64,000 nucleotides of DNA. Source: Acidimicrobiia bacterium. Lineage in GTDB: Bacteria > Actinomycetota > Acidimicrobiia > Acidimicrobiales > Bin134. The position numbers and the translations under genes were made by a program. Below the pieces are notes generated by a model that did no database searches, was not told the origin of the DNA, and saw nothing but the letters and a program-made list of their open reading frames with translations. This document shows, piece after piece, positions 1 through 64,000 of the stretch; positions within the stretch are counted from its first letter, which is position 1; every line of letters begins with the position of its first letter. The stretch is from positions 1 through 64,000 of the forward strand of contig JAJDUJ010000019.1 of NCBI GenBank assembly GCA_022826705.1. Direction: 5' to 3'.

Positions 1-971
<971 letters not shown>

Positions 972-1299
972 CATCTCCAGCAGATCCTCCCCGAGGGGGA
1001 TCACTGCCTTTGATCAAGTGCTCGTCTTACTAAATTGCCTCGGCAAGACGAAGCGATTCCGGAAAGTCAAAAGGGCCGAAACCCTTCCTGACTTGGTTTC
1101 CTTGGAATTGTGTAGGTCGACGACATCGACGCGAGGTGCGCCGGGCCGTCGCCCGCACTGGCTTTTCCGTCCTCTCTTCCGTTTTCAAGGAGCGTGAGGC
1201 GGTGACCCTGACGGGAGAACCGCATCGGCCCGGACAAGCCGAACCTTGCTCTGCCACTGGGGGCAACCTAAAGGAAACCCGTTTCAGAGGCGAGTGGTA
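972..1299 (-). promoter_or_regulatory. 16S leader (untranslated rrn precursor) with BoxA-like element
   Basis: This stretch of about 330 bp lies between the rrn promoter and the mature 16S 5' end and holds no convincing gene. It should be the transcribed precursor leader. At 1181-1192 the minus strand reads CTCCTTGAAAAC, resembling the BoxA antitermination element of actinobacterial rrn leaders. The GC-rich segments around 995-1010 and 1060-1120 may pair with the 3' side of 16S for RNase III processing, but the partner strand is outside the window. The BoxA assignment rests on resemblance only. Confidence 0.6.
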
Positions 1300-1328
1300 A
1301 CGCTACCGGCCTCAGCCAGCAACGTCAA
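1300..1328 (-). promoter_or_regulatory. rrn promoter (-35 TTGACG, 17 bp, -10 TAGCGT)
   Basis: On the minus strand TTGACG (1323-1328) is followed after exactly 17 bp by TAGCGT (1300-1305), which fits the actinobacterial housekeeping sigma pattern TTGACn / TAnnnT. It points into the 16S leader and is the best promoter between tyrS and 16S. A start point near 1292 would give a precursor leader of about 320 nt. Confidence 0.7.
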
Positions 1329-1373
1329 CTCAATCACAAGATTGCAACTCGGCCCCTTTTGCCAACTCAATCA
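1326..1373 (-). repeat. Pair of 11-bp direct repeats flanking the rrn promoter upstream region
   Basis: The 11-mer TGATTGAGTTG (minus strand) occurs at 1363-1373 and again at 1326-1336, 37 bp apart. The downstream copy runs into the -35 box of the rrn promoter. The upstream copy runs into TTGGCA just after the tyrS stop codon. It may be a degenerate second promoter or an activator site; the sequence alone does not decide. Confidence 0.55.
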
Positions 1374-1379
1374 GGGGTT

Positions 1380-2657
1380 TTACTGCGATTCCACCCGCAA
1401 CAGGTGGTAGCGACGCTTGCCTCGGCGAAGCAGGAGGTAGCGGTCATGCAGAAGGCTGTCGGCAGCCACCTCGGTGTCCTCCCCGGAGACCCGCTGATTG
1501 TTGACATACACCGATCCCTCTGCCAGTCCCCGGCGGGCATCGCCCTTGGAGGAAGCCAGCCCTGTGGAGGCCAGCAATTCCACGAGATCGAAGCTGCTTG
1601 AGGCGGCATCGAACCCGCCGTCGGGGATGTCGGAGGTGGGCACCTCGGCGGCAATTGCCTCCAGGGCGGCCTCGTCCATGTCGTCCACCGGAGAACCGAA
1701 CAGGATTCGGGCTGCCTTTTCGGCCGCGGCGGCCGCGGGCCGGCCGTGGACCAGGGAGGTGACCTCGTTGGCCAGAATGCCCTGGGCCTCTCTTCGTCCG
1801 GGATCGCGCTGATGGGCCTCAACCGCCTCGGCAATCTCGGCCACCGGGAGCATGGTGAATTGGAGCAGGCTGCGCTCCACGTCCTCGTCGGGGACCTGGA
1901 TGAAGTATTGGTGGAACCGATAGGGGCTGGTGCGCTCAGGATCAAGCCAGATCGCCCCCTCGGCGGTCTTGCCGAACTTGGCGCCGTCAGATCGGGTGAG
2001 CAGCGGCCAGGTGAGGCCGTGGACTTGGGCACCGGACCGGCGGCGGATGAGGTCGACCCCAGCAGTGATGTTGCCCCACTGATCGGAGCCGCCGATCTGA
2101 AGCTCGCAGTCGTGATGGGAATGCAGCCACCAGAAGTCGTAGGCCTGCAACAGCATGTAGGTGAACTCGGTGAAGGAGATGCCGGTCTCGCTCTCCATCC
2201 GGCTGCGCACCGAGTGCTTGGCCGCCATCTGGTTCACCGTGGCGTGCTTGCCGGTGTCTCGGAGGAACTCGATGAGAGTTAGGTCGCGGGTCCAGTCATA
2301 GTTGTTGACCAACTCGGCTTCGCCATCGAGATCCAGCAGCTTCTCAAGCTGCGACCGGATGCCCGACAAGTTGGCGGCCAGCGTCTCGTCATCCAGCAGG
2401 TTGCGCTCATCTGAGCGTCCGCTGGGATCGCCCACCATGCCGGTGGCCCCGCCCACCAAGGCGATGGGCCGGTGACCGGCTTCTTGGAACCGCCTCAGCA
2501 CCAGAACCCCGATCAGGTTGCCCAAGTGCAGGGAGCTGGCCGTAGGGTCGATGCCGTGGTACACGCTGACCGGCCCACTGCTCAATCTTCGGGCCAGCAG
2601 ATCCCGATCGGTGGTGTCTTGCACCAGGCCGCGGGATTCGAGTTCTTCAAGCACCAT
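1380..2657 (-). CDS. tyrS: Tyrosyl-tRNA synthetase
   Basis: Class I aminoacyl-tRNA synthetase that charges tRNA-Tyr in the cytoplasm. The 425-residue length is typical of the bacterial TyrS with a C-terminal S4 domain. The HIGH-type signature is seen as HLGN (residues 44-47) and the KMSKS loop as KFGKT (227-231). The tyrosine/tRNA-binding stretch includes QIGGSDQWGN (187-196). The last 70 or so residues form the S4-like RNA-binding domain (GDARRGLAEGSVYVNN). The ATG start is followed by a normal TyrS N-terminus. The gene is codirectional with 16S just downstream and divergent from the small gene at 2699. No T-box-like leader is visible in the 41-bp upstream gap, so regulation is unknown. Confidence 0.96.
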   Translation of the reverse strand: MVLEELESRGLVQDTTDRDLLARRLSSGPVSVYHGIDPTASSLHLGNLIGVLVLRRFQEAGHRPIALVGGATGMVGDPSGRSDERNLLDDETLAANLSGIRSQLEKLLDLDGEAELVNNYDWTRDLTLIEFLRDTGKHATVNQMAAKHSVRSRMESETGISFTEFTYMLLQAYDFWWLHSHHDCELQIGGSDQWGNITAGVDLIRRRSGAQVHGLTWPLLTRSDGAKFGKTAEGAIWLDPERTSPYRFHQYFIQVPDEDVERSLLQFTMLPVAEIAEAVEAHQRDPGRREAQGILANEVTSLVHGRPAAAAAEKAARILFGSPVDDMDEAALEAIAAEVPTSDIPDGGFDAASSSFDLVELLASTGLASSKGDARRGLAEGSVYVNNQRVSGEDTEVAADSLLHDRYLLLRRGKRRYHLLRVESQ

Positions 2658-2698
2658 GCGAATGCTACGAGAGTCGACGGCCTAGGGAGAATGAGTAC

Positions 2699-3220
2699 GT
2701 GACGGGCAGGCGACTCGGCTTGTCGATTGGCATCGCGGTGGTGGTGCTGTTCGCCGTGTTTTGGATCGGGGCCACCATCTGGTTCTTCGGCGACGAGAAC
2801 CCTGACTGGCTGCAAGACCGGGAGTGGGTGGCCGATGCCGAGGCCCGATGCGCCCAGGCCCGCGACGAACTGGACCGGCTTCCCCAAGCCCTCGATCTGG
2901 AGGATACGGACGACCAGGCCGACAAGATGGACGATCGGGCCGACCAGATCGAAGTCTCGACCGCAGTGCTGGCCGACATGACGGCTTATTTGGCCGCGTC
3001 TGCTCCGGGCGGCGATGACGGTGAGCTGGTGGGGTTGTGGCTGGGCACCTGGGAGACCTATCTCAACGACCGTCTGGCCCACGCCGAGGCCCTCCGAGCC
3101 GGAGAAGACCGCCAGTTCCGAGTGAGTGTGGAGCGAGGAGAAGGGGTTGACGCCCTGTTGGACGCCTTCGCCGACCGCAATCGGATGCCCTCCTGCGGCG
3201 ATCCGCTGGATATCGGCTAG
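2699..3220 (+). CDS. Hypothetical membrane-anchored protein
   Basis: This 173-residue protein starts with GTG, preceded by a GGGAGA ribosome-binding site about 9 nt upstream. One hydrophobic helix (about residues 7-29, GLSIGIAVVVLFAVFWIGAT) should anchor it. The remaining 140 residues are acidic and predicted helical, rich in Asp/Glu (for example DLEDTDDQADKMDDRADQ), and contain one conserved-looking Cys near the end (PSCGDP). The topology suggests an extracytoplasmic soluble part. I recognise no family. The stop codon overlaps that of livF in the tetranucleotide CTAG, so the two genes converge with no space for a terminator. Confidence 0.7.
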   Translation: MTGRRLGLSIGIAVVVLFAVFWIGATIWFFGDENPDWLQDREWVADAEARCAQARDELDRLPQALDLEDTDDQADKMDDRADQIEVSTAVLADMTAYLAASAPGGDDGELVGLWLGTWETYLNDRLAHAEALRAGEDRQFRVSVERGEGVDALLDAFADRNRMPSCGDPLDIG

Positions 3221-3972
3221 GCGACCTCGTCGCGGACCCCCAGGAAGGCCCGCCGGACACTGGGGTCGGCCAACAGGTCTTCAGAGGGGCCCTGGTAGGT
3301 GGCGATGCCTTGATCGATGACGTAGCCGCGGTTGCTGGCCTCAAGGCCCTGGCGGGCGTTCTGCTCGATCATCAGCACGGTCAGCGAGATCTCCCGGTTC
3401 AACCGACGGATCGTTTCGAACACCTCCGCGGTCACCAGGGGTGAGAGGCCGGCGGACGGCTCGTCCATTAGCACCAGTTGCGGCTCCCACATCAGCGAGC
3501 GTCCGATCTCGATCATTCGCTGCTCGCCGCCTGACAGCGTGCCGGCCGCCTGGCGGGATCGGGCGGCCAGCTTGGGAAACAAATCGCACACAAAGTCGAT
3601 GCGCTCGCGAACCCGAGTCTTGTCCCGGCACTGGTACATGCCCAGCTCCAGATTCTCGTACACGGTCATCTGGGCGAAGGTGCTGCGCAGTTGGGGCACG
3701 ATGGCGATGCCCGCGGTGGAGAGCGCGTCCTGAGGGGCGATGCTGGTGATGTCGGCACCGTCGCACACCACGGTCCCGGCTCGTACTGGCACCAAGCCGT
3801 ACACCGCCTTGAACACCGTGGACTTGCCGGCGCCATTCGGGCCGATGACGCAGACGATCTCGCCTCGATGGACTTCAAGGTCGATGCCGCGGATGATGTC
3901 GTGCCCGGCGACGTAGCCGGCTCGCACCGACCTCAACTCGAGAAGCGGTCCCCCTGGCTGGGCCGGGCTCAC
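3217..3972 (-). CDS. livF: Branched-chain amino acid-type ABC transporter, ATP-binding subunit LivF
   Basis: Cytoplasmic ATPase of a hydrophobic/branched-chain amino acid (HAAT) family importer. In 251 residues it has Walker A GPNGAGKST (44-52), signature LSGGEQ (146-151) and Walker B LVLMDEP (166-172), then an H-loop region. LivF-specific features include EQRMIEIGRSL and the C-terminal PSVRRAFLG. The GTG start overlaps the stop of the LivM-LivG fusion gene by GTGA, so the two are translationally coupled. It is the last gene of the importer operon. The substrate is not defined by sequence: HAAT systems also carry amides, urea and aromatic acids. Confidence 0.93.
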   Translation of the reverse strand: MSPAQPGGPLLELRSVRAGYVAGHDIIRGIDLEVHRGEIVCVIGPNGAGKSTVFKAVYGLVPVRAGTVVCDGADITSIAPQDALSTAGIAIVPQLRSTFAQMTVYENLELGMYQCRDKTRVRERIDFVCDLFPKLAARSRQAAGTLSGGEQRMIEIGRSLMWEPQLVLMDEPSAGLSPLVTAEVFETIRRLNREISLTVLMIEQNARQGLEASNRGYVIDQGIATYQGPSEDLLADPSVRRAFLGVRDEVA

Positions 3973-5867
3973 GGGGTCTCCACCCCGGCTGTGCTTCCGC
4001 CGCCTTCGGGCGGGTCCTGGCGGCCTTGGGCCCCGAAGTAGGCCTCGATCACCGCGGGCTCCTCCATCACTTGGCGAGGGGTTCCCTCGGCCAGCTTGCG
4101 GCCGGAGTCGAGCACCACGACCCGCTCGCAGAGATCGGCCACGAACTGGACGTTGTGCTCGACCATCAGGAACGACACGCCCTGTTCGGCGTTTATGGAC
4201 ACCAACCGGTCTTTGATGTCCTCCACGAGTGTCGGATTGATGCCCGAGGTGGCCTCGTCCAGCAGAACCAGGGTTGGATTGCTCATGAGCGCCATGCCGA
4301 TCTCCAGCAGTCTCCGCTGGCCGCCGGAGAGAGTGCCGGCGGGCTCGTCTGCCATCGGGGCCAGCATGAGGAATTCCATGAGCTGCTCGGCCTTAGACCG
4401 GGTCGCAGTGTCGGTTCGCTGGAACAGGCCGCGCACGCCGATCTTGCCCCACTGCAAGCTGAGCTCCATGTTCTCGCGCACCGTGAGGTCGCGGTACACC
4501 CGGATGACCTGGAATGTGCGGGCCATGCCCATACGAGCGACCTGATAGGGCGACAGCCGGGTGATGTCGGTGGTGCCAAGGCGAATCGACCCGTTGTCGA
4601 GGCTGTGCAGTCTGCTGAGGCAATCGAACAGCGTGGTCTTGCCGCTCCCGTTGGGGCCGATGAGCCCGACCATCTCACCGGAGAAGACCTCGATGTCGAC
4701 CCCGTCGACCGCGGTGAGCCCTCCGAATCGCTTGACGATGCTGTTTGCCTCCACGACCCGAGTGCGCTCCTGGGACGGCCCGGCGCGGGCTTGAGCCGGC
4801 TCAGCAGGTCGGAGCTGGCGGTCGTGGCCGCCCTCCGACTGGACATCCTCCTCGGTCTGAGGGACCGACTCGGTCGCCCCCCAACGCCACAGCTTGCGAA
4901 GCGATACCGCCCGAGCGTCGAAGATGCCGACAACCCCTTTGGGCAAGAACAGCACGATCAGGATCAACAGCACGCCCTGGGCGACGAGGTGGTAGTCGAG
5001 CAGGTTGGTCCACAGCACCTCCCGCAGCCAATACAGCCCCACTGAGCCCACAATCGGGCCGATCACCGTGCCGAGCCCGCCGAGGAGCGTGCCCATGATC
5101 GCATCGATGGTGCGGGTTTCAATGAAGGCGATATCGGGGTCGACGAAGGTGTTCTGGTAGGCCCACAGGCCGCCGAAGAGCCCGGTGGACGCGCCGGCGA
5201 AGCTGAACACGGCCACCTTGAGCCGAGTGGTGGCAATCCCCCGCATCTGAGCGCCCAGTTCGTCCTCCCGGATCGCCACCAGCGCGGCGCCGAATCGGGT
5301 TCGGCGCAGCCACCACGTCAACGCGATCAGCCCCACCACCAGCGCCAGTTCCAAGTAGTAGAAAAGCTGGCGGTTCAGGTAGGGGGGCAGGGTCAGGCCT
5401 ACGCCTCCGCCGGTCAGCCCTCCCCATGTCCTAACGATCTCCCGCATCGCCACGAACGTGCCCAGCATGGCGATGGAGAAATACGGGCCCTTGAGGTGCA
5501 TCGTGAACCGCCCGATCAACGCGGCCAGCGCCCCCGCCACCACCATTCCCAGCAAGATGGCCGGTATCGGCGGCCAGCCGATACCTAGGCCGTTGGATTG
5601 CAGCGACATCAAGATCGCGGTCACGTAGGCGCCGATTCCGAACCACACGGCGTGGCCGAAGTCCACGTAGCCGGTGAACCCGCCGGTGAGATTCCAGTTG
5701 ATGGCCACCGCCACACCGGTGAACATCAGCGTGAACGTGAACAGGGTGGAGTCGCTGGTGCCCCCGGCCAGGGGGAGCACGATAAGCCAGGCGAGCGCGC
5801 CGGCCGCGGCGATCCGCACTATCAAGCGCCCTCCAGGGCCGCCGAGCCATTGCCGCAGCGGGGTCAT
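3969..5867 (-). CDS. livMG: LivM-LivG fusion: HAAT-family ABC permease fused to ATPase
   Basis: A 632-residue fusion. Residues 1-320 are a LivM-type permease with about 8-10 hydrophobic helices and the cytoplasmic coupling loop (about 195-211, VAIREDELGAQMRGI). Residues 321-375 are a charged linker. Residues 378-632 are a LivG-type ATPase with Walker A GPNGSGKTT (404-412), signature LSGGQRR (513-519) and Walker B LVLLDEA. The ATG at 5867 was chosen because it forms an ATGA overlap with the upstream livJ-livH stop and begins a normal LivM N-terminus. The same reading frame stays open upstream to 8108, but that extension is noncoding. LivM-LivG fusions occur in other bacteria. The partners are the LivJ-LivH fusion and LivF. 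Confidence 0.92.
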   Translation of the reverse strand: MTPLRQWLGGPGGRLIVRIAAAGALAWLIVLPLAGGTSDSTLFTFTLMFTGVAVAINWNLTGGFTGYVDFGHAVWFGIGAYVTAILMSLQSNGLGIGWPPIPAILLGMVVAGALAALIGRFTMHLKGPYFSIAMLGTFVAMREIVRTWGGLTGGGVGLTLPPYLNRQLFYYLELALVVGLIALTWWLRRTRFGAALVAIREDELGAQMRGIATTRLKVAVFSFAGASTGLFGGLWAYQNTFVDPDIAFIETRTIDAIMGTLLGGLGTVIGPIVGSVGLYWLREVLWTNLLDYHLVAQGVLLILIVLFLPKGVVGIFDARAVSLRKLWRWGATESVPQTEEDVQSEGGHDRQLRPAEPAQARAGPSQERTRVVEANSIVKRFGGLTAVDGVDIEVFSGEMVGLIGPNGSGKTTLFDCLSRLHSLDNGSIRLGTTDITRLSPYQVARMGMARTFQVIRVYRDLTVRENMELSLQWGKIGVRGLFQRTDTATRSKAEQLMEFLMLAPMADEPAGTLSGGQRRLLEIGMALMSNPTLVLLDEATSGINPTLVEDIKDRLVSINAEQGVSFLMVEHNVQFVADLCERVVVLDSGRKLAEGTPRQVMEEPAVIEAYFGAQGRQDPPEGGGSTAGVETP

Positions 5868-8041
5868 GACGCGGTGGCGTCCACCGGACGCAGTCCTTTG
5901 AAGATGCCCTGGGGTCGGAGCACCAGCGCGGCTACCAAGATGACGAACGAGGCCACCACGGCCAGGTTCGTGCCCACGCCCTCTACGTAGAGCGCCAAGA
6001 CCGCCTCGACAAGGCCGAGCAGCATGGCCCCGCCCAGCGCTCCCCGAATCGAGCCCAGCCCGGCCATCGCGGTGATGGCGAACGCCTTGAGCGTGAGCGG
6101 CGGCCCTTGGAAGGGCTGAACGGCCAGCACCGGGCTCACCATCGCCCCAGCCGCGCCGGTGATGCCGATGCAGATGGCAAACGTGACCAGATACACCTTG
6201 CCCACGTCGATCCCGACGATGCCAGCGGCCTCCCGATTCTGCGCGGCCGCCCTGATGCCCTTGCCCAGCCGGGTTCGAGTCAGGAGCAGGCTGAGACAGC
6301 CGAGAATGCCCAACGCGATCACCAGTATCCAGAACTTGGTGACCGGCACCGTAAGGGTGTCGGTCACCCGCCAGCTCCCGTCGAGCGAGGTGCTGGACCG
6401 TCGGAAGTCCGCTGAGAAGATGAGCTTCATGGCGTTCTGCAAGATGATCGCCAAGCCGAACATGACCAGCAGCGACACCAGATGGGGCCGATTGATGACG
6501 TGGTTGACCAAGCCCCTTTGCACCACGTAGCCGAGAGCCATCATCAAGATGAAAACCGCCGGGACCGAGACGAAGGGGTCGATCCCCCACAGGTCGTTCC
6601 CCAGCCACGCCAGGTAGGCGCCGACCATCACAAACTCGCCGTGGGCGATGTTGATGACCCCCATCACCCCCCAGATGATGGAGAAGCCCAGCACCAGCAC
6701 TGCGTACATGCCCCCGAGGGCGATGCCGTTGACGATCGCCTGGGGAAGCTGGCCCAGGTCTGATACCTGGCCCACAGGCCTGGCTGATCCCATAGTCCCG
6801 TCGCCCAGGGGATATTGAAGACCGGCGGTGGCCGCGGCGTCGGGGGCGACAATCACGATCTGGCCGTCTTGCACCTGCACCGTGCCCATCGGCTTGGCCG
6901 TGTTGACGCCCCGCCCGTCGAAGCTGATCGGCCCGTAGAACGTGTTGGCCGACAAGTCCCTCAGCGCGGCACGAACGTCGTCGGTCTCGGTGGAGTCGGC
7001 AGCCTCGATGGCGAGGTGCAGGGCAAGGGCGGCCGCGGTGGCGCTGGCCGCCTGGTACACGGGCGGCTCGCCCCAGAGTGCTTCGTAGTAGGCGGCATAG
7101 TCGGCGGCGGTGCCGAAGTAGATGCCCTCGTAGGCCATGGTGGATTCCCACTGGGTGGGGCCGAGCACGCCGTCGATGTCGGTGCCGAGTTCCTCGATGA
7201 GCTTGGGGTTGGATGGGCCGACGGTGATGAGCATTCCGTCGGGCTGGAAACCCAGTTCTTTGGCCGAGTTCACGAACAGGACTGCGTCGTTGTAGTGACC
7301 GCCGCCGACGAAGATGTCGGGGCCGAGGTTGCGGAACTTGGTCATGATGGCCGAGACATCCTGGATGTCTTTGGGATAGGTCTCGGAGGCCAGTACCTCG
7401 ATGCCGTTGGCCTCGAGGTGGCGGGCTGCGCCATTGGCCACCGCAGTGGCGAACGAGGTGTCCTCGTGGGCTATGACCGCGGTGGCAGCCCCCCGGTCGG
7501 CGAGGGCCTCGATGCCGGAGCGGGTGTAGTCGCTGGCGATGGTGGCCACCAGGAACAGGTTTTGAAAGCCCCGTTCGAACATCGTGTCGGAGGTGCCGTT
7601 CCCCTCCACCATCAAGACGTTGTTGGCTTCGGCGATGGCACTGGTGCCGGTGGTGAGACCGCTGGAATACGGACCGAGGAGGAAGTCCACCTTGTCCTCG
7701 TCGATGAGGCGTTGGACGAGGTTGCCTGCGGTGTCGGCGTCCGACTCGTCGTCGTAGTACACGATCTCGGCCCGGTAGCGCCCGGCACCGATGCGAATGC
7801 CGCCGTAGACGTCGTTCACCCAGCGCACCCACGTGTCGTATCCCTGACGCGAGTCCTTGCCCTCCACCGCGTATTTGCCGGTCTCGCTCAGCGCGGCCCC
7901 CAGCTTGACAGTGCCCGCGAAGGCCCCATCGGCTGCTCCCGACGACCCGTCGCTGGTTGGCGAACTGCCCCGAACACAACCGGCCGTGAAGAAGAGGCAG
8001 ACAAGCAGAATGACACCAAACACCAGTCCGTGCCGTTGCAT
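5864..8041 (-). CDS. livJH: LivJ-LivH fusion: substrate-binding lipoprotein fused to HAAT permease
   Basis: A 725-residue protein joining two normally separate subunits. The N-terminus is a lipoprotein signal with lipobox TAGC (Cys22). Residues about 40-410 are a type I periplasmic-binding-protein fold of the LivJ/Leu-Ile-Val family (AALSETGKYAVEGKDSRQGY; FLLGPYSSGLTTGTSAIAEA). After a linker (about 411-428), residues 429-725 are a complete LivH permease starting at LPQAIVNGIALGGMYAV and carrying the INIAHGEF motif. Each transporter with two such chains would carry tethered receptors. The ATG at 8041 lies 32 bp from the Nudix gene stop, and the 3' end overlaps livMG by ATGA. The frame is uninterrupted, so this is not two genes with a missed stop. 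Confidence 0.9.
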   Translation of the reverse strand: MQRHGLVFGVILLVCLFFTAGCVRGSSPTSDGSSGAADGAFAGTVKLGAALSETGKYAVEGKDSRQGYDTWVRWVNDVYGGIRIGAGRYRAEIVYYDDESDADTAGNLVQRLIDEDKVDFLLGPYSSGLTTGTSAIAEANNVLMVEGNGTSDTMFERGFQNLFLVATIASDYTRSGIEALADRGAATAVIAHEDTSFATAVANGAARHLEANGIEVLASETYPKDIQDVSAIMTKFRNLGPDIFVGGGHYNDAVLFVNSAKELGFQPDGMLITVGPSNPKLIEELGTDIDGVLGPTQWESTMAYEGIYFGTAADYAAYYEALWGEPPVYQAASATAAALALHLAIEAADSTETDDVRAALRDLSANTFYGPISFDGRGVNTAKPMGTVQVQDGQIVIVAPDAAATAGLQYPLGDGTMGSARPVGQVSDLGQLPQAIVNGIALGGMYAVLVLGFSIIWGVMGVINIAHGEFVMVGAYLAWLGNDLWGIDPFVSVPAVFILMMALGYVVQRGLVNHVINRPHLVSLLVMFGLAIILQNAMKLIFSADFRRSSTSLDGSWRVTDTLTVPVTKFWILVIALGILGCLSLLLTRTRLGKGIRAAAQNREAAGIVGIDVGKVYLVTFAICIGITGAAGAMVSPVLAVQPFQGPPLTLKAFAITAMAGLGSIRGALGGAMLLGLVEAVLALYVEGVGTNLAVVASFVILVAALVLRPQGIFKGLRPVDATAS

Positions 8042-8073
8042 TGCTTGCGACCGTATCTGATCGCCGTGCGTCC

Positions 8074-8670
8074 CTAGGGGCGCGGGAGCCTTTCGAGGGC
8101 CTCACCACCGAGCTCAGTCAGACGCACCAGCCCGGGGTCACAGCCGAGATCGGCCACACCGTTAAGCGGCACCCAGCGCAAGGCCCGGGACTCGTGGTTG
8201 CCTTGAGGCTGGGCATCGGCGGGCGCCTGCACCAAGAACCGCACGTCGTAGTGCAGATGGGGATCCTCGCCGGGGGGATCCACCTCATGGATGTCGAGGT
8301 GCAGGGGCTGGGGCCAGATGCGGAGGTTCTCGATGCCGGTTTCCTCGGTTGCCTCCCGCAGCGCCACCGCGGCCAGGTTGGCATCGCCATCGGCATGGCC
8401 CCCCGGCTGAAGCCAGCGGCCGAACTTGGCGTGGAGCATCAACAGCGTGTTGACCCCGGTGGCGTCCACCACTAGGGCCGAGCCGGTGAGGTGCCCGGGC
8501 CGGCACGTCCTCACGCTGGCGTCGGGGTGGCCGTCGATCAGTGCCCGGTAGCGGTCGCCCAGATCGTCGTCGAACCCGGCTAACAGCTCACGGGCCACAG
8601 CCAGGTCTTCGGTGGATGACAACAGGAGGTGCCCGTCGCCCAGCCAGGCCAAATCTTCAGTGCCGCTCAT
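8074..8670 (-). CDS. Nudix hydrolase
   Basis: A 198-residue Nudix-fold pyrophosphohydrolase. The Nudix box is readable as GGHADGDANLAAVALRE followed by ATEETGI. The canonical first Glu is Ala here, while the catalytic REx2EE core is intact. The preceding LQPGG and the about 65-residue N-terminal region resemble the uncharacterised Nudix subgroup with box GGHxDGD. The start at 8670 is preferred over the upstream ATG at 8718. It overlaps the glycosylase stop as TGATG, is preceded by GGAGAGGGTG, and avoids a 49-nt overlap. Substrate unknown. Gene order suggests cotranscription with the DNA glycosylase upstream and possibly with the transporter genes downstream. Confidence 0.88.
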   Translation of the reverse strand: MSGTEDLAWLGDGHLLLSSTEDLAVARELLAGFDDDLGDRYRALIDGHPDASVRTCRPGHLTGSALVVDATGVNTLLMLHAKFGRWLQPGGHADGDANLAAVALREATEETGIENLRIWPQPLHLDIHEVDPPGEDPHLHYDVRFLVQAPADAQPQGNHESRALRWVPLNGVADLGCDPGLVRLTELGGEALERLPRP

Positions 8671-9254
8671 CACCCTCTCCGAGAAAGGTCGGGGCAACCG
8701 GGAACGTACCAGCGCCATGGGAGATCAATCCCAGCGCTGAGGCCGATGCGAACCGAGCGGCCCGGCTCAGCGGGGGGTGCGATACCGTCGTCGAGCACCT
8801 CGATCCCCGAATCGGCGACCACCAGATCGGCACCGTTGGCAGCGCCGTCGATGCCGAGCGCAGCGGCGAGCTTGGCCGGTCCGCTGCACAGGTCCCGATC
8901 CTGGCGGGCTTTCGGTCGCCTCGCCCACATGTCCTCCAGGCCGGCCAGTGGAGTCAGCGCCCGCAGCAGCACAGCGGCACACTCCCCATCGGCGCCGCAT
9001 ACCACGTTGGCGCACCAGTGCATGCCGTAGGTGAAGTACACATACAGCCGGCCGGGCGGTCCGAACATGACCTCGGTGCGGGGGGTAATACCCCGAAAAC
9101 CGTGGCTACCCGGGTCATCGGCGCCGGCGTAGGCCTCTACCTCCACGATCCGGCCCCGACACCCTGTGGCTACTAGCACCTTGTTCAGCAGGTCCGGGGC
9201 CACCTCCCGAGGATCTCGGGCATAGAACCCCCGCTCAAGCCTCATCTCCGACAC
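8670..9254 (-). CDS. mpg: 3-methyladenine DNA glycosylase (AAG/MPG family)
   Basis: A 194-residue base-excision repair enzyme that removes alkylated purines such as 3-methyladenine and hypoxanthine. It matches the AAG family along its length: EVEAYAGADDPGSHGFRG (active-site region with the catalytic Glu), then RTEVMFGPPGRLYVYFTYGM and the NVVCGADGECAAVLLRAL segment. Total length is typical for the bacterial monofunctional enzyme. The ATG start lies 26 bp after argH. The stop codon shares one base with the start of the Nudix gene, implying coupling. There is no visible promoter of its own, so it may be read from the arg operon. Confidence 0.93.
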   Translation of the reverse strand: MSEMRLERGFYARDPREVAPDLLNKVLVATGCRGRIVEVEAYAGADDPGSHGFRGITPRTEVMFGPPGRLYVYFTYGMHWCANVVCGADGECAAVLLRALTPLAGLEDMWARRPKARQDRDLCSGPAKLAAALGIDGAANGADLVVADSGIEVLDDGIAPPAEPGRSVRIGLSAGIDLPWRWYVPGCPDLSRRG

Positions 9255-9280
9255 GATAAGCCAGGGCTGGCCAGTCGCCG

Positions 9281-10660
9281 TCAGCCGAAGCGGGTGGCGT
9301 CGGCCTTTAGGCGGGCGCGGAGTTGTTCGAGCTGCGCGGCTACTGGCTCGGGGCCAGCGCCGCCGGGGGTGGTGCGGCGGGTGACGGGGACGCCGGGGGC
9401 GAGCAGCTCGGCGGCCGCGTCGCCTAGGCGGGGGTCGGCTCGTACCAGGTCGGCCAGGGATGCCTCGCCGTCCAGGCTTCGGCGTACCAAGTCGCCCACC
9501 ACCGCGTGGGCGTCTCGGAACGGCATGCCTTGGGCTACCAGGTGCTCGGCGAGATCGGTGGCCGCTGATGCGGGGGCGTCGGCGGCTGCGGCCATGGCCT
9601 CGGTATTGAAGGCGATGGAGGATAGAAGCCCGTTCATGGCCCGCACGCCGAGGCGCACCTGGTCGAACGTGTCGAACAGAGGCTCTTTGTCTTCTTGGAG
9701 GTCGCGGTTGTAGGCCAGCGGCAGGCCCTTGAGGGTGGCCAGCAAGCCAGTGAGGTTGCCGATGAGCCGGCCGGCTTTGGCCCGGGCCAACTCGGCGATG
9801 TCGGGGTTCTTCTTCTGGGGCAGCATGGAGCTGCCGGTGGAGTAGGCGTCGTCGAGGGTGGCGAAGTTGGCCTCTTCGGAGGTCCAGAACACAATCTCTT
9901 CTCCGAGCCGGGACAAGTGGATGGCCACCATTGTCAGCGCGAACAGGCTCTCGGCCACGAAGTCCCGGTCGGATACTGCGTCCATGGAGTTGTCGAACCG
10001 GGCGGCAAAGCCCAACTCGGCCGCGGTCACATCGGGGTCCAGGGGAAGCGAAGAACCCGCCAACGCGCCCGCGCCCAGGGGGCTGACGTCCAGTCGGTTG
10101 TGGGCGTCGGCCAATCGGTCCACGTCCCGGGCCAGCGCCCAGCCGTGGGCCAGCAGATGGTGGGCCAGCAGCACCGGCTGGGCCCGCTGAAGATGGGTGT
10201 AGCCCGGCAGGTAGGTGTCGCCTGCGTCGACGGCCCGCTCGACCAGCACCTGCTGGAGGGCAATCACGTCGACAGCGATGGCGGCCAGCTCCCGCTTGGC
10301 GAACAGGCGCAGGTCGGTGGCCACCTGATCGTTGCGGCTGCGACCGGTGTGGAGCTTGGCCCCGGCGGGTCCGGCCAGCTCGGTGACCCGGCGCTCGATG
10401 GCGGTGTGGATGTCCTCGTCGCCGGGCGCGAAATCGAACTCACCGGCGGCCAGTTCCTGCTCGGTCTGGTCGAGCGCGGCCAGCACCTCGTCAACCTCGG
10501 CATCGGTGAGCAGGCCGACGCCGCCCAGCATCCGGACGTGGGCCCGCGACCCGGCAATGTCGTCGGGTGCCAGCCTCACGTCGAAGCCGATGCTGGCGGT
10601 GTAGGCCATCAGCTCGTCGGCGGGGTCACCGTCGAATCTGCCGTGCCAAAGCGTGCTCAT
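9281..10660 (-). CDS. argH: Argininosuccinate lyase
   Basis: Last step of arginine synthesis: argininosuccinate to arginine and fumarate. The 459-residue length is typical of the family. It shows GRSRNDQ (106-112), the conserved TH (155-156) and the superfamily signature [12 protein letters not shown] (276-287), where the Ser loop supplies the catalytic residue. The ATG at 10660 overlaps the argG stop by ATGA; the reading frame stays open upstream, but that part has no ArgH character. It is the terminal gene of argCJBDFRGH. Confidence 0.97.
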
Positions 10661-11874
10661 GACGGGCCTGCTCGCTGGGCCAGAGTGCGCAGCCGCAGGG
10701 CGTGGAGCTTGATGAACCCCTCGGCGTCGGCCTGCTGATAGGCGCCTTGGTCTTCCTCGAAGGTGACCACCGCCTCGTCGAACAGGCTGTCGTCGGAGCG
10801 CCTGCCGGTGACGGTCACGTTGCCCCGGTACAGCTTGAGCCGCACGGTGCCGTTCACCCGCTGCTGAGAGTGGTCGATGGCGGTCTGGAGCATGAGACGC
10901 TCGGGGCTCCACCAATAGCCGTTGTAGATGAGCTGGGCGTAGCGGGGCATGAGCTCGTCTTTGAGGTGGGCCACCTCCCGGTCGAGGGTGAGGCTCTCCA
11001 TGGCCCGGTGGGCCTTGAGCATGATGGTGCCCCCGGGGGTCTCATAGCAGCCCCGCGACTTCATGCCCACGTAGCGGTTCTCCACCAAGTCGAGTCGGCC
11101 GATGCCATTGGCCCCGCCGATGCGGTTCAGCTCGGCCAGCACTGCGGCCGGACTGAGGGGCTGGCCGTTTATGGCGGTGATGTCTCCGCCTTCGAAGGTG
11201 AGCTCGATCTCGGTCGGGGTGTCGGGGGCGCTCTCCGGCGACACCGACCAGCGCCACATCTCCTCGGGAGGCTCGAACCACGGATCCTCCAACGGCCCGC
11301 CCTCGTAGGAGATGTGGAGCAGGTTGGCGTCCATGGAGAACGGCGAGCCGCCCTCCCGCTCGGCCTCGATGGGAATGCCGTGCTCCCCGGCGTAGGCCAC
11401 CAGCTTCTCCCGGGAGCCCAGGTCCCAGATGCGCCAGGGGGCCACCACCGAAATGTCGGGATTCAGGGCGTAAGCGCCCAGCTCGAAACGCACTTGGTCG
11501 TTGCCCTTGCCGGTGGCGCCATGGGACACGGCGTCGGCGCCGACCTCGGCCGCGATCTCCACGAGCCTTTTGGCGATGAGCGGGCGGGCGATGGAGGTAC
11601 CCAGTAGGTATTCCCCCTCGTAGATGGCATTGGCCCGGAACATGGGGAACACGAAGTCGGCGGTGAACTCCTCCCGCAGATCCTCAATGTAGATCTCGTC
11701 CACGCCCATGGCCTCGGCCTTGGCCCGGGCCGGTTCCAACTCCTCGCCTTGGCCCAGGTCGGCGGTGAAGGTGACCACCTCGCAGCCGTAGGTGTCCTGC
11801 AACCAGCGCAGAATCACCGAGGTGTCCAAACCGCCGGAGTAGGCCAGCACGATCTTGTTCAGTTCCTGGTTCAC
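10657..11874 (-). CDS. argG: Argininosuccinate synthase
   Basis: ATP-dependent condensation of citrulline and aspartate, 405 residues, typical of the type I enzyme. The P-loop-like ATP-binding motif AYSGGLDTS is at residues 11-19. [15 protein letters not shown] is the citrulline/aspartate-binding region, and [15 protein letters not shown] lies in the C-terminal half. The start codon is GTG, overlapping the argR stop by GTGA; the stop overlaps argH by ATGA. Confidence 0.97.
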
Positions 11875-12374
11875 GAGCTCTCCTCTAAGGGGGCGGATTC
11901 CGCCGGATCGGTGAGTCCGGCCAGCGAGCGGAAGAAGTCGGCCACCGCACCGCCGCCGGCTTGCTCGGTGGCCACCACCAGCACGGTGTCGTCACCGGCC
12001 ACGGTGCCCAGTACGCCGCTTACTGGGGAGCGGTCGATGGCCGAGCCGACCACATGGGCCGACCCCGGCGGGGTGTTCAGCACCACCAGGTTCCCGGAGC
12101 TGCCCACGGCAACTACCCACTCCCCCAGCACCCGCCGGAGGTGGTCGTCGGGGGCGATCTGCTCAGAGGGCAGCTCGGGGATGGCGTACACCGACCCGCC
12201 GCCGGTGGGGACTTTGACCGCGCCGAGGTCGTCGAGGTCGCGCGACACGGTGGCCTGAGTGACCGCCACTCCCTGAGCAGTCAAGAGTTCCACCAGGTGA
12301 TCCTGGCTGGACACCGACTCCTGCCGAAGGATCTGGGCGATCCGGTGCTGGCGCTGGTTCTTCCCCAATCTCAT
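11871..12374 (-). CDS. argR: Arginine repressor ArgR
   Basis: A 167-residue arginine-sensing regulator embedded in the operon it should control. The N-terminal winged helix (1-70) has recognition helix [13 protein letters not shown] (39-51). The C-terminal oligomerisation and arginine-binding domain has [12 protein letters not shown] (123-134), where the Asp pair binds the arginine guanidinium. The ATG at 12374 gives a normal ArgR N-terminus and an ATGA overlap with argF. The probable operator is the ARG box at 17522-17539 in front of argC, which would make the operon autoregulated. Confidence 0.95.
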
Positions 12375-13270
12375 GACGCCTCCAACAAGAACGCGAGCAG
12401 GCCGCGGGCGGCGTGCATCCGGTTCTCGGCCTGTTGCCATATCCGGCTCTGCGGACCGTAGAGGACCTGTTCGGTTACCTCCAGGCCGGGGCGGGCGGGC
12501 AGGCAGTGCAAGAAGATGGCGTCGGGGGCGGCCTGACCCATTAGCGCCTCGTCGACGGTGTAGCTGGCGAAGGCGTCCATCTTCTCTGAGGACTGCTTCT
12601 CTTCGCCCATCGAGACCCACACGTCGGTGTACACCACATGGGCATCGGCCACTGCCTCAGCCGGGTCGTCGATGATCTCCGCGGCGCCGCCGGTAGCGGA
12701 GATGCGATCCAGATCAGCGCTGCTGAGCCGGTAGCCGGGCGGGCCGGAAATGACGAACTCCGCACCGGCCATGCCGGCTGCGATGGCCAGCGACCGGGAC
12801 ACGTTGTTGGCATCGCCCACGAAGGTGATGCGGCGCCCGCTGACCTCCCCGAACGCCTGCTTGACGGTCAGCAGATCGCCCAGCGCCTGCAAGGGGTGGG
12901 CCTGGTCGCTCAGCATGTTGACCACCGGCACCGGACTGACTGCGACCATGCGCGTCAGCAGGTTGTGATCGAACACCCGGGCGCCGATGGCCGCGTGGTA
13001 GCAGGCCAGGGTGCGGACAACGTCTTCGGCCGACTCCCGGTTGTCGATATCAACCTCGCCCTTGGCCACCGACACTGGGTGGCCGCCCAGCTGCACCACG
13101 GCCATCTCCATGGAGTGGCGGGTCCGGGCTGAGGGCTTCTCAAACAGCAGGGCCATGCCCTTGCCGTCCAGGGCTTGGGGTGGAGACGGATCGTCAGCCA
13201 GGTCCAGAACTTCAACTAGCTCTGCTGGGCTGAGGTCATCGACCTCGAGGAGGTGGCGGGGGGGCTTCAT
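12371..13270 (-). CDS. argF: Ornithine carbamoyltransferase
   Basis: Transfers the carbamoyl group from carbamoyl phosphate to ornithine, giving citrulline. It has 299 residues. The carbamoyl-phosphate loop reads PSARTRHS (46-53) instead of the usual STRTR, an accepted variation. HPLQ is at 125-128, the ornithine loop DVWVSMG at 215-221 and the catalytic HCLP at 255-258. The ATG at 13270 forms an ATGA overlap with argD. The stop overlaps argR by ATGA. Confidence 0.96.
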   Translation of the reverse strand: MKPPRHLLEVDDLSPAELVEVLDLADDPSPPQALDGKGMALLFEKPSARTRHSMEMAVVQLGGHPVSVAKGEVDIDNRESAEDVVRTLACYHAAIGARVFDHNLLTRMVAVSPVPVVNMLSDQAHPLQALGDLLTVKQAFGEVSGRRITFVGDANNVSRSLAIAAGMAGAEFVISGPPGYRLSSADLDRISATGGAAEIIDDPAEAVADAHVVYTDVWVSMGEEKQSSEKMDAFASYTVDEALMGQAAPDAIFLHCLPARPGLEVTEQVLYGPQSRIWQQAENRMHAARGLLAFLLEAS

Positions 13271-14451
13271 GACTTCAGTACCTGGTCGAGCACGGCCACG
13301 CCGTGGGCTATCTCGTCTTCGCTGATGATGAGGGGCGGCGCGATCCGCAGTGATGTGGCCCCGGCGGTGCCTAACACCAGGCCGGCAGCCATTCCCGCGG
13401 TCACCACCTCGGCGGCAGGGCGTTCTCCCGCCAACTCCACGCCCAGCAACAGGCCCCGGCCCCTCACACTGTCCACTCCGTCGAGCGCCTCCACGGCGGA
13501 CCGCATGGTCTCGCCAGCGGCGGCGGCCCGAGCCGGCAGGTCCAGCTCCTCCATCACGGCCAGCGTCGCCTTGGCCGCCGACGCCGCCAATGGCTGGCCG
13601 CCGAAAGTGGTGGCGTGGTCGCCAGGTTTGAAGGCGGCGGCGACGTCTTCCCGGGCCCAGCAGGCCCCGATGGGCATGCCGTTGCCCAGCGCCTTGGCCA
13701 TGGTCACCACGTCGGGCTCGACCCCGTCGTGGTGGTGGGCGAACCAGCGCCCGGTGCGGGCCAGGCCGGTCTGCACCTCGTCGAACATGAACAGCAGGCT
13801 CCGGTCGTCGCACAGCTCGCGTACCGCTTGGAGGTAGCCATCAGTCGGGACGTTGATGCCCCCCTCGCCCTGGATGGGCTCCAGCAGCACCGCGGCGGTG
13901 GTGTCGTCGATGGCCTTCTCCAGCTCGGCAATGTCGTCCCAGGGCACATGGCGGAATCCCTCGGGCAGGGGCTGGAAGGCCTCATGCTTCTCGGCTTGGC
14001 CGGTGGCGTGCAGCGTGGCCAGCGTGCGGCCGTGGAATGAGCGGCCCGCGCTGATCACGGTGTAGCGGCCGGGTCCGCCCCATTTGCGGGCCAGTTTGAT
14101 GGCGCACTCGTTGGACTCGGCCCCGCTGTTGGCGAAGAACACCTGGCCAGGCGACCCGCCGACCAGACGGTCGATGGTGCGGGCCACGTGCATCTGGGGC
14201 TCGGTGGCGTACAGGTTGGACACGTGGCACAGGGTGCGGGCCTGCTCAGCCACTGCTTCGGCCACCCTGGGGTGGGCGTGGCCGAGGCTGCACACCGCGA
14301 TGCCGCTCAGGAAGTCCAGATAGCGGGTGTCGTCGCGATCCCACAGCCAGCATCCCTCCCCCCGGACGAACATGACCGAGGGCGGCCCGTAGGTGGGCAT
14401 AAGCGGGCAGGGTCCGGCGTCGACTCCTACCGCATCGGTGTGAGTGCTCAT
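13267..14451 (-). CDS. argD: Acetylornithine aminotransferase
   Basis: PLP-dependent class III aminotransferase converting N-acetylglutamate semialdehyde to N-acetylornithine; 394 residues. SGAES (109-113) binds the cofactor phosphate, FDEVQTGL (223-230) contains the PLP-pyridine Asp, and Lys253 in TMAKALGNG is the Schiff-base lysine. Context in the arg operon supports ArgD over the related GABA or succinylornithine transaminases. ATGA overlaps at both ends. Confidence 0.95.
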   Translation of the reverse strand: MSTHTDAVGVDAGPCPLMPTYGPPSVMFVRGEGCWLWDRDDTRYLDFLSGIAVCSLGHAHPRVAEAVAEQARTLCHVSNLYATEPQMHVARTIDRLVGGSPGQVFFANSGAESNECAIKLARKWGGPGRYTVISAGRSFHGRTLATLHATGQAEKHEAFQPLPEGFRHVPWDDIAELEKAIDDTTAAVLLEPIQGEGGINVPTDGYLQAVRELCDDRSLLFMFDEVQTGLARTGRWFAHHHDGVEPDVVTMAKALGNGMPIGACWAREDVAAAFKPGDHATTFGGQPLAASAAKATLAVMEELDLPARAAAAGETMRSAVEALDGVDSVRGRGLLLGVELAGERPAAEVVTAGMAAGLVLGTAGATSLRIAPPLIISEDEIAHGVAVLDQVLKS

Positions 14452-15326
14452 GGGGTGGCCTCCTGATCGGCGGAGTCGGGGTAGACCATGGTGCCCACGC
14501 CGGAATCGGTGAACAGCTCCAGCAGCAACACGTGGGGGGTGGTGCCGTTCACTATGTGGGCCGAGGCCACGCCGTGGCGAACGGCGTGAATGGCCGCGGT
14601 GGCCTTGGGGATCATGCCCCCGGCCAAATCCCCGGCGGCGATCATGGCATCTAGATCAGAGGCGGTGGTCACGCTGATGAGGGTGGATGGATCGCCGGGA
14701 TCGGCGTAAAGGCCCTCGACATCGGTGAGGAACACGGCTTTGGCCGCCCCCAGGGCGCCGGCCAGGATCCCGGCCACAGTGTCAGCGTTGATGTTGAGTG
14801 CTTGGCCGGTGGCGTCGGCACCGATGGTGGACACCACCGGAATCAGGCTCTCGTCCAGCAGACGGTCGATGATGGCGGTGTTGACGGTGTCCACCGTGCC
14901 GACATAGCCCAACTCGGGGTTCTCGGCCCGGGCCTGGATCAGTCCAGCGTCCTCTCCCGACACGCCCACGGCGAGAGGACCGTGGACGTTGATGGCCGAG
15001 ACGATGTCGCGGTTGACCCGGCCCACCAACACCATGCGGGCGATGTCCAGCGTCTCGGCGTCGGTCACCCGCAACCCGTCGACAAACCTAGGTTCCAAGC
15101 CGAGCCGCTCCATCATCTCGCCGATCTGAGGGCCGCCGCCGTGGACCACCACGGGGCGGATGCCCACCGATTGCATGAGCACAATGTCGGCGGCGAACCC
15201 GGCCAGGTGATCGCTGTCCATGGCGCTGCCGCCGTATTTCACCACCACGGTCGAGCCGGAGAACCGCTGAATGTAAGGCAGGGCTTGGGTGAGGACCGCT
15301 GCGGTGTCTTCAGCTTTGAAGCTCAT
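14448..15326 (-). CDS. argB: Acetylglutamate kinase
   Basis: Phosphorylates N-acetylglutamate; amino-acid kinase fold, 292 residues. Lys30 with YGGS (31-34) forms the phosphate-binding start, and VHGGGPQI (61-68) is the nucleotide-loop signature. Near the C-terminus GGMIPK supplies the conserved Lys. In many bacteria with a long arg operon this enzyme is the arginine-feedback-inhibited step; the N-terminal helix here (about residues 6-22) could carry that function, but this is inference. The start at 15326 gives ATGA overlap with argJ. Confidence 0.96.
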   Translation of the reverse strand: MSFKAEDTAAVLTQALPYIQRFSGSTVVVKYGGSAMDSDHLAGFAADIVLMQSVGIRPVVVHGGGPQIGEMMERLGLEPRFVDGLRVTDAETLDIARMVLVGRVNRDIVSAINVHGPLAVGVSGEDAGLIQARAENPELGYVGTVDTVNTAIIDRLLDESLIPVVSTIGADATGQALNINADTVAGILAGALGAAKAVFLTDVEGLYADPGDPSTLISVTTASDLDAMIAAGDLAGGMIPKATAAIHAVRHGVASAHIVNGTTPHVLLLELFTDSGVGTMVYPDSADQEATP

Positions 15327-16480
15327 GACGTCCCCATGTTCTCGTCGATGTAGGCGTGGGTGAGGTCGGTGGTGATGATCCGGGCCGAGCCGTCGCCCAT
15401 GCCGAGGTCCACATGCAGGTCGAGCCGCCGGCCGGTCATGTACTCGGCCAGCTCGGGGGGATGGGCCGGCTCGCCGTACTGATACACCACATGGGGGCCG
15501 TAGGCGATTGTCAGCTTGGTGTGGTCGAAGGCCACCCCGGCCGCGCCCATCTCCGAGGCAATGCGTCCCCAGTAGGGGTCTTGGCCGTACCAGGAGCATT
15601 TCACCAACTGGCAATTTGCGGTGTCCCGAGCCGCTTTGGCCGCCTCGGCATCGGTGGCCGCCCCGGTGACCCGGAGGAACACCGTCTTTGTGGAGCCCTC
15701 AGCGTCGTCGGCCATTTGGAGGGCCAAGCTCTCGCAGGCGTCGGCGATGGCCTGGGTGAGGACGGCGGGATCGACCGGGCCGGCCTGTCCGTTGGCCAAA
15801 ATCAGCACGGTGTCGTTGGTGGACTCGGCGCCGTCCACCGTCAAGGTGTTGAACGTGCCCGCCACTCCGACTCTGAGGGCGTGTTGAAGGGTGTCGGGGT
15901 CGGCAGCCGCATCAGTCACCAACACGGCCAGCATGGTGGCCATGTTGGGCTCCAGCATGGCCGCGCCCTTGGCAATGCCTCCCACGGTGAAGCCGTCGCC
16001 GGCGACAACCACCTGCTTGGGGACGGTATCGGTGGTCATGATGGCCTCGGCTGCTTGGGGGCCGCCCTCGGCGGTTTGGGCGGCGGCCGCGGCGGCGATG
16101 CCAGCCGACACCGCATCCATGGGCAGGACGTAGCCGATGAGCCCGGTAGAGCACACCAGCACTTCTTCAGGGGCCACTCCCAAGGCAGCGGCGGTCTCCT
16201 TGCACATCTGGTGGGCGTCGGCCATGCCCTGCGCCCCGGTGGCCGCATTGGCATTGCCGCTGTTGAGGACCACCGCGGCGGCCTTTCCTCCCGTGGTGGT
16301 CAGATGCTCCCGGCACACCAGCACCGGAGCGGCAGTCATCTTGTTGGAGGTGAACACCCCGGCCGCGCTCACGGCAGCGCCGTCGGCGGTGGCCACGATG
16401 GCGAGGTCGGGCTTGCCGCTGGGCTTGATGCCGCACGTCACCCCTGCGGCAGTGAACCCGGGGACTTCGGTCACGCTCAT
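15323..16480 (-). CDS. argJ: Glutamate N-acetyltransferase / amino-acid acetyltransferase ArgJ
   Basis: Moves the acetyl group from N-acetylornithine to glutamate, closing the acetyl cycle. It is an Ntn-type hydrolase-fold enzyme made as one 385-residue chain that self-cleaves. The cleavage site is seen in LEPNMATMLA, before Thr182, which becomes the N-terminal nucleophile of the beta chain. NSGNANA (73-79) and STGLIGY (111-117) are family signatures. No separate argE or argA is in the operon, consistent with the cyclic pathway. Whether it also accepts acetyl-CoA (bifunctional type) cannot be read from sequence. ATGA overlaps on both sides. Confidence 0.95.
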   Translation of the reverse strand: MSVTEVPGFTAAGVTCGIKPSGKPDLAIVATADGAAVSAAGVFTSNKMTAAPVLVCREHLTTTGGKAAAVVLNSGNANAATGAQGMADAHQMCKETAAALGVAPEEVLVCSTGLIGYVLPMDAVSAGIAAAAAAQTAEGGPQAAEAIMTTDTVPKQVVVAGDGFTVGGIAKGAAMLEPNMATMLAVLVTDAAADPDTLQHALRVGVAGTFNTLTVDGAESTNDTVLILANGQAGPVDPAVLTQAIADACESLALQMADDAEGSTKTVFLRVTGAATDAEAAKAARDTANCQLVKCSWYGQDPYWGRIASEMGAAGVAFDHTKLTIAYGPHVVYQYGEPAHPPELAEYMTGRRLDLHVDLGMGDGSARIITTDLTHAYIDENMGTS

Positions 16481-17502
16481 GGGTACACCCCCACCGCGGT
16501 CAGTCCGGAGGCTTCGTCCAGTCCGCTGATGATGTTGGCGCACTGCACAGCCTGTCCGGCCGCCCCCTTCACCAGATTGTCTATGGCGCACAGCGCCACC
16601 ACGGTTTGCGTGCGGGCGTCGTAGCGGACGGTGAGGTGGGCGGCGTTGGAGCCCAGCGTGGCCTTGGTAGACGGCGGACGCTCAGACACGACGATGAACG
16701 GCTCGTCGGCATAGAACTCGGCCAGCCCCGCGAGCACTGCTTCGCTGGAGGTCTCCCCCGTCGGCTTGGCGTAGCAGGTGGCCAAGATGCCCCGATTCAT
16801 CGGCGCCAGATGGGGGGTGAACAGCACCGATGCGCCCGAGGCTTGCTCGATCTCCGGGGTGTGGCGGTGGTCGAGCAGCCCATAGGCAGTGAAGTCCTCA
16901 TCGACCGCGCAGAACGTGGTGTGGGCTTTGGGGGGCCGACCCGCGCCGGAAACCCCGCTGGCCGCGTCCACGATGACCCCATCGGTCTGGATGAGGCCCA
17001 AGCGGACCAAAGGAGCCACCGCAAGCGCCGCAGCAGTGGGATAGCAGCCCGGTACAGCCACCGCGGCAGCACCCGCCAACTCATCTCTGAACAGCTCTGG
17101 CAGGCCGTAGGCGAACTGGCCGAGAAGCTCGGGAGCAAGATGAGACTCCCCATACCACTGCTCGTATTCTTCGGCGTCGTTCAGCCGGAAGTCGGCAGCC
17201 AGATCGATGGCGACCTTGCCCCGATCCAGAATGTCGGCAGCCATAGCCATGGACTGGCCATGGGGCAGCGCTAAAAATGCCAACGACACGTCATCCAGCA
17301 AGGCGGGGTCGTATTTCACAAACTCCTGGTCGGCACCAATGGCGGCCAGGTGAGGATAGAGGTCAGCGACTGGCTGCCCCGCCTGGGTGTCGCCGGTCAC
17401 AAAGCGCACGTCGAAGCCAGGATGCTGAGCCAGCAGCCGCATCAACTCCGCGCCCACATATCCCGAAGCCCCAATGATCCCAATGGGGACTCTTTCTGCC
17501 AT
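16477..17502 (-). CDS. argC: N-acetyl-gamma-glutamyl-phosphate reductase
   Basis: NADPH-dependent reduction of acetylglutamyl phosphate; 341 residues. GASGYVG (11-17) is the dinucleotide-binding loop and PGCYPTA carries the catalytic Cys153. It is the first gene of the eight-gene arginine operon, and the ATG at 17502 fits the family N-terminus. There is no Shine-Dalgarno sequence ahead of it, and the best promoter would start transcription only about 5 nt upstream, so it may be translated from a nearly leaderless mRNA. Regulation by ArgR is suggested by the palindrome at 17522-17539. Confidence 0.96.
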   Translation of the reverse strand: MAERVPIGIIGASGYVGAELMRLLAQHPGFDVRFVTGDTQAGQPVADLYPHLAAIGADQEFVKYDPALLDDVSLAFLALPHGQSMAMAADILDRGKVAIDLAADFRLNDAEEYEQWYGESHLAPELLGQFAYGLPELFRDELAGAAAVAVPGCYPTAAALAVAPLVRLGLIQTDGVIVDAASGVSGAGRPPKAHTTFCAVDEDFTAYGLLDHRHTPEIEQASGASVLFTPHLAPMNRGILATCYAKPTGETSSEAVLAGLAEFYADEPFIVVSERPPSTKATLGSNAAHLTVRYDARTQTVVALCAIDNLVKGAAGQAVQCANIISGLDEASGLTAVGVYP

Positions 17503-17513
17503 AGGTGCAATTA

Positions 17514-17543
17514 TGCATAACTATGAATAAGTATTCAAGTCAA
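17514..17543 (-). promoter_or_regulatory. argC operon promoter
   Basis: On the minus strand TTGACT (17538-17543) is followed after 17-18 bp by TTATGC/TATGCA (17514-17520). This is the only clear promoter-like pair in the 54-bp gap between pheT and argC. It predicts transcription starting around 17507-17508, only a few nucleotides before the ATG. The spacer is occupied by the ARG-box palindrome, so bound ArgR would block RNA polymerase. Confidence 0.6.
17522..17539. promoter_or_regulatory. ARG box (ArgR operator)
   Basis: The core TGAAT-AAGT-ATTCA (17524-17537) has perfect inverted arms and matches the 18-bp ARG-box consensus known from E. coli and Bacillus ArgR. It lies inside the promoter spacer of argC. 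A second, imperfect element TGCAATTATGCA (17506-17517), nested with the palindrome TTATGCATAA (17511-17520), lies next to it and may form a weaker tandem box, as ArgR hexamers usually bind two sites. Confidence 0.75.
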
Positions 17544-17556
17544 TTGCAGTGGAAGT

Positions 17557-19914
17557 TCAGCCGCGGAGGGAGGCGTTGTGGGTGTTGGAGACGGCGTCGA
17601 TGCAGGATTGGCGGGCTTGGGCTACCTCGGCGTCGTTGAGGGTGCGGTCGGGGGCTTCGAAGCGGAGGGTGAAGGCCAGACTGCGTTGGCCTTCTCCGAG
17701 TTGGTCAGAGCGGAACACGTCGAACAGGGCGACAGAGGCCAGCAACTCGCCTCCGGCCTCGGCGATGGTGGCGTATACCTCGTCGGCCGACACCTCATCG
17801 GAAACGGTGAAGGCCAGGTCCACGTCGCTGGACGGGTAGCGGCTGGGGGCCCGATACGGGGCTAACCCTCGATCGGCTTCTAGTAGAGCGCCGAGGTCGA
17901 CTTCCAGCCAGGCCACCCGCTCGTCGATCTCATAGGCATCCAGCACTTGGGGGTCGATCTCGCCCAGCGCGCCGACCGGTTGGCCGTCGGCCAGCACTTG
18001 GCCCGACCGTCCGGGATGAAGGCCGTCTACCGGACCGTTGACCACGCCGGGGCGGGCCACGGTCAGGTGGCGGGCCAGGCGGCGCCACAGCGTGGTGGCA
18101 GCGGTGGCCTCTTGGCCGGCCAGAATCACTGCCAGGTGCTCTCCCTCATCGGGGAGATCCCCTCCCCCGCCGGGGTTCACCCGGCCGATCTCGAACAGCG
18201 ACACCCCGGTGGTGCGCCGAGCCGCGTTGTAGGCCACCGCCTTGAGCAGGCCGGGGCGCAGCGAGGTCCGCATGATCGATTCTTCGGCCACCAGCGGGTT
18301 GGTCACAGTGATGCCGTCGTCGCCGAGGCCGGCTCGGGCCAGATCACCTGGGGCCAAGAAGGGCAAGGGCATGGCTTCGCTGATCCCCATACCAGTGAGC
18401 AGTTCCCGGACCCGGCGGCGGTCTTGTTGCTGGGGGGTGAGCGCGCCAGCCTGCTCGGTCACCGGGACAGTGCGGGCGATCTTGGAGAAGCCGTGGAGCC
18501 GACCCACTTCCTCGATCACATCGATCTCGGTGGCCGAATCCAGCCGCCAGGACGGGATGTTGACGTTGAAGTCCTGGCCGTCTTCTCCCGAATCGCAGGC
18601 AAAGCCGATGGGCTCGAGCAGGGCGATCATCTGGTCAGTGCTTAGATCGGTTCCCAAGATGGAATTAACCCGCGGCGATCGGACTCGAACGGGGATGGGC
18701 TCCGGGCGATTGCCGGTGGCGTCGATCATGCCGGGTGCAGTGGTAGACCCGAGGGCGGCGGCCAGCTCGGCGAAGCGGTCCAGCGCTATGGGGATGATGT
18801 CGGGGTCGGCCCCCCGCTCGAATCGGGCTGAAGCCTCGCTGCGCAGGCCCAGTCGGCGGGCAGTGCGGGCGATGGTCATGGGATCCCACCACGCGGCTTC
18901 CAGCAGCACCGAGCGGGTGTCGGCTGAGATCTCGGTGGAGGCCCCGCCCATTACCCCGGCCAGGCCGATGGCCTGGTCATCGCGGTTGACGATCACCCCG
19001 TCGTAGGTAGTGAGAGCTCGCGCTGTGCCGTCCAAAGTGATCAACTCTTCGCCCCGATGGGCCATGCGCACCCCCAGCTCCCCGCCGGGTACGAGGTCGA
19101 GATCGTAGGTGTGGTTGGGCTGGCCCAGCTCGAACATCACGTAGTTGGACAGGTCCACCACCGCGTTGATGGGCCGCTGCCCCACGGCCAACAGGCGGTT
19201 GGCCATCCATCGGGGCGACGCTCCCGAGGGCACATTGTCGAGCACTCGCACCCCAAAGCGTTGGCAGAAGTCGGGGGAGGCGATGCTCACCGACGCCCGC
19301 TCGGCCGCAGGCGTTCCAGTCTCATCGACAGCAGGGACAGCGACCGAGAAGGGCACTCCTAGGCGGGCGGCCAGGTCGCGGGCTACGCCCATCACCGACA
19401 TGGCGTCGGGGCGATTGGGGTTCACCTCCAGGTCGAACAGCACATCGGGCTGGATACCCAGCGCCTCGGCCAAGGGGACTCCCAGCGACAGGCCCTGTTC
19501 CAAGATCAAGATGCCCTCGTGGTCGTCGCCCATGCCGATCTCGGCCCCTGAGCACAGCATTCCGTTGCTCCACTCGCCCCGCATCTTTCGGCGTGCGATC
19601 TCAATGCCGTTGGGCATGGTGGTGCCCACGGTGGCCAGCGGCACCAAATCGCCCACTGCCATGTTGAATGCCCCGCAGCAGACTTGGAGGGCCTCGCCGT
19701 CGCCGGCGTCCACGTCCACCAGATGAATGCGGTCGGCATCGGGGTGGGGCCGGGTGGCCAGCACTTCGGCGATCACGATGCCGTCCAGCCCCCGCCCCAC
19801 GTGGGACAGCTCCTCCACCGCGAGGCCCAAGTCGGCTAGGACTTCAGCCAACTGCTCGGAGTCGCCGTCGATGTCGGGGGCGAAGTCCCGCAGCCAGCTC
19901 AACAGCACCTTCAT
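17557..19914 (-). CDS. pheT: Phenylalanyl-tRNA synthetase beta subunit
   Basis: Large subunit of the alpha2-beta2 enzyme charging tRNA-Phe. The 785 residues cover the usual layout: N-terminal tRNA-binding EMAP-like domain (about 40-150; HPDADRIHLVDVDAGDG), B3/B4 editing domain (about 210-390), B5 domain (about 400-475), catalytic-like core, and C-terminal ferredoxin-fold anticodon-binding domain (about 690-785; YPSSDVDLAFTVSDEVSADE). It lies 34 bp downstream of pheS and is probably cotranscribed. The short gap to argC carries the arg promoter. Confidence 0.97.
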   Translation of the reverse strand: MKVLLSWLRDFAPDIDGDSEQLAEVLADLGLAVEELSHVGRGLDGIVIAEVLATRPHPDADRIHLVDVDAGDGEALQVCCGAFNMAVGDLVPLATVGTTMPNGIEIARRKMRGEWSNGMLCSGAEIGMGDDHEGILILEQGLSLGVPLAEALGIQPDVLFDLEVNPNRPDAMSVMGVARDLAARLGVPFSVAVPAVDETGTPAAERASVSIASPDFCQRFGVRVLDNVPSGASPRWMANRLLAVGQRPINAVVDLSNYVMFELGQPNHTYDLDLVPGGELGVRMAHRGEELITLDGTARALTTYDGVIVNRDDQAIGLAGVMGGASTEISADTRSVLLEAAWWDPMTIARTARRLGLRSEASARFERGADPDIIPIALDRFAELAAALGSTTAPGMIDATGNRPEPIPVRVRSPRVNSILGTDLSTDQMIALLEPIGFACDSGEDGQDFNVNIPSWRLDSATEIDVIEEVGRLHGFSKIARTVPVTEQAGALTPQQQDRRRVRELLTGMGISEAMPLPFLAPGDLARAGLGDDGITVTNPLVAEESIMRTSLRPGLLKAVAYNAARRTTGVSLFEIGRVNPGGGGDLPDEGEHLAVILAGQEATAATTLWRRLARHLTVARPGVVNGPVDGLHPGRSGQVLADGQPVGALGEIDPQVLDAYEIDERVAWLEVDLGALLEADRGLAPYRAPSRYPSSDVDLAFTVSDEVSADEVYATIAEAGGELLASVALFDVFRSDQLGEGQRSLAFTLRFEAPDRTLNDAEVAQARQSCIDAVSNTHNASLRG

Positions 19915-19948
19915 CGCGCTACCGCCTCAAGCATCGGAGTGCGGGCCA

Positions 19949-20944
19949 TCAGAACTGCCCCAGGAAGCGGATGTCGTTGGTCCACAGCTCGCGCAGGTCG
20001 TCTATGCCGAACCGGATGAGGGCCAAGCGGTCGATGCCGAAACCGAAGGCGAACCCCTGCCACTGCTCGGGGTCGATGCCGCAGGCCTCGAACACGTTGG
20101 GGTGCACCATGCCGCAGCCCCCCAGCTCCAGCCAGGTGCCGTCGGGGCGCTGAATGTCGAACTCGGCCGACGGCTCGGTAAACGGGAAATAGGAGGGCCG
20201 CAGCCGAGAGGAGAAGCCCGGGCCGAAGTAGGCGGCAGTGAACGCCTCGATGGTCCCGGCCAGGTCGCCCAGGGTGGTGTGGCGGTCCACCACCAGACCC
20301 TCGATCTGGTGGAACACCGGCATGTGGGTGGCATCGGCGGTGTCCTGGCGGAAGCACCGGCCGGGGGCCACCACATAGATGGGGGGCTCCTGGTTCTCCA
20401 TCACCCGGGCCTGCACCGGAGAGGTGTGGGTGCGCAGCAGGGTGGTGCCCGGCTCGCCGTAGTCCACGTACAGGGTGTCGTACATATCCCGGGCCGGGTG
20501 CCCGAGGGGGAAGTTCAGGGCGCCAAAGTTGTACCACTCGCTCTCGATCTCGGGGCCTTCGGCCACCCGATACCCCATGCCCACGAACACATCCTCCAGC
20601 TCCTGCCAGGTTTGGGTGATCACGTGGAGATGGCCGCTGGCGGGCTGCTCGACAACCTCGGTGAGATCGAGCCGCTCGGCCGCCAGCTTCTCGGCCCGGG
20701 CGGCGGCCGCCAGCTCGGCCTCTCGGGCGCTAAGGATCTCGTCGATGGCCGCTTTGGCCTCGTTCAGGGCCTGTCCGGCCTGCTTCCGGGCGTCGGGCTC
20801 CATATCGCCCAAGGCCTTGCGAGCCGCCACCAGCGGAGAGCGCTTGCCGGTCATCGCGGTCCGCACCGCGCTCAGTTCATCGAGGGTGGTCGCGGCTGCC
20901 GCCTGCCGTTCGGCCTCGACCACCAATTGTTCTGGCTCAGCCAT
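19949..20944 (-). CDS. pheS: Phenylalanyl-tRNA synthetase alpha subunit
   Basis: Catalytic subunit, class II synthetase, 331 residues. The N-terminal coiled coil (about 1-100) is followed by the class II core with GHPARDMYDTLY, RTHTSPVQARVM and the motif 3 segment GFGIDRLALIRFGIDDLREL near residues 295-315. The 120-bp gap to the divergent gene at 21065 shows no T-box or leader-peptide arrangement and no strong promoter. Confidence 0.97.
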   Translation of the reverse strand: MAEPEQLVVEAERQAAAATTLDELSAVRTAMTGKRSPLVAARKALGDMEPDARKQAGQALNEAKAAIDEILSAREAELAAAARAEKLAAERLDLTEVVEQPASGHLHVITQTWQELEDVFVGMGYRVAEGPEIESEWYNFGALNFPLGHPARDMYDTLYVDYGEPGTTLLRTHTSPVQARVMENQEPPIYVVAPGRCFRQDTADATHMPVFHQIEGLVVDRHTTLGDLAGTIEAFTAAYFGPGFSSRLRPSYFPFTEPSAEFDIQRPDGTWLELGGCGMVHPNVFEACGIDPEQWQGFAFGFGIDRLALIRFGIDDLRELWTNDIRFLGQF

Positions 20945-21064
20945 CGGACTCCACTATGACAACCCTTGTCCTTCAACACCGCATCAAATGGGCTCGATGC
21001 GATCTGCCAATTCTCCCTCAGAGCCGAGTCGGGTTTGGGTCAATTTTCCTCCTAAGGTTCTGGC

Positions 21065-22762
21065 ATGGATTCAGGAGATTTGCTGGTTCGCGGGGGAACG
21101 GTGGTGGATGGCACCGGCGCTCCCTCCTATGAGGCCGACGTGCGGGTGCGCTCCGGGGTGATCGCCGAAGTGGGACCGGGACTTCGACCCGACGGCGAGC
21201 CGGAGATCGATGCCGGCGGCGCATTGGTGACACCGGGCTTCATCGAGCCCCACACCCACTACGACGGATCGCTGTGGTGGGACCCCCACATCGACCCCAT
21301 GCCGTCGCACGGCACCACCAGCGTGGTGCTGGCCAACTGCGGGCTGGGCCTGGCCCCGCTGAGGGAGGCCGACCGCAACCAGCTCATCGAGCTCATGTGC
21401 TTCATCGAAGACCTTCCCACCGACGCCTTCGAGACGGCCATCCCGTGGACGTGGGAGACCTGGCCGGAATACCAGGCCGCCAATGACGAGCACCCGACAG
21501 CGCTCAACGTGGCCGCCTTCTTCCCCCACCAGACCTTGAGGATGTGGGTGATGGGCGCTGAGGCGTGGGAGCGGGCCGCCACCGAAGCCGAGCGCGCCGA
21601 GATGGCCCAGATGCTCGATGAGGGTCTGGCCGCCGGGGCCTTCGGGCTGTCGACCTCGCTGATGGACTTAGACCGCCACAACCGGCTGGTGCCCAGCCGC
21701 ATGGCCGACGACCAGGAGTGGGGCGACCTGCTCGATGTGGTGGCCCCCCATCCCGGCGCCACCTTCCAGTTCGTGCCCCGGGCATTCGAGTTCGAGCACT
21801 TCCCCGGGGACATGGAGCGCATGGCCGCGCTGTGCCGGGATCGGGGTATCCGGGCCAACTGGGGCGGCTTCTTCGCCCAAGAGAACCGGGCCAAGGAGCG
21901 CCAGATCTCCTTGGAATTGGTCGATCAGCTCAACGCCGAGGGCGGCCAGATCGCCACGCTGTACTCAGTGCGGCCCAGCTATGTGAACTTGCACTTCGAG
22001 CGTTCGATCATGTGGAGCGGGGTGGAAGCGTGGCACGAGCTGTGCAACGTGGACGGCGACGAGGCCAAGATGGCCATGCTGCGAGACGAAGGCTGGCGGG
22101 AGCGGGCCCGTCACGACTGGGACGCCTGCACTTACACCCTGGCCCCCATCAACCGCCCCCACATGATCCTGCTGGCCTCCGACGAGCCCCGCAACGCCGA
22201 GTGGGCTGGACGCTCCATCGCCGATCTGGCCGACGCCCGGGGAGTACACCTGTCGGACGCGGTGGCCGACTGGCTGCTGGACAACAACATGGGAACCCAC
22301 CTCAAAACCCAGCCCCAGCCGGTGGACAACGAGACGCTGGCCGCCATGGCCCGCTCGCCGCTGACGGTGAACGGAGCGTCGGATGCCGGTGCGCACATTC
22401 AAATGTTCGTCGGGGCGGGCGACGCCACATTTTTCTTGACCGAGATGGTGCGCGAGCTGGGGCTGCTCACCGTCGAGGAGGCGGTTCACTCAGTGACCGG
22501 CAAGCAGGCCGCGTTCTTCGGCATTTCCGGCCGGGGTGCTGTGGCCGAGGGCATGGCTGCCGACCTGGCCGTGTTCGCCCTCGACGAAATCGATCTGGGT
22601 GACGAGGTCCGAGTCGACGACCTCCCCACCGGCAGCTGGCGCTACAGCCGCAAGCCGGCCGGCTATCGGGCCACTGTGGTCAACGGCGTTCCCACCTGGG
22701 CCGACGACCGATCCACCGGCGCTCTGCCCGGCGCGTTTCTGCGCAACGGGGCAGTTGGCTAG
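21065..22762 (+). CDS. D-aminoacylase-type metal-dependent amidohydrolase
   Basis: A 565-residue amidohydrolase-superfamily enzyme of the N-acyl-D-amino-acid deacylase group (COG3653-like). The beta-sandwich start LLVRGGTVVDGTGAP leads into the metal-binding EPHTHYDG (His63, His65). Asp440 in GASDAGAH is the expected catalytic/metal Asp late in the barrel. The C-terminal beta-sandwich contains GMAADLAVFALDEI. Enzymes of this group cleave N-acyl-D-amino acids or related amides; the actual substrate is unknown. The ATG has only a weak AAGG about 7 nt upstream. The stop codon overlaps that of the convergent membrane-protein gene in CTAG. Confidence 0.88.
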   Translation: MDSGDLLVRGGTVVDGTGAPSYEADVRVRSGVIAEVGPGLRPDGEPEIDAGGALVTPGFIEPHTHYDGSLWWDPHIDPMPSHGTTSVVLANCGLGLAPLREADRNQLIELMCFIEDLPTDAFETAIPWTWETWPEYQAANDEHPTALNVAAFFPHQTLRMWVMGAEAWERAATEAERAEMAQMLDEGLAAGAFGLSTSLMDLDRHNRLVPSRMADDQEWGDLLDVVAPHPGATFQFVPRAFEFEHFPGDMERMAALCRDRGIRANWGGFFAQENRAKERQISLELVDQLNAEGGQIATLYSVRPSYVNLHFERSIMWSGVEAWHELCNVDGDEAKMAMLRDEGWRERARHDWDACTYTLAPINRPHMILLASDEPRNAEWAGRSIADLADARGVHLSDAVADWLLDNNMGTHLKTQPQPVDNETLAAMARSPLTVNGASDAGAHIQMFVGAGDATFFLTEMVRELGLLTVEEAVHSVTGKQAAFFGISGRGAVAEGMAADLAVFALDEIDLGDEVRVDDLPTGSWRYSRKPAGYRATVVNGVPTWADDRSTGALPGAFLRNGAVG

Positions 22763-23931
22763 CTGTCGCTGTTCTGAACGTCCTGGCGCAGTTCGGCCAG
22801 ATACAGCGCCCGAGTGGCCAGCACTTCGCGGGCCTCATTGGCCATGTCATCGTAGAAGTGCTCCCGGTAGGCCTTGTCGACAATGGTCGACACTGCGAAC
22901 TGGAGGGCAGACAGCGTCGCGATGAATCCCGAAACCGCCAGCAGCTCCCAAGTGAGTACCAGCTCATTGCCGAACAAGCCGAAGCGGGCCAGGGGATCCA
23001 GCCCGTCCGATGCCACCCACGACACGATGGTGGCCTCCCTCACCGTCAGTAAGCCGAAGCCCACATAGAACGCCCCGATCACCACGCCGACAAGCAACAC
23101 CCGCACCGCCTGGGCCACAAACATCAGCAGTCCCAGATTCACCCGGTCCATGCGGTCGAGCGGTGGAATGGCAGATACGGGCAAGTCCGTGGGCGGCATC
23201 GCCGGGGACAGCGGCGATTCACATTCGTCGATCAGCTGGCACGCCTGCTCCCAGTTGTCGAAGCGGGCCAACCCCACCAGCTCCGACGGCACCCGAACCG
23301 CCACCGAACCGAAGGCAATGAGGCCGAACACCCCCAGCACGATGGCGAAGTAGGGCCAAGTGAAATCGTGGGCCACTTGCCACACTTCGGCGTTCAGGAA
23401 CAAGAAGGCGCTGAACACCAGAAGCAGCGGCAGAATTCGCCCCACCAATCGACCGATCAGGGCGATCTGATTGATCGAGTAAGCCCCAGCCCAAACCAGC
23501 ATTGGGAGCAGGCCAAAGCTCACCACCACATAGGCCACCACAAGCAGGGCGATGTTGATCAGCGCCAGACCCGCGGTATCAGATAGCCGGTCTTCAGAGA
23601 ACAAGGCCGGCAACACCGGGGGCACCAAAACGAACACTGCCAGCTCGATGGCGCCCACCCGATCGGGAAGCTGGAACAGCCGCCGACCCCTCAGCCGGTT
23701 GACTGCGGTCACTGCCCCCAGTGCGATGCCCGCACCCGCACAGAACACGCCGAATTGCGCCCAGCCGTCGAACCGGTCGCCGAAAGAGGTGAAAATCTCG
23801 ACCAGGAACACCAGCGCCAGAAAGGGCACGGCCCGGGTGAAGACGTCGGTGGTGGCCCGGTAGTCGTGGATTACGTGGGGAACTCCCCGCCGGATGAACC
23901 AGCGCTCGGCGGCCTCGCGGCGAGAGGTCAT
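22759..23931 (-). CDS. Multi-pass membrane protein of unknown function
   Basis: A 390-residue protein with about 8-9 hydrophobic helices (first at about 33-48, then 58-76, 90-108, 122-140 and 150-190; the last pair at about 280-365). A hydrophilic loop at about 225-260 includes QLIDECESPLSPAMPPTD. The cytoplasmic tail is charged (AYREHFYDDMANEAREVL). I recognise no catalytic motif or transporter signature. It is codirectional with the small Nfu-N-like gene 15 bp upstream, so the two may be one unit. Confidence 0.75.
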   Translation of the reverse strand: MTSRREAAERWFIRRGVPHVIHDYRATTDVFTRAVPFLALVFLVEIFTSFGDRFDGWAQFGVFCAGAGIALGAVTAVNRLRGRRLFQLPDRVGAIELAVFVLVPPVLPALFSEDRLSDTAGLALINIALLVVAYVVVSFGLLPMLVWAGAYSINQIALIGRLVGRILPLLLVFSAFLFLNAEVWQVAHDFTWPYFAIVLGVFGLIAFGSVAVRVPSELVGLARFDNWEQACQLIDECESPLSPAMPPTDLPVSAIPPLDRMDRVNLGLLMFVAQAVRVLLVGVVIGAFYVGFGLLTVREATIVSWVASDGLDPLARFGLFGNELVLTWELLAVSGFIATLSALQFAVSTIVDKAYREHFYDDMANEAREVLATRALYLAELRQDVQNSDS

Positions 23932-23946
23932 CGCCTCCGCCGCCCG

Positions 23947-24267
23947 TCAGTCCCCTTCAGGGATGGTGGGCACCTCGACGCCGGGGCCGTAGTAGATGAA
24001 CAGGTTGGCGATCAGATCCTCGATGCCGTCCCGGGTGCCGCCTTTGGCCAGATCCACGGTGATGATGTTGCTGTTCACATGGATGGCGTCGATGCCACCC
24101 CGGTCGAACAGGCGGCGAGCCAACTCGTCCACCGGCCGCTCCCCGGCCACTTCCCGCCCGGCGGAGTAGTGCTCATGGCCGGTGCCCGTGATGCTCCGGT
24201 TGATCTCATAGCGGATCACTCCCGGACGGCTCGTAGCCCTCTCCACAACAGTCACCGGCTGCCCCAT
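23947..24267 (-). CDS. Small protein resembling the Nfu/NifU N-terminal domain
   Basis: 106 residues. The pattern RYEINRSITGTGHEHYSAG, a long helix (VDELARRLFDRGGIDAIHV) and then NSNIITVDL resembles the Nfu_N fold (Scaffold protein Nfu/NifU N-terminal). There is no CxxC and no C-terminal Fe-S scaffold domain, so an iron-sulfur role is not shown. The resemblance comes from pattern reading only. ATG start at 24267; the membrane-protein gene follows after 15 bp. Confidence 0.6.
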   Translation of the reverse strand: MGQPVTVVERATSRPGVIRYEINRSITGTGHEHYSAGREVAGERPVDELARRLFDRGGIDAIHVNSNIITVDLAKGGTRDGIEDLIANLFIYYGPGVEVPTIPEGD

Positions 24268-24483
24268 ACGCTCCGAGATCGTACCCGGTAGCCGCTACCG
24301 CACGGTCAATCAGAACGGCAGGGCCCAGACAGCCCGTCAGCGCGTCGATTGCGAGAAAATGGAAGTGATGCGCTGCGGACCCATTTCCTGCCTGGCAAAG
24401 TCCATCGTCGCGTCAGCTGCTGCGCCCCTGATCGCCGAAGGGCGCATTGCGGTGCGCGTCCCGGTGATCTTCGAACTCGGGGT

Positions 24484-24645
24484 CTAGGAGGCGACTTCTG
24501 GCTTCCGCTTCCGGCGGCGCCAGAAGAACATGAACTCTGGGAAGATACCTTGGGCAGCAGTGACGCTCTCGATTACAGGGAGATCGTGGAACAGATCCTC
24601 CTGATCAACCTCAGTGTCCGTTTCTGCCGGGTCCATAAATGTCAT
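24484..24645 (-). CDS. 53-residue small protein, coupled to upstream membrane protein
   Basis: A short gene whose ATG overlaps the TGA of the 24642-25103 gene (ATGA), a strong sign that it is translated. The product starts MTFMDPAETDTEVDQEDLF, strongly acidic, and ends FFWRRRKRKPEVAS, strongly basic, with Val/Ile/Phe between and no full membrane helix. It reads like a soluble partner or regulator of the membrane protein, but no family is recognised. It ends at TAG. The about 215 bp beyond it, up to 24268, contains nothing I can assign. Confidence 0.55.
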   Translation of the reverse strand: MTFMDPAETDTEVDQEDLFHDLPVIESVTAAQGIFPEFMFFWRRRKRKPEVAS

Positions 24646-25103
24646 GTTAGCTCCTGGAATCTGAGCAGCAGGATGGCGAGTCCGGCAAAGGTCACCAGGC
24701 CTTGAATCACAACGAACCCCTTGACTCCGTTGAGAATCTTGTCGTTCCGCGTGTGGTCATTTCTCAGAGTGATGATCATGGCGAGATGAAACTGCTGCTT
24801 TGACAGCTGGCGATCTCTGAACACCGCAAGGAGTTCGTTGATTCCTGGCCCCTCCCTCCAGCCAGCGGCGAAGGCCTCGACGGCGAAAAGGACGACACCT
24901 AGGGAGATGGCAGTGCTGAAGACGATGACCGCCGCGCTCGCTGCAATATCCTCCGACACTGCAACCGCGACGGCGCCAGCAGACAGAGCGATGATGGGGG
25001 CAGATATCGCGAGCCTGAGCAATCGCTGGAGCTTGCTGTCCTGTTTGCGTCGGAGGTCTTCCGCCTTGTGGTGTATGAGTTCAAGCGTGTCTCCGTTGGC
25101 CAT
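24642..25103 (-). CDS. Three-helix membrane protein of unknown function
   Basis: 153 residues. The N-terminal 27 residues are a charged amphipathic helix (HHKAEDLRRKQDSKLQRLLR). Hydrophobic helices follow at about 30-50, 55-80 and 127-148. Between the second and third is a charged segment with ELLAVFRDRQLSKQQFHLAM and RNDHTRNDKI. It has its own upstream promoter in an AT-rich patch unlike its surroundings, and its codon use looks less GC-biased than neighbouring genes. The 3' end is coupled to the 53-residue gene. No family recognised; the layout recalls small membrane effectors or sensors, but that is only a resemblance. Confidence 0.7.
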   Translation of the reverse strand: MANGDTLELIHHKAEDLRRKQDSKLQRLLRLAISAPIIALSAGAVAVAVSEDIAASAAVIVFSTAISLGVVLFAVEAFAAGWREGPGINELLAVFRDRQLSKQQFHLAMIITLRNDHTRNDKILNGVKGFVVIQGLVTFAGLAILLLRFQELT

Positions 25104-25138
25104 GGGGTGCTTTCTTCGCGCGACCGGAAGGAAACGAC

Positions 25139-25167
25139 AGAGTACACTAACTTATATACTATTTCAA
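25139..25167 (-). promoter_or_regulatory. Promoter of the 24642-25103 / 24484-24645 unit
   Basis: Minus strand TTGAAA (25162-25167), 17-bp spacer, TACTCT (25139-25144). This fits TTGnnn / TAnnnT and lies 36 bp ahead of the ATG at 25103. The surrounding 25140-25195 is conspicuously AT-rich for this genome. No obvious operator beyond the short palindrome ATATCGATAT near 25173-25180. Confidence 0.6.
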
Positions 25168-25210
25168 TATGTATCGATATTTATGCTGATATTACCCACC
25201 TATCCTGGCA

Positions 25211-25882
25211 TCAAGAAAACGGCAGGGGCGAACCGGGGCTGGTGCGGAGGTGGGACCAGCCGTGGGTGTCCATGAAGGCCCAGGAGCGGCGGTGCAGGGG
25301 GGTGGGGCCTTGGGCGGTTAGGGCGGCGCGGTGGCGGGGGCAGGGGTAGCCCTTGTTGCTGTCGAAGTTGTAGTCGGGGTGGTCTTTGGCTGCGGCTCGC
25401 ATCATGCGGTCGCGGGTGACTTTGGCCAGGATGGACGCGGCCGCGATGGTCAGGCAGGTGGTGTCGCCCTTGACCAAGGACTGGGTCTTGCCGTTGCCCA
25501 CGAAATCCCACCGCCCGTCTACCAGAACTGCGTCGGCTTCACAGCCCAGGCCATCCAGCGCCCGTCGGGCGGCTAGGCGCTGGGCCGCCGACATTCCCAA
25601 TTGGTCGCACTCGTCGTTGCTGGCGTGGCCTGCGGACCAGGCCACGCACCAGTCGGCGATCCGGTCGAACAACCCTTCCCGTTCGGCTTCGGTCAAGGCC
25701 TTGGAGTCCCGCACCCGGTAGACCCTCCGATCGGTAGGCAGCACCGCGGCCACCAGGGTGAGAGGCCCGGCCCATGCCCCCTTGCCCACCTCGTCCATGC
25801 CCACCACAACCTGGTGGCCCTCGGCCCATAGGCGGCGCTCGACCGCCAAGGTGGGGGCAGCCGACTTGAGTGCGGCCCGCAT
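25211..25882 (-). CDS. rnhB: Ribonuclease HII
   Basis: Removes ribonucleotides and RNA primers from RNA-DNA duplexes. The type 2 RNase H signature reads VGMDEVGKGAWAGPL, carrying the first two catalytic acids (Asp, Glu), followed by RDSKALTEAERE, a central VDGRWDF and the SILAKVTRDRMM helix. The start at 25882 gives a 223-residue protein without overlap. An ATG at 25954 (247 residues) is possible but overlaps the upstream gene by 59 nt, and neither start has a good ribosome-binding site. It lies 13 bp downstream of the unknown 448-residue gene. Confidence 0.93.
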   Translation of the reverse strand: MRAALKSAAPTLAVERRLWAEGHQVVVGMDEVGKGAWAGPLTLVAAVLPTDRRVYRVRDSKALTEAEREGLFDRIADWCVAWSAGHASNDECDQLGMSAAQRLAARRALDGLGCEADAVLVDGRWDFVGNGKTQSLVKGDTTCLTIAAASILAKVTRDRMMRAAAKDHPDYNFDSNKGYPCPRHRAALTAQGPTPLHRRSWAFMDTHGWSHLRTSPGSPLPFS

Positions 25883-25895
25883 CTCTTCAAGGTAG

Positions 25896-27242
25896 CTATT
25901 GAGGTGCAGCCAAAAGCGTTTCTCCGGTCGGTTCCCGACTCGACCAGCTCTCATTCAGCTCGGGGGCTCGGATCACAACCGGTTCCTGGCCGGGCCGGGA
26001 GTCCAGCTCCCAAAGCAGCGCGGGGCGGGCGCCGTGCCAGCGCACTGCATAGGACAGCGTTCCGAACCGAGTGGGCAGACCGTAGACCGCTAGCGACCCT
26101 CCCCTCCATGCTGGTCGGAAGCCGGGAGCCACCAGTAAATCTTCGCGGTGATCGGCCACAAGCTCGGCCCGCAGCCCTTCAGAAGGAGGTTCAGCCGCAT
26201 TCAGTTCAAGACGGCGGAAGTCTTGCGCGGCCCGATCCTGGCCCGCGGCTATCAGAATGCGTTCGACCGGCTCCGCCGGCGCTGCTGCACCAATTCGGGC
26301 GGCAGCCTCAACCGCCTCGGCCACTGCCTCGACGAATCGAACAGCAGCCTCATCGTCGCCCGTCAGGTCATGGTGGACGGAAAAGGCTGTCAGCCGCTCA
26401 GTTGGCACCTCGGTGGTCCAACGGGCGGCGATCTCATCCAGCACTACCTCGGCATCGTCGTGGTAGCCGTGATGGTCGAGCCGCACCGACAGTTCGCAAA
26501 GTTCGGCAACGTCGAGGGTCTCCATGCGGCTGGTTTGCCCCAGCCATCGGCGGCGATTGCGGTCGATGCGCCGGGCCAAGCCCTCATCGGGCACCTCGAT
26601 CCGGGTCCCCCGGTCCAGGTGGGCCTGCCAGCCCCGCACCACCGCCTCGGCGTCGGGCAGATCAGATGGCGCCGGCACTTTGCCCCGGCCCAGCGATGCG
26701 CTGACCGCCATTCGGGCGGTATGGGGCAACGGCCACACCGCGGCGGCCACGTCACGGCCCTTGCGGTCCAACCCTGTGGTGGCTCCGCCCTCAGCCTCAA
26801 GCAGAGCTTCGACTGCATCAGGTCCGACCGCTGCACCCGCCGGAGGACGATCCCAGCCCAGTACCGGTTCCCCACCGACCAAGACCTCGTTCGGACTCAC
26901 CGACAGCACCGCCCCCGGGGCCTGCACCACCAGCGCGACAGCGAAAGCGGTGGCGGCGGCGTTTCCCACCTCCACCACCGCCGCCGCCGGCCCTCCGCCA
27001 GCGGCGACCGCCCATACCCGCTGCACCGCATCCCCGTCGGGCAACTTCATGCGGGTCTCCACCACAGCACCAACCCCCACATCGCTCTGGCGCACGGCGG
27101 CTTCGTGGGATGCCCGGTGCCAGCGGTCAGAGGCGCCCACCCACCAGTCCAGCGTCCATTCGCCAGAACCAGGGCGTACCGAACCGCGGGCATCCACCTC
27201 CCCCCACCCGGGGGCACCGAGAACATCAAGAGGTTTGCTCAT
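25896..27242 (-). CDS. Hypothetical protein, possibly of six-hairpin glycosidase architecture
   Basis: A 448-residue protein whose ATG at 27242 shares one base with the gpsA stop (TGATG), so it is coupled to gpsA. The first about 200 residues look like beta-sheet (repeated short hydrophobic strands; GGGPAAAVVEVGNAAATAFAV), and the rest is helical (VRGWQAHLDRGTRIEVPDEG, then several helix pairs). A beta-sandwich followed by a helical barrel is the layout of amylo-glucosidase and trehalase-like proteins, and LARRIDRNRRRWLG resembles the linker in such proteins. No catalytic Glu/Asp motif can be assigned. Treat the glycosidase suggestion as weak. Confidence 0.7.
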   Translation of the reverse strand: MSKPLDVLGAPGWGEVDARGSVRPGSGEWTLDWWVGASDRWHRASHEAAVRQSDVGVGAVVETRMKLPDGDAVQRVWAVAAGGGPAAAVVEVGNAAATAFAVALVVQAPGAVLSVSPNEVLVGGEPVLGWDRPPAGAAVGPDAVEALLEAEGGATTGLDRKGRDVAAAVWPLPHTARMAVSASLGRGKVPAPSDLPDAEAVVRGWQAHLDRGTRIEVPDEGLARRIDRNRRRWLGQTSRMETLDVAELCELSVRLDHHGYHDDAEVVLDEIAARWTTEVPTERLTAFSVHHDLTGDDEAAVRFVEAVAEAVEAAARIGAAAPAEPVERILIAAGQDRAAQDFRRLELNAAEPPSEGLRAELVADHREDLLVAPGFRPAWRGGSLAVYGLPTRFGTLSYAVRWHGARPALLWELDSRPGQEPVVIRAPELNESWSSREPTGETLLAAPQ

Positions 27243-28336
27243 CAAGAAGATCGGGTAACGAACCGCCAGAGCCGACGCAGCGGCGACCCCTTGGAATCCG
27301 CCTTCTCCGGCCACAATCGGCGGAAACGCGACGCCCTGGTCGCCTCTGGTTCGGGACGGGTTTGGCGCCCCATCAGCACCATCGATGCCTCGGCCGCGGT
27401 CCGCGTGCCCTTGATCACCGCATGCACCTCGGTGCTTATGGGCATCTCCACGCTGTGCTCGGCGGCCAGCTCCACTACTACCCCCGCGGTGAACACCCCT
27501 TCGGCCACCTGGTCCATCTCGGCCACCACCGCTTTGGCCTTGCGGCCCCGTCCGAGCTGCTCGCCCACATGGCGGTTACGACTCTGGGGACTAATGCACG
27601 TGGCCAGCAGGTCGCCCATCCCGGCCAGTCCGGCAAATGTGTCGGCCCGACCGCCCATGGCGGTGCCTAGACGGCCCATCTCCGCCAACCCCCTGGTAAT
27701 CACCGCCGCTCGGGTGTTGTCCCCCGCACCAAGGCCGTCCACCATGCCCGAAGCCAGGGCGATCACGTTCTTGAGGGTGCCGCCCAGCTCGCAGCCGATC
27801 ACGTCGTCATTGGTGTAGACCCGGAAGCGCTCGGTGGTGAACACCCCCTGAAGGGCGGTGGCCACGGTGTCGTCGGCCATGGCCATCACCGATGTGGCCG
27901 CATGTCCGGCCAGGATCTCCTTGGCCAGGTTGGGGCCGGTGAGGGTGCCCGCAGGATGGGCTGGCGCCACCTGGTTGATGATCTCTGTCATGCGTTGGCG
28001 GGTGCCCCGCTCCAGCCCTTTGGTGAGGCTCACCACCGGCACCCACGGCCGCAGATGAGGGGTCACTTTCTCCAGGACTTGTCGGAACGCGGACGACGGA
28101 ATCCCCATCACCACCACCTCGGCCTCCGCCACGGCCTGTTCCAGGTCGGTTGTGGCCCGCAGACGGGGATGCAGATCAAAGCTGGGCAGATAGCGGGGAT
28201 TGACGTGGCGCTCGTTCACAGCGGCGGCCGTCTTCGGATCGCGGCACCACAATACGGTGGGCTCGTTGTGCGCGGCCAGATGGGCAACCGTGGTGCCCCA
28301 CGACCCTCCGCCGATGACCGCGACCCTGTTCGACAT
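27242..28336 (-). CDS. gpsA: Glycerol-3-phosphate dehydrogenase [NAD(P)+]
   Basis: Makes sn-glycerol-3-phosphate for phospholipid synthesis. 364 residues starting with MSNRVAVIGGGSWGTT, the NAD-binding loop. SLTKGLE, GPNLAKEI (with the catalytic Lys region) and GCELGGTLKNVIALASG are family motifs. The C-terminus extends about 40 residues past the usual end with a basic tail (ASRFRRLWPEKAD). The ATG at 28336 is 88 bp from the divergent cofC start; the frame open upstream of it has no GpsA similarity. Confidence 0.96.
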   Translation of the reverse strand: MSNRVAVIGGGSWGTTVAHLAAHNEPTVLWCRDPKTAAAVNERHVNPRYLPSFDLHPRLRATTDLEQAVAEAEVVVMGIPSSAFRQVLEKVTPHLRPWVPVVSLTKGLERGTRQRMTEIINQVAPAHPAGTLTGPNLAKEILAGHAATSVMAMADDTVATALQGVFTTERFRVYTNDDVIGCELGGTLKNVIALASGMVDGLGAGDNTRAAVITRGLAEMGRLGTAMGGRADTFAGLAGMGDLLATCISPQSRNRHVGEQLGRGRKAKAVVAEMDQVAEGVFTAGVVVELAAEHSVEMPISTEVHAVIKGTRTAAEASMVLMGRQTRPEPEATRASRFRRLWPEKADSKGSPLRRLWRFVTRSS

Positions 28337-28424
28337 AGGCACTGAGCGTAGACGGATCAGTACCGAAACAGGCCAGTGGTACTGCGTATGGGCCGCCAGA
28401 GCCGATGGCCGTAGACTCCTGCGG

Positions 28425-29000
28425 GTGAGCCCAGGGCCGACGGTGGCGGTGTTGATCCCGGTGAAGGCCTTCGCCGAGGCCAAGCTCCGGTTGGCACCCG
28501 CTCTTGGGGCCGAGGAGCGGGCTGCTCTGGCCCGCGACATGGCCACCCACGTGGTTCAGTCGGCCGCTCCACTGGCAGTGGCGGTGGTGTGCGACGACGA
28601 CGGGGTGCGCGACTGGGCCGAATCCGTGGGGGCCGAGGTGGTGTGGAGCCCTGGCACCGGGCTGAACGGCGCGGTGCGCAGCGGGGTGGACCACCTGCGA
28701 GATGCAGGTTTCGACCGGGTGATCGTGGCCCATGGAGACCTCCCGCGGGCCGGATCGCTGGCCCCGCTGGGCGACTGGCCCGGCATCACTCTGGTGCCCG
28801 ACCGCCGCAACGACGGCACCAATGTGATCACCCTGCCCAGCGACTGCCCGTTTGAGTTCTCCTACGGCCGAGGCTCGTTCGCCCGCCACACGGCTGAAGC
28901 CCAGCGGCTGAGACGCAGCCTGCGCATCCTGCGCGACCCGGCCTTCGGACTCGACATCGACCTCCCCGCTGACCTCAACGAACTGGCCGTGAGGGCGTGA
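28425..29000 (+). CDS. cofC: 2-phospho-L-lactate / phosphoenolpyruvate guanylyltransferase (CofC/FbiD)
   Basis: Nucleotidyltransferase that activates the side-chain precursor of coenzyme F420. About 191 residues: AVLIPVKAFAEAKLRLAP is the N-terminal nucleotide-binding stretch (P-V-K-x-F-x-x-A-K). AHGDLPRAG is the metal-binding Asp motif, and DRRNDGTNVITLP and FEFSYGRGSFARH are typical of the family. The GTG at 28425 is the best start (a second GTG lies 18 nt downstream); no strong ribosome-binding site is present. The stop overlaps the following GTG by GTGA. It agrees with the F420-type oxidoreductases elsewhere in the window. Confidence 0.9.
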   Translation: MSPGPTVAVLIPVKAFAEAKLRLAPALGAEERAALARDMATHVVQSAAPLAVAVVCDDDGVRDWAESVGAEVVWSPGTGLNGAVRSGVDHLRDAGFDRVIVAHGDLPRAGSLAPLGDWPGITLVPDRRNDGTNVITLPSDCPFEFSYGRGSFARHTAEAQRLRRSLRILRDPAFGLDIDLPADLNELAVRA

Positions 29001-29725
29001 AGTCGCAGGATTTGGCCACCCCCGAGCGGGCGTTGGCCATCGGGGCCCATCCCGACGACATCGAGCTGAACGCCGGGGCAACCCTGGCGAAATGGGCCGC
29101 CCGCGGCTGCGAGGTGAGTCTGCTGGTGTGTACCGACGGCTCCAAGGGAACCTGGGACCCCGATGCCGACCTGGACAAGCTGGTGGCCGTGCGCCAAGAC
29201 GAGCAGCGCGAGTCGGCTCGGCGGCTGGGTGCTTCTGACGATGTGGTGTTCTTGGGCTGGGTTGACGGGGAGCTGGAATCGGGGCCGGAGCCCCGACGGC
29301 AAGTGGCCTCGTGGATCAGGACCCTGCGTCCCACCGTGGTGCTGGGCCACGACCCGTGGCGGCGGTGGCGGCTCCATCCCGATCACCGCCATGCCGGCTG
29401 GCTGACCGTTGACGGCATTGTGGCTGCTCGCGACCCCCACTTCTTCCCCGAGCTGGGCATGGCCCCCCACCGCCCCGACGCCCTCCTTCTGTTCGAGGCC
29501 GACGAGCCCGATCACGCCGAGGACACCTCAGGATTCGAGTCGGCCAAGGCAAGAGCCATCGAGGCCTTCGTCAGCCAATACGAGACCACCCTGGACCTGC
29601 CCCCCAACCCCAGCCATGCCGACCTGGCCCGACTCCACGCGTGGGTGGCCGACAGGCTGGCCCAAGCCGGATCAGATGCCGCACTGGCTTCGGCCGAGCT
29701 GTTCAAGCTGATCGACGACCTCTAG
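28997..29725 (+). CDS. PIG-L/LmbE-family zinc deacetylase
   Basis: A 242-residue metal-dependent N-deacetylase. The AHPDDIELNAG motif (His, Asp, Asp: zinc and catalytic base) is near residues 17-27. HPDHRHAGW is the third zinc-binding region. MshB and Mca of mycothiol metabolism belong to this family, and other mycothiol-type genes occur in the window. The pairing with cofC does not specify a substrate, so only the family is claimed. GTG start coupled to cofC by GTGA. Confidence 0.9.
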   Translation: MKSQDLATPERALAIGAHPDDIELNAGATLAKWAARGCEVSLLVCTDGSKGTWDPDADLDKLVAVRQDEQRESARRLGASDDVVFLGWVDGELESGPEPRRQVASWIRTLRPTVVLGHDPWRRWRLHPDHRHAGWLTVDGIVAARDPHFFPELGMAPHRPDALLLFEADEPDHAEDTSGFESAKARAIEAFVSQYETTLDLPPNPSHADLARLHAWVADRLAQAGSDAALASAELFKLIDDL

Positions 29726-29744
29726 AACCTGCGAAGGAGTTCCC

Positions 29745-30716
29745 ATGCTGCAAGACCAGAAGATCCTCATAACCGGCATGACCGGTCAGATCGCCCTCCC
29801 CATGGCCGCCTATCTGGCCGAGCACAACGAGGTGTGGGGAATCGCCCGGTTCAGCGCCGAGGGCAGCCGGGAGATGGTGGAGGCCGCCGGAGTCCACACC
29901 GAGGTTGCGGACGTAGCCGACGGTGACTTCTCGATGCTGCCCGACGACTTCGACTACCTGGTGCACATGGCGGCCTTCCAGGGACAGGGCCTCGACTACG
30001 ACTGGGCCATTCAGGTGAACGCCGAGGGAACTGGCCTGCTCATGGCCCACTGCCACAAGGCCAAGGCCGCGCTCATCGCCTCCACCTGCTCGGTGTACCA
30101 CGCCCACCCCGACCCGTGGCACCTCTACACCGAGACCGACCGCATCGGCGACTGCCACGCGGTGCACGCCCCTACCTACTCGATGTCGAAGATCGGTGGG
30201 GAGGCGGTGGCCCGGACCATGGCCCGAGCGCTCAATCTGCCCACCACCATCGCCCGCATCAACGCCAGCTACGGGCCCAATGGCGGGCTGCCCGTCTACC
30301 ACATGGACTGGCTGATGAACGACCTGCCGATCCGACTGCGGGCCCCGGCCCCGTCGCCCTACTCCCCCATCCACCAAGACGACATGAACGCCCACGTTGA
30401 GCCGCTGTTGACCGCGGCATCGGTGCCGGCCACAGTGGTCAACTGGGGTGGCGACGAGCACGTCAAGGCCGAGGACTGGGTGATGCTGCTGGGCGAGCTC
30501 TCCGGGAAGATGCCCGAAGTCGCCTACGACGCGTTCCCCGGATCCCAGCCCGGCGCGGGCGCCGATCCGGCCAAGCGGATTTCTCTCACCGGCCCCTGCC
30601 AGGTGAGCTGGCGAGACGGCCTGACCGAGGTCTACGAAGCGCGCTATCCCGGCGGCCAGCCCGCTCCCGGCATCGGCGGCGCCGAGCGCCTCACTGCCGC
30701 TTACGGCAACGATTAG
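29745..30716 (+). CDS. NAD-dependent epimerase/dehydratase (extended SDR)
   Basis: 323 residues with an N-terminal Rossmann fold: ILITGMTGQIALPMAAYL has the GxxGxxx dinucleotide loop. STCSVYHAH gives the catalytic Ser region, and YSMSK (Tyr-xxx-Lys) the catalytic pair. RINASYGPNGGLP matches the substrate-domain start of sugar-nucleotide epimerases and related reductases. The ATG is preceded by GAAGGAG about 6 nt upstream. No sugar genes lie nearby, so the substrate is unknown. It follows the deacetylase by 19 bp and may share its transcript. Confidence 0.88.
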   Translation: MLQDQKILITGMTGQIALPMAAYLAEHNEVWGIARFSAEGSREMVEAAGVHTEVADVADGDFSMLPDDFDYLVHMAAFQGQGLDYDWAIQVNAEGTGLLMAHCHKAKAALIASTCSVYHAHPDPWHLYTETDRIGDCHAVHAPTYSMSKIGGEAVARTMARALNLPTTIARINASYGPNGGLPVYHMDWLMNDLPIRLRAPAPSPYSPIHQDDMNAHVEPLLTAASVPATVVNWGGDEHVKAEDWVMLLGELSGKMPEVAYDAFPGSQPGAGADPAKRISLTGPCQVSWRDGLTEVYEARYPGGQPAPGIGGAERLTAAYGND

Positions 30717-30719
30717 GGC

Positions 30720-31625
30720 TTAGCTCAGGCGAGAGGCCAGCAAGCGGGCCAGTTCCCGCGGCTGGTCGCCCTGGATGCTGTGGCCGGCGTTGGCCACCAC
30801 GACCACCTCGGCGTCAGGCTGGCGACGCAGAAGTTCCTCAACATCCTCGTCGCCCACCACTCCTGAATCCGCCCCCCGATACAGCACCACCGGGCACGCC
30901 AGCGCATCCACTCCGGTCCACAGGTCGGAGAATTCCGGACTGCCGCTGCTTGGCTTGGCCGGGTCGTCCATCTTCCAGTCCCGCACCGGGTCCCACCGCC
31001 AGGTCCAGCTACCGTCTTCTTGCTCGAAGGCGTTGTGAATGATGCCCCGCCGCAGCGACGACTCGGTGCGGGTGGGGTTGAACTCCATAGTGCGGCCCAA
31101 GATGTCGTCGAAGCTCTCAAAAGTCTGGGGTCCGGAGATGAACTCCACGATGGGCTCGGCCTTGGCATGGTCGGTGCCAGGGGTGACGTCCACCACCGCC
31201 AGCGAGGGCACCAACTCCGGGTGACGGGCCCCCAGGCAGATGGCGGTCAGCCCGCCCAGCGACATGCCCACAACCAGCTCGACATCCGGGGCCATTTCCT
31301 GGATGGCCACCGCCACATCGTCGGCCATCGAAGGGGGCCAGTAGTCGTGCTCAGGCCGCCAGTCGGAGTGCCCGTGGCCGGGCAGATCAATGGCCACCGC
31401 CGGTTCCCCCAGAGCCAGCACCACCGTGTCCCAAGTGTGGGCGTTCTGGGCGCCTCCGTGGATGAACACCACCCGGGCCGGCGCGTCGCCCCACACGATG
31501 GCGCTCAAGCCGAGCCCACTGGGCAATTCCACCCGGCACCGCTCCACCAGCGGCGGCCCTTCCCACTCAAGCCCCACCTCAGAGGCGTTGTCCGCCAACA
31601 TCGAGAACTCGTCATAGACCGTCAT
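30720..31625 (-). CDS. Alpha/beta-fold hydrolase
   Basis: 301 residues with a complete catalytic set: oxyanion-hole HGG in VFIHGGAQNAHTWD, nucleophile Ser in GMSLGGLT, an acid in the late VVLYRGADSGVVGDED region, and His in NAGHSIQGDQP. The strand-loop AIDLPGHGHSDW is typical of esterase/epoxide hydrolase-like enzymes. The ATG at 31625 is preferred over the GTG at 31634 because GGTGAAG lies just upstream of it. Converges with the SDR gene, 3 bp apart. Confidence 0.9.
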   Translation of the reverse strand: MTVYDEFSMLADNASEVGLEWEGPPLVERCRVELPSGLGLSAIVWGDAPARVVFIHGGAQNAHTWDTVVLALGEPAVAIDLPGHGHSDWRPEHDYWPPSMADDVAVAIQEMAPDVELVVGMSLGGLTAICLGARHPELVPSLAVVDVTPGTDHAKAEPIVEFISGPQTFESFDDILGRTMEFNPTRTESSLRRGIIHNAFEQEDGSWTWRWDPVRDWKMDDPAKPSSGSPEFSDLWTGVDALACPVVLYRGADSGVVGDEDVEELLRRQPDAEVVVVANAGHSIQGDQPRELARLLASRLS

Positions 31626-31681
31626 TGACTTCACCCTGCCGGTGTTGGATAGCCGCTGCCAACTATTAGCCTGACACCATC

Positions 31682-32323
31682 ATGAGTGTTTCGTCCTGGG
31701 AGCCCGATCCCACCGGCCGCCACCAATATCGCTGGTGGGACGGCGAACAGTGGACCGACCAAGTCGCCGACGACGGAGTCCAGACAGTCGATCCTGTCAG
31801 CGCCAATGAAGCAGGGCTCCCCCTAGAGACACCCCCGTCGGTTCCAGCACCTTCGAGAGCGGTGCGAAATGAGTTCCACGACCAGAGCCCACCCGACCCG
31901 ATGACGATGCTGGCCTCACGTGGAAAGCGCTTCGGCGCGTTCCTCCTGGAGATCCCGTTGGCAGCCGTCACACTGGGGATCGGCTACCTGATCTGGGCGC
32001 TGATCGTCTATTCCCAAGGGCAGACTCCGGCGAAACAGTTGCTGAAGATGCGGGTAGTCAACTTGGATGAACGACGGGCCGCTGGCTGGTTGTCCATGTT
32101 TCTTCGCGAATGGATTCTGAAGGCAGCAATTCCCATCGGCCTCAACATCATCTCCGTAGGGATCGTGGGGACCCTGTGGGTATTGGTCGGCGGAATCATG
32201 GTGCTCGTCAATGACAGGCATCAGGCGCTGTGGGACAGAGCGCTCAAGACGGTCGTTATTGACGATCCTGACGACTTGTACAAGCCTCATCCCTATTCTC
32301 AAGATCGCCTTTGGCAACAATGA
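31682..32323 (+). CDS. DUF2510-RDD family membrane protein (copy 1)
   Basis: 213 residues. The N-terminal DUF2510 module (about 4-35: SWEPDPTGRHQYRWWDGEQW) is a short Trp-rich domain common in Actinomycetota. A proline/serine-rich linker (45-75) leads to an RDD-type membrane domain (about 80-200) with hydrophobic helices at about 85-110 and 145-180. QTPAKQLLKMRVV is the conserved RDD loop. A tandem paralogue follows after 59 bp. Function unknown; RDD proteins are membrane proteins of largely undefined, possibly transport-related role. Confidence 0.85.
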   Translation: MSVSSWEPDPTGRHQYRWWDGEQWTDQVADDGVQTVDPVSANEAGLPLETPPSVPAPSRAVRNEFHDQSPPDPMTMLASRGKRFGAFLLEIPLAAVTLGIGYLIWALIVYSQGQTPAKQLLKMRVVNLDERRAAGWLSMFLREWILKAAIPIGLNIISVGIVGTLWVLVGGIMVLVNDRHQALWDRALKTVVIDDPDDLYKPHPYSQDRLWQQ

Positions 32324-32382
32324 GTGCGATCCGCGGACAGACTGACGGCTGATCGTCAGCTACCAGGTAGCCTCACCGTCAC

Positions 32383-33093
32383 ATGAGCAATCCCTCCTGG
32401 GAGGCAGACCCGACCACCCGACACGAATACCGCTGGTGGGACGGCGAAGCGTGGACCGAGCATGTGGCCGACGACGGGGTGCAATCCCTCGACCCCCTTA
32501 CCGGTGCAGAAAACCTGGTGCCCCCGAAGGCGCGCCGGACCCATGCCCCCGGGGCAACCGCCAGCCAAGAAGCACTTTCATCTGACCAGCCGGTCCAACT
32601 GGCCTCTCGCATGGCTCGCTTTGGTGGCCGGCTCATCGATTTGGCTGTTTATTTTGTGTTCACTTTTGCCTTGTTGCTCGTCCTTCACTTCACCGACATC
32701 CGGCCGATACCGGTCGACGAGCCGTACGATGCCGACCTTGTTCGGGACTATGCCGAAAGCGTGGAAGGGCTCTTTTGGGTACCGATCTTGTTCATCGCGC
32801 TCTATGAAATCGGACTGACCGCGACGAGAGGCCAAACCTTCGGCAAGATGGCAACCAGAACGCAGGTGGTCCGAGCCGAAGACCTCTTCCAGCCGGAATG
32901 GGGTCGCGCCCCGGGATGGGGGCAATCGATCATCCGCTGGACCCTCCCCGCGGTGCTGCTCGTTCCCGCCTTCTACCTTCCATACATTGGAGAGATTCTG
33001 TTTCTGCTCTGCTATCTGGCCCTGATGTGGGATCGCGATCGACAGGGATGGCACGACAAAGCGGCAAGAACCCTGGTGGTAATGAAGCCGTAG
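32383..33093 (+). CDS. DUF2510-RDD family membrane protein (copy 2)
   Basis: 236 residues with the same layout as its neighbour: DUF2510 (SWEADPTTRHEYRWWDGEAW), variable linker, then RDD domain. In this copy the RDD domain is more canonical, with an early Arg/Asp (RFGGRLIDLAVYFVFTF) and GQTFGKMATRTQVV in the second half. Three or four membrane helices at about 75-97, 125-145, 185-205 and 205-220. The two N-termini are about 70% identical over the first 35 residues, whereas the membrane parts have diverged, so the pair is an old tandem duplication. Confidence 0.87.
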   Translation: MSNPSWEADPTTRHEYRWWDGEAWTEHVADDGVQSLDPLTGAENLVPPKARRTHAPGATASQEALSSDQPVQLASRMARFGGRLIDLAVYFVFTFALLLVLHFTDIRPIPVDEPYDADLVRDYAESVEGLFWVPILFIALYEIGLTATRGQTFGKMATRTQVVRAEDLFQPEWGRAPGWGQSIIRWTLPAVLLVPAFYLPYIGEILFLLCYLALMWDRDRQGWHDKAARTLVVMKP

Positions 33094-33122
33094 GCTCACT
33101 CCTGCCTATGGCTCGTGGAGCC

Positions 33123-34076
33123 CTACCCAGAAATCAACTGTTTGAGGTGCGCGACGAGCTCTCCGTGCAAGTCGAGTTGGTCGCGTATGTAGGCGGGCGA
33201 CAGGCCGACTACGTGGATGCGGATGTTGATGGTGTTGGAGCCGGTGGCCTCCATAGCGGCCCATAGTTGCTGGGCGGCCTCGGTCCCGTTGGCGGCCAGG
33301 ACGGTGTTGGCACCTTGGTCCCAGCGGGCCATGGTGCCCTCGGTGGTGTAGGTGCGGTAGAGGTCGAGTTGGTTGTCGACGGCCTCACCGGGGGGGCCGC
33401 CGATCCACACTCGGCGGATCAGGATCTTGGGGCCGGTTCCTCCGGCCTCGTCGTAGGCGTCGGACAGCGCCCGCACGTGGTCCGTGGCTTGGAGGCTGTC
33501 GTAGAGGATGCCCAAGCCGAGCCCGGCCGCCCGGCGGACTGCGGCGAGCGACTGGGCGGCGGCCACCAACGGCACCGGGTGATCGGCACAGGCGGCGATG
33601 GCCCGGTCGTCGGCCAGCGGACCCTCGGCTTGGCCCCGCAGTGCGGCCACCACTAGGGGTAGGGCCTGCTTGAACCGCGGGCTGATCTCGTCAAACGGAA
33701 CCTCTGCTAACTCGAAGTCCACCGGCAGAGCTCCTGACGCGAAACCCGCTCCCACCCGACCCGGAAAGGCTGCCACAAGCCAGGCCATCTCCTCCGCGAT
33801 GAGCGCGTAGGGCTTCATCGGCAACAGCAGAGGGCACGGCGCAGCCCATCCAGACGGCATGGCCGCCAGTAGGAATCCGGCCATCTGCTGAGGGCTGGGG
33901 AAATAGCCCGGGAAACCGGCGTGGTGCTCCGACACCATTACCCCGTCGTAGCCCACCTCCACCGCTCGCCGGGCCAGGTCGCGCACCTCGTTTAGTTGCT
34001 CAGCGGCGGGGCCGTCGTGGGGATACAGCCGCAGCGATACTGAGCCCTTGGCCAGCGGCGGTGCGGTGTCAACCAT
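33123..34076 (-). CDS. Luciferase-like (LLM) flavin/F420 oxidoreductase
   Basis: 317-residue member of the bacterial luciferase-like superfamily, a TIM barrel that uses FMN or F420. VGYDGVMVSEHHAGFPGY is the second-strand motif with the conserved Glu-His-His, followed by PMKPYALIAEEMAWL and FPGRVGAGFASG. In this genome context (cofC nearby) F420 is a likely cofactor, but FMN cannot be excluded. Followed upstream by a second LLM gene, 5 bp apart and codirectional. Confidence 0.87.
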   Translation of the reverse strand: MVDTAPPLAKGSVSLRLYPHDGPAAEQLNEVRDLARRAVEVGYDGVMVSEHHAGFPGYFPSPQQMAGFLLAAMPSGWAAPCPLLLPMKPYALIAEEMAWLVAAFPGRVGAGFASGALPVDFELAEVPFDEISPRFKQALPLVVAALRGQAEGPLADDRAIAACADHPVPLVAAAQSLAAVRRAAGLGLGILYDSLQATDHVRALSDAYDEAGGTGPKILIRRVWIGGPPGEAVDNQLDLYRTYTTEGTMARWDQGANTVLAANGTEAAQQLWAAMEATGSNTINIRIHVVGLSPAYIRDQLDLHGELVAHLKQLISG

Positions 34077-34081
34077 GGAGT

Positions 34082-34939
34082 TCAGCGCCGAATGAAGGCG
34101 TCGGCGAAGCGGCCCAGGGCGTCGCGCTTGGCCTCGATGGAGGCGCAGGCCGGGTCGCCGGGATACCAGGGCATGGCGATGGTGGAGGTGACCCCGTGCT
34201 CGTTCATCTTGTCGTGCAGTCGAGGCGAGGGGTCGGCGTTGGGGATCACCATGGTCTCGAACGACCCGTCTTCTTTACCGGCCTCTTTGCGCAGCTCGCC
34301 GAGGCGGTCTAGCAGCTGGTGAATCTCGGGCAGGTCGTAGTTCATGCCTACCCAGCCGTCGTTGCGGACCGCCCGGGCCAGCGCGGCCTCCGACTTGCCC
34401 CCCACCCAGATGGAGATCGGCGCGTCGGGCTGGGGATACATCCCGGTGGGGCCGAAGTCGAAGAACTCGCCGTGGAATTCGGCGGTGCCGTCGCGCCAGA
34501 ACCGGCGACATATCTCGATCATCTCGTCGGTGCGCCGCCCCCGGGTGCGGGGGTCGGCCCCCAGAAGCTCGATCTCCTCCCGCAGCCAGCCAACCCCAAT
34601 GCCCAACCGGAGCCGGTTGCCCGACAACAGCGACAGCGTGGCCACCTGGCTGGCCACCGAGAACGGCTCGCGCATGGGCAGGATGTACACGTAGGTGAGC
34701 ACCTCCAGCGACGTGGTGGCGCTCAGCATGGCCGCGGCGGTGATCAGCGGATCGGCGAACGGCGAGGTGTGGGTGAAGGGGTTCTCGCCCGACGGGTGTA
34801 CTGAGGCGAACCCGGCGGGCACGGCCACGTGGTCAGCCAGGGCCACCCCGGTGAATCCCTCGGCCTCAGCGGCCCGGGCGATGCCCACCAGCTGATCAGT
34901 GTCCTCGAACATCACCGCGGCGTAGTACTTCACTGGCAT
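34082..34939 (-). CDS. LLM-class F420-dependent oxidoreductase
   Basis: 285 residues. FTGVALADHVAVPAGF, the LSATTSLEVLTYVYILPMR strand and SLLSGNRLRLGIGVGWLREE are typical of the F420-dependent LLM group, in which GVGW contributes to cofactor binding. PISIWVGGKSEAALARAVR is the late barrel motif. Closely related in style to the protein at 54459-55331. Substrate unknown. ATG start; codirectional with the SDR gene upstream and the LLM gene downstream. Confidence 0.9.
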   Translation of the reverse strand: MPVKYYAAVMFEDTDQLVGIARAAEAEGFTGVALADHVAVPAGFASVHPSGENPFTHTSPFADPLITAAAMLSATTSLEVLTYVYILPMREPFSVASQVATLSLLSGNRLRLGIGVGWLREEIELLGADPRTRGRRTDEMIEICRRFWRDGTAEFHGEFFDFGPTGMYPQPDAPISIWVGGKSEAALARAVRNDGWVGMNYDLPEIHQLLDRLGELRKEAGKEDGSFETMVIPNADPSPRLHDKMNEHGVTSTIAMPWYPGDPACASIEAKRDALGRFADAFIRR

Positions 34940-34976
34940 CTCCCCATTTCGGTGCCCGCTGAGTCGCCCTGACCGG

Positions 34977-35819
34977 TCATGATCCCGGCATATCGCCCAG
35001 CATCACGTCACGGCCTAGCGCGGGCTCGATGAAGGAGCCGAAATACGGACCCCTGCGCAGGCTGTGGCCGCCGTCGATGTTGATGCATTGGCCGGTTATC
35101 CATCGGGACTCGGGGCCGATGAGGAATCGGGCCAAGTGGCCCACGTCCTCGGGGTACCCCACGTCGGCCATGGGGGTGTTGTCGATGTAGCTGTCGTACA
35201 CCTCGCCGTCTCGGGGGATTCCCTCCATGATCTCGGTGGCGATGAAGCCCGGTCGGATGGCGTTGAACCGGATGTTGGCCGCGCCGTATTCGTCGGCGGC
35301 GTTGCGCATGATGGCCTCGATACCCGCCTTGCCGGGGGTGTAGGCCCCGAAATACATGTGGGTCACGTGACCGGCGATCGACGACATGCCCACGAACGAC
35401 CCGCCCCCGGCGACTCTCATCAGGGGTACCGAATGCTTGACGGTGAGCATGGTGCCCAGCACATTGAGGTGCAGCACCCGCAGGAACTCGTCGGTGTCCT
35501 GGAGGTGGTAGGGGCCCATTCCGCCGCCCCCGCCGGCGTTGGCCACTACCCCGTTCAGTGTCCCGGTGGGCTCGGCGGCGGCGGCTACTGCGGCAGCTAC
35601 CGAGGACTCGTCGGTCACATCGGCTACCACGTAGGCCACGCTGCCCCCGTTGCCAGCCTCTTTGCTGATGCGCTCGGCCGAATCGGCCAGCTTCGACTCG
35701 GTGCGCCCGCAGATGGTCACCGCGGCCCCGTCGGCGGCGAGCGCCGCCGCGCAGGCGTGACCGATTCCCGTGCCGCCACCGGTCACCAGCACTCCATATC
35801 CCTTCACGCCATCTGCCAT
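34977..35819 (-). CDS. Short-chain dehydrogenase/reductase
   Basis: 280-residue classical SDR: LVTGGGTGIGHACA (cofactor loop), VANAGGGGG (NAG variant), GMSSIAG (catalytic Ser) and YTPGK (Tyr-xxx-Lys). RPGFIATEIMEG closes the active site. The start at 35819 has GGAG 5 nt upstream and fits the family; the frame is open to 35867 without support. Divergent from the next SDR gene (35905). Substrate unknown. Confidence 0.91.
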   Translation of the reverse strand: MADGVKGYGVLVTGGGTGIGHACAAALAADGAAVTICGRTESKLADSAERISKEAGNGGSVAYVVADVTDESSVAAAVAAAAEPTGTLNGVVANAGGGGGMGPYHLQDTDEFLRVLHLNVLGTMLTVKHSVPLMRVAGGGSFVGMSSIAGHVTHMYFGAYTPGKAGIEAIMRNAADEYGAANIRFNAIRPGFIATEIMEGIPRDGEVYDSYIDNTPMADVGYPEDVGHLARFLIGPESRWITGQCINIDGGHSLRRGPYFGSFIEPALGRDVMLGDMPGS

Positions 35820-35904
35820 GATTGCTCCCTGATGAATCGCACAAGGCTGTTTGCCTAGTGCGGACAATTGATCTCAGCAGCCGCAAAGGTAACAGGAGGA
35901 TCTG

Positions 35905-36711
35905 ATGAAGGCAGACGCGCTGGACGCATTCCGGTTGGACGGCAAGGTCGCGGTGATCACCGGGGCGGCCTCGGGCATCGGTGAGGCCACCGCCGAACTG
36001 TTTGCCGCCGCCGGGGCCAAGGTGGTGTGCGGCGACCTCGACGGCGAGGGGGCCGAGAGCACCGTCAAGGCCATCCGCGAGGACGGGGGCGAGGCCATCG
36101 CCCAAGCCTGCAACGTGACCTCCCGTGATGAGGTGGACGCCCTAGTGGCCCGGGCAGTGGCCGCTTATGGTGGGCTCGACATCATCGCCAATGTCGCCGG
36201 CGCCATGTTCCCCGGTCTCATCGAAGACTTGACCGACGAGGACATCGACCGGGGCATCGACCTCAACCTCAAAGGGGTGCTCTATGGCTGCCAGTCGGCC
36301 ATCAGGGCCATGAAGGACGATGGCGGAGGGGTGATCCTCAACGTGTCTTCCGGGGCCATCGACCTGGCCTATGAGGGCATCGGGGTATACGCCTTCACCA
36401 AAGCGGCGGTGGCCATGCTGGGCCGCACTTTGGGGCTGGAGGTGGGCCGCTACGGGATCCGGGTGTGTACTTTGGCCCCGGGCAGCACACTCACCAACTT
36501 CACCACCTGGCGGCTGCACAACGAAGACGGCACCCTGAACCAGGAGGCCTACGACGAGTTCTTGGACTACGCCCGTGACCTGTCCCCCATCGGCGCCCTT
36601 GGCGAGGCCATCGACCAGGCCTACCTGATGCTGTACTTGGCCTCAGACGCCGGCAAGTTCACCACCGGAAACGTCTTCCGCTCCAACGGCGGCCAGACCA
36701 CAACCTTCTAG
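35905..36711 (+). CDS. Short-chain dehydrogenase/reductase
   Basis: 268-residue classical SDR with VITGAASGIGEATA, NVAGA, LNVSSGA and YAFTK. LAPGSTLTNFTTWRL is unusual after the PG motif and suggests a substrate-specific lid. The ATG is preceded by AGGAGG. The 3' end overlaps the convergent acyl-CoA dehydrogenase gene in CTAG. Together with that gene it may oxidise a CoA-linked or alicyclic substrate, but this rests only on neighbourhood. Confidence 0.91.
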   Translation: MKADALDAFRLDGKVAVITGAASGIGEATAELFAAAGAKVVCGDLDGEGAESTVKAIREDGGEAIAQACNVTSRDEVDALVARAVAAYGGLDIIANVAGAMFPGLIEDLTDEDIDRGIDLNLKGVLYGCQSAIRAMKDDGGGVILNVSSGAIDLAYEGIGVYAFTKAAVAMLGRTLGLEVGRYGIRVCTLAPGSTLTNFTTWRLHNEDGTLNQEAYDEFLDYARDLSPIGALGEAIDQAYLMLYLASDAGKFTTGNVFRSNGGQTTTF

Positions 36712-37880
36712 CGAGGCGACCGGGGCAACCCCATCCCAGCAGTGGCGATGATGTCGCGCTGAACCTCGTTTACTCCCCCGCCGAAGGTTCCCACCGGCGC
36801 TCCCCGATAGGCCCGCTCCAACTCGCCGGCCAGAACCGCCTCCGGCGTGCCCTTCACCAGGTATGACCGCTGCCCCAGCACCTCCATGAGGGCCTGGAAC
36901 GACTTCACCTTCAGCTCGGTCCCGAACACCTTCATGGCCGAGGCATCGGCCGGCTTCAACTCGGTGTCCTCCAGTGCGGTGGCCACCTTCCAGTTGTACA
37001 TCTTGAGCGCCTCGTTGCGGGCATACACCTCGGCCAGCGCCAAGCGCACCCACTCCTGGTCGATCACCCGGCGCCCGTCGCCCAGGGTGGTCTGGCGGGC
37101 CCAGTCCACCACCCGGCGCAGCGGCCCGTCGATGTTGCCTGCGGGGGCCAGCCCCACCCGCTCGTGGTTGAGCTGGGCCGTGATGAGCTTCCATCCGCCG
37201 TTCACCTCGCCGATGCGGGCCCAGTCGGGCACCCGGATGTCGTTGTAATAGGTGGCGTTGGTGTGGCCCCCACCCAACAGCCAGATGGGGGTGTGGCTGA
37301 AGCCGTCCAGGGTGGTGTCCACCGCGAAGATGGTGATGCCCTTGTGCTTGGGCACGTCGGGATCGGTGCGGGTGGCCAGCCATATCCAGTCGGACTCGTG
37401 ACCGCCGGTAGTCCAGATCTTCTGGCCGTTGATGATCCACTCGTCGCCGTCGCGCACCGCCCGGGTCTTGAGCGAGGCCAGGTCGGTGCCTGCGGTGGGC
37501 TCGGAGTAGCCGATGGAGAAGTGCAGCTCACCAGCCAGGATCTTGGGCAAGAAGAACGCCTTCTGCTCCTCAGTTCCGTACACGTTCAGGGCAGGTCCCA
37601 CCGTGTTGAGGGTCACGAACGGCAGGGGCACACCGGCCCGGTTGGCCTCCTCGAAGAAGATGAGCTGTTCCAGCGGGGTGTAGCCCTGTCCGCCCCATTC
37701 CTTGGGCCAGCCCACCCCCAGCCATCCGTCTTTGCCCATCTGGCGGACGGTCTCCCGATAAACCTGCCCTGCCCGTCTGCCCTCCATGGCATCCCGCCGC
37801 TCGGGAGTCATCAGGTTCTCGAAATAGTTCCGCAGCGTGGCTTGCAGCTCGAGCTGGCTATCGGTGAGATCGAGGAACAT
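36708..37880 (-). CDS. Acyl-CoA dehydrogenase (large-type, FadE-like)
   Basis: 390-residue flavoprotein. Motifs: GWPKEWGGQGYTPLEQLIFFEE (first helical domain), SIGYSEPTAGTDLASLKT (beta domain, flavin contact), INGQKIWTTGG, and the C-terminal GGGVNEVQRDIIA. The position occupied in medium-chain enzymes by the catalytic Glu (YEGT) is Gly-Gly here, so the base would have to come from elsewhere. The ATG at 37880 is preferred over one at 37901. No small partner gene is adjacent, unlike the pairs at 50 and 56 kb. Confidence 0.9.
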   Translation of the reverse strand: MFLDLTDSQLELQATLRNYFENLMTPERRDAMEGRRAGQVYRETVRQMGKDGWLGVGWPKEWGGQGYTPLEQLIFFEEANRAGVPLPFVTLNTVGPALNVYGTEEQKAFFLPKILAGELHFSIGYSEPTAGTDLASLKTRAVRDGDEWIINGQKIWTTGGHESDWIWLATRTDPDVPKHKGITIFAVDTTLDGFSHTPIWLLGGGHTNATYYNDIRVPDWARIGEVNGGWKLITAQLNHERVGLAPAGNIDGPLRRVVDWARQTTLGDGRRVIDQEWVRLALAEVYARNEALKMYNWKVATALEDTELKPADASAMKVFGTELKVKSFQALMEVLGQRSYLVKGTPEAVLAGELERAYRGAPVGTFGGGVNEVQRDIIATAGMGLPRSPR

Positions 37881-37930
37881 CGACGGCCATACTAGAAACA
37901 CATAGACCCCGATAGCCCAGGCAGGTGCTC

Positions 37931-38608
37931 ATGACGAATGCAGAAACAAAGGCCCAACTACTGCTTAGTGCCGAGCCGAACCCGGGTCTGGCTGCTCGTC
38001 TGACCGGTTTTCTGGAGGAGCGGCTGGCCAGCCTGCCCGACGGCCAGCGAGCCGGACGAGTACTAGTCCGTCTGCTCGACGACCCAATGCGGGGCCATGT
38101 AAGTGATGGGCGACCTGTCTACGAGGCTGTGGTGGAAATCGGTCCACTGGCCGACCCCGATCTGTTGGCCGGATGCCTGCAAGACGCGGCGGCGGACCTG
38201 TACGGAGCTGTCGACGTCGACCGAAGCGCGGTCATCGCTGGAACCACGGAGACGATCAAGCCAGGAACGGGGGACCTCCAGCTCTCGTTCGTCATGAGCC
38301 GCCGACCTGATCTCACGACGGCCGAGTTCCACCGCTACTGGCTGGAAGAGCACGCCCGCCATGCCCGCACCGACGGCATGTTGGGCTACCACCAATTCCA
38401 CGGGGACCCGGTTCTATCCGATGCGCTGGCGGAAAGGGCCGGATTCGCTCGCAGCGACGTAGACGGCGTCGCCGAGTGCTATCTGGAATCGGTCATCGGA
38501 TTCAGTGCCGACCCGCCCACCGAGCGGGGCGACCGGGAGAATTTTGCCGACGCAGCCACCGAAATAGGGGTGATCCTCCGAACCGTCTGCGCCTATCCCT
38601 CTTCCTGA
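37931..38608 (+). CDS. EthD-domain protein
   Basis: 225 residues. The C-terminal half contains SRRPDLTTAEFHRYWLEEH, the hallmark of EthD/dimeric ferredoxin-like alpha-beta barrel proteins, with the conserved His (GYHQFHGDP) following. The N-terminal half (about 1-115) looks like a second, more diverged copy of the same fold. EthD proteins accompany ether or polyketide degradation, but a general role is not established. ATG at 37931 is used; a GTG lies 6 nt upstream. Confidence 0.8.
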   Translation: MTNAETKAQLLLSAEPNPGLAARLTGFLEERLASLPDGQRAGRVLVRLLDDPMRGHVSDGRPVYEAVVEIGPLADPDLLAGCLQDAAADLYGAVDVDRSAVIAGTTETIKPGTGDLQLSFVMSRRPDLTTAEFHRYWLEEHARHARTDGMLGYHQFHGDPVLSDALAERAGFARSDVDGVAECYLESVIGFSADPPTERGDRENFADAATEIGVILRTVCAYPSS

Positions 38609-38617
38609 TGACGCAGA

Positions 38618-41053
38618 TCAGCCCGCATGGGCGGGGCGGGTGCCGATGACTTTGGTTTCGGCTAGGCGAGCGATCTCGGATGCGTCGAGGCCGAGCACGT
38701 CGCTCAAGATCTCCTCGTTGTGCTCTCCCAGAGTGGGGGCGGGGCGCTTCAGGGGGTGGTATTTCCCGTTGAAACGGCCAGGGAAGCTGGGATACGGCAC
38801 TCGGCCAACCACTACGTGGTCCATCCACTGTTGGTGGCCACGAGCGACGAGCTGGGGATTGTCCACCGACTCCCGGCCGCTGATAACCGGGGCGGCGGGC
38901 ACACCGGCTTCAAGGAGCTCGTCCACGGCGGCATCCCGGTCCCGCTCGGCCACCCATGCGCTTATGGCGGCGTCTATCTCGTCGTGGTGGGCATGGCGCT
39001 CGTCACGGCTGGCCCAGGCCACCCAATCCTCACGCCCGATAAGGCGAGCCAACGCCAGCCATTGGGCGTCGTCGTCCACCGAGACCACCACCCATCGGTC
39101 TTCGCCCGGCGCGGCGTAGATGCCCTGAGGGGCGGCGTACGGCGAGCGGTTGCCTTGGCGTTGGAGGAGTTGTCCGTAAGCAGACCACTCGATCACCTGC
39201 TCGGCCGCCGCATTCAACCCAGCCTCAATCAGCGGAACCTCTACCAATTGCGCCTCACCGGTCTGGGCCCGGTGCTCGAGGGCCAGCAGCGTGGCGAACA
39301 CCGCGTGCATCCCGCCGAGCTGGTCACACATCCCCCGGGGCACCAGCGGCCGGCCCTCGGGATCGCCGGTGAGGAAGGCCAGGCCGCTGGCCTGCTCGAT
39401 GGTCATGGCAAAGCCGGTGCGATCGCGCCACGGTCCATCGAGCCCGAAGGCGGGCATCCGCACCATGATGGCGTTGGGATTCAGCCGGTGAACCTCGTCC
39501 CAGTCCAAGCCGAAGTTCTCCACCACCCGGGGGGAGTAGTTCTCGATCACGATGTCGGAGATCTCAATTAGCCGCTTCACCTGCGCCAAACCATCGTCGG
39601 TGGACAAGTCCAGCGTCACCGACCGCTTGCCGGTATTGGCCCCGTGGGTCACCGGGCTCCACTCCCACAAGTCTTCGCGTTGGAGTCCGCTGGCATAGCG
39701 CATCCCGTCGCACCGCTGGATGGACTCCACCTTTATGACGTCGGCGCCCAAGGCAGAGTAAAGACACGATGCCACCGGTCCGGCCCAGAAGGTGGCCAGG
39801 TCGCAAACCCGGAGTCCGGCCAGCGGAAGCGACGGCTCGGTACGGGCCAGCCGCGGACCTGAGGTTCGACTCGAATCGACCGGCGCCCCGGGCAGGTCAT
39901 CGCCGGCTTCGCCCAAGGCGGGAGCAGGCGACACTGGACGAACCGGACGAGAATTGAGCTTGTAGGGCACTCTAGGTTGGGTGAACCCGTCGGGGTTCTG
40001 CACGTAGACGCCCCGCTCGGCGAAGTGGTCGATTTGGGCGACCCGGCTGCCGTCGCCGATGGGGGCCACGGGCACCCGCAGCAAGGTGGCTTTTTCTACG
40101 ATCTCGTCCACGGTGTGGGCTTTGGTGTAGCGCGCGATGCGCTCCCAAACCTCGTTGCGGTTGTCCATCCGGCCGTCGCCGCTGGACAGCTTCGGATCGT
40201 CGGCCATTTCGGGGTCGTCGATGACCACGCAGAAGTCCTTGAACTGCTGGCCGGTGATGGTGCAGAAACCCACCCAGCCGTCTTTGGCCTGCTCTATCGA
40301 CGGGATCTCGATGGAGCGAGTGGCCCCAGTGCGGGATTCGGGGGCGTAGGTGGCGTAGAGGTGGGCATAGACAATGAAGCTGGTGGTCATGGCCTCGTAG
40401 GCCGAGACGTCGACATGCTCGCCTTGGGCGCCGTCCCGTTTGGCAGACAAAAGGGCGGCAAGTCCGAGTGCGCCAGCGTTTGCTGCCGTCAGGAAATCCC
40501 CTAGCTTGCCCCCCACCCCAAGGGGCATTTCCCCGGGAATGCCCCGGCTGTGGGTGGAGCCCACCCAAGATTGGAGGGTGAACTCATTGGCCGGGCGATG
40601 GTCCCATGGTCCCCCACGGCCCCATGGAGAGATCGACAGCAACACCAAGGATGGGTTTCTTTCGACCAACTCGGCGTGACCCAGCCCCATCGACTCGACG
40701 GTCCCGGCCCCCAAATCCTCCACCACCAAATCGGCGGTGGCAGCCAGCTCCAGGAACCGGTCCCGGCCTCCAGAGTCGTCCAAGTCGATCACGGTGCTGC
40801 GCTTGCCCGCGTTGAGGAACTGGAAGAACGCACCGTCGCCGACATCGCCGCCCGCGGGCGAGCCCGATGCCGACCACGACCGCAATCGATCACCCTCCGG
40901 GGGCTCAATCATGATGACCTCAGCCCCGGCATCGGCGAACAGCTTGCCGGTGTAGGCCCCGCCGATGGTGCGGGTGAGCTCCAGCACTCGCACCTGGTCG
41001 AGCACCGCCCCTTCAGGGGTGCCCAGTAGGCCTCCTCCGGCCATCTCGGGCAT
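38618..41053 (-). CDS. Tandem-fused class III CoA-transferase (CaiB/BaiF), two domains
   Basis: An 811-residue protein containing two complete family III CoA-transferase units. Unit 1 (about 12-390) has VRVLELTRTIGGAYTGKLFA and the catalytic-Asp region GGKLGDFLTAANAGALG. Unit 2 (about 410-811) has LRVCDLATFWAGPVASCLYS and RGMCDQLGGMHAVFATLLA. Both units keep the Asp that forms the acyl-anhydride intermediate. Single-unit members work as interlocked dimers, so the fusion may be a covalent pseudo-dimer. Transferred acyl group unknown. The ATG at 41053 is 8 bp from the cyclase gene stop; another at 41044 is possible. Both lack a clear ribosome-binding site. Confidence 0.9.
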   Translation of the reverse strand: MPEMAGGGLLGTPEGAVLDQVRVLELTRTIGGAYTGKLFADAGAEVIMIEPPEGDRLRSWSASGSPAGGDVGDGAFFQFLNAGKRSTVIDLDDSGGRDRFLELAATADLVVEDLGAGTVESMGLGHAELVERNPSLVLLSISPWGRGGPWDHRPANEFTLQSWVGSTHSRGIPGEMPLGVGGKLGDFLTAANAGALGLAALLSAKRDGAQGEHVDVSAYEAMTTSFIVYAHLYATYAPESRTGATRSIEIPSIEQAKDGWVGFCTITGQQFKDFCVVIDDPEMADDPKLSSGDGRMDNRNEVWERIARYTKAHTVDEIVEKATLLRVPVAPIGDGSRVAQIDHFAERGVYVQNPDGFTQPRVPYKLNSRPVRPVSPAPALGEAGDDLPGAPVDSSRTSGPRLARTEPSLPLAGLRVCDLATFWAGPVASCLYSALGADVIKVESIQRCDGMRYASGLQREDLWEWSPVTHGANTGKRSVTLDLSTDDGLAQVKRLIEISDIVIENYSPRVVENFGLDWDEVHRLNPNAIMVRMPAFGLDGPWRDRTGFAMTIEQASGLAFLTGDPEGRPLVPRGMCDQLGGMHAVFATLLALEHRAQTGEAQLVEVPLIEAGLNAAAEQVIEWSAYGQLLQRQGNRSPYAAPQGIYAAPGEDRWVVVSVDDDAQWLALARLIGREDWVAWASRDERHAHHDEIDAAISAWVAERDRDAAVDELLEAGVPAAPVISGRESVDNPQLVARGHQQWMDHVVVGRVPYPSFPGRFNGKYHPLKRPAPTLGEHNEEILSDVLGLDASEIARLAETKVIGTRPAHAG

Positions 41054-41061
41054 GGGCAGAG

Positions 41062-41964
41062 CTACCCGATGACTACCGGGTTGATCGGGCTGCCGGTGGC
41101 CCCGGTCACGTTGAGCGGGGACACGGTCATGAAGCCCTCGTGGCACCCGTCGGCGGCCATCTCAGAGAAGCTCAAAAACTCCAACATGTAGATGCCCGCG
41201 CCCACCAGCAGGATCTTGTGGACGGTGAGGAAGTCGTTCTCGTCGAACGGGATGACCTCGATGGCCGCGTTGTCAGACCCCACGGCCACGACATCCTTTT
41301 CAGCCAGCCACCTGGCACCATCGTTGTTGATGCCCGGCTGGGCGAAGGGTTGCTCGGCGGTGGGGTCGGCTTCGATCGACCACCACATGTCGAGGTAGCC
41401 GGTGCGGATCAGCACGATGTCGCCCGCTCGCACCGGTGTGCCCTGGGCTTCGGCGCAGGCGGCCATGTCGGCTCCGCTGATCGGCGTGCCCGCCTCCAGC
41501 CACTTGTCGGCGCCCATGTGGGCAACCATGTCGAGCAGCACAGCCCGCCCGGCGATGGCGCCCACCTTCTCGATGCCCAGTCGGGAAGCCCCGGTGTGGG
41601 TCTTCATGGCCTCCTTGGAGAAGCCGTTGTAGTGCTTGTCTTGGCCGTACACATGGCATAGGGCGTCCATGTGGCTGGTGGTGTGGGAGGCGAACACCAG
41701 CACGTCCTCATGGGCCCCGGTGCCGTCGTGGCAGCCGTAGGCCGCATAGATGCCCTCGTCGGAGGCGTTCTGGAGGGTGAGCCGCATTGGCGTGCCCCGG
41801 TAGTCCATGATGGGCACGCCCTGCGACTGGATGGGAATGCCCAGCGGGTACACCTTCCCCGTGGTGATCGACGCACTGGCCTCCTTCACCACTTCAGGGG
41901 TAAGCAGATTCAGCGCCCCCCGCTCATCCTCGTCGCCCCATCGTCCCCAGTTGTTCTCTCCCAT
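41062..41964 (-). CDS. Cyclase-family (kynurenine formamidase-like) metal hydrolase
   Basis: 300 residues of the Cyclase/KynB superfamily. The metal motif is HTTSHMDALCHVYG (pattern HxxxHxDxxxH). RAVLLDMVAHMG and AGDIVLIRTGYLDMWW are typical core strands. The C-terminal part VGSDNAAIEVIP and EFLSFSEMA are conserved. Members hydrolyse amides, lactones or cyclic intermediates. Together with the fused CoA-transferase just downstream it suggests a catabolic step, but the substrate is not identifiable. Confidence 0.88.
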   Translation of the reverse strand: MGENNWGRWGDEDERGALNLLTPEVVKEASASITTGKVYPLGIPIQSQGVPIMDYRGTPMRLTLQNASDEGIYAAYGCHDGTGAHEDVLVFASHTTSHMDALCHVYGQDKHYNGFSKEAMKTHTGASRLGIEKVGAIAGRAVLLDMVAHMGADKWLEAGTPISGADMAACAEAQGTPVRAGDIVLIRTGYLDMWWSIEADPTAEQPFAQPGINNDGARWLAEKDVVAVGSDNAAIEVIPFDENDFLTVHKILLVGAGIYMLEFLSFSEMAADGCHEGFMTVSPLNVTGATGSPINPVVIG

Positions 41965-42014
41965 GGCCGAGACTCTAGTGATGCCAGCGCCAGCCGGTCA
42001 CCCCGGCCAGCCGG

Positions 42015-42701
42015 TCATCCCCTAGCCGTGGGCGGCGGGTTCATGCCGAGACCCTTCATGCTCCGTTCAATCAGCGGCATCATGCCCGTGAAGCCGGGGA
42101 TACGGCGCAGGCGGCGGTCGAGGTACAGGCCGACCATCACGAGCGTGAGGATGGAGAGCCCCCAGTTCACCCCTAGGCGGATGAGCACAAACTTGTTGAT
42201 CGACGCATTCTGGAGCAGCCAGATGTCGAAGCCGACGCTGGCGAATACCACCAATGCCACTCCGATGGAGATTTGGCGGGTAGCCGCTCGATATTCAGGG
42301 TGGGCCTTGGTGTCACGATCTAGTGGAACGAGGTAGGGCAGCGCGTAGCCAACACCGTTGCGCCTCATGGCTGCCGATATCAGCAAAGCCAACGCAGCCA
42401 GGCCCTTGGCTCCGATACCTATGCCGAAGTACACCTCCTCGCTGTCGTAGATGATGCCCACTGTGCCCCGGACCAGCAGGTACACCACGATGATGGGCAT
42501 AGCCCGGGCCAAGGGCAAGCCCCGGCGGTATCGGCTGATTTGAGCCTTGATGGCCCACAGCGTCATGGCCCCGATGGCCCACACCAACCCGGCCAGATTG
42601 ATCAGCACCAGAAACAGCAAGATGGGCATGAGCTGATCGACTGCATCGGCCTTGTCGGGGGCCGATGGCGTCGGTGCCGGGCGGGATGTGTCGTCGCTCA
42701 T
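42015..42701 (-). CDS. Membrane protein of unknown function
   Basis: 228 residues with about five to six hydrophobic helices (25-50, 65-80, 90-110, 145-165, 168-190). Basic loops (KAQISRYRRGLPLARAM) suggest positive-inside orientation with a cytoplasmic N-terminus. The N-terminal 20 residues are a Pro/Ser/Asp-rich tail. No transport or enzymatic motif. The ATG at 42701 follows the mycothiol-isomerase stop by 23 bp, so the two may be cotranscribed. Confidence 0.75.
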   Translation of the reverse strand: MSDDTSRPAPTPSAPDKADAVDQLMPILLFLVLINLAGLVWAIGAMTLWAIKAQISRYRRGLPLARAMPIIVVYLLVRGTVGIIYDSEEVYFGIGIGAKGLAALALLISAAMRRNGVGYALPYLVPLDRDTKAHPEYRAATRQISIGVALVVFASVGFDIWLLQNASINKFVLIRLGVNWGLSILTLVMVGLYLDRRLRRIPGFTGMMPLIERSMKGLGMNPPPTARG

Positions 42702-42724
42702 GTGCAGTGCAGAGTCGGACAGCT

Positions 42725-43462
42725 CTAGCGGGACAGGGCGAACCAGGCTTGGGCAGCGTCGGCGTCGCCGAAGGTCTCCACGCCCGGGCTGTCCAGCCCG
42801 ATGCGCTCCCACGACAGCAGCAGCAAGTCGGTGCCGCTGGCCCGCACCGCGGCGTCGCCTTTGGCGTGCTCGAGACTCATCTTGATGCGGTCGCCGTCGT
42901 TCGCCAACAGCCACTCCCCGTCGCCGTCGGTGCGGTGCAGGTGCAAGCTGGCGTCGGGCAGGGTCATGTCCCAGTTGGCCACCGCGAAGGGCAGCACTAC
43001 CTCGAACAGCTCGCTCACGCCGTCGGCCCCCAGGTCGGAGTCGATGGGGCTGGGCGCCCCGAAGGCGATCTCGGCGTCCCAGCGGTGTACGGCGGTCTCA
43101 TGGGCCATGCGCCGGAAGTAGAAGGCCATGGTGCTCTGGCCGGTCCAAGTCCACACCGCCTCGTCGGGGTCGGCACCATCCAGTGCGCCTTGCACGAACC
43201 GGTGGCCCTCCTCAAACCATTCCACGATGGCGTCGCCCTCGGGGGGACGGGGTATCTCATCGGCGGGAATCATCTCGGTGGCCCTCTCAGCCACATGGCG
43301 GCCCACCGAGCGGTACACCCGACCCACGTGAGCCAGCAGCTTGTGCATCGTCCAACCGGGGCATGAGGGCACCGCGGCATCGATGTCCCGCCTCCCAGCG
43401 GCGGCGATGGCCTCGCCGTCGGACCGCAAGGCTTGCTGATAGACGGCTCGGTCGATGCTCAT
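42725..43462 (-). CDS. Maleylpyruvate isomerase-family mycothiol-dependent enzyme
   Basis: 245 residues. The DinB-like four-helix N-terminus contains VPSCPGWTMHKLLAHVGRVY (first metal His) and FRRMAHETAVHRWDAE (second and third metal ligands), the MDMPI_N pattern. The C-terminal domain (about 150-245) is the MDMPI_C type with LHRTDGDGEWLL and DLLLLSWER. Such proteins use mycothiol, the low-molecular-weight thiol of Actinomycetota. Substrate unknown. The ATG at 43462 was chosen at the onset of family similarity. Confidence 0.88.
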   Translation of the reverse strand: MSIDRAVYQQALRSDGEAIAAAGRRDIDAAVPSCPGWTMHKLLAHVGRVYRSVGRHVAERATEMIPADEIPRPPEGDAIVEWFEEGHRFVQGALDGADPDEAVWTWTGQSTMAFYFRRMAHETAVHRWDAEIAFGAPSPIDSDLGADGVSELFEVVLPFAVANWDMTLPDASLHLHRTDGDGEWLLANDGDRIKMSLEHAKGDAAVRASGTDLLLLSWERIGLDSPGVETFGDADAAQAWFALSR

Positions 43463-43509
43463 GGCGCGACGGTACCAACCCCAACTAGCCCGACCACTAA
43501 GTTGAGCCC

Positions 43510-43914
43510 ATGATCGAAGCCAATTGGGACCTCGATACCTTCCGGGTTTTCCTCCACATCCTCGGCGCCGCGGTGTGGGTGGGAGGCCAGGTGATAGTGG
43601 CCGCATTGGTACCGGCCCTGCGGAAGATTGGTCCCGAGGCCACCCAGGCCGCCGCCCAGCAGTTCGCCAAAGTGGCGTGGCCGTTCTTCTGGTTGGCGGT
43701 GCTGTCCGGACTGTGGAACCTGCTCGAGGTGGAGTTCGAAGACGCGGCCAACAGCTACCACATCACCCTCACCATCAAGCTGGTGCTGGTGATTGCCACC
43801 GGCGTGACCGCCTGGCTGCACACCAAGGCCACCGACCGCCGCCGCATCGCCATGATGGGTTCACTGTCGGGCGTGACCTCCATTGGCGCAGTGCTGGTGG
43901 GCGTGGCGCTGTAG
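43510..43914 (+). CDS. CopD-like small membrane protein
   Basis: 134 residues, four hydrophobic helices (about 12-35, 55-72, 85-102, 110-132). FLHILGAAVWVGGQV (His before a helix with GG) and the central AKVAWPFFWLAVLSGLW resemble the CopD/YcnJ copper-resistance membrane domain, where conserved His residues may bind metal or heme. The match is partial, so metal transport is only a suggestion. Preceded by a start region without a strong ribosome-binding site. Confidence 0.7.
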   Translation: MIEANWDLDTFRVFLHILGAAVWVGGQVIVAALVPALRKIGPEATQAAAQQFAKVAWPFFWLAVLSGLWNLLEVEFEDAANSYHITLTIKLVLVIATGVTAWLHTKATDRRRIAMMGSLSGVTSIGAVLVGVAL

Positions 43915-43934
43915 GGCCTTCGCACACCTCAGAT

Positions 43935-45122
43935 TCAGAACTCAAAGTCTCCGAATATCTCGGGAACGGTGAGGTCGAATCCCACCTCGAAGGCCGCTCG
44001 AGCCCCGAAAAGGGAGTCCATCGCCGCGCTGGCCATTTCGTAGGCGGCCCGGATCTCCACCAGAGCTGCCGAGCCGACCACTGCTCGGGCTTCGATCAAC
44101 GCGTCGGCGGCCACTGCTCGGTTCTCAACCAACAGGGCATCGACCGCGTCGCAGGCGGCCTGGGCCCGGCGCCGGAACTCCTTGGCCTCGATGATCACGT
44201 CTCGGGCCGCGTCGTAGACGTCTGCCGGGGTCTCGGAGTCGCTGAACGAATAAGCCAGAGCCGATGCTGAATGGACATCGTCGGCCCCGCCGCGGTCACC
44301 GGCGGCGGCTTGGATCTCGAAGACAGTCGCGGTAGCCGCGGCCAGATTCGTCCGGGCCTCGGCTAGCGCCCCCCACAGCTCATCGGCGACTTCGGCGTTG
44401 TAGGCGGTTCGGGTAACCGCCAGCGTGGTCAGCGCCGAGCGGAACTCGCCGATTGACGTCGCCCTTATGTCATCGGCCACTGCGGTCTTCAAGTCGGCGG
44501 CCAACGCGGTTTGCGCGGCGGCCAGCGAATCCTTGATATAGGCGATTCGGGCGTTGGCCAGCAGGATCAGTGCCTCATCGACCGCTCGATAGGCGGATCG
44601 GGCCCCCGCCAGAACCGACAGAGTATTGGCTATTTTTTCGTAACCGGCTACGTCGGAGTCCGAGTCGATTTCCCTCTCCCGCTCCTCCACCAGGGCAACG
44701 AGGGCCCGGGCCAAGTGGCCGGAGAACGCACTGTCGTCGTCTTCGCTCCCATCTTCGGCATCGGCATCTCCAGCTCCCGCTCCGACGATGGCGCTGCTGG
44801 GCGTATCGGGCGCGGCGAAAGCGGCGGTGACCTCCGAAAGCGTGCTGCGGGCGGCATCGGCGTAGGCGGCAACCGCCCCCTTAGCCCGCAAAGCCTCGGC
44901 CATGGCCATGACTGCGGCCTTGTCGGCATCGTGGGCCGAGGCGTCGGCCTCGTCGTTCCACCCGGAGATGTCGGAGAAGAATCTGGCCCGCTGGGCCGCG
45001 TCGGCCGCCTCCCCTATATGGGCACAAGAACTGCGCAGGGCCTCAACCGCTCCGGCGTAGTACCGGGAGTCGGCTACCACACCCCCGGCCGAGAACTCCA
45101 TGCCTTCTACCGGCTCAGCCAT
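43935..45122 (-). CDS. Alanine-rich helical repeat protein, unknown function
   Basis: 395 residues, very rich in Ala with many Glu/Asp/Arg, no signal peptide and no membrane helix. A degenerate unit of about 15-17 residues with pattern L-x2-AR-x-AY-x3-x2-AL recurs: near 172-186 (LAGARSAYRAVDEAL), 187-200 (LLANARIAYIKDSL), 234-249, 250-260, 331-345 and 353-380 (LVEIRAAYEMASAAM, LFGARAAF). An acidic Asp/Glu-Ser-rich spacer sits at 113-133. The WNDEADASAHDADKA segment near 55 is more like a globular head. It should fold as a helical solenoid or coiled-coil bundle. I know no family with this pattern. Confidence 0.75.
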   Translation of the reverse strand: MAEPVEGMEFSAGGVVADSRYYAGAVEALRSSCAHIGEAADAAQRARFFSDISGWNDEADASAHDADKAAVMAMAEALRAKGAVAAYADAARSTLSEVTAAFAAPDTPSSAIVGAGAGDADAEDGSEDDDSAFSGHLARALVALVEEREREIDSDSDVAGYEKIANTLSVLAGARSAYRAVDEALILLANARIAYIKDSLAAAQTALAADLKTAVADDIRATSIGEFRSALTTLAVTRTAYNAEVADELWGALAEARTNLAAATATVFEIQAAAGDRGGADDVHSASALAYSFSDSETPADVYDAARDVIIEAKEFRRRAQAACDAVDALLVENRAVAADALIEARAVVGSAALVEIRAAYEMASAAMDSLFGARAAFEVGFDLTVPEIFGDFEF

Positions 45123-45260
45123 GGCCTACACGGTAGTTGGAACTGCCAAGAGAGATGGGCCGGAAGAGGCGACTCCATACTGTCAATCGCATAAGCCACC
45201 CCAGGGGAACCGAAATAGTACGGTTTGATCCAATCGGAACCAGGGACGGGGAGCGGGAAC

Positions 45261-46079
45261 ATGTCAGAAGCCTTGACGCCGGAGGAGATTGCCCGAAAGA
45301 TCAAGCGGGCCGGAATCGGCAAGGCCCAATTCGACTTCACCCAGACCTCAATCCTCGGCATCATGGCCGGGGCGTTCATCGCCTTAGGCGGTGTGTTCGC
45401 CCTCACCATCGCGGTCAGCCCGGAGCTGGGAACCGGGCCGGCCCGGCTGCTCATCGGGGTGGGCTTTTCATTGGGGCTGTTCTTGGTGGTGGTCACCGGG
45501 TCGGAGCTGTTTACCGGCAACAACCTGATGGTGGCCAGCTTCTTTAGTCGCCGCATCAGCGGACCAGAGCTCACCCGCAACTGGGCGCTGGCCTTCGTGG
45601 CCAACCTCGTCGGCTCACTGGTGATCGTGTTCTTGCTGTATTTCAGTCGTTGGTGGGCCCAAGCCGACTACGCGTTTTCGGTGCGGACCATCCAGATCGC
45701 CAACGACAAGGTCAACCTGTCGTTCGGCACCGCGTTCGTGCGGGGGCTGCTGGCCAACATGCTGGTGTGTTTGGCGGTGTGGATGGCGGTGGCCGGCCGC
45801 TCGCTGGTGGACAAGATGATCGGGATCCTCCTGCCCATCACCGCCTTCGTAGCCGCCGGCTTCGAGCACAGCATCGCCAATATGTTCTTCCTGCCACTCG
45901 GCTGGCTGGTTTCCACCGACGCAGAAGCCCTAGCCGCCGCCGGCCTCACCACCGACCAGATCGACCGCCTCAACTTCCCCTGGGTGGCCCACAACCTGAT
46001 CGCCGTCACCCTCGGCAACATCATCGGCGGCGCCCTAGTAGGCCTAACCAACTGGACCGTCTACCTGAGACGCCAGTAG
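45261..46079 (+). CDS. Formate/nitrite transporter (FNT) family protein
   Basis: 272 residues with six membrane helices of the FNT fold. Key landmarks: ILGIMAGAFIALGGVFALTI (helix 1), GSELFTGNNLMV (the conserved Asn-containing broken helix), RGLLANMLVCLAVWMA, and FEHSIANMFFLP, which carries the FNT central His. FNT pores conduct formate, nitrite, hydrosulfide or lactate anions. The ATG at 45261 has a GGAG 8 nt upstream; the frame is open for 12 codons before it. No formate or nitrite enzyme is adjacent, so the ion is unknown. Confidence 0.92.
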   Translation: MSEALTPEEIARKIKRAGIGKAQFDFTQTSILGIMAGAFIALGGVFALTIAVSPELGTGPARLLIGVGFSLGLFLVVVTGSELFTGNNLMVASFFSRRISGPELTRNWALAFVANLVGSLVIVFLLYFSRWWAQADYAFSVRTIQIANDKVNLSFGTAFVRGLLANMLVCLAVWMAVAGRSLVDKMIGILLPITAFVAAGFEHSIANMFFLPLGWLVSTDAEALAAAGLTTDQIDRLNFPWVAHNLIAVTLGNIIGGALVGLTNWTVYLRRQ

Positions 46080-46088
46080 CAGTCGCCG

Positions 46089-46981
46089 TCAGCGGAAGTT
46101 GGGAGCGACCACAGAGATGAGCTGGTCAAGTTCGTCGTCTCGTTGGGACAAAGACTCGTAGGTCCAGTCGGGGATGATGAGCTCTTGGGCGCCAGCGTCC
46201 GAGAACTGGCCGACTTGATCGGTCACCGCTTCTACTGAACCCATCAGGATCGGGCGTCTGCCAGCACGAGCGATGAACTCCCGCTGCACGGCAGAGTCTT
46301 CGCTCAAGCACAGGAACGCCTGGGTAGAACAGCCCACTTCACCGGCGTCACGTCCCACCGCATCGCAGTGTTGGCGGAGAATCTGCCGCTTGCGCCGAAG
46401 TGTCTCCGCGTCTGCCCAAGCGTTCCACCAGTCGGCATACAACGCCGCGGTTCGCAGCGTCCGGCGCTCCCCCTTGCCTCCGACCAGCAGCGGAATCCTC
46501 CCTTTGACCGGCTTTGGACACCTGGGCGCATCGGCAAACTCAAAAAGCTGGGACCGCATGGACCAACTCTCGTTCTCAAGCAGCCCCCGAATCGCCCGAC
46601 AGCCATCCTCCAGCCGATCCGACCTCGTCTTCAGATCGCCCAGCTCAAACCCATACGCCCGATGCTCGTTCTCCTGCCACCCCGCGCCGACTCCGAGGAT
46701 GAACCGCCCATTGCTGATGTGATCACATGTCGCCGCCGCCGATGCCAGAACCGCTGGATGCCGATACGTCACCGAGCACACCAACGACCCCAAGGTGACC
46801 CGCTCAGTGGCCGCCGCCAACCCGCCAGCGTGCTCCAAACCTCCAGCACCCCATCTGGGCCGTCACCCATGAAATGATCTGCCACCCAAACCCCATTCCA
46901 CCCGGTCGACTCAGCTCGAAGAGCAAGCTCAAGAATCTCCGACCAAGACCGTTCAAGAGCCGGCCAAACGCTAAACCTCAC
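46089..46981 (-). pseudogene. LLM-class flavin/F420 oxidoreductase disrupted by a frameshift
   Basis: The N-terminal part reads from a GTG at 46981 (VRFSVWPALERSWSEIL, then WNGVWVADHFMGDGPDG, VLEVWSTLAG). The remainder continues in another frame (GLAAATERVTLGSLV, GVGAGWQENEHRAYGFEL) to the stop at 46089. The two halves join as STLAG/GLAAATERV at about 46819-46823, where one base appears missing within a GGGTTGG run. Restoring it gives a continuous enzyme of about 298 residues with all family landmarks. No other damage is visible, so this is either a recent inactivation or a sequence error. A GGAGAG ribosome-binding site precedes the GTG. Confidence 0.8.
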
Positions 46982-47120
46982 TGCATTGCTCTCCTGCTCC
47001 CCTGATGGTTTCAGGAGACTATTGGGACATGATCTCAGCCCCCACCCCATTTCTGCTCTCGGCCAGATAACAGAAGCCCCGCCTACCGAGACAGAACCAA
47101 TAGGCGGCTACCCTGCGGCC

Positions 47121-48026
47121 ATGAGCAAGAGGCTGGATGGAAAAGCGGCGATGGTTACGGGGGCGGGGAATGGGATTGGGCGGGCCATTGCGCTGCTGTT
47201 GGCGGAGCATGGGGCTCAGGTGGTGGTGAACGACCTGGGGACTGATGAGCTGGGTGACGGGGCGGACGCTTCCCATGCGGCCCAGACGGTGGCTGACATC
47301 GAGGCGGCGGGGGGCACGGCGGTGGCCAACCACTCAGACGTGGCCAGCTTCGAGGGGGCTGGGGCAGTGGTGCAGCAGACGGTGGACGCCTTTGGGCGCA
47401 TCGACATCGCGGTGAACTGCGCCGGGGCGGCTATCGAGGGGTCGATCTATGAGATGGCGCCGGATCTGTACCACAAGACCATTGCCTTGCAGATGTCCCA
47501 GAAGTGGTACATCGCCCGCCACGCGGTGCCGCTGATGGTGGCCCAGGGTTGGGGCCGGGTGGTGAACACCACCTCGCACGGGGCACTGGGCGATCTGGGC
47601 CAGCCGGCGTTCGCCGCGGCCATGGGCGGGGTGATCTCCATGACCAAGGCGCTGGCCACCGAGACGGCGGGTACCGGTGTCACCGTGAACTGCCTGGCCC
47701 CGGGGGCCGCCACTCGGCTGCACGCTAAGACGCACGACGACTTCAAGGCCTGGCACGAGCAGGGGATCATCGACGACGAGATGTGGCAGAGCTACCTCAC
47801 CACTCCCCCGCCGCAATACGTGGCCCCCGCGGCGGTGTGGCTGTGTACTGATGCGGCCGACTACATCAGCGGCCACGTGGTCCACGCCGCGGGCGGCCAG
47901 GTGGCGGTGTTCAACGAGCTGCGAGAGGAGCGGGCCATCTACCGGGGCGACCACGCCGAGGTGGACCCGTGGACCCTGGACGAACTCGACCACTTGTTCC
48001 CCCGCAACCTGCTGCCCCGGCCCTGA
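47121..48026 (+). CDS. SDR-family protein lacking the catalytic Tyr and Lys
   Basis: 301 residues with an SDR Rossmann fold: MVTGAGNGIGRAIALLLAEH and VNCAGAA. At the place of the Tyr-xxx-Lys pair the sequence is FAAAM (QPAFAAAMGGVISMTKALA), so Phe replaces Tyr and Met replaces Lys. The Ser position reads TTSHGALG. The fold, LAPGAATRLH and a C-terminal extension (EVDPWTLDELDHLFPRN) are intact. It may be a noncatalytic or differently catalysing member. The ATG at 47121 is at the start of similarity; the frame is open upstream without it. Confidence 0.85.
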   Translation: MSKRLDGKAAMVTGAGNGIGRAIALLLAEHGAQVVVNDLGTDELGDGADASHAAQTVADIEAAGGTAVANHSDVASFEGAGAVVQQTVDAFGRIDIAVNCAGAAIEGSIYEMAPDLYHKTIALQMSQKWYIARHAVPLMVAQGWGRVVNTTSHGALGDLGQPAFAAAMGGVISMTKALATETAGTGVTVNCLAPGAATRLHAKTHDDFKAWHEQGIIDDEMWQSYLTTPPPQYVAPAAVWLCTDAADYISGHVVHAAGGQVAVFNELREERAIYRGDHAEVDPWTLDELDHLFPRNLLPRP

Positions 48027-48053
48027 GCAGCCAGGCTCGCCGTCGGCGGGCGG

Positions 48054-48632
48054 TCAGAGGGCGTGCTGGCACACCCAGCGGTGCATGGCGATGCCCGAGG
48101 CCACCCCGGCATTGATGGAGCGGGTGGAGCCGAACTGTGTGATGGCCAGAACCGCCTCACACACCTCCACTGCCTCGGGCGACAGACCAGGGCCTTCCTG
48201 GCCGAAGAGCAGCACACAGCGCTCGGGCAGCGAAGAGCCCTCGATGGGCTCGGTGCCGGGGCCGTTGTCGATGCCCAAGATCGGCAGCTCGGCCTCAGCG
48301 GCCCAGGCCACGAGGTCGTCCAGCTCGGGATGGTGCAGCACGTGGAGGTAGCGGTCGGTGACCATGGCCCCCCGACGGTTCCAGCGCCGCTTACCCACGA
48401 TGTGTACCGCAGCGGCGCCGAAGGCGTTGGCGTTGCGCACCACGGTGCCGATGTTGAGGTCGTGCTGCCAGTTCTCCACTGCGACGTGGAACCCATGGCG
48501 GCGGGCATCCAGATCGGCCACGATGGCCTCATGGCGCCAGAACCGGTAGACGTCCACCACATTGCGGGTGTCGCCAGCCTCCACTAGTTCGGGATCGAGG
48601 TGGGGCGGGAGACGCTCAACCCAGCGCGGCAA
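48054..48632 (-). CDS. SpoU/TrmH-family RNA 2'-O-methyltransferase
   Basis: 192 residues with the trefoil-knot SPOUT signatures in order: NIGTVVRNANAFGA (motif 1, conserved Asn/Arg), CVLLFGQEGPGLS (motif 2) and STRSINAGVASGIAMH (motif 3). An N-terminal about 45-residue helical extension precedes the knot. It methylates a ribose in tRNA or rRNA; which site cannot be told. The best start is TTG at 48632, as there is no nearby ATG or GTG compatible with the full fold; this is somewhat uncertain. Confidence 0.9.
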   Translation of the reverse strand: MPRWVERLPPHLDPELVEAGDTRNVVDVYRFWRHEAIVADLDARRHGFHVAVENWQHDLNIGTVVRNANAFGAAAVHIVGKRRWNRRGAMVTDRYLHVLHHPELDDLVAWAAEAELPILGIDNGPGTEPIEGSSLPERCVLLFGQEGPGLSPEAVEVCEAVLAITQFGSTRSINAGVASGIAMHRWVCQHAL

Positions 48633-48707
48633 CGCCTACACCCCTAGACCTGCCGATACTCATTGGATGACGGTAGCAACCCGTTGACAATCGACTAGAA
48701 ACTGCCC

Positions 48708-49973
48708 ATGGTCAACCGACTTGTTCCCGCTGCGACATCGATACTGCTGGCCGCGCTGCTGGCAGCCGCGTGCAGCGATGCCGACACCCCAGCCATCGGC
48801 GACGGCACCCTCGGCACGGTCACCGTGGGCCGGGGCGACTCCGTCCAAATCCGCTCGATCAGCTCCTTCGAGGACATGGGCGCCGGTGCCCGCGACTACA
48901 TCAACATCGTGGAGATGGCCATCGATGACTACGGGCCGATCCATGGCGAATTCACCGTCGGGCTCGGCGAGGGCATCCACGACGGGTGCTCAGCCGATGA
49001 AGGTCCGAGAGTTGCCGAGGCCGCGTTGGCTGATGACGGCGTGGTGGGGGTGATCGGCACATCCTGCTCGTCGACCGCCACCACCGCGGTGCCGTTGATC
49101 ACCGCAGAGGGGCTGGTGGTGATCTCCATGTCAAACAGCTCGCCGGCCCTCACCTCTGACCTGGCCGGCACGCCGGCCGAGCACTATCAGCCGGGGTACT
49201 ACCGCACGTCTCACAACGACCTTTACCAGGGTGAGGCGGTGTCCTCCTTCCTGCACGACACGCTCGGGGCGCAAAGCGCGGCGATTGTCCACGAGGGGGA
49301 CGCCTATACCCGAGGGCTGGCCCAGGCATTCCGCTCCTCGTTCGAGCGCAGCGGCGGCACCGTAACCGACTTCGTGGAGGTCAACTCGGACGCGTCTGAC
49401 CTGGCCGAAGTGCTGACCCGTCTAGCCGCCGGCAATCCCGATGCGCTGTACTTCCCGCTCACCCAAGACACAGCTGCCGAGTTCATCCAGGCCTTGAGAC
49501 GCAATGGAGACTTCGAAAACACGGTGCTGGCGTCAGGCGACGGCGTTCTGCACGACGCATTCTTGGCCTTGGACTCCTCACGGGGGGTGTTCGTCTCCGG
49601 TCCCGACCTCGACTTCGGCGGCAACGCCAACCAGGCCACCGGCGTGGACGCCGACCAAGCAGCCGAACGGTTCACAATCAAAACGGGGTCGCCGCCCCAC
49701 CGGGCTTTCTGGGCTCACGCCTACGACGCCACAACGCTGCTGCTCGATGCCGTCACCGCCGCATCTCGTATTGAAGGCCGCGAACTGGTGATCGATAGGG
49801 CGGGAATCCGTCAGTACCTCAACCAGGTTTCCGACTACCAGGGGCTCATCGGTGACATCAACTGCGATGCATACGGGGATTGCGGTTCAGGGCGGATAGC
49901 CATCATCGAGCACCTGAACCCCGACGACACCCTTGCCTCCCGGGACAACGTGGTCTTTCGGTTTTCCCCGTAG
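48708..49973 (+). CDS. HAAT-family ABC substrate-binding lipoprotein (orphan)
   Basis: 421 residues. Signal peptide with lipobox AAAC (Cys22), then a LivJ-type receptor fold: GVIGTSCSSTATTAVPLITA (ligand-binding Ser/Thr) and GAQSAAIVHEGDAYTRGLAQ. Two additional Cys near the C-terminus (INCDAYGDCG) may form a disulfide. It stands alone: no permease gene adjoins it, and the downstream genes are convergent acyl-CoA dehydrogenases. Sharing a permease with the nearby LivG-like ATPase or another locus is possible but unproven. Ligands could be carboxylates linked to the catabolic region. Confidence 0.88.
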   Translation: MVNRLVPAATSILLAALLAAACSDADTPAIGDGTLGTVTVGRGDSVQIRSISSFEDMGAGARDYINIVEMAIDDYGPIHGEFTVGLGEGIHDGCSADEGPRVAEAALADDGVVGVIGTSCSSTATTAVPLITAEGLVVISMSNSSPALTSDLAGTPAEHYQPGYYRTSHNDLYQGEAVSSFLHDTLGAQSAAIVHEGDAYTRGLAQAFRSSFERSGGTVTDFVEVNSDASDLAEVLTRLAAGNPDALYFPLTQDTAAEFIQALRRNGDFENTVLASGDGVLHDAFLALDSSRGVFVSGPDLDFGGNANQATGVDADQAAERFTIKTGSPPHRAFWAHAYDATTLLLDAVTAASRIEGRELVIDRAGIRQYLNQVSDYQGLIGDINCDAYGDCGSGRIAIIEHLNPDDTLASRDNVVFRFSP

Positions 49974-49990
49974 ACCCCCGCCGCAGACCC

Positions 49991-50926
49991 TTAGACCATC
50001 GCGGCGATCCGCTCGGCGTGCTCGTCGAGCGATCCGAAACAGGGGGTGAGCGCCCAAGCCCGCTTGAGGTAGAGGTGGGCGTCGATCTCCCATGTGAAGC
50101 CCATGCCCCCGTGGACCTGCACGCAGTCTTTGCCGTTGTGGTCGGCGGCCTCGGCGGCCAGGATGCGGGCGCCTGACACCGCCCGGTCCTCGTCGGCCAG
50201 TTCGGGAGCGTCGAGCACGCAACTGGCGTAGTACAGAGCGGCTCGGGCCACCTCTTCGCGGCTGTACATGTCGGCGCACTTGTGCTTGACGGCCTGGAAT
50301 TGGCCGATGGGCTTTCCGAACTGCTGGCGCTCCTGCGCATAGGCCACGGCCAGCTCCCGAGCGCCGGTGGCCAGGCCCACTTGGAGGGCCGAGCACAAGA
50401 ACACCGCACGGTTGACCCAGCCGTAGCAGCCGCCCACCTCCTCACCCTGGGGCAGCTCGGCCACTCGGCCCACCGGGGTCAGCGGGTCCACCGACTGGGC
50501 CAGCTCGAACGACAGCTCCGCGGCATCCACCCGCCACACACCGTCGCCGTCGAGCACCAACAGGGCATCGAGCACGTCGGGGTACTCGACCAGCGCGGAA
50601 CCGTCGGTGCGCTCGATGAGGCCGACCACTGCATCGTCTGTCACCCCCGCGGCCAACAGAGTTCCCACCAGCGGCCCGGGCACCAGGGCCCGGCCGAGTT
50701 GCTCGAACACCAGCCCGGCCTCAGCCCAACCCAAGCCGACCCCGCCGTCTTCCTCGGGCACCACTAGCGAGAACACGCCGGTGTCAACCAACTCGCCCCA
50801 CAACTGGCGGTCCACTCCGCCGCAGTCGGCCAATCCCCGCACGGTGTCGATGTCGAAACGGCCCTGGCACAGGTCCCGGATGCCGTCGCACAGGGCAACT
50901 TGGTCATCGGTTAGCTCGAAGTCCAT
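49991..50926 (-). CDS. Acyl-CoA dehydrogenase, small partner subunit
   Basis: 311 residues, shorter than the usual about 380, lacking parts of the beta domain. N-terminal MDFELTDDQVALCDGIRDL, SLVVPEEDGGVGLGWAEAGL, the helix YAQERQQFGKPIGQFQAVKH (flavin-contact helix) and QVHGGMGFTWEIDAHLYLKR near the end. Paired with the large gene upstream at 50982, as in mycobacterial FadE pairs that form alpha2-beta2 enzymes with one flavin site per heterodimer. The ATG at 50926 sits in the second copy of a junction duplication, 2 nt after the stop of a 16-codon mini-ORF. Confidence 0.9.
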   Translation of the reverse strand: MDFELTDDQVALCDGIRDLCQGRFDIDTVRGLADCGGVDRQLWGELVDTGVFSLVVPEEDGGVGLGWAEAGLVFEQLGRALVPGPLVGTLLAAGVTDDAVVGLIERTDGSALVEYPDVLDALLVLDGDGVWRVDAAELSFELAQSVDPLTPVGRVAELPQGEEVGGCYGWVNRAVFLCSALQVGLATGARELAVAYAQERQQFGKPIGQFQAVKHKCADMYSREEVARAALYYASCVLDAPELADEDRAVSGARILAAEAADHNGKDCVQVHGGMGFTWEIDAHLYLKRAWALTPCFGSLDEHAERIAAMV

Positions 50927-50995
50927 TCCTACTGCTCCTTGGACTGGTCCTGAGAGTGCTCAATTGGCCGGAAGTCCATGCCTACCGCTCCTTGG
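50918..50995 (-). repeat. Tandem duplication of a gene junction (25-bp units, 53 bp apart)
   Basis: Copies at 50918-50942 and 50971-50995 are identical at 23 of 25 positions. Each contains, on the minus strand, an AAGGAG (also coding Lys-Glu), a TAG stop, two bases and ATG GAC TTC. The outer copy ends the large acyl-CoA dehydrogenase (stop at 50982). The inner copy starts the small one. The result is a bridging mini-ORF between the two genes. Confidence 0.85.
50929..50979 (-). CDS. 16-codon mini-ORF bridging two acyl-CoA dehydrogenase genes
   Basis: Reads MDFRPIEHSQDQSKEQ then TAG. It starts 2 nt after the stop of the large dehydrogenase gene, with AAGGAG in place, and ends 2 nt before the ATG of the small one, again with AAGGAG. 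It is a by-product of the junction duplication. The peptide need not have a function; ribosomes passing through it would keep the flanking genes coupled. Whether it is translated is unknown. Confidence 0.35.
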   Translation of the reverse strand: MDFRPIEHSQDQSKEQ

Positions 50996-52175
50996 GCAAG
51001 CCCAGGATGCGCTCGCCGATGATGTTCCGCTGGATCTCGGAGGTGCCCGCGGCGATCGACAAGCTGAGCACGTACAGGCGGCTCGCCACCATGTCGCCGC
51101 CGGTCTGTTCGTCACCGCCGCCCTCGGCCAGCACCAGGGCGCCCCGCTCCAGCATGCGGTGGGCCAAGTCGGCCATGCGCTTTTTCACCTCGGCGTAGTA
51201 GAGCTTGAACACCGACCCGCCGGGGCCGGGCATCCCCGTGCGCTGGGCCTGCGAAACAACCCGCTTGGTGAGCGCCCACAGGGCGTCGTATTCGGCCTGG
51301 AGATGGCCGATCTCCCGGCGAATCTCGTCGTCATCCCAGGCGGTAGACCCATTGCGGCGAATGCCCCGAGCCAATTCGGCCATCTCGGCTAGCTGGTTCA
51401 TCGTGCCCAGCAGCTCGCTGATGAAAGCGGTGCCGCGCTCGAAGCTGAACGTGACCATGGCCACCCGCCAGCCGTCGTTCTCGTCTCCCACCCGGTTCTC
51501 CACCGGGATGCGGACCTCGTCGAAGAACACCTCGCAGAATTCGCTGGAACCGGCCACGGTGGTGATGGGCCGCACTTCGATTCCGGGCAGGTCCATGGGA
51601 CAGATCAGCCAGGTGATGCCCCGGTGCTTGGGGGCCTCTTGATCGGTGCGCACCAGCAGCTCGCAGTAGTCGGCCACATGGCCGAACGACGTCCAGATCT
51701 TCTGGCCGGTCACCACGTAGTGGTCGCCGTCGCGGATGGCCCGGGTGGACAGCGAGGCCAGGTCGGACCCGGCGTTGGGCTCCGAGAACCCCTGGCACCA
51801 AACCTCCTCGCCCTTCAACATGGCGGGCAAGTGGCGGGCCTGCTGCTCGGCAGTGGCCTCCAGTATGAGGGTGGGGCCGGCGTGGAGCTGGGCGACGAAG
51901 TTCATCCCCACGTACGGCGCGCCCATCCTGGTGGTCTCCTCCAGAAAGATCAGGTGCTCGGTGGGAGTGGAGCCCCGGCCGCCGAACTCCGACGGCCAGT
52001 TGATGCCCGCGTATCCGGCGTCGTAGAGCTTGCGCTGCCAGCCCATGTCCCATTCCCGGCGAGCGGTCCAATCGTCGCGGTCGGGAGGATCACCCAGCGT
52101 GGGCAGCACTTCGCCGAGCCAGTCGCGCAGCTCGTCGCGGAACGCGATCTCTTCTGCGGAGAATCGAATATCCAT
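50982..52175 (-). CDS. Acyl-CoA dehydrogenase, large partner subunit
   Basis: 397 residues: INWPSEFGGRGSTPTEHLIF, GFSEPNAGSDLASLSTRA (beta-domain flavin contact), VTGQKIWTSFGH, and C-terminal AAGTSEIQRNIIGERILGLP. In medium-chain enzymes the tripeptide before GT contains the catalytic Glu; here it is Ala-Ala. Adjacent to a small-type partner, so probably the other half of a heteromeric FadE-type enzyme acting on bulky (for example steroid-side-chain or ring-derived) acyl-CoAs. Substrate inferred from neighbourhood only. ATG start at 52175. Confidence 0.91.
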   Translation of the reverse strand: MDIRFSAEEIAFRDELRDWLGEVLPTLGDPPDRDDWTARREWDMGWQRKLYDAGYAGINWPSEFGGRGSTPTEHLIFLEETTRMGAPYVGMNFVAQLHAGPTLILEATAEQQARHLPAMLKGEEVWCQGFSEPNAGSDLASLSTRAIRDGDHYVVTGQKIWTSFGHVADYCELLVRTDQEAPKHRGITWLICPMDLPGIEVRPITTVAGSSEFCEVFFDEVRIPVENRVGDENDGWRVAMVTFSFERGTAFISELLGTMNQLAEMAELARGIRRNGSTAWDDDEIRREIGHLQAEYDALWALTKRVVSQAQRTGMPGPGGSVFKLYYAEVKKRMADLAHRMLERGALVLAEGGGDEQTGGDMVASRLYVLSLSIAAGTSEIQRNIIGERILGLPKER

Positions 52176-52196
52176 CGGCTGCGATGGTACCGACCT

Positions 52197-52715
52197 TCAG
52201 AGAAGGGTCAGTAGTCGATCCATCAGCGAGTCGATCTCTTGGGCGCAGGCGATGAAGATGTCTTCATCAAAGCCGCCGGGGTCCACCACCTCCTCGCCGT
52301 AGGGCAGCGTGGCGTCGGCCAGGTTGAGGGCGGCCACCCGCTGGGCCAAGGACTCGGGCCCGGGCGGCAACTCGTCGACGAGGCGCTTGATGGTGGCGGT
52401 GCGGGCCGCGGCTTCGGGGTGGACTCGGCGCACGTAGTCCACGTGCTCCGGGGCGAAAGCCACGATGAGATCGGCGCCTCGGGCGTCTGCAGCGGTCAGC
52501 TGGTGGCTTCGGTGGCTGCCGTCGGCCAGCCCTAGCGACTCCAGCGCCCGCCGGGTTCGCCCGCTCATGGGCAGGCCCTCGATGCTGTGGGTGCCTGCTC
52601 CCACAAATCGCACCGCGTCGGTGCGGGCCCGTCCGATGACGGTGGCCATCACGGATCGGGCGGCGTTGCCGGTACACAGCATCACCACCACCGGCCGGGC
52701 GTCTGACTCGGTCAT
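52197..52715 (-). CDS. Low-molecular-weight protein-tyrosine-phosphatase/arsenate reductase-type protein
   Basis: 172 residues of the LMW-PTP fold. The P-loop is at the N-terminus: VMLCTGNAARSVMA, with Cys14 and Arg20 in the CX5R arrangement. DLIVAFAPEHVDYVRR and DATLPYGEEVVDPGGFDED supply the late loop, where the general-acid Asp-Pro pair appears as VVDPGG. Physiological substrate unknown; the arsenate-reductase alternative has a similar loop. The ATG at 52715 overlaps the stop of a 16-codon mini-ORF (ATGA) in a duplicated junction. Confidence 0.88.
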   Translation of the reverse strand: MTESDARPVVVMLCTGNAARSVMATVIGRARTDAVRFVGAGTHSIEGLPMSGRTRRALESLGLADGSHRSHQLTAADARGADLIVAFAPEHVDYVRRVHPEAAARTATIKRLVDELPPGPESLAQRVAALNLADATLPYGEEVVDPGGFDEDIFIACAQEIDSLMDRLLTLL

Positions 52716-52790
52716 GGGCCAGCGGACATGGAACGGACGAACAGGGCGTCTGACTCGGTCATGGCCCCTCGGCAGCAGGACGGACGAACA
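52697..52790 (-). repeat. Tandem 47-bp duplication of the thioesterase-phosphatase junction
   Basis: Units at 52697-52743 and 52744-52790 share nearly identical ends (CGTCTGACTCGGTCATGG and CGGACGAACAGGG on the plus strand) around a diverged centre. Each contains the end of a thioesterase-like C-terminus (coding ALFVR and a final Gly-Pro) and an ATGACC start reading Met-Thr-Glu-Ser-Asp-Ala. The duplication inserted one extra stop-start junction between the two genes. Confidence 0.85.
52712..52762 (-). CDS. 16-codon mini-ORF bridging thioesterase and phosphatase genes
   Basis: Reads MTESDALFVRSMSAGP then TGA. Its ATG overlaps the thioesterase stop by ATGA and its own TGA overlaps the phosphatase ATG by ATGA. 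The first six residues copy the phosphatase N-terminus and the rest copies the thioesterase C-terminus. It looks like a translation bridge left by a duplication; no function is claimed. Confidence 0.35.
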   Translation of the reverse strand: MTESDALFVRSMSAGP

Positions 52791-53166
52791 GGGCCTCGGC
52801 CTCGGCGGTGAGCACGCCCCCGGCATGGCACAGGCCCGCGGCGGTGACCCGCCGGCTGCGGACACTGGTCAGCCGGCCGGTGAGAACCAGTTCGGTGTTG
52901 AGCGGGGTGAGGGCCCGGTAGCGCACGGTGAGCCGACCGGTGAATGCTCCCCGTTGCCCGGTAAGGCGGTAGGGCAGCACCCCCAGCAGGTTGTCGAACA
53001 TGGCGGCCAGGTAGCCGCCGTGGACGGCGCCGGGCGGCCCCTGATAATCCTCCCCCAAGCACACCACCGCGGTCACGGTGGGGTGGCCCAATTCGTCGAC
53101 GTCGTATCGCACGTCCAGCGCGGGAGGCAGCAAGTTGGGCGCAGCCAGCCGTCCCGATTCGCTCAC
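52759..53166 (-). CDS. Hotdog-fold thioesterase (PaaI-like)
   Basis: 135 residues. GPPGAVHGGYLAAMFDNLLG is the hotdog central helix motif (HGG followed by Asp). The strands VRYRALTPLNTELVLTGRL and AAGLCHAGGVLTAEAEALFV are typical. It would hydrolyse acyl-CoA thioesters in the cytoplasm. The GTG start overlaps the SRPBCC gene stop by GTGA. The 3' end is the duplicated junction leading to the phosphatase gene. Confidence 0.9.
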   Translation of the reverse strand: MSESGRLAAPNLLPPALDVRYDVDELGHPTVTAVVCLGEDYQGPPGAVHGGYLAAMFDNLLGVLPYRLTGQRGAFTGRLTVRYRALTPLNTELVLTGRLTSVRSRRVTAAGLCHAGGVLTAEAEALFVRPAAEGP

Positions 53167-53612
53167 GCCGATTGGGCTCGGTTCTGAGCCTCCTCGGCGA
53201 TCCCCGCGGCCATCTTCGCTACCGACGACGCCATGAAATTGCGCAAAATCCCGCCGGTCAGCGGAATGACTACGTCGAACCAGGAATCCCAGTGAAGCTG
53301 GCAGCTATCGCCCTCGTCGTCGCCCACCAGCATCATTTCGGAGCGGTAATTCCGTATCGGCAGCGGCGCGCTCAGCAACCGATAGACCATGCGATGGGGC
53401 GGCTCGAAGACGGTGACCTCCTCACGAGTGCTCACCGGACCAGTGCGAAATGCCCGGACTGCCCCCACGCCGTTGCGCTCGGGCGATCCCTCGATTTCCA
53501 GGTCGACCCGGGAAGCGGGCGTCCATCGGGCGTAGAGCTCGTGACTGGTCATAACCTCCCAAGCGATCTCTCGAGGAGCCGCAATAGAAGTGGAGGATGA
53601 GAAAGTCTGCAT
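53163..53612 (-). CDS. SRPBCC (START-like) family protein
   Basis: 149 residues of the polyketide-cyclase/START-like helix-grip fold. TFSSSTSIAAPREIAWEVMT is the first strand-helix, ARWTPASRVDLEIEGSPERNGVGAVRAF the central strands, and the C-terminal helix (FMASSVAKMAAGIAEEAQNR) closes the ligand cavity. Such proteins bind hydrophobic ligands or act as cyclases and lipid carriers. The position next to a thioesterase suggests a role with a hydrophobic CoA-linked or free acid, but this is inference. Confidence 0.88.
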   Translation of the reverse strand: MQTFSSSTSIAAPREIAWEVMTSHELYARWTPASRVDLEIEGSPERNGVGAVRAFRTGPVSTREEVTVFEPPHRMVYRLLSAPLPIRNYRSEMMLVGDDEGDSCQLHWDSWFDVVIPLTGGILRNFMASSVAKMAAGIAEEAQNRAQSA

Positions 53613-53624
53613 ATCCGGCTACTG

Positions 53625-54443
53625 CTAACCCAGATATGCGTCGCGAACGGCCGAGTTATTGCGGACTTCCTCGGGCGAGCCCTCGCCGATTACCTGGCCC
53701 AGGTTCAACACGGTGATCAGATCGCACTGGGCCATCACAAAGGCCACGTCGTGCTCCACCAGCAGTACCGAGCACTGGTCTTCAGACCGGATGGTCTGGA
53801 TGATCTGGCCGAGCTGTTCGGCCTCCTCGTGCTCAATGCCGGAGGTGGGCTCGTCCAGCAGCAGCAGTTTGGGACGAGACACGATGGCTCGACCCAGCTC
53901 CACCATGCGGGCCCGGGCGATGGGCAGCTCCCCCGCGGGGGTGTCCTTGATGTCGGTGAGGCCGCACAATTCCAGCACTTGGTCTACTCGCTCACGCCGC
54001 TTCGCCTCGATGCGGCGGCGGGCGGGAAGGGCGATCAGGTCGGCGGTGATGCCGCCCCCACCCCCTTCCCATTCCAGGGCCGACAGCACGTTGTCGGCCA
54101 CCGACAACCATCCGAAAGGCTGCTGACGCTGGAAGGTCCGGCGGATACCCCGACGGGCCCGCCAGGTTGCCGGCTTGCCGGTCAGCTCCTCGCCCTCCAA
54201 GCGGATGGAGCCGGCGGCCGGGGTGTTCACACCCGTGATGCTGTCGAACAGGGTGGTCTTGCCCGCGCCGTTGGGACCGATAAGGCCCCTGACCTGGCCG
54301 GACGGCACCGACATAGACACGTTGTCCACCGCCACCACGCCACCGAAGCGAACCGTGACCCCTTCCACGGTCAAGAGAGGCTGGCCCGACTCGGCGGGGC
54401 GATCGGCCACCGCAGTGGCCCCCTCAGTGCTCATCTCCGCCAC
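53625..54443 (-). CDS. HAAT-family ABC transporter ATPase (LivG-like, orphan)
   Basis: 272 residues: Walker A GPNGAGKTT (58-66) and Walker B LLLLDEPTSG. The usual signature LSGGQ is replaced by ELPIARARMVELGRAI, known in some LivG relatives but noncanonical. RRTFQRQQPFGWLSVADNVL is LivG-like. There is no permease gene next to it, so it either serves components elsewhere or works with the lone receptor at 48708. The GTG at 54443 has GGGGAG 4 nt upstream; an ATG at 54434 is possible. Confidence 0.88.
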   Translation of the reverse strand: MAEMSTEGATAVADRPAESGQPLLTVEGVTVRFGGVVAVDNVSMSVPSGQVRGLIGPNGAGKTTLFDSITGVNTPAAGSIRLEGEELTGKPATWRARRGIRRTFQRQQPFGWLSVADNVLSALEWEGGGGGITADLIALPARRRIEAKRRERVDQVLELCGLTDIKDTPAGELPIARARMVELGRAIVSRPKLLLLDEPTSGIEHEEAEQLGQIIQTIRSEDQCSVLLVEHDVAFVMAQCDLITVLNLGQVIGEGSPEEVRNNSAVRDAYLG

Positions 54444-54458
54444 GCTACTCCCCCAGGC

Positions 54459-55331
54459 TCACAGGCGGGAGATAACCGCGTCGGCGACGGCAGCCATGGT
54501 GTCGCGCTTGAACTCGATGGGGGAAGTGGCCAGCCCGTGGCTGAACAGCCAGGGGACGACGTTCAAATCGGTGACTCCCAGCTCCTTGAGCTGCTCCACG
54601 TCATCCAGCGTGGGCGTCTGATTGAGCGCCATCATGATGCGGTAGTCGGCGCGGTCGGCAGTGCCAGCCTCTTGGCGGGCAGCGTTGAGCTGGCCGACCA
54701 TTTCTTTGAGTTCGCTGATCTCGAAGTTGATGCCCAGCCAGCCGTCCCAGCGGGCCGCCCGGCGCAGAGCAGGCTTGGACACGCCCCCAATGAGCACGGG
54801 TACCGGCTCGGTGGGCACCGGCTCCATCTGCACCGGAGGGAAGTCGTAGAACTCCCCAGAATGGCTCACCATGCCGTTGGTGGTCAGAAACTTGCGCAGC
54901 ACCTCCAGCATCTCATCGGTGTGGCGGCCCCGGCGGTGGAAGTCCTGGCCGGTGAGCAGGAACTCGTCCTTCATCCAGCCGACACCGGCACCCAGCTCCA
55001 CCCGGTTGCCGCTGAACACTGCGGCAGTGGAGATCAGCTTGGCCACCGAGAACACCTCCCGCAGCGGGGGGATGTACACCAGGGGCATGAACCGCAACGT
55101 GGTGGTGTGCTGGGCCAGCACCGCGGCGGCCATCCACACATCGGGAAAGTCCGTGTTGGGATCCCACCAGATGCTCCCGTCCTCGGAATAGGGGTAGGGC
55201 GCCTCGATTATCTGGGGTGTGACCAGGTGATCGGCGGTGGTCAGCCCGGTGAAACCCAGCTCTTCAGCAGCCACGGCGATGTCGACCAACTGCTCTGTCT
55301 CTGCAAACGCAATGCTCTGCCAAATGCGCAT
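54459..55331 (-). CDS. LLM-class F420-dependent oxidoreductase
   Basis: 290 residues. FTGLTTADHLVTPQII is the early barrel motif. VFSGNRVELGAGVGWMKDEF is the cofactor-binding segment, and PVPVLIGGVSKPALRRAARW the late one. Similar in layout to the protein at 34082-34939. Lies between the orphan ABC ATPase and an acyl-CoA dehydrogenase pair, all codirectional. Possible role: reduction or oxidation of an alicyclic intermediate with F420. Confidence 0.9.
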   Translation of the reverse strand: MRIWQSIAFAETEQLVDIAVAAEELGFTGLTTADHLVTPQIIEAPYPYSEDGSIWWDPNTDFPDVWMAAAVLAQHTTTLRFMPLVYIPPLREVFSVAKLISTAAVFSGNRVELGAGVGWMKDEFLLTGQDFHRRGRHTDEMLEVLRKFLTTNGMVSHSGEFYDFPPVQMEPVPTEPVPVLIGGVSKPALRRAARWDGWLGINFEISELKEMVGQLNAARQEAGTADRADYRIMMALNQTPTLDDVEQLKELGVTDLNVVPWLFSHGLATSPIEFKRDTMAAVADAVISRL

Positions 55332-55423
55332 GGATCCCTCCGTGTTGCTGTTGTCGTCGCCGCAGCGTAGCCCGCCCGGTGACTGGAGAGGTCAGGGTGA
55401 AAGGGGCTCGCGGTTGGCGCGGT

Positions 55424-56404
55424 TCAGATGCCCAGGGCGGCGGCGATTCGGTTCCGGTGCCAGGCAGCGTCGCCCCAAGCGGCTGACAGGGCCCAGCCCC
55501 GCTTCATCCACAGATGCAGGTCGTATTCGAAGGTGTATCCGATGGCGCCGTGGCACTGGAGGGCAGTGCGGGCGGCCAAGTCCACCGCCTCGGAGGCCAA
55601 AGCCTTGGCCAGCGACACATCCCGGCTGCGGTCGGGGTCGCCGGCGGCGATGCACCAGGCCGCATGGCGGGCCGTAGGGCGGGCGAACTCGATCTTAAGG
55701 GCGGCGTTGGCCAGGTGGTGCTTGACCGCCTGGTAGCTGCCCACTGGCTTGCCGAACTGATAGCGCTGAGCCACGTACTCCACGGTGGCGTCCAGCAAGT
55801 ACTGGGCTACGCCCACGCACTGGGCGGCAGCGGCCCCGGCGGCCCGGTCGAAGGCCAGCCCAGGATCGGCATCGAGCACCACCTCTTCACCGTCCACCTC
55901 GAACAGGCGACGGGACCAGTCCACCGACTGATGCTCGACCAGAGACGCTCCTGCTACCGGCACGGCCCGAACCTGGTCGCCGATAAGCAGCACCAAATCG
56001 CACGTCGCCGCCCCTACCGCATAACCCCCATCGGCGCCCGCACCCAGGGTGGCCTCCCCTGCTACGGCCTGCTCCAACCAGGCTTCGGCTATCGGTCCGC
56101 CCGCCTCAGCCAAGGTGGGAATGCCCACTGCGGTGTGCTCCAACAGGGGCTCGGGCAAAGCAGCCCGTCCGGCCTCCTCCAGAAGCAGCACCAGGTCGGT
56201 CTCGTCCATCCCCAATCCGCCAGCCGACTCAGGGGCGGTCATACCCACCACGCCCATCTCGGCCAGCGCGCCCCACAGGCCGTCGGTTCGGCCGGTGTCG
56301 TTCTCCCAAGCCGATCTCACCACCTCCGGCGGGCATTCGTTGGCCAAGAGGTCCCGCACCGCTTCTTGGAACATCACTTGGTCGTCGCTGAACGAGAAAT
56401 CCAC
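55424..56404 (-). CDS. Acyl-CoA dehydrogenase, small partner subunit
   Basis: 326 residues, short form: MDFSFSDDQVMFQEAVRDLL, GMTAPESAGGLGMDETDLVL, VAQRYQFGKPVGSYQAVKHH (flavin-contact helix) and QCHGAIGYTFEYDLHLWMKR. Starts with GTG, 2 nt after the stop of the large partner, so the two are translationally linked. Strong parallel with mycobacterial FadE heteromers of cholesterol catabolism. Confidence 0.9.
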   Translation of the reverse strand: MDFSFSDDQVMFQEAVRDLLANECPPEVVRSAWENDTGRTDGLWGALAEMGVVGMTAPESAGGLGMDETDLVLLLEEAGRAALPEPLLEHTAVGIPTLAEAGGPIAEAWLEQAVAGEATLGAGADGGYAVGAATCDLVLLIGDQVRAVPVAGASLVEHQSVDWSRRLFEVDGEEVVLDADPGLAFDRAAGAAAAQCVGVAQYLLDATVEYVAQRYQFGKPVGSYQAVKHHLANAALKIEFARPTARHAAWCIAAGDPDRSRDVSLAKALASEAVDLAARTALQCHGAIGYTFEYDLHLWMKRGWALSAAWGDAAWHRNRIAAALGI

Positions 56405-56406
56405 GT

Positions 56407-57549
56407 CTACCGCCTCGGGAGTCCCAGAACCCGTTCAGAGATGATGTTTCTCTGGATCTCGTTGGTGCCGGCGTAGATCGGACCGGACAGTGCGAACACA
56501 TATCCGTCCATCCACGAGCTGTCGGCCCGCTCCCCGTCGCGGCCCAGCAGCCGCAGGGCGGTGGCGTGCAGCTCCACATCCAGCTCCGACCACAGCACCT
56601 TCATGAAGCTGGCCTCCGAGCCGATGGGGGCACCGCCTCGCAGGCGGGCCTCGGTGGCGTAGGTCTGCCAGCGGTAGGCCTGGGCCCCCATCCAGGCGCT
56701 CACCACCTGATTCCGGCGGTCAAGGTCTGAGCCCCGGCTGTCGGCCAGCTCCTGATAGAGACCCACCAGACGGTCGGCCGCTGCCATGAACCGGCCCGGC
56801 GCTCGCAGGTTCAGCCCCCGCTCGCTGCCGGTGGTGGCCATGGCCACCGCCCAGCCCTCGCCCTCTCCGCCCAGCAGGTAGCGCTCGTGTACCCGGGCGC
56901 CGTCGAAGAACAGCTCAGCGAAACCGGGCTCGCCGTCCAGGCGGCCGATGGCCCGGGCCTCGAGCCCCTCGGTATCGGCCGGAACGAGCAGATAGCTCAA
57001 TCCGGCGTGCCGCTCGGAGTCGGGATCGGTGCGCACCAAACAGAAGAACCAATCGGCGAACGCCCCCCGAGAACACCAGGTTTTCTGGCCGTCGATCACG
57101 AAATACTCGCCGTCGCGCTGCGCCTTGGTCTTGATCCCGGCCAGATCGGAGCCAGCGTCAGGCTCCGACCAGCCCTGGGCCCAGATCTCGTCGCCCCGGG
57201 CCATGGGCCGCAGGAAGCGGTCCTGCTGTTCAGGGGTGCCGAAATCGAAGATGGTGGGGGCCAGCAGGCTCACCCCGTTGGACGAGACCCGTCCCGGCGC
57301 GCCCGATGCCCAATACTCCTCCTCGAAGACCAGCCACTCCACCAGCGACGCCTCCCGGCCGCCGAAGCGCTCGGGCCACGACACCACTGCCCACCCAGCG
57401 TCGAACAAGAGGTGCTCCCACTCGCGGTGCTCCTCGAAGCCGTCCGGGGTGTCCATGGACGCCAGCGGCTCAGCGGGCACGTTCTCGGCCAACCAGGTGC
57501 GGGCCTCGTCCCGGAACTCCTCCTCCGCCGGGGTGAACGACAGATCCAT
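56407..57549 (-). CDS. Acyl-CoA dehydrogenase, large partner subunit
   Basis: 380 residues: VSWPERFGGREASLVEWLVF, GWSEPDAGSDLAGIKTKAQR (beta-domain flavin contact), IDGQKTWCSRG, and IYAGTNEIQRNIISERVLGL near the end. The catalytic Glu position of the medium-chain type (YEGT) is Ala (YAGT). Paired with the small gene downstream. It lies 12 bp downstream of the ipdC-like gene and on the same strand, so the pair may be cotranscribed with the ring-degradation genes. Confidence 0.91.
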   Translation of the reverse strand: MDLSFTPAEEEFRDEARTWLAENVPAEPLASMDTPDGFEEHREWEHLLFDAGWAVVSWPERFGGREASLVEWLVFEEEYWASGAPGRVSSNGVSLLAPTIFDFGTPEQQDRFLRPMARGDEIWAQGWSEPDAGSDLAGIKTKAQRDGEYFVIDGQKTWCSRGAFADWFFCLVRTDPDSERHAGLSYLLVPADTEGLEARAIGRLDGEPGFAELFFDGARVHERYLLGGEGEGWAVAMATTGSERGLNLRAPGRFMAAADRLVGLYQELADSRGSDLDRRNQVVSAWMGAQAYRWQTYATEARLRGGAPIGSEASFMKVLWSELDVELHATALRLLGRDGERADSSWMDGYVFALSGPIYAGTNEIQRNIISERVLGLPRR

Positions 57550-57561
57550 CAGCGCAAAACT

Positions 57562-58644
57562 CTACGGATTGCTGGGCGTTGGGCCCGAACCGGCCAGGCG
57601 GTCTAGGACTTCGGTGGCTTCGGCGACGATGGAGTCGATGATCTCCTGGCAGCTGGGGAGGGCGTCGATGTTGCCCACCACTTGGCCGGTGGGGAGGATG
57701 CCGACCTCGGGGTGGCCGTCGACCATAGCGGCCTTGGTCATCATGGGGGCGTTGGCTGCCATGGCCATCTGAGCCCACGTGAGGTTGAGGCTGCGGCGCA
57801 TGGCCAAGCCCTCTGACAGGAGCTGGCGGTAGCCCACCCCGGTGAGGGCGCGGAACTTCAACGCATTGCGGACGGCCCGGATAAACGAGAGCGGTCCCGA
57901 GCGCTCCAGCCGGGAGATCACGTCGGTGTTGATCACCCGCTGGGGCACGCCGTCTACCGCGGTGGTCACTACCGTGCCGGTGAGCTTGGTGTCGATGTAG
58001 ACGGCCTTGACATGGTCGGGCACATCGCTGTCGGACGACAGCAGAAATCTGGTGCCCATGGCAACGCCGTCGGCTCCGAACGCCAGGGCCGCGGCCAGGG
58101 AGCGGCCGTCCACCATGCCGCCGGCGGCGATGACCGGAATGTCCACCGTGTCGACAACCGCGGGCAGCAGCAAGGATGTGGCAATGGGGCCGGTGTGGCC
58201 CCCACCCTCCGCCCCTTGGGCGATCACTGCATCGACCCCCCAGGCGGCCACCTTTTCGGCGTGGCGGGGGGCGCCGATGGTGGGAACCACCACCACTCCG
58301 GCGTCCTTGAGCTTCTTGACAGTGGCCTCGCCAGGGGCCTGGGCGAAGCTAGCCACCGGGATCTGCGCCGCGATGATGTGGTCCACCCGGCGGTCGATGT
58401 CGGCCGCGTCGGTGCGGAGGTTTACACCGAAGGGCCGGTCGGTGGCATCGGCCACTGTGTCGATGGTCTCGACCATCTGATCAAAGGTGAGCGGCGCCGC
58501 GGCAATGATGCCCAGGCCGCCGGCGTTGGAGGTGGCCGCGGTCAGCCGGGCTCCTGACACCCATCCCATTCCGGTTTGGACGATGGGGTACTCCACCCTG
58601 AACAGCTGGCACACCCGGGTCTGGAGTCGGGGATCTACAGCCAT
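57562..58644 (-). CDS. ipdC: IpdC-like flavin-dependent enoyl-CoA reductase (nitronate monooxygenase superfamily)
   Basis: 360-residue FMN TIM-barrel: FRVEYPIVQTGMGWVSGARL, GGLGIIAAAPLTFDQMVE, then AQGAEGGGHTGPIATSLLLP (phosphate-binding and conserved His), and AAGGMVDGRSLAAALAFGAD. Family members are nitronate monooxygenases or, in mycobacteria, IpdC (Rv3553), which reduces a cholesterol ring-C/D intermediate. Adjacent, same-strand ipdB and ipdA genes make IpdC the best assignment. The start at 58644 avoids overlap with ipdB; an ATG at 58677 is possible. Confidence 0.8.
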   Translation of the reverse strand: MAVDPRLQTRVCQLFRVEYPIVQTGMGWVSGARLTAATSNAGGLGIIAAAPLTFDQMVETIDTVADATDRPFGVNLRTDAADIDRRVDHIIAAQIPVASFAQAPGEATVKKLKDAGVVVVPTIGAPRHAEKVAAWGVDAVIAQGAEGGGHTGPIATSLLLPAVVDTVDIPVIAAGGMVDGRSLAAALAFGADGVAMGTRFLLSSDSDVPDHVKAVYIDTKLTGTVVTTAVDGVPQRVINTDVISRLERSGPLSFIRAVRNALKFRALTGVGYRQLLSEGLAMRRSLNLTWAQMAMAANAPMMTKAAMVDGHPEVGILPTGQVVGNIDALPSCQEIIDSIVAEATEVLDRLAGSGPTPSNP

Positions 58645-58651
58645 CGGAGGC

Positions 58652-59419
58652 TCAGCGGAACTCGGCCTTTCGGGCACCGGTGGGATCTAGCACCTCGCGG
58701 ATCAGGTGAAGTTCCTCGTCGGTGGGCAGCCGAGTCTCGACTACGTCGTCGGTGCCGGCCAGCTCGAACGCAGTGGCCTCTAACACTTGCTCCACGGTCA
58801 CCCCGGGGTGGACCGAGGCGATCCTCATGCGGTTGTCATCGGTCTGGAAGTCGAATACCCCGAGGTTGGACACCACCCGGCGCACATCGTGGAAGCGGTT
58901 GCTCGGCGAGCCCAGCTCCCGCATCCGGTCGTAGCCCGGCCCCGACACCACATCCACCGACGCCACGAACGAGCGGGTGGAGTGGTTGGGCACCCAATAG
59001 CTGGTGGTGTGGTTGACCAGGTTGCCCGGAGCGCCCCGCAAGCCGAGGAGCTGGGCCTTGGGCTGGCGGAAGTCGCCGATGGCGGCGATGTTCTGGTTGC
59101 CCCACTGATCGATCTGGCTGGCGCCCATCAACACATGGCGCTTGCCCGACCACACAATGTCGAACACGGTGCGGTAGGGCACCCACGACTCCACCACCTT
59201 GGGAGCGTCGGGATCGCCCACCGGAAAGTTGTTGGCCGGCAGCACCGCCACGGTGTCGGTGTACACCAGATCGGGCTCGAAGGTGGCCCGGGCCAGGCGG
59301 CCGCCCACAATGGGCACAGTCCCGATCGGGTTGCACAGGATCTCGCCGTCGCCCCGGAAGGCCTCGGCACAGGCCACCACACAGATTTCGTCGATGGTTG
59401 CTTCGGCGATGCTGCTCAT
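58652..59419 (-). CDS. ipdB: IpdB-like CoA-transferase-family subunit beta (steroid ring hydrolase)
   Basis: 255 residues of the class I CoA-transferase fold, beta subunit. Features: GTVPIVGGRLARATFEPDLV, MGASQIDQWGNQNIAAIGDF, RGAPGNLVNHTTSYWVPNHS and GVFDFQTDDNRMRIASVHPG. Length matches mycobacterial IpdB. IpdAB hydrolyses a ring of a HIP-derived CoA thioester during cholesterol breakdown. The ATG at 59419 overlaps the ipdA stop by ATGA. An alternative is a generic 3-oxoacid CoA-transferase subunit, but the neighbours favour IpdB. Confidence 0.82.
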   Translation of the reverse strand: MSSIAEATIDEICVVACAEAFRGDGEILCNPIGTVPIVGGRLARATFEPDLVYTDTVAVLPANNFPVGDPDAPKVVESWVPYRTVFDIVWSGKRHVLMGASQIDQWGNQNIAAIGDFRQPKAQLLGLRGAPGNLVNHTTSYWVPNHSTRSFVASVDVVSGPGYDRMRELGSPSNRFHDVRRVVSNLGVFDFQTDDNRMRIASVHPGVTVEQVLEATAFELAGTDDVVETRLPTDEELHLIREVLDPTGARKAEFR

Positions 59420-60270
59420 GACCGGGCCTCCAGCGCCTTCAAGTAGTCCGCATGGGAAGGAGCTTCGAGGTAGGTGGCCCGGAACGCCTCCCACGCCTCG
59501 GGGTCGCGGGCGGTGGCGGCGTACTCCCGCTGGAAGGCCTCGTCGCGCCCATAGTCGGGCGGGCACTCGGTGAAGTGCGCCCCTCGGGGGGCCTCCACCA
59601 CGCCGTCGGTGAAGATGCGCTGGATGCGCAGCGTGTGTACCGATCCCTCGTCGAGAAGGCTCTCGGTGGGCACGATCTTCTCGGTGCTCATGTAGGTCTT
59701 GTCGGCGGCCATGGCGAACAGGTCGTCGAAATACAGGTCGGGCCCCAAGAACTGGCCGTTGCCGGCGGCGTCGGCCCGGTTCATGTGGATCAACGCAGCG
59801 TCGAGCTTGAAGGCGGGGATGGCCACCAGTTCCTCCCCGTCGTCATAGGGAGACGTCACGGTGCGCAGCTCGGGGTTCATGGTCAGCATGTCGGATCCCA
59901 AACCGGCCCGGGTGGGATAGAACGGCACCCGGTGGGCGGCAGCCAGCAACCCCAGGTAGAAGGCGCCCTCGTCCAGTTCGGTGAACTCGATGGCCCCGCT
60001 CTGGCGGGCCTGACGGAAGTGGGGCTCCAGCGGAATGGAGTCGAGCGACACGAACCCATAGACCGCCCGGCGCAGCTTGCCCGCCGCGCACAACAGCCCG
60101 ATGTCGGGTCCTCCGTAGGCCACCACGGTGAGGTCCTTCAGATCGGAGCGCAATATCGCCCTCACCAGCGACATGGGCTTACGCCGGGATCCCCAGCCGC
60201 CGATGCCGATGGTCATGCCGTCTTTCAACTCGGAGACAACCTCGTCTTCGGTCATCCGCTTGTCGACCAT
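59416..60270 (-). CDS. ipdA: IpdA-like CoA-transferase-family subunit alpha (steroid ring hydrolase)
   Basis: 284 residues. GMTIGIGGWGSRRKPMSLVR near residues 18-37 is the hallmark loop of IpdA, and EFTELDEGAFYLGLLAAAHR carries an acidic cluster where the catalytic Glu of the mycobacterial enzyme is expected (equivalence inferred). DAALIHMNRADAAGNGQFLG is the CoA-transferase core. The ATG at 60270 fits the family; upstream frame without similarity. Divergent from the SDR gene at 60375 across a 104-bp region with two copies of an 11-mer (60305-60315 and 60362-60372). Confidence 0.82.
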   Translation of the reverse strand: MVDKRMTEDEVVSELKDGMTIGIGGWGSRRKPMSLVRAILRSDLKDLTVVAYGGPDIGLLCAAGKLRRAVYGFVSLDSIPLEPHFRQARQSGAIEFTELDEGAFYLGLLAAAHRVPFYPTRAGLGSDMLTMNPELRTVTSPYDDGEELVAIPAFKLDAALIHMNRADAAGNGQFLGPDLYFDDLFAMAADKTYMSTEKIVPTESLLDEGSVHTLRIQRIFTDGVVEAPRGAHFTECPPDYGRDEAFQREYAATARDPEAWEAFRATYLEAPSHADYLKALEARS

Positions 60271-60374
60271 GGCGGCGACGATAGCCCGCGCCTGTGACCC
60301 GGCCCACACTGGCAGATCAGCCTCCTTCGGTGTGGTAATGCTCCCAGCAGCCCCCATAAGGCACACTGGCAGCA

Positions 60375-61163
60375 ATGGATGACCTCGATTTCACCGGCAA
60401 GACCGCAATCGTCACCGGCGGCACCAAGGGGCTGGGCCGGGGGATGGCCGCCCGCTTCCTGGCTGCGGGCGCCGACGTGGTGATCTGCGCCCGCCGCCCG
60501 CCGGAGGAGCCGGTGGCCTCCGATGGCCGAGAGGCGCGGTTCGTGGCCGCCGACGTGCGGGATCCCGAGCAGATCGCCGGCGTGGTGAAGGCCGCCGTGG
60601 AACACACCGGGCGGGTCGACACCCTCATCAACAACGCTGGAGGCGCTCCCCCGGCCGAATCGGCCACGGTGTCACCCCGGTTCAACGAGAAGATCGTGGC
60701 CTTGAACCTGATGGCTCCGATGGCGTTCAGCCAGGCCGTGTATCCCGTGATGCAGAACCAGGACAGCGGCGGGGTGATCCTCAACATCTCGTCTGTATCG
60801 GGCATCCGGCCCAACCCCATGGGGATCGCCTACGGGGCGGCCAAGGCCGGGCTGTTGAACCTGAGCGAGACGCTGGCGGTGGAGTGGGGGCCCAAGATCC
60901 GGGTTCTGACCGTGACCGTCGGGCTGATTGTGACCGATGACGCCTACCTCTACTACGGCGACGAGGCGGGAATCGCCGCGGTGGGCGAGACCATCGCACT
61001 GGGCCGCATGGGCCAGCCCGACGACGTGGCCGACGTGTGCCTGTTCTTGGCCTCGCCCATGGCCCGGTGGATGTCGGGGGCCAATATCAAGGTACACGGC
61101 GGGGGCGAGAAGCCCGCCTACCTGGGCGTATCCACCGGCGAGGTGGCCGCTGAGGAAGGCTGA
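60375..61163 (+). CDS. Short-chain dehydrogenase/reductase (Rv3549c-like)
   Basis: 262 residues: VTGGTKGLGRGMAARFLAAG, NNAGGAPPAESATVSPRF, NISSVSG (Ser) and YGAAK (Tyr-xxx-Lys). The segments KIVALNLMAPMAFSQAV, YYGDEAGIAAVGETIALGRM and VHGGGEKPAYL resemble mycobacterial Rv3549c, which is also divergent from the ipdAB genes. This supports a role in the same steroid-ring pathway. From memory of that family, not from alignment. ATG at 60375; followed by the metallo-hydrolase gene after 10 bp. Confidence 0.87.
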   Translation: MDDLDFTGKTAIVTGGTKGLGRGMAARFLAAGADVVICARRPPEEPVASDGREARFVAADVRDPEQIAGVVKAAVEHTGRVDTLINNAGGAPPAESATVSPRFNEKIVALNLMAPMAFSQAVYPVMQNQDSGGVILNISSVSGIRPNPMGIAYGAAKAGLLNLSETLAVEWGPKIRVLTVTVGLIVTDDAYLYYGDEAGIAAVGETIALGRMGQPDDVADVCLFLASPMARWMSGANIKVHGGGEKPAYLGVSTGEVAAEEG

Positions 61164-61173
61164 CTGCCCTGCC

Positions 61174-62076
61174 ATGGCGGTGAGCATCCCGTTTGTGACC
61201 GAGCCGGAGGTGGACTACGGCGCGGTGGTGGAGATGGCCCCCGGTCTGCGCCGGGTGGTGGCCAACAACCCGGGCAAGTTCACCTACCGGGGCACCGGCA
61301 CTTACATCGTGGGCCAGGGCCGGGTGGCAATAGTCGATCCCGGCCCCGACGACGCCGATCACATCTCAGCGGTGCTAGCCGCGGTGGACGGTGAGCAGGT
61401 GGAGGCCCTGCTCATCACCCATACCCACCGGGATCACTCCCCCGCTTCGCAGGCGGTGTCCGAAGCCACCGGTGCCCCGGCCTATGGCTTCGGCCCCCAT
61501 CCGCCTGCTGATGACGACGACGGCAAGAGCGAAGAGAGGGGTGATCTCCGGTTTGCTCCCGATGAGGCGGTGGTCCACGGGGATGTGGTGGAGGGACCGG
61601 GTTGGAGCTTCGAGTGCCTGTACACCCCGGGCCACATCTCCAACCACATCGCCTACCGCTGGCGGGAAGCGGCCGGAGTGTTCACCGGCGATCACATCAT
61701 GGGCTGGTCCACCACCATCGTCCCCCCGCCCGATGGCAACATGACCGACTACCTGGCCAGCCTGAGGCTCTTGGCCGAGTCCCTCGACGACCGGGTGTAC
61801 TTGCCCACCCACGGCCCGCCGGTCAAAGAGCCCCACGCTCTCGTGGAAGCCCTCTATGCCCACCGCCTGGACCGGGAGCGCCAAATCCTGGAGTGCCTGG
61901 CCACCGGGCCGCAGACCATCACCGAGATGGTGAGGGTGATGTACGCCGACGTGGCCCCCGAGCTGCACGAGCCCGCGGCCCGCTCGGTGCTGGCCCATCT
62001 CATCGCCATGACAGGCGATGGCCGGGTAAGCACCGACAGCGAGGCCACCGCCGAGGCGGTGTACTACCGGGACTAG
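61174..62076 (+). CDS. Metallo-beta-lactamase-fold hydrolase
   Basis: 300 residues. LLITHTHRDHSPASQAV contains the HxHxDH zinc motif, YTPGHISNHIAYRW the third-ligand His, and GDHIMGW the bridging Asp. A C-terminal winged-helix-like region (TGPQTITEMVRVMYADVAPE) matches the LACTB2-type subgroup, whose members act on nucleic acids or thioesters. The substrate here is unknown; coupling to the SDR gene suggests a CoA-thioester or lactone hydrolysis, which is inference. Confidence 0.9.
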   Translation: MAVSIPFVTEPEVDYGAVVEMAPGLRRVVANNPGKFTYRGTGTYIVGQGRVAIVDPGPDDADHISAVLAAVDGEQVEALLITHTHRDHSPASQAVSEATGAPAYGFGPHPPADDDDGKSEERGDLRFAPDEAVVHGDVVEGPGWSFECLYTPGHISNHIAYRWREAAGVFTGDHIMGWSTTIVPPPDGNMTDYLASLRLLAESLDDRVYLPTHGPPVKEPHALVEALYAHRLDRERQILECLATGPQTITEMVRVMYADVAPELHEPAARSVLAHLIAMTGDGRVSTDSEATAEAVYYRD

Positions 62077-62116
62077 AAAACGGTGAGCGCTGCCGGCGCA
62101 CCGTCGGGCTGTTCAA

Positions 62117-62812
62117 CTACGAGACGCTCGTTGAAGGCTCATTCAAATAGCAAGCAACCAGAGCCGACGCCACCTCGTCTTGCGCCTTCCCGAAGCCTTC
62201 ACCTGTGTCGACCACCATCGCGTCCCTCACGACGTCCCGCAGCCCTTCAACCGAGATTTGGGAGGCGATGCATCTGGCCCGATCTATCGGCTCACCCTCC
62301 GCCACCAAGACGTTGACCACGAAGTTCCGCCAGTCGACGCAGCCCAAAGCCAGATTCTCAAGATCAAACGCCTCTCGATCAGAAATGTCGAACCAGTCCC
62401 CGAACACAAACAATCCCGGCTGCCGGTATGCCTCGGCAAACGAGCCTGGATTGAGTCCCAGCTCGCCAAGCCGTTCGTCGGTGAATGCGGCAAATGCTCC
62501 CTCGGCTAGGCAATTGATCTCCTGTCGCGTCATGTAGGTGGTGACCAGTTCGTCTTCCAAGACCAGCTTCGCAAACGTATCGGCCAGCTCCTGCCTATTT
62601 GACGCGGGCGGATCGCCATGTTCCCCCTGCTCACCTAGGTCGGAGCCAGCGGCTTCGGCGGACGGCGAAGTGGGTGTTTGGGCTGCCTCAGTGGGTTGGA
62701 CCGCGGGAGCCTGGGTTGCCGACACGGACGGTGCGCTGTCCTCGCTATCACTCGAGCAGGCCATCGCCATGAGAGCTACAAGGATTATCGGGAAGAACCA
62801 GCTTCGACGCAT
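62117..62812 (-). CDS. Lipoprotein with two-cysteine repeat domain
   Basis: 231 residues. Signal peptide with lipobox MAMAC (Cys19), followed by a Ser/Thr/Pro/Ala-rich linker (20-72), then a helical domain. The domain includes RQELADTFAKLVLEDELVTT, INCLAEGAFAAF, LGELGLNPGSFAEAYRQPG, GCVDWRNFVVNVLVAEGEPI and RARCIASQISVEGLRDVV. Paired Cys, spaced by about 20-30 residues, are likely disulfides outside the membrane. The same pattern appears in the cyclophilin gene upstream at 62829. No known domain is recognised. ATG at 62812 is 16 bp from the upstream stop. Confidence 0.75.
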   Translation of the reverse strand: MRRSWFFPIILVALMAMACSSDSEDSAPSVSATQAPAVQPTEAAQTPTSPSAEAAGSDLGEQGEHGDPPASNRQELADTFAKLVLEDELVTTYMTRQEINCLAEGAFAAFTDERLGELGLNPGSFAEAYRQPGLFVFGDWFDISDREAFDLENLALGCVDWRNFVVNVLVAEGEPIDRARCIASQISVEGLRDVVRDAMVVDTGEGFGKAQDEVASALVACYLNEPSTSVS

Positions 62813-62828
62813 TAGGACGGGTTCCGGG

Positions 62829-64000
62829 TCAGCCGGATTCCTCGATTGTCACTGAGTTGACGAACACCGGAGGCTCAGGGCCCCCACCCAGGGGATTGTC
62901 GGGCTGGTCCACGTGGCTGGCCAGAATAGCCTCAGCCACCGCCAGGCTCGCATCATCCATCTGGCCGAACACCACGTAGGTGCCCTGGCTGTTGAGGCGG
63001 GCGGTGTTCTCGTTGACCGCGAAGAAGAACTGAGCGCTGGCGCTGTTGGGCGCCGCCGTGCGGGCCATCACGATCTGGCCCGGCTCATAGGTGAACCCCG
63101 AACCCTCATCGGGAATGGTGTATCCCGGACCGGGATCAGATGGAGAATTTGTGTGCGGTGCCCCGCCCTGGATGATGCCGATGCTCGGATCGGTGCGGAA
63201 CAGCAGCGTGTCGTCGTAATAGTGGTGCTGGGCCAGCACCGCGAAATTGTTTGCCGTGACTGGCGTGTTCACTGTGTCGAGGGCGATCCGCAGCTCCCCC
63301 GCCGTGGTGTCGAACACCGCTGTGTACTGCTTGGCGAAGTCCAAGCACAGGGGATGGGGGCCGTCGAAATAGAGCACTGTCGGCCCCGATCCGTCAGAAG
63401 GCGGGCATGTACCCGACCCAGTGCCCCCCGAGGGATCGGGAATATCGAAGCCAGACCCGCCCATCGCGTCCAGTTCCTCGGGAGTTAGGCACCGGTTCTG
63501 GAGCACAAAGAGCTCTCCCATCATCTCCAAGGCCTCTTCCTCGTCAGGTTCTTGGCCTGAGAGCATTATGTCGAGCACCTCGTCGGGAATCCCGTCGGGA
63601 ATCCCGTCGGCGATGCACCGGGCGCTTTGTTCGGAAAGCCCGTCTTCGGCAACGAACAGGTTGAACAACATCTCACGGGCATCGACACAGCTTTGGAATG
63701 CCTCTTGCACCTCAGCTTCGCTCAGTCCGAAGTCATCCCCTGATTCGGTGATCAGAGCGCTCATCGCCACAGCCCTGATTCCCTCACTCGAGAGCTCGGA
63801 GGCTATGCAGTTGGCTTGCTCGAGAGGGACACCATCCGCAGCGATCGCCGCCGCCATAAAGGCCCGCCAGTCGAGGCACTCGAGAGCAACGTCCACAGTC
63901 GCGGCCGCCTCGTCATCGCTGACCCCGAAATCGTCGGCTAGCGAGAATGAGCCACCGCTCTCATACGCCGTGGCGACCGATGCCCCGTTCATCCCCAGCG
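62829..64000 (-). CDS. Extracytoplasmic cyclophilin-type peptidyl-prolyl isomerase with two-cysteine repeats (5' partial)
   Basis: At least 390 residues, truncated by the right window edge: the codons before the ATG at 63992 still read Leu-Gly, matching the neighbour's LGLNPGSFAEAY, so that Met is internal. The N-terminal part has repeats of a Cys-containing unit (ECLDWRAFMAAAIAADGVPL, ANCIASELSSEGIRAV, then SCVDAREMLFNLFVAEDGLS, ARCIADGIPDGIPDEVL). A Pro/Ser/Gly-rich linker precedes a cyclophilin domain (about 165 residues) with FDTTAGELRIALDT, LLFRTDPSIGIIQGG and SASAQFFFAVNENTARLN. Several canonical cyclophilin residues are kept (QFF). It probably is secreted or lipid-anchored. Confidence 0.85.
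   Translation of the reverse strand, partial: LGMNGASVATAYESGGSFSLADDFGVSDDEAAATVDVALECLDWRAFMAAAIAADGVPLEQANCIASELSSEGIRAVAMSALITESGDDFGLSEAEVQEAFQSCVDAREMLFNLFVAEDGLSEQSARCIADGIPDGIPDEVLDIMLSGQEPDEEEALEMMGELFVLQNRCLTPEELDAMGGSGFDIPDPSGGTGSGTCPPSDGSGPTVLYFDGPHPLCLDFAKQYTAVFDTTAGELRIALDTVNTPVTANNFAVLAQHHYYDDTLLFRTDPSIGIIQGGAPHTNSPSDPGPGYTIPDEGSGFTYEPGQIVMARTAAPNSASAQFFFAVNENTARLNSQGTYVVFGQMDDASLAVAEAILASHVDQPDNPLGGGPEPPVFVNSVTIEESG

Follow-up and report, generated by a model that had tools for sequence, protein, structure and literature searches.

A fused receptor-permease gene in Acidimicrobiia and the case for a HAAT-type ABC importer with a tethered receptor

In an Acidimicrobiia genome, the substrate receptor and one permease of an ABC importer of the HAAT (LivJ/LivH, branched-chain amino acid) family are encoded by a single gene, and it is very probable that the product works as an importer whose receptor stays tethered to the membrane part. 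The gene lies in a stretch of 64,000 nucleotides (contig JAJDUJ010000019.1, assembly GCA_022826705.1), referred to in full as the window. Receptor-permease fusions are known in other importer families; as far as the searches reached, the layout appears to be new to the HAAT family. A wider reading is put forward tentatively and may well prove wrong: that this is the first HAAT receptor-permease fusion to be described, anchored at both ends of the receptor and present in one copy per transporter, with a free receptor later copied out of it and some species running a tethered and a free receptor on one transporter.

A complete fused gene and its operon

The gene translates into 725 codons with no internal stop, as a preliminary description of the sequence had held, and both domains are complete, because the Pfam matches cover almost the whole profiles: 342 of 343 positions for Peripla_BP_6 (E 4.8e-53) and 268 of 269 for BPD_transp_2 (E 5.9e-32). 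At the N-terminus a hydrophobic stretch is followed by TAGC. The lipobox claimed earlier is thereby borne out, although at -3 the window copy (T-A-G-C) has T in place of the canonical L, and its relatives carry LAGC, LAAC or MAGC; from the motif, Cys22 is probably lipid-modified.

Table 1. Positions of the fused gene, its parts, its operon partners and related features at other loci
Feature	Position	Strand	Basis or remark
LivJ-LivH-type fused gene	5864..8041	-	translation, Pfam
Signal peptide with lipobox-like TAGC, Cys22	7976..8041	-	sequence; Cys in 25/25 full-length fused homologues
Receptor domain Peripla_BP_6, residues 44-393	6863..7912	-	Pfam, genome-wide profile matches
Linker, 13 residues (about 413-425), predicted disordered	6767..6805	-	homologue alignment, model
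Permease domain BPD_transp_2, residues 436-706	5924..6736	-	Pfam, genome-wide profile matches
LivM permease fused to LivG ATPase	3969..5867	-	start overlaps LivJ-LivH stop (ATGA, 4 nt)
LivF-type ATPase	3217..3972	-	start overlaps LivM-LivG stop (GTGA, 4 nt)
Free LivJ-type receptors	L057:10664-12034, L059:10813-12183, L016:4596-5816, L058:5971-7239, L061:5962-7239		receptor tree
Kinase/regulator pair directly upstream of livJ	L021, L039, L040, L050, L052, L053, L062, L065, L066		unfused loci, two phyla

The fused gene comes first in the operon, followed by LivM-LivG and LivF, so that three overlapping genes encode the transporter in three chains, as had been proposed. The LivM-LivG fusion is shared by the window's clade and three further loci (L014, L015, L017); in most relatives the two are separate genes. 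A second, stand-alone Peripla_BP_6 receptor lies at 48708-49973 of the window.

By every domain tested, the system is placed in the HAAT family. The receptor scores 181.5 bits with Peripla_BP_6 (cut-off 31.7), the two permease domains score 111.3 and 119.8 bits with BPD_transp_2 (cut-off 26.8), and there are two ATPases, one of them with a BCA_ABC_TP_C tail; a receptor on its own chain, which is usual in the family without defining it, is what the window system lacks. The earlier naming as LivJ-LivH survives at the family level only. The permease is closer to UrtB (191.9 bits, TIGR03409) than to LivH (105.4 bits, NF008011), and both scores fall below the curated cut-offs of 250.3 and 379; the permease family therefore does not fix the substrate. 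The genes flanking the operon gave no clue to it.

An AlphaFold2 model of the fused protein, built from an 80-row alignment, has a mean pLDDT of 81.8. Receptor and permease are ordered in it, and disorder is predicted for residues 1-38 and for 415-425, the latter with pLDDT values below 50; modelling the permease by itself from one sequence gave a poor result, which was set aside. In the model and by charge counts, five helices precede a positively charged coupling helix (589-612), and the C-terminus is positive. From the positive-inside rule and the order of the helices we infer that the permease has its N-terminus outside and its C-terminus inside, which is consistent with a receptor fused at that N-terminus. 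The attached LivG ATPase would likewise be well placed if the C-terminus of LivM were cytoplasmic. A search by sequence found no solved structure matching the permease part. For the receptor half the best solved match, by sequence and by fold, is SAR11_0655 (PDB 8wch, with L-pyroglutamate), a free protein only about 25% identical to the window receptor, and its ligand is not transferable.

Distribution and history of the fusion

Scanning 84,980 species genomes with the protein as guide gave 77 distinct loci, whose DNA was then read. The same unbroken fusion is present at 25 full-length loci and at partial ones, all of them in Acidimicrobiia-type metagenome-assembled genomes (MAGs) that belong to the window's clade. 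Every fused copy comes from a metagenome assembly; judging by names such as Candidatus Poriferisocius, many of the bacteria concerned are likely to be sponge symbionts. In a class-level sample the fusion occurs at an identity of at least 76% in 19 of 395 genomes, to which G265 adds one at 39%; with this 39%-identical fusion (L120) counted, the carriers number 20 of the 395, under at least four family labels. Within the window's genus the system is found in 7 of 22 genomes, including one (G008) in which the end of a contig cuts it short and a TAG is present. A profile search of the window's own genome (G000) returned 26 Peripla_BP_6 and 49 BPD_transp_2 stretches, and by position and frame length the window pair is the only receptor-permease pair in one chain. 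About nine BPD_transp_2 pairs share a long frame there (for example C1:207709-209487 and C6:435775-437526), so that HAAT permease-permease fusion seems common in this genome.

How did the fusion arise? In the nearest unfused relatives livJ and livH are adjacent, separate genes. At three of four sister loci (L028, L029, L041) they share a reading frame and are parted by a single TGA with no other stop, which makes the loss of one stop codon the likely origin. When receptor and permease sequences were concatenated and a tree of 67 rows was built, a single branch set the 25 fused rows apart, which amounts to one change, with an SH-aLRT support of only 71; a single origin is thus the simplest reading, if weakly supported. 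It is unlikely, though worth keeping in mind, that the history was different, with either two fusion events, one per fused subclade, or a single event followed by a renewed split in L028, L029, L041 and L060. The two subclades have a support of 99 each and their union just 71, as two origins would have it, whereas the tree, which is without bootstrap, requires a single change only. This alternative touches the history of the gene, not the working of its product.

In one subclade, the receptor tree indicates that the receptor was later copied out of the fusion as a free lipoprotein: five free receptors with about 75% identity group together (100/99) in a clade nested within the fused ones (Table 1). 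The free copy adjoins the fused operon in L057, L059 and L016, and no fused copy was detected in the genomes of L058 and L061. The free copy of L016 has an in-frame TAG stop, from decay or assembly error.

The fused and unfused loci also differ upstream. A membrane GAF histidine kinase and an OmpR-type regulator lie directly upstream of livJ at 8 of the 35 unfused loci with sufficient upstream sequence, and at none of 23 fused loci; because the loci are related, this absence is a correlation only. As speculation, the pattern would fit a receptor that had already ceased to serve another partner by the time it became tethered.

Within the HAAT family, the fusion was found only in this Acidimicrobiia group and on one contig that could not be placed, in keeping with the rarity expected from the preliminary description. 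That contig carries L120 (L120:67-2256), where receptor and permease are likewise fused at 39% identity; its linker is a different one, of Pro/Ala/Ser/Gly type, and a lipobox is not evident. Its host is uncertain, because the contig is only 3.2 kb long, its MAG has 8% contamination and its genus mates are without the fusion. Among full-length matches, the fusion was absent from samples of the phyla to which L038 (Chloroflexota, 301 genomes) and L083 (Desulfobacteria, 247 genomes) belong. Some candidates were rejected: in Caldilineaceae and others, tblastn rows joined both domains and the DNA revealed a stop between the genes, and a match on a Bradyrhizobium plasmid (H1) spans both domains where the permease is annotated separately. 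A different arrangement was seen in an actinobacterial MAG, where a separate LivH is preceded by two complete tandem receptors in a single frame (L068:58-2337). The open-access literature yielded no HAAT receptor-permease fusion, which is weak evidence of novelty.

The linker and the fate of the fused product

The fused gene is under purifying selection, judging by Ka/Ks values of 0.06-0.17 in both domains (window gene against five homologues), while the linker is far more variable. Among the fused loci the linker spans 8-33 residues between the matched cores and is often rich in Gly and Ser, and in all 25 full-length receptors the lipobox-like Cys is kept, 21-31 residues ahead of the core of the receptor. 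These linkers hold no internal start or Shine-Dalgarno sequence that is conserved, whereas the majority of unfused permeases begin with a start codon at the corresponding place. Since the Cys is invariant and the linker has neither a conserved start nor a ribosome site, it is likely that the receptor is doubly anchored, by a putative lipid and by the transmembrane part.

Could the two halves part company after all? Cleavage of the linker after export, which would leave the receptor as a free lipoprotein and LivH as a chain of its own, is improbable. The linker is disordered in the model, and a lipobox is kept that a tether would make redundant, both of which would suit cleavage; against it, the frame is open at all 25 loci in spite of the fast-changing linker, and a stop codon, such as the sister loci have, would be a simpler way to the same result. 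Two products could also result if an internal start yielded free LivH in addition. This is very improbable: some linkers, that of the window copy included, do contain ATG or GTG, but at positions that are not conserved, and a Shine-Dalgarno-like motif precedes any of these codons in one fused locus only (L011), while many unfused relatives have one ahead of the start at the corresponding place. That the gene is an assembly error or in decay, as the in-frame TAG near the contig end of one fused copy (L091, in G008) might suggest, is refuted by the 25 intact full-length loci and the low Ka/Ks.

Conservation also bears on two points raised earlier. The region 6700-6830, for which independent reads had been advised, is open in G013 (same genus, 99.6% identical) and in the 25 full-length homologous loci, drawn from many MAGs, which stand in for a read check. 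Separate genes among close relatives had been named as a possible sign of an artefact; they are indeed usual in the nearest outgroups, but the fusion is derived and conserved.

Working mode and comparison with known systems

The tethered importer is thus retained, and it most likely works like OpuA or GlnPQ. The following steps are proposed. An N-terminal signal peptide would export the receptor domain, and a short, flexible linker would hold that domain to the LivH-type permease, at an N-terminus predicted to lie outside. The receptor would catch a small solute and dock on its own LivH/LivM pair, and hydrolysis of ATP by LivG and LivF would drive import. Provided that LivH and LivM form a pair, as is the pattern of the family, each transporter would carry exactly one tethered receptor.

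The closest relatives in composition are LivJ/LivHMGF and UrtABCDE, which share with the window operon a Peripla_BP_6 receptor, two BPD_transp_2 permeases and two ATPases. In these the receptor gene is separate, whereas in the window operon it is fused to the permease, and LivM is fused to LivG too. The fusion is in itself genetic evidence that the N-terminus of LivH faces outward, and the closely similar free and tethered receptors of sister clades, in one subclade within the same operon, provide a natural comparison.

What the window protein shares with the studied tethered importers is a receptor and a permease in one polypeptide, joined by a linker that is predicted to be flexible. In the glycine betaine importer OpuA, receptor and permease are covalently tethered by a short unstructured linker of 11 residues (PMC11065425), and in the glutamine importer GlnPQ the receptor domains are tied to the permease by a flexible linker of 19 residues (PMC8025302). 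The 8-33 residues of the window-type linkers are comparable, and this counted in favor of the tethered reading. The receptor and permease families of both importers differ from those of the window protein, and each chain of the GlnPQ homodimer carries two tandem receptors. OpuA has its receptor at the C-terminal end and consists of two identical fused chains, hence two receptors; being homodimers, the studied tethered importers hold two or four receptors. In the window system, by contrast, the receptor sits at the N-terminal end, and each LivH/LivM pair is expected to have just one. Such a heterodimer with a single tethered receptor, if true, would separate the effect of tethering from the cooperation of receptors.

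Follow-up and report, generated by a model that had tools for sequence, protein, structure and literature searches.

A candidate ArgR operator overlapping the predicted promoter and leaderless start of argC in an Acidimicrobiia arginine gene cluster

Described arginine operators and leaderless genes

The ARG boxes of E. coli are 18-bp palindromic sequences that overlap the promoter with one known exception and occur in clear pairs 3 bp apart, whereas the possible second box at the locus described here is weak (PMC3293853 for E. coli). Operators in Streptomyces consist of two adjacent boxes (PMC3293853, PMC5839063), and those bound by ArgR in S. coelicolor are contiguous boxes of 20 bp (PMC5839063). 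A layout in which such boxes are fused with a gene start is already in print as sequence: the two joined boxes of S. coelicolor argG (SCO7036) read TTGCAT-N17-CATACT-N6-ATG (letters from PMC5839063, Table 1), and the operator fragment is shifted by ArgR in gel shift assays (PMC5839063). The spacing suggests that this argG may be leaderless; no statement to that effect was found in PMC5839063.

The locus considered here lies upstream of argC in a 64,000-nucleotide stretch of Acidimicrobiia DNA, the whole of which is termed the window. As in S. coelicolor argG, the box overlaps with the predicted -35 and -10 and with the start codon (N17, N7). The S. coelicolor gene differs in being argG and in having a second box that is scored as full (PMC5839063), whereas only the left half of a second box matches in the window. 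For the same gene, argC, the operators of S. clavuligerus and S. coelicolor have two boxes 20 bp apart from centre to centre that overlap the promoter region, and they have been footprinted or gel-shifted (PMC3293853, PMC5839063). Unlike those in the window, the S. coelicolor argC boxes are placed 18 and 38 nt ahead of the start (PMC5839063, Table 1), which leaves room for a leader. The argC of another genome from the same phylum (G101, 9.2 Mb) has the same box and -10 as the window, but a leader with AGGAGG.

Leaderless genes are predicted to make up more than 20% of actinobacterial genes, the TA-led ones being marked by a -10-like hexamer some 12 bp ahead of the start codon and by the lack of a Shine-Dalgarno sequence (PMC3160421). 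In M. tuberculosis they were measured at 26% of the genes that have a primary start (PMC3898074). The argC of the window differs from TA-led genes in that its predicted -10 adjoins, and partly sits inside, the repressor site, and in that its hexamer reads CATAAT, not TANNNT. Among openly licensed papers, searched by titles and the beginnings of abstracts (PMC6009599 included), none on leaderless argC was found.

The argC locus and its candidate operator

The genome from which the window comes has 31 contigs, 3,452,426 bases (3.45 Mb) and 66% GC. On the minus strand, pheT ends at 17557, leaving a gap of 54 bp before the argC ATG (17502), and eight arginine genes, argCJBDFRGH, follow end to end and tightly packed. 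All eight exceed the cut-offs of their family models, which bears out the cluster, argR included, that the earlier note had proposed.

17557 to 19914, minus strand: pheT, the gene upstream of argC (TIGR00472, 645.5 bits, cut-off 402.65)
16477 to 17502, minus strand: argC (TIGR01850, 394.4 bits, cut-off 233.6)
15323 to 16480, minus strand: argJ (NF003802, 410.9 bits, cut-off 351; frame as scanned, start approximate)
14448 to 15332, minus strand: argB (TIGR00761, 258.1 bits, cut-off 151.3; frame as scanned)
13267 to 14451, minus strand: argD (NF002874, 472.9 bits, cut-off 457)
12371 to 13270, minus strand: argF (TIGR00658, 307.6 bits, cut-off 280.85; frame as scanned)
11871 to 12380, minus strand: argR (TIGR01529, 140.4 bits, cut-off 130.45; frame as scanned, likely ATG at 12374)
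10657 to 11874, minus strand: argG (NF001770, 628.5 bits, cut-off 334)
9281 to 10660, minus strand: argH (TIGR00838, 553.8 bits, cut-off 279.5; frame as scanned)

The closest named record for ArgC, among the matches listed, is 100% identical and belongs to an Acidimicrobiia metagenome-assembled genome. The ArgR of the cluster has PDB 3ere, 'Arginine repressor', as its best match of solved structure (E 6.4e-36), and matches a further family model, NF002880, below its cut-off (164.1 vs 200). Across the order, argR is found in 76 of 79 genomes, in 74 of them over the cut-off.

Ahead of argC the minus strand reads ...TGCAATTGACTTGAATACTTATTCATAGTTATGCATAATTGCACCTATG..., with the ATG at 17502-17500. 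The following elements are assigned to it:

17533 to 17538, minus strand: predicted -35, TTGAAT, which shares bases with the left arm of ARG box 1 (from the scan, the spacing of 17 and the conserved columns)
17524 to 17537, minus strand: ARG box 1 core, TGAATACTTATTCA, with perfect palindromic arms (from the letters; conserved in the order)
17513 to 17517, minus strand: TGCAT, which may be one half of a second ARG box; it lies 20 bp from box 1 and overlaps the -10 (from relatives)
17510 to 17515, minus strand: predicted -10, CATAAT (from the scan and the comparison)
17500 to 17502, minus strand: argC ATG, 7 nt past the -10; RNA is predicted to start at its A or beside it

The palindrome with perfect arms TGAAT/ATTCA that the earlier note had pointed out is present at 17537-17524; we take these arms to match the E. 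coli-type consensus. A genome-wide pattern search finds two perfect copies of TGAATNNNNATTCA in the 3,452,426 bases. The other perfect TGAAT-N4-ATTCA, at G000:C15:88608-88621 (L002 1501-1514), lies within a 553-aa frame in which a GPPGTGKG motif can be seen by eye. With one mismatch there are 22 sites genome-wide (22 per strand, the pattern being palindromic) vs 5 for the reversed pattern. A reading of this excess as an ArgR regulon was rejected, because the reversed control contains TTA/TAA, which is expected to be rare at 66% GC. One mismatch in TTGMATNNNNATKCA gives 39 rows, from which 20 loci, argC among them, were examined further. At 17 of the 19 non-argC loci (the exceptions are L269 and L274) the site falls in a frame that stays open for 250 codons or more on one strand or the other, a weak count since GC-rich DNA commonly has open frames on either strand.

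Conservation among relatives

The comparison with argC upstream regions of related genomes that the earlier note had recommended was run at the level of the order. An argC match was present in 76 of 79 genomes; G011, G014, G025 and G042 were dropped as partial or truncated, leaving 72 regions, 19 from the genus of the window and 53 from other families. Metagenome assemblies account for many of these genomes; the gene starts are crude, and the promoter is predicted. A TTG(A/C)AT-N4-AT(G/T)CA box matching at least 9 of 11 positions occurs in 68/72, against a mean of 4.4 and a maximum of 10 in 200 shuffles; G002, with only 29 nt upstream of argC, is scored as a miss. A strict composite of box and -10 matches perfectly 29 times in the 79 genomes, and all 29 matches are just upstream of argC. 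Arms of both the TGAAT and the TGCAT type occur within the genus (L016-L035): of its 19 sequences, 10 have A and 9 have C at position three of the left half-site.

The geometry downstream of the box is also conserved. When spacings of 16-18 are allowed between -35 and -10, the best is 17 in 67 of the 72 regions, and the first in-frame start codon lies 6-7 nt past the -10 in 47. A box of at least 8/11 with an in-frame ATG or GTG 5-9 nt past the -10 is found in 60/72 (40 shuffles: mean 1.9, maximum 5); the full pattern of box, -10 and start spacing is absent in 12. Slightly different scoring, with TTG starts allowed, gives 59/72 of leaderless type. A further set was made from named loci, the best 80 being taken and 11 exact duplicates of the 72 removed; the same full pattern is present in 57 of these 69 and not in 12 (among the matches listed, kinship ignored). 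Upstream of argC in the window there is no match of at least 4 nt to the anti-Shine-Dalgarno complement used. Partial matches of 4-5 nt appear in 18 of the 59 leaderless-type relatives, none of which has GGAG or GAGG. The comparison thus favours three proposals of the earlier note: that the ARG box overlaps the (predicted) argC promoter, that the argC start is of leaderless type, and, as far as the sequences suggest, that the cluster with argR may be under arg-box control.

Columns were compared in the 65 of the 72 regions that have at least 8 box matches and at least 3 matches to the -10 (19 from the genus, 46 from other families). In the 46 sequences from other families, the TTG(C/A)AT and CATAAT/TATNNT columns carry about 0.8-2 bits, values that are partly built in since the same columns picked the alignment. 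Offsets -4 to -1, which lie inside the TTGACT just upstream, carry 0.00-0.17 bits in these 46, and the opening TTA of TTATGC 0.04-0.07 bits; this lack of conservation is not an artefact of the choice of alignment.

A second box is suggested by the sequence, and would be weak in the window. The half-site TGNAT 20 bp from the first box averages 3.95/4 in the genus (n=19) and 3.41/4 in other families (n=46), and its partner half in the window (17508-17504) matches at 1/4 bases by eye. Left and right halves together reach 6/8 at offset 20 in 10/19 regions of the genus and 20/46 of other families, where any other offset from 15 to 29 gives at most 1/46. The right half alone is near background in other families, with a mean of 1.61/4 at offset 20 vs up to 1.48 elsewhere; in the genus its mean of 1.26 is below that at several other offsets (up to 2.16). 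The second box is put forward as a suggestion because its left half overlaps the -10 and its right half is near background.

At the level of the phylum, argC was found in 89 of 100 genomes, and 82 regions were kept after G000, G027 and G053 (already counted) and G099, G119, G141 and G171 (partial) were dropped. A box of at least 9 occurs in 51/82 and a leaderless-type start, TTG allowed, in 21/82; these are raw counts that serve as context only, and several matches are loose. In one family of the phylum (f72), six of eight genomes (G089, G104, G118, G130, G142 and G163; loci L163, L149, L158, L170, L174 and L165) have a TTGAAT box, then N17 and a -10-like hexamer, and 7 nt past that an ATG in frame. 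This is the geometry of the argC of the window, though the family is far from its order.

Predicted control of the cluster and alternative readings

The site is very probably the operator-promoter of an autoregulated argCJBDFRGH operon, with a sigma promoter, a leaderless argC, exclusion of polymerase by ArgR-arginine and self-repression of argR. ArgR is inferred to bind here, and to do so in dependence on arginine. The main sigma factor would recognise TTGAAT-N17-CATAAT, and RNA would begin at the A of the argC ATG, or 1-2 nt before it, on a message that presumably carries all eight genes and from which argC would be translated without a leader or a Shine-Dalgarno sequence. With ample arginine, ArgR-arginine would occupy ARG box 1, over the -35 and spacer, possibly helped by a weaker site that lies on the -10, 20 bp further downstream. 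It probably represses by excluding RNA polymerase, which the bound protein would keep off. As argR is the sixth gene, ArgR would repress its own synthesis and, by analogy with E. coli and Streptomyces, close a negative loop.

The position of the promoter is where this reading departs from the earlier note, which had placed the palindrome in the spacer of TTGACT-N17-TTATGC and the RNA start about 5 nt before the ATG. Both hexamers are there (TTGACT at 17543-17538, TTATGC at 17520-17515), 17 bp apart as described, and TTGACT is by eye closer than TTGAAT to TTGACA. As a promoter, however, the pair goes unsupported: outside the genus neither TTGACT nor the first half of TTATGC is conserved, and inside it relatives carry TGGTT instead. 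A simple sigma-70 scan of 13 kb returns TTGAAT-N17-CATAAT as its sole site, although the consensus alone is at chance level there (1 found vs 1.0 expected). That pair, 5 bp downstream of TTGACT/TTATGC, is thus probably the better supported promoter, and a promoter at TTGACT/TTATGC with a leader of about 5 nt is very improbable. With TTGAAT as the -35, the palindrome would contribute its left arm to that hexamer and have its right arm in the spacer. Because the promoter is 5 bp further downstream, the expected leader shrinks from 5 nt to about 0-2 nt; the argC RNA should start at the ATG or within about 2 nt of it, and would thus be leaderless.

It may instead be that argC is mainly read from pheST, the box being a roadblock or a minor internal promoter and the argC message having a long upstream part. 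The two genes are on the same strand, and pheT ends no more than 150 nt from argC in 24 of the 71 regions with enough sequence. Since no terminator-like site is listed in the 54-bp gap, read-through keeps some standing. However, regions that lack pheT within 150 nt have the box in 46 of 47 cases, and those in which pheT is that close have it in 21 of 24; the promoter goes with argC, not with pheT. Read-through also leaves the 6-7 nt between -10 and start unexplained, and is quite improbable as the main source of argC message. A chance palindrome at an argC outside ArgR control would be in keeping with the loose palindromes of the window, which, with two mismatches allowed, are no commoner than in shuffles (4 found vs 7.58 expected). 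It is hard to reconcile with a box conserved across the order at one fixed position, beyond shuffles, and can be given almost no weight. A more ambitious version of the operator-promoter reading, which is unlikely, holds that the order-wide fusion of operator, -35, -10, RNA start and start codon in about 40 bp is kept because leaderlessness is itself under selection. A shortage of arginine would in that case work in two ways, through release of ArgR and through leaderless translation favoured under starvation, with the argR in the message as off-switch.

About 40 bases thus hold an overlapping repressor site, promoter and gene start, likely a switch for arginine production, in a layout common to the relatives. 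This is a tidy illustration of biology already described, not a new kind of control, and the picture of arginine control is unchanged. With it, the range of the Streptomyces-type ArgR operator grows to include an order known, in the named matches listed, almost wholly from metagenome-assembled genomes, and leaderless argC is suggested as the common state of that order. Together with G101, which has a leader and Shine-Dalgarno sequence under the same box and -10, these loci form a natural series for a change of initiation mode under a fixed operator.

Across the window as a whole (64 crude gene calls, 548 candidate starts), a -10-like hexamer lies exactly 7 nt upstream of five starts, argC included; other offsets give 0-6 (6 at 31, 5 at 36, 4 at 27), and there is no clear signal. 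The other four starts, from the crude gene calls, are at 2654 (-), 28425 (+), 41964 (-) and 60270 (-).

At two of the compared loci, the ATG 7 nt past the -10 opens a short frame other than argC, possibly through assembly error. In L034 (G004:C45) this frame has 5 codons (MGVPH); in L037 (G026:C47) it has 6 (MATGAP), and its stop overlaps the argC start (ATGA). Further short out-of-frame ORFs occur in a similar place upstream of argC in L213, L250 and L253, where boxes or -10s are weaker.
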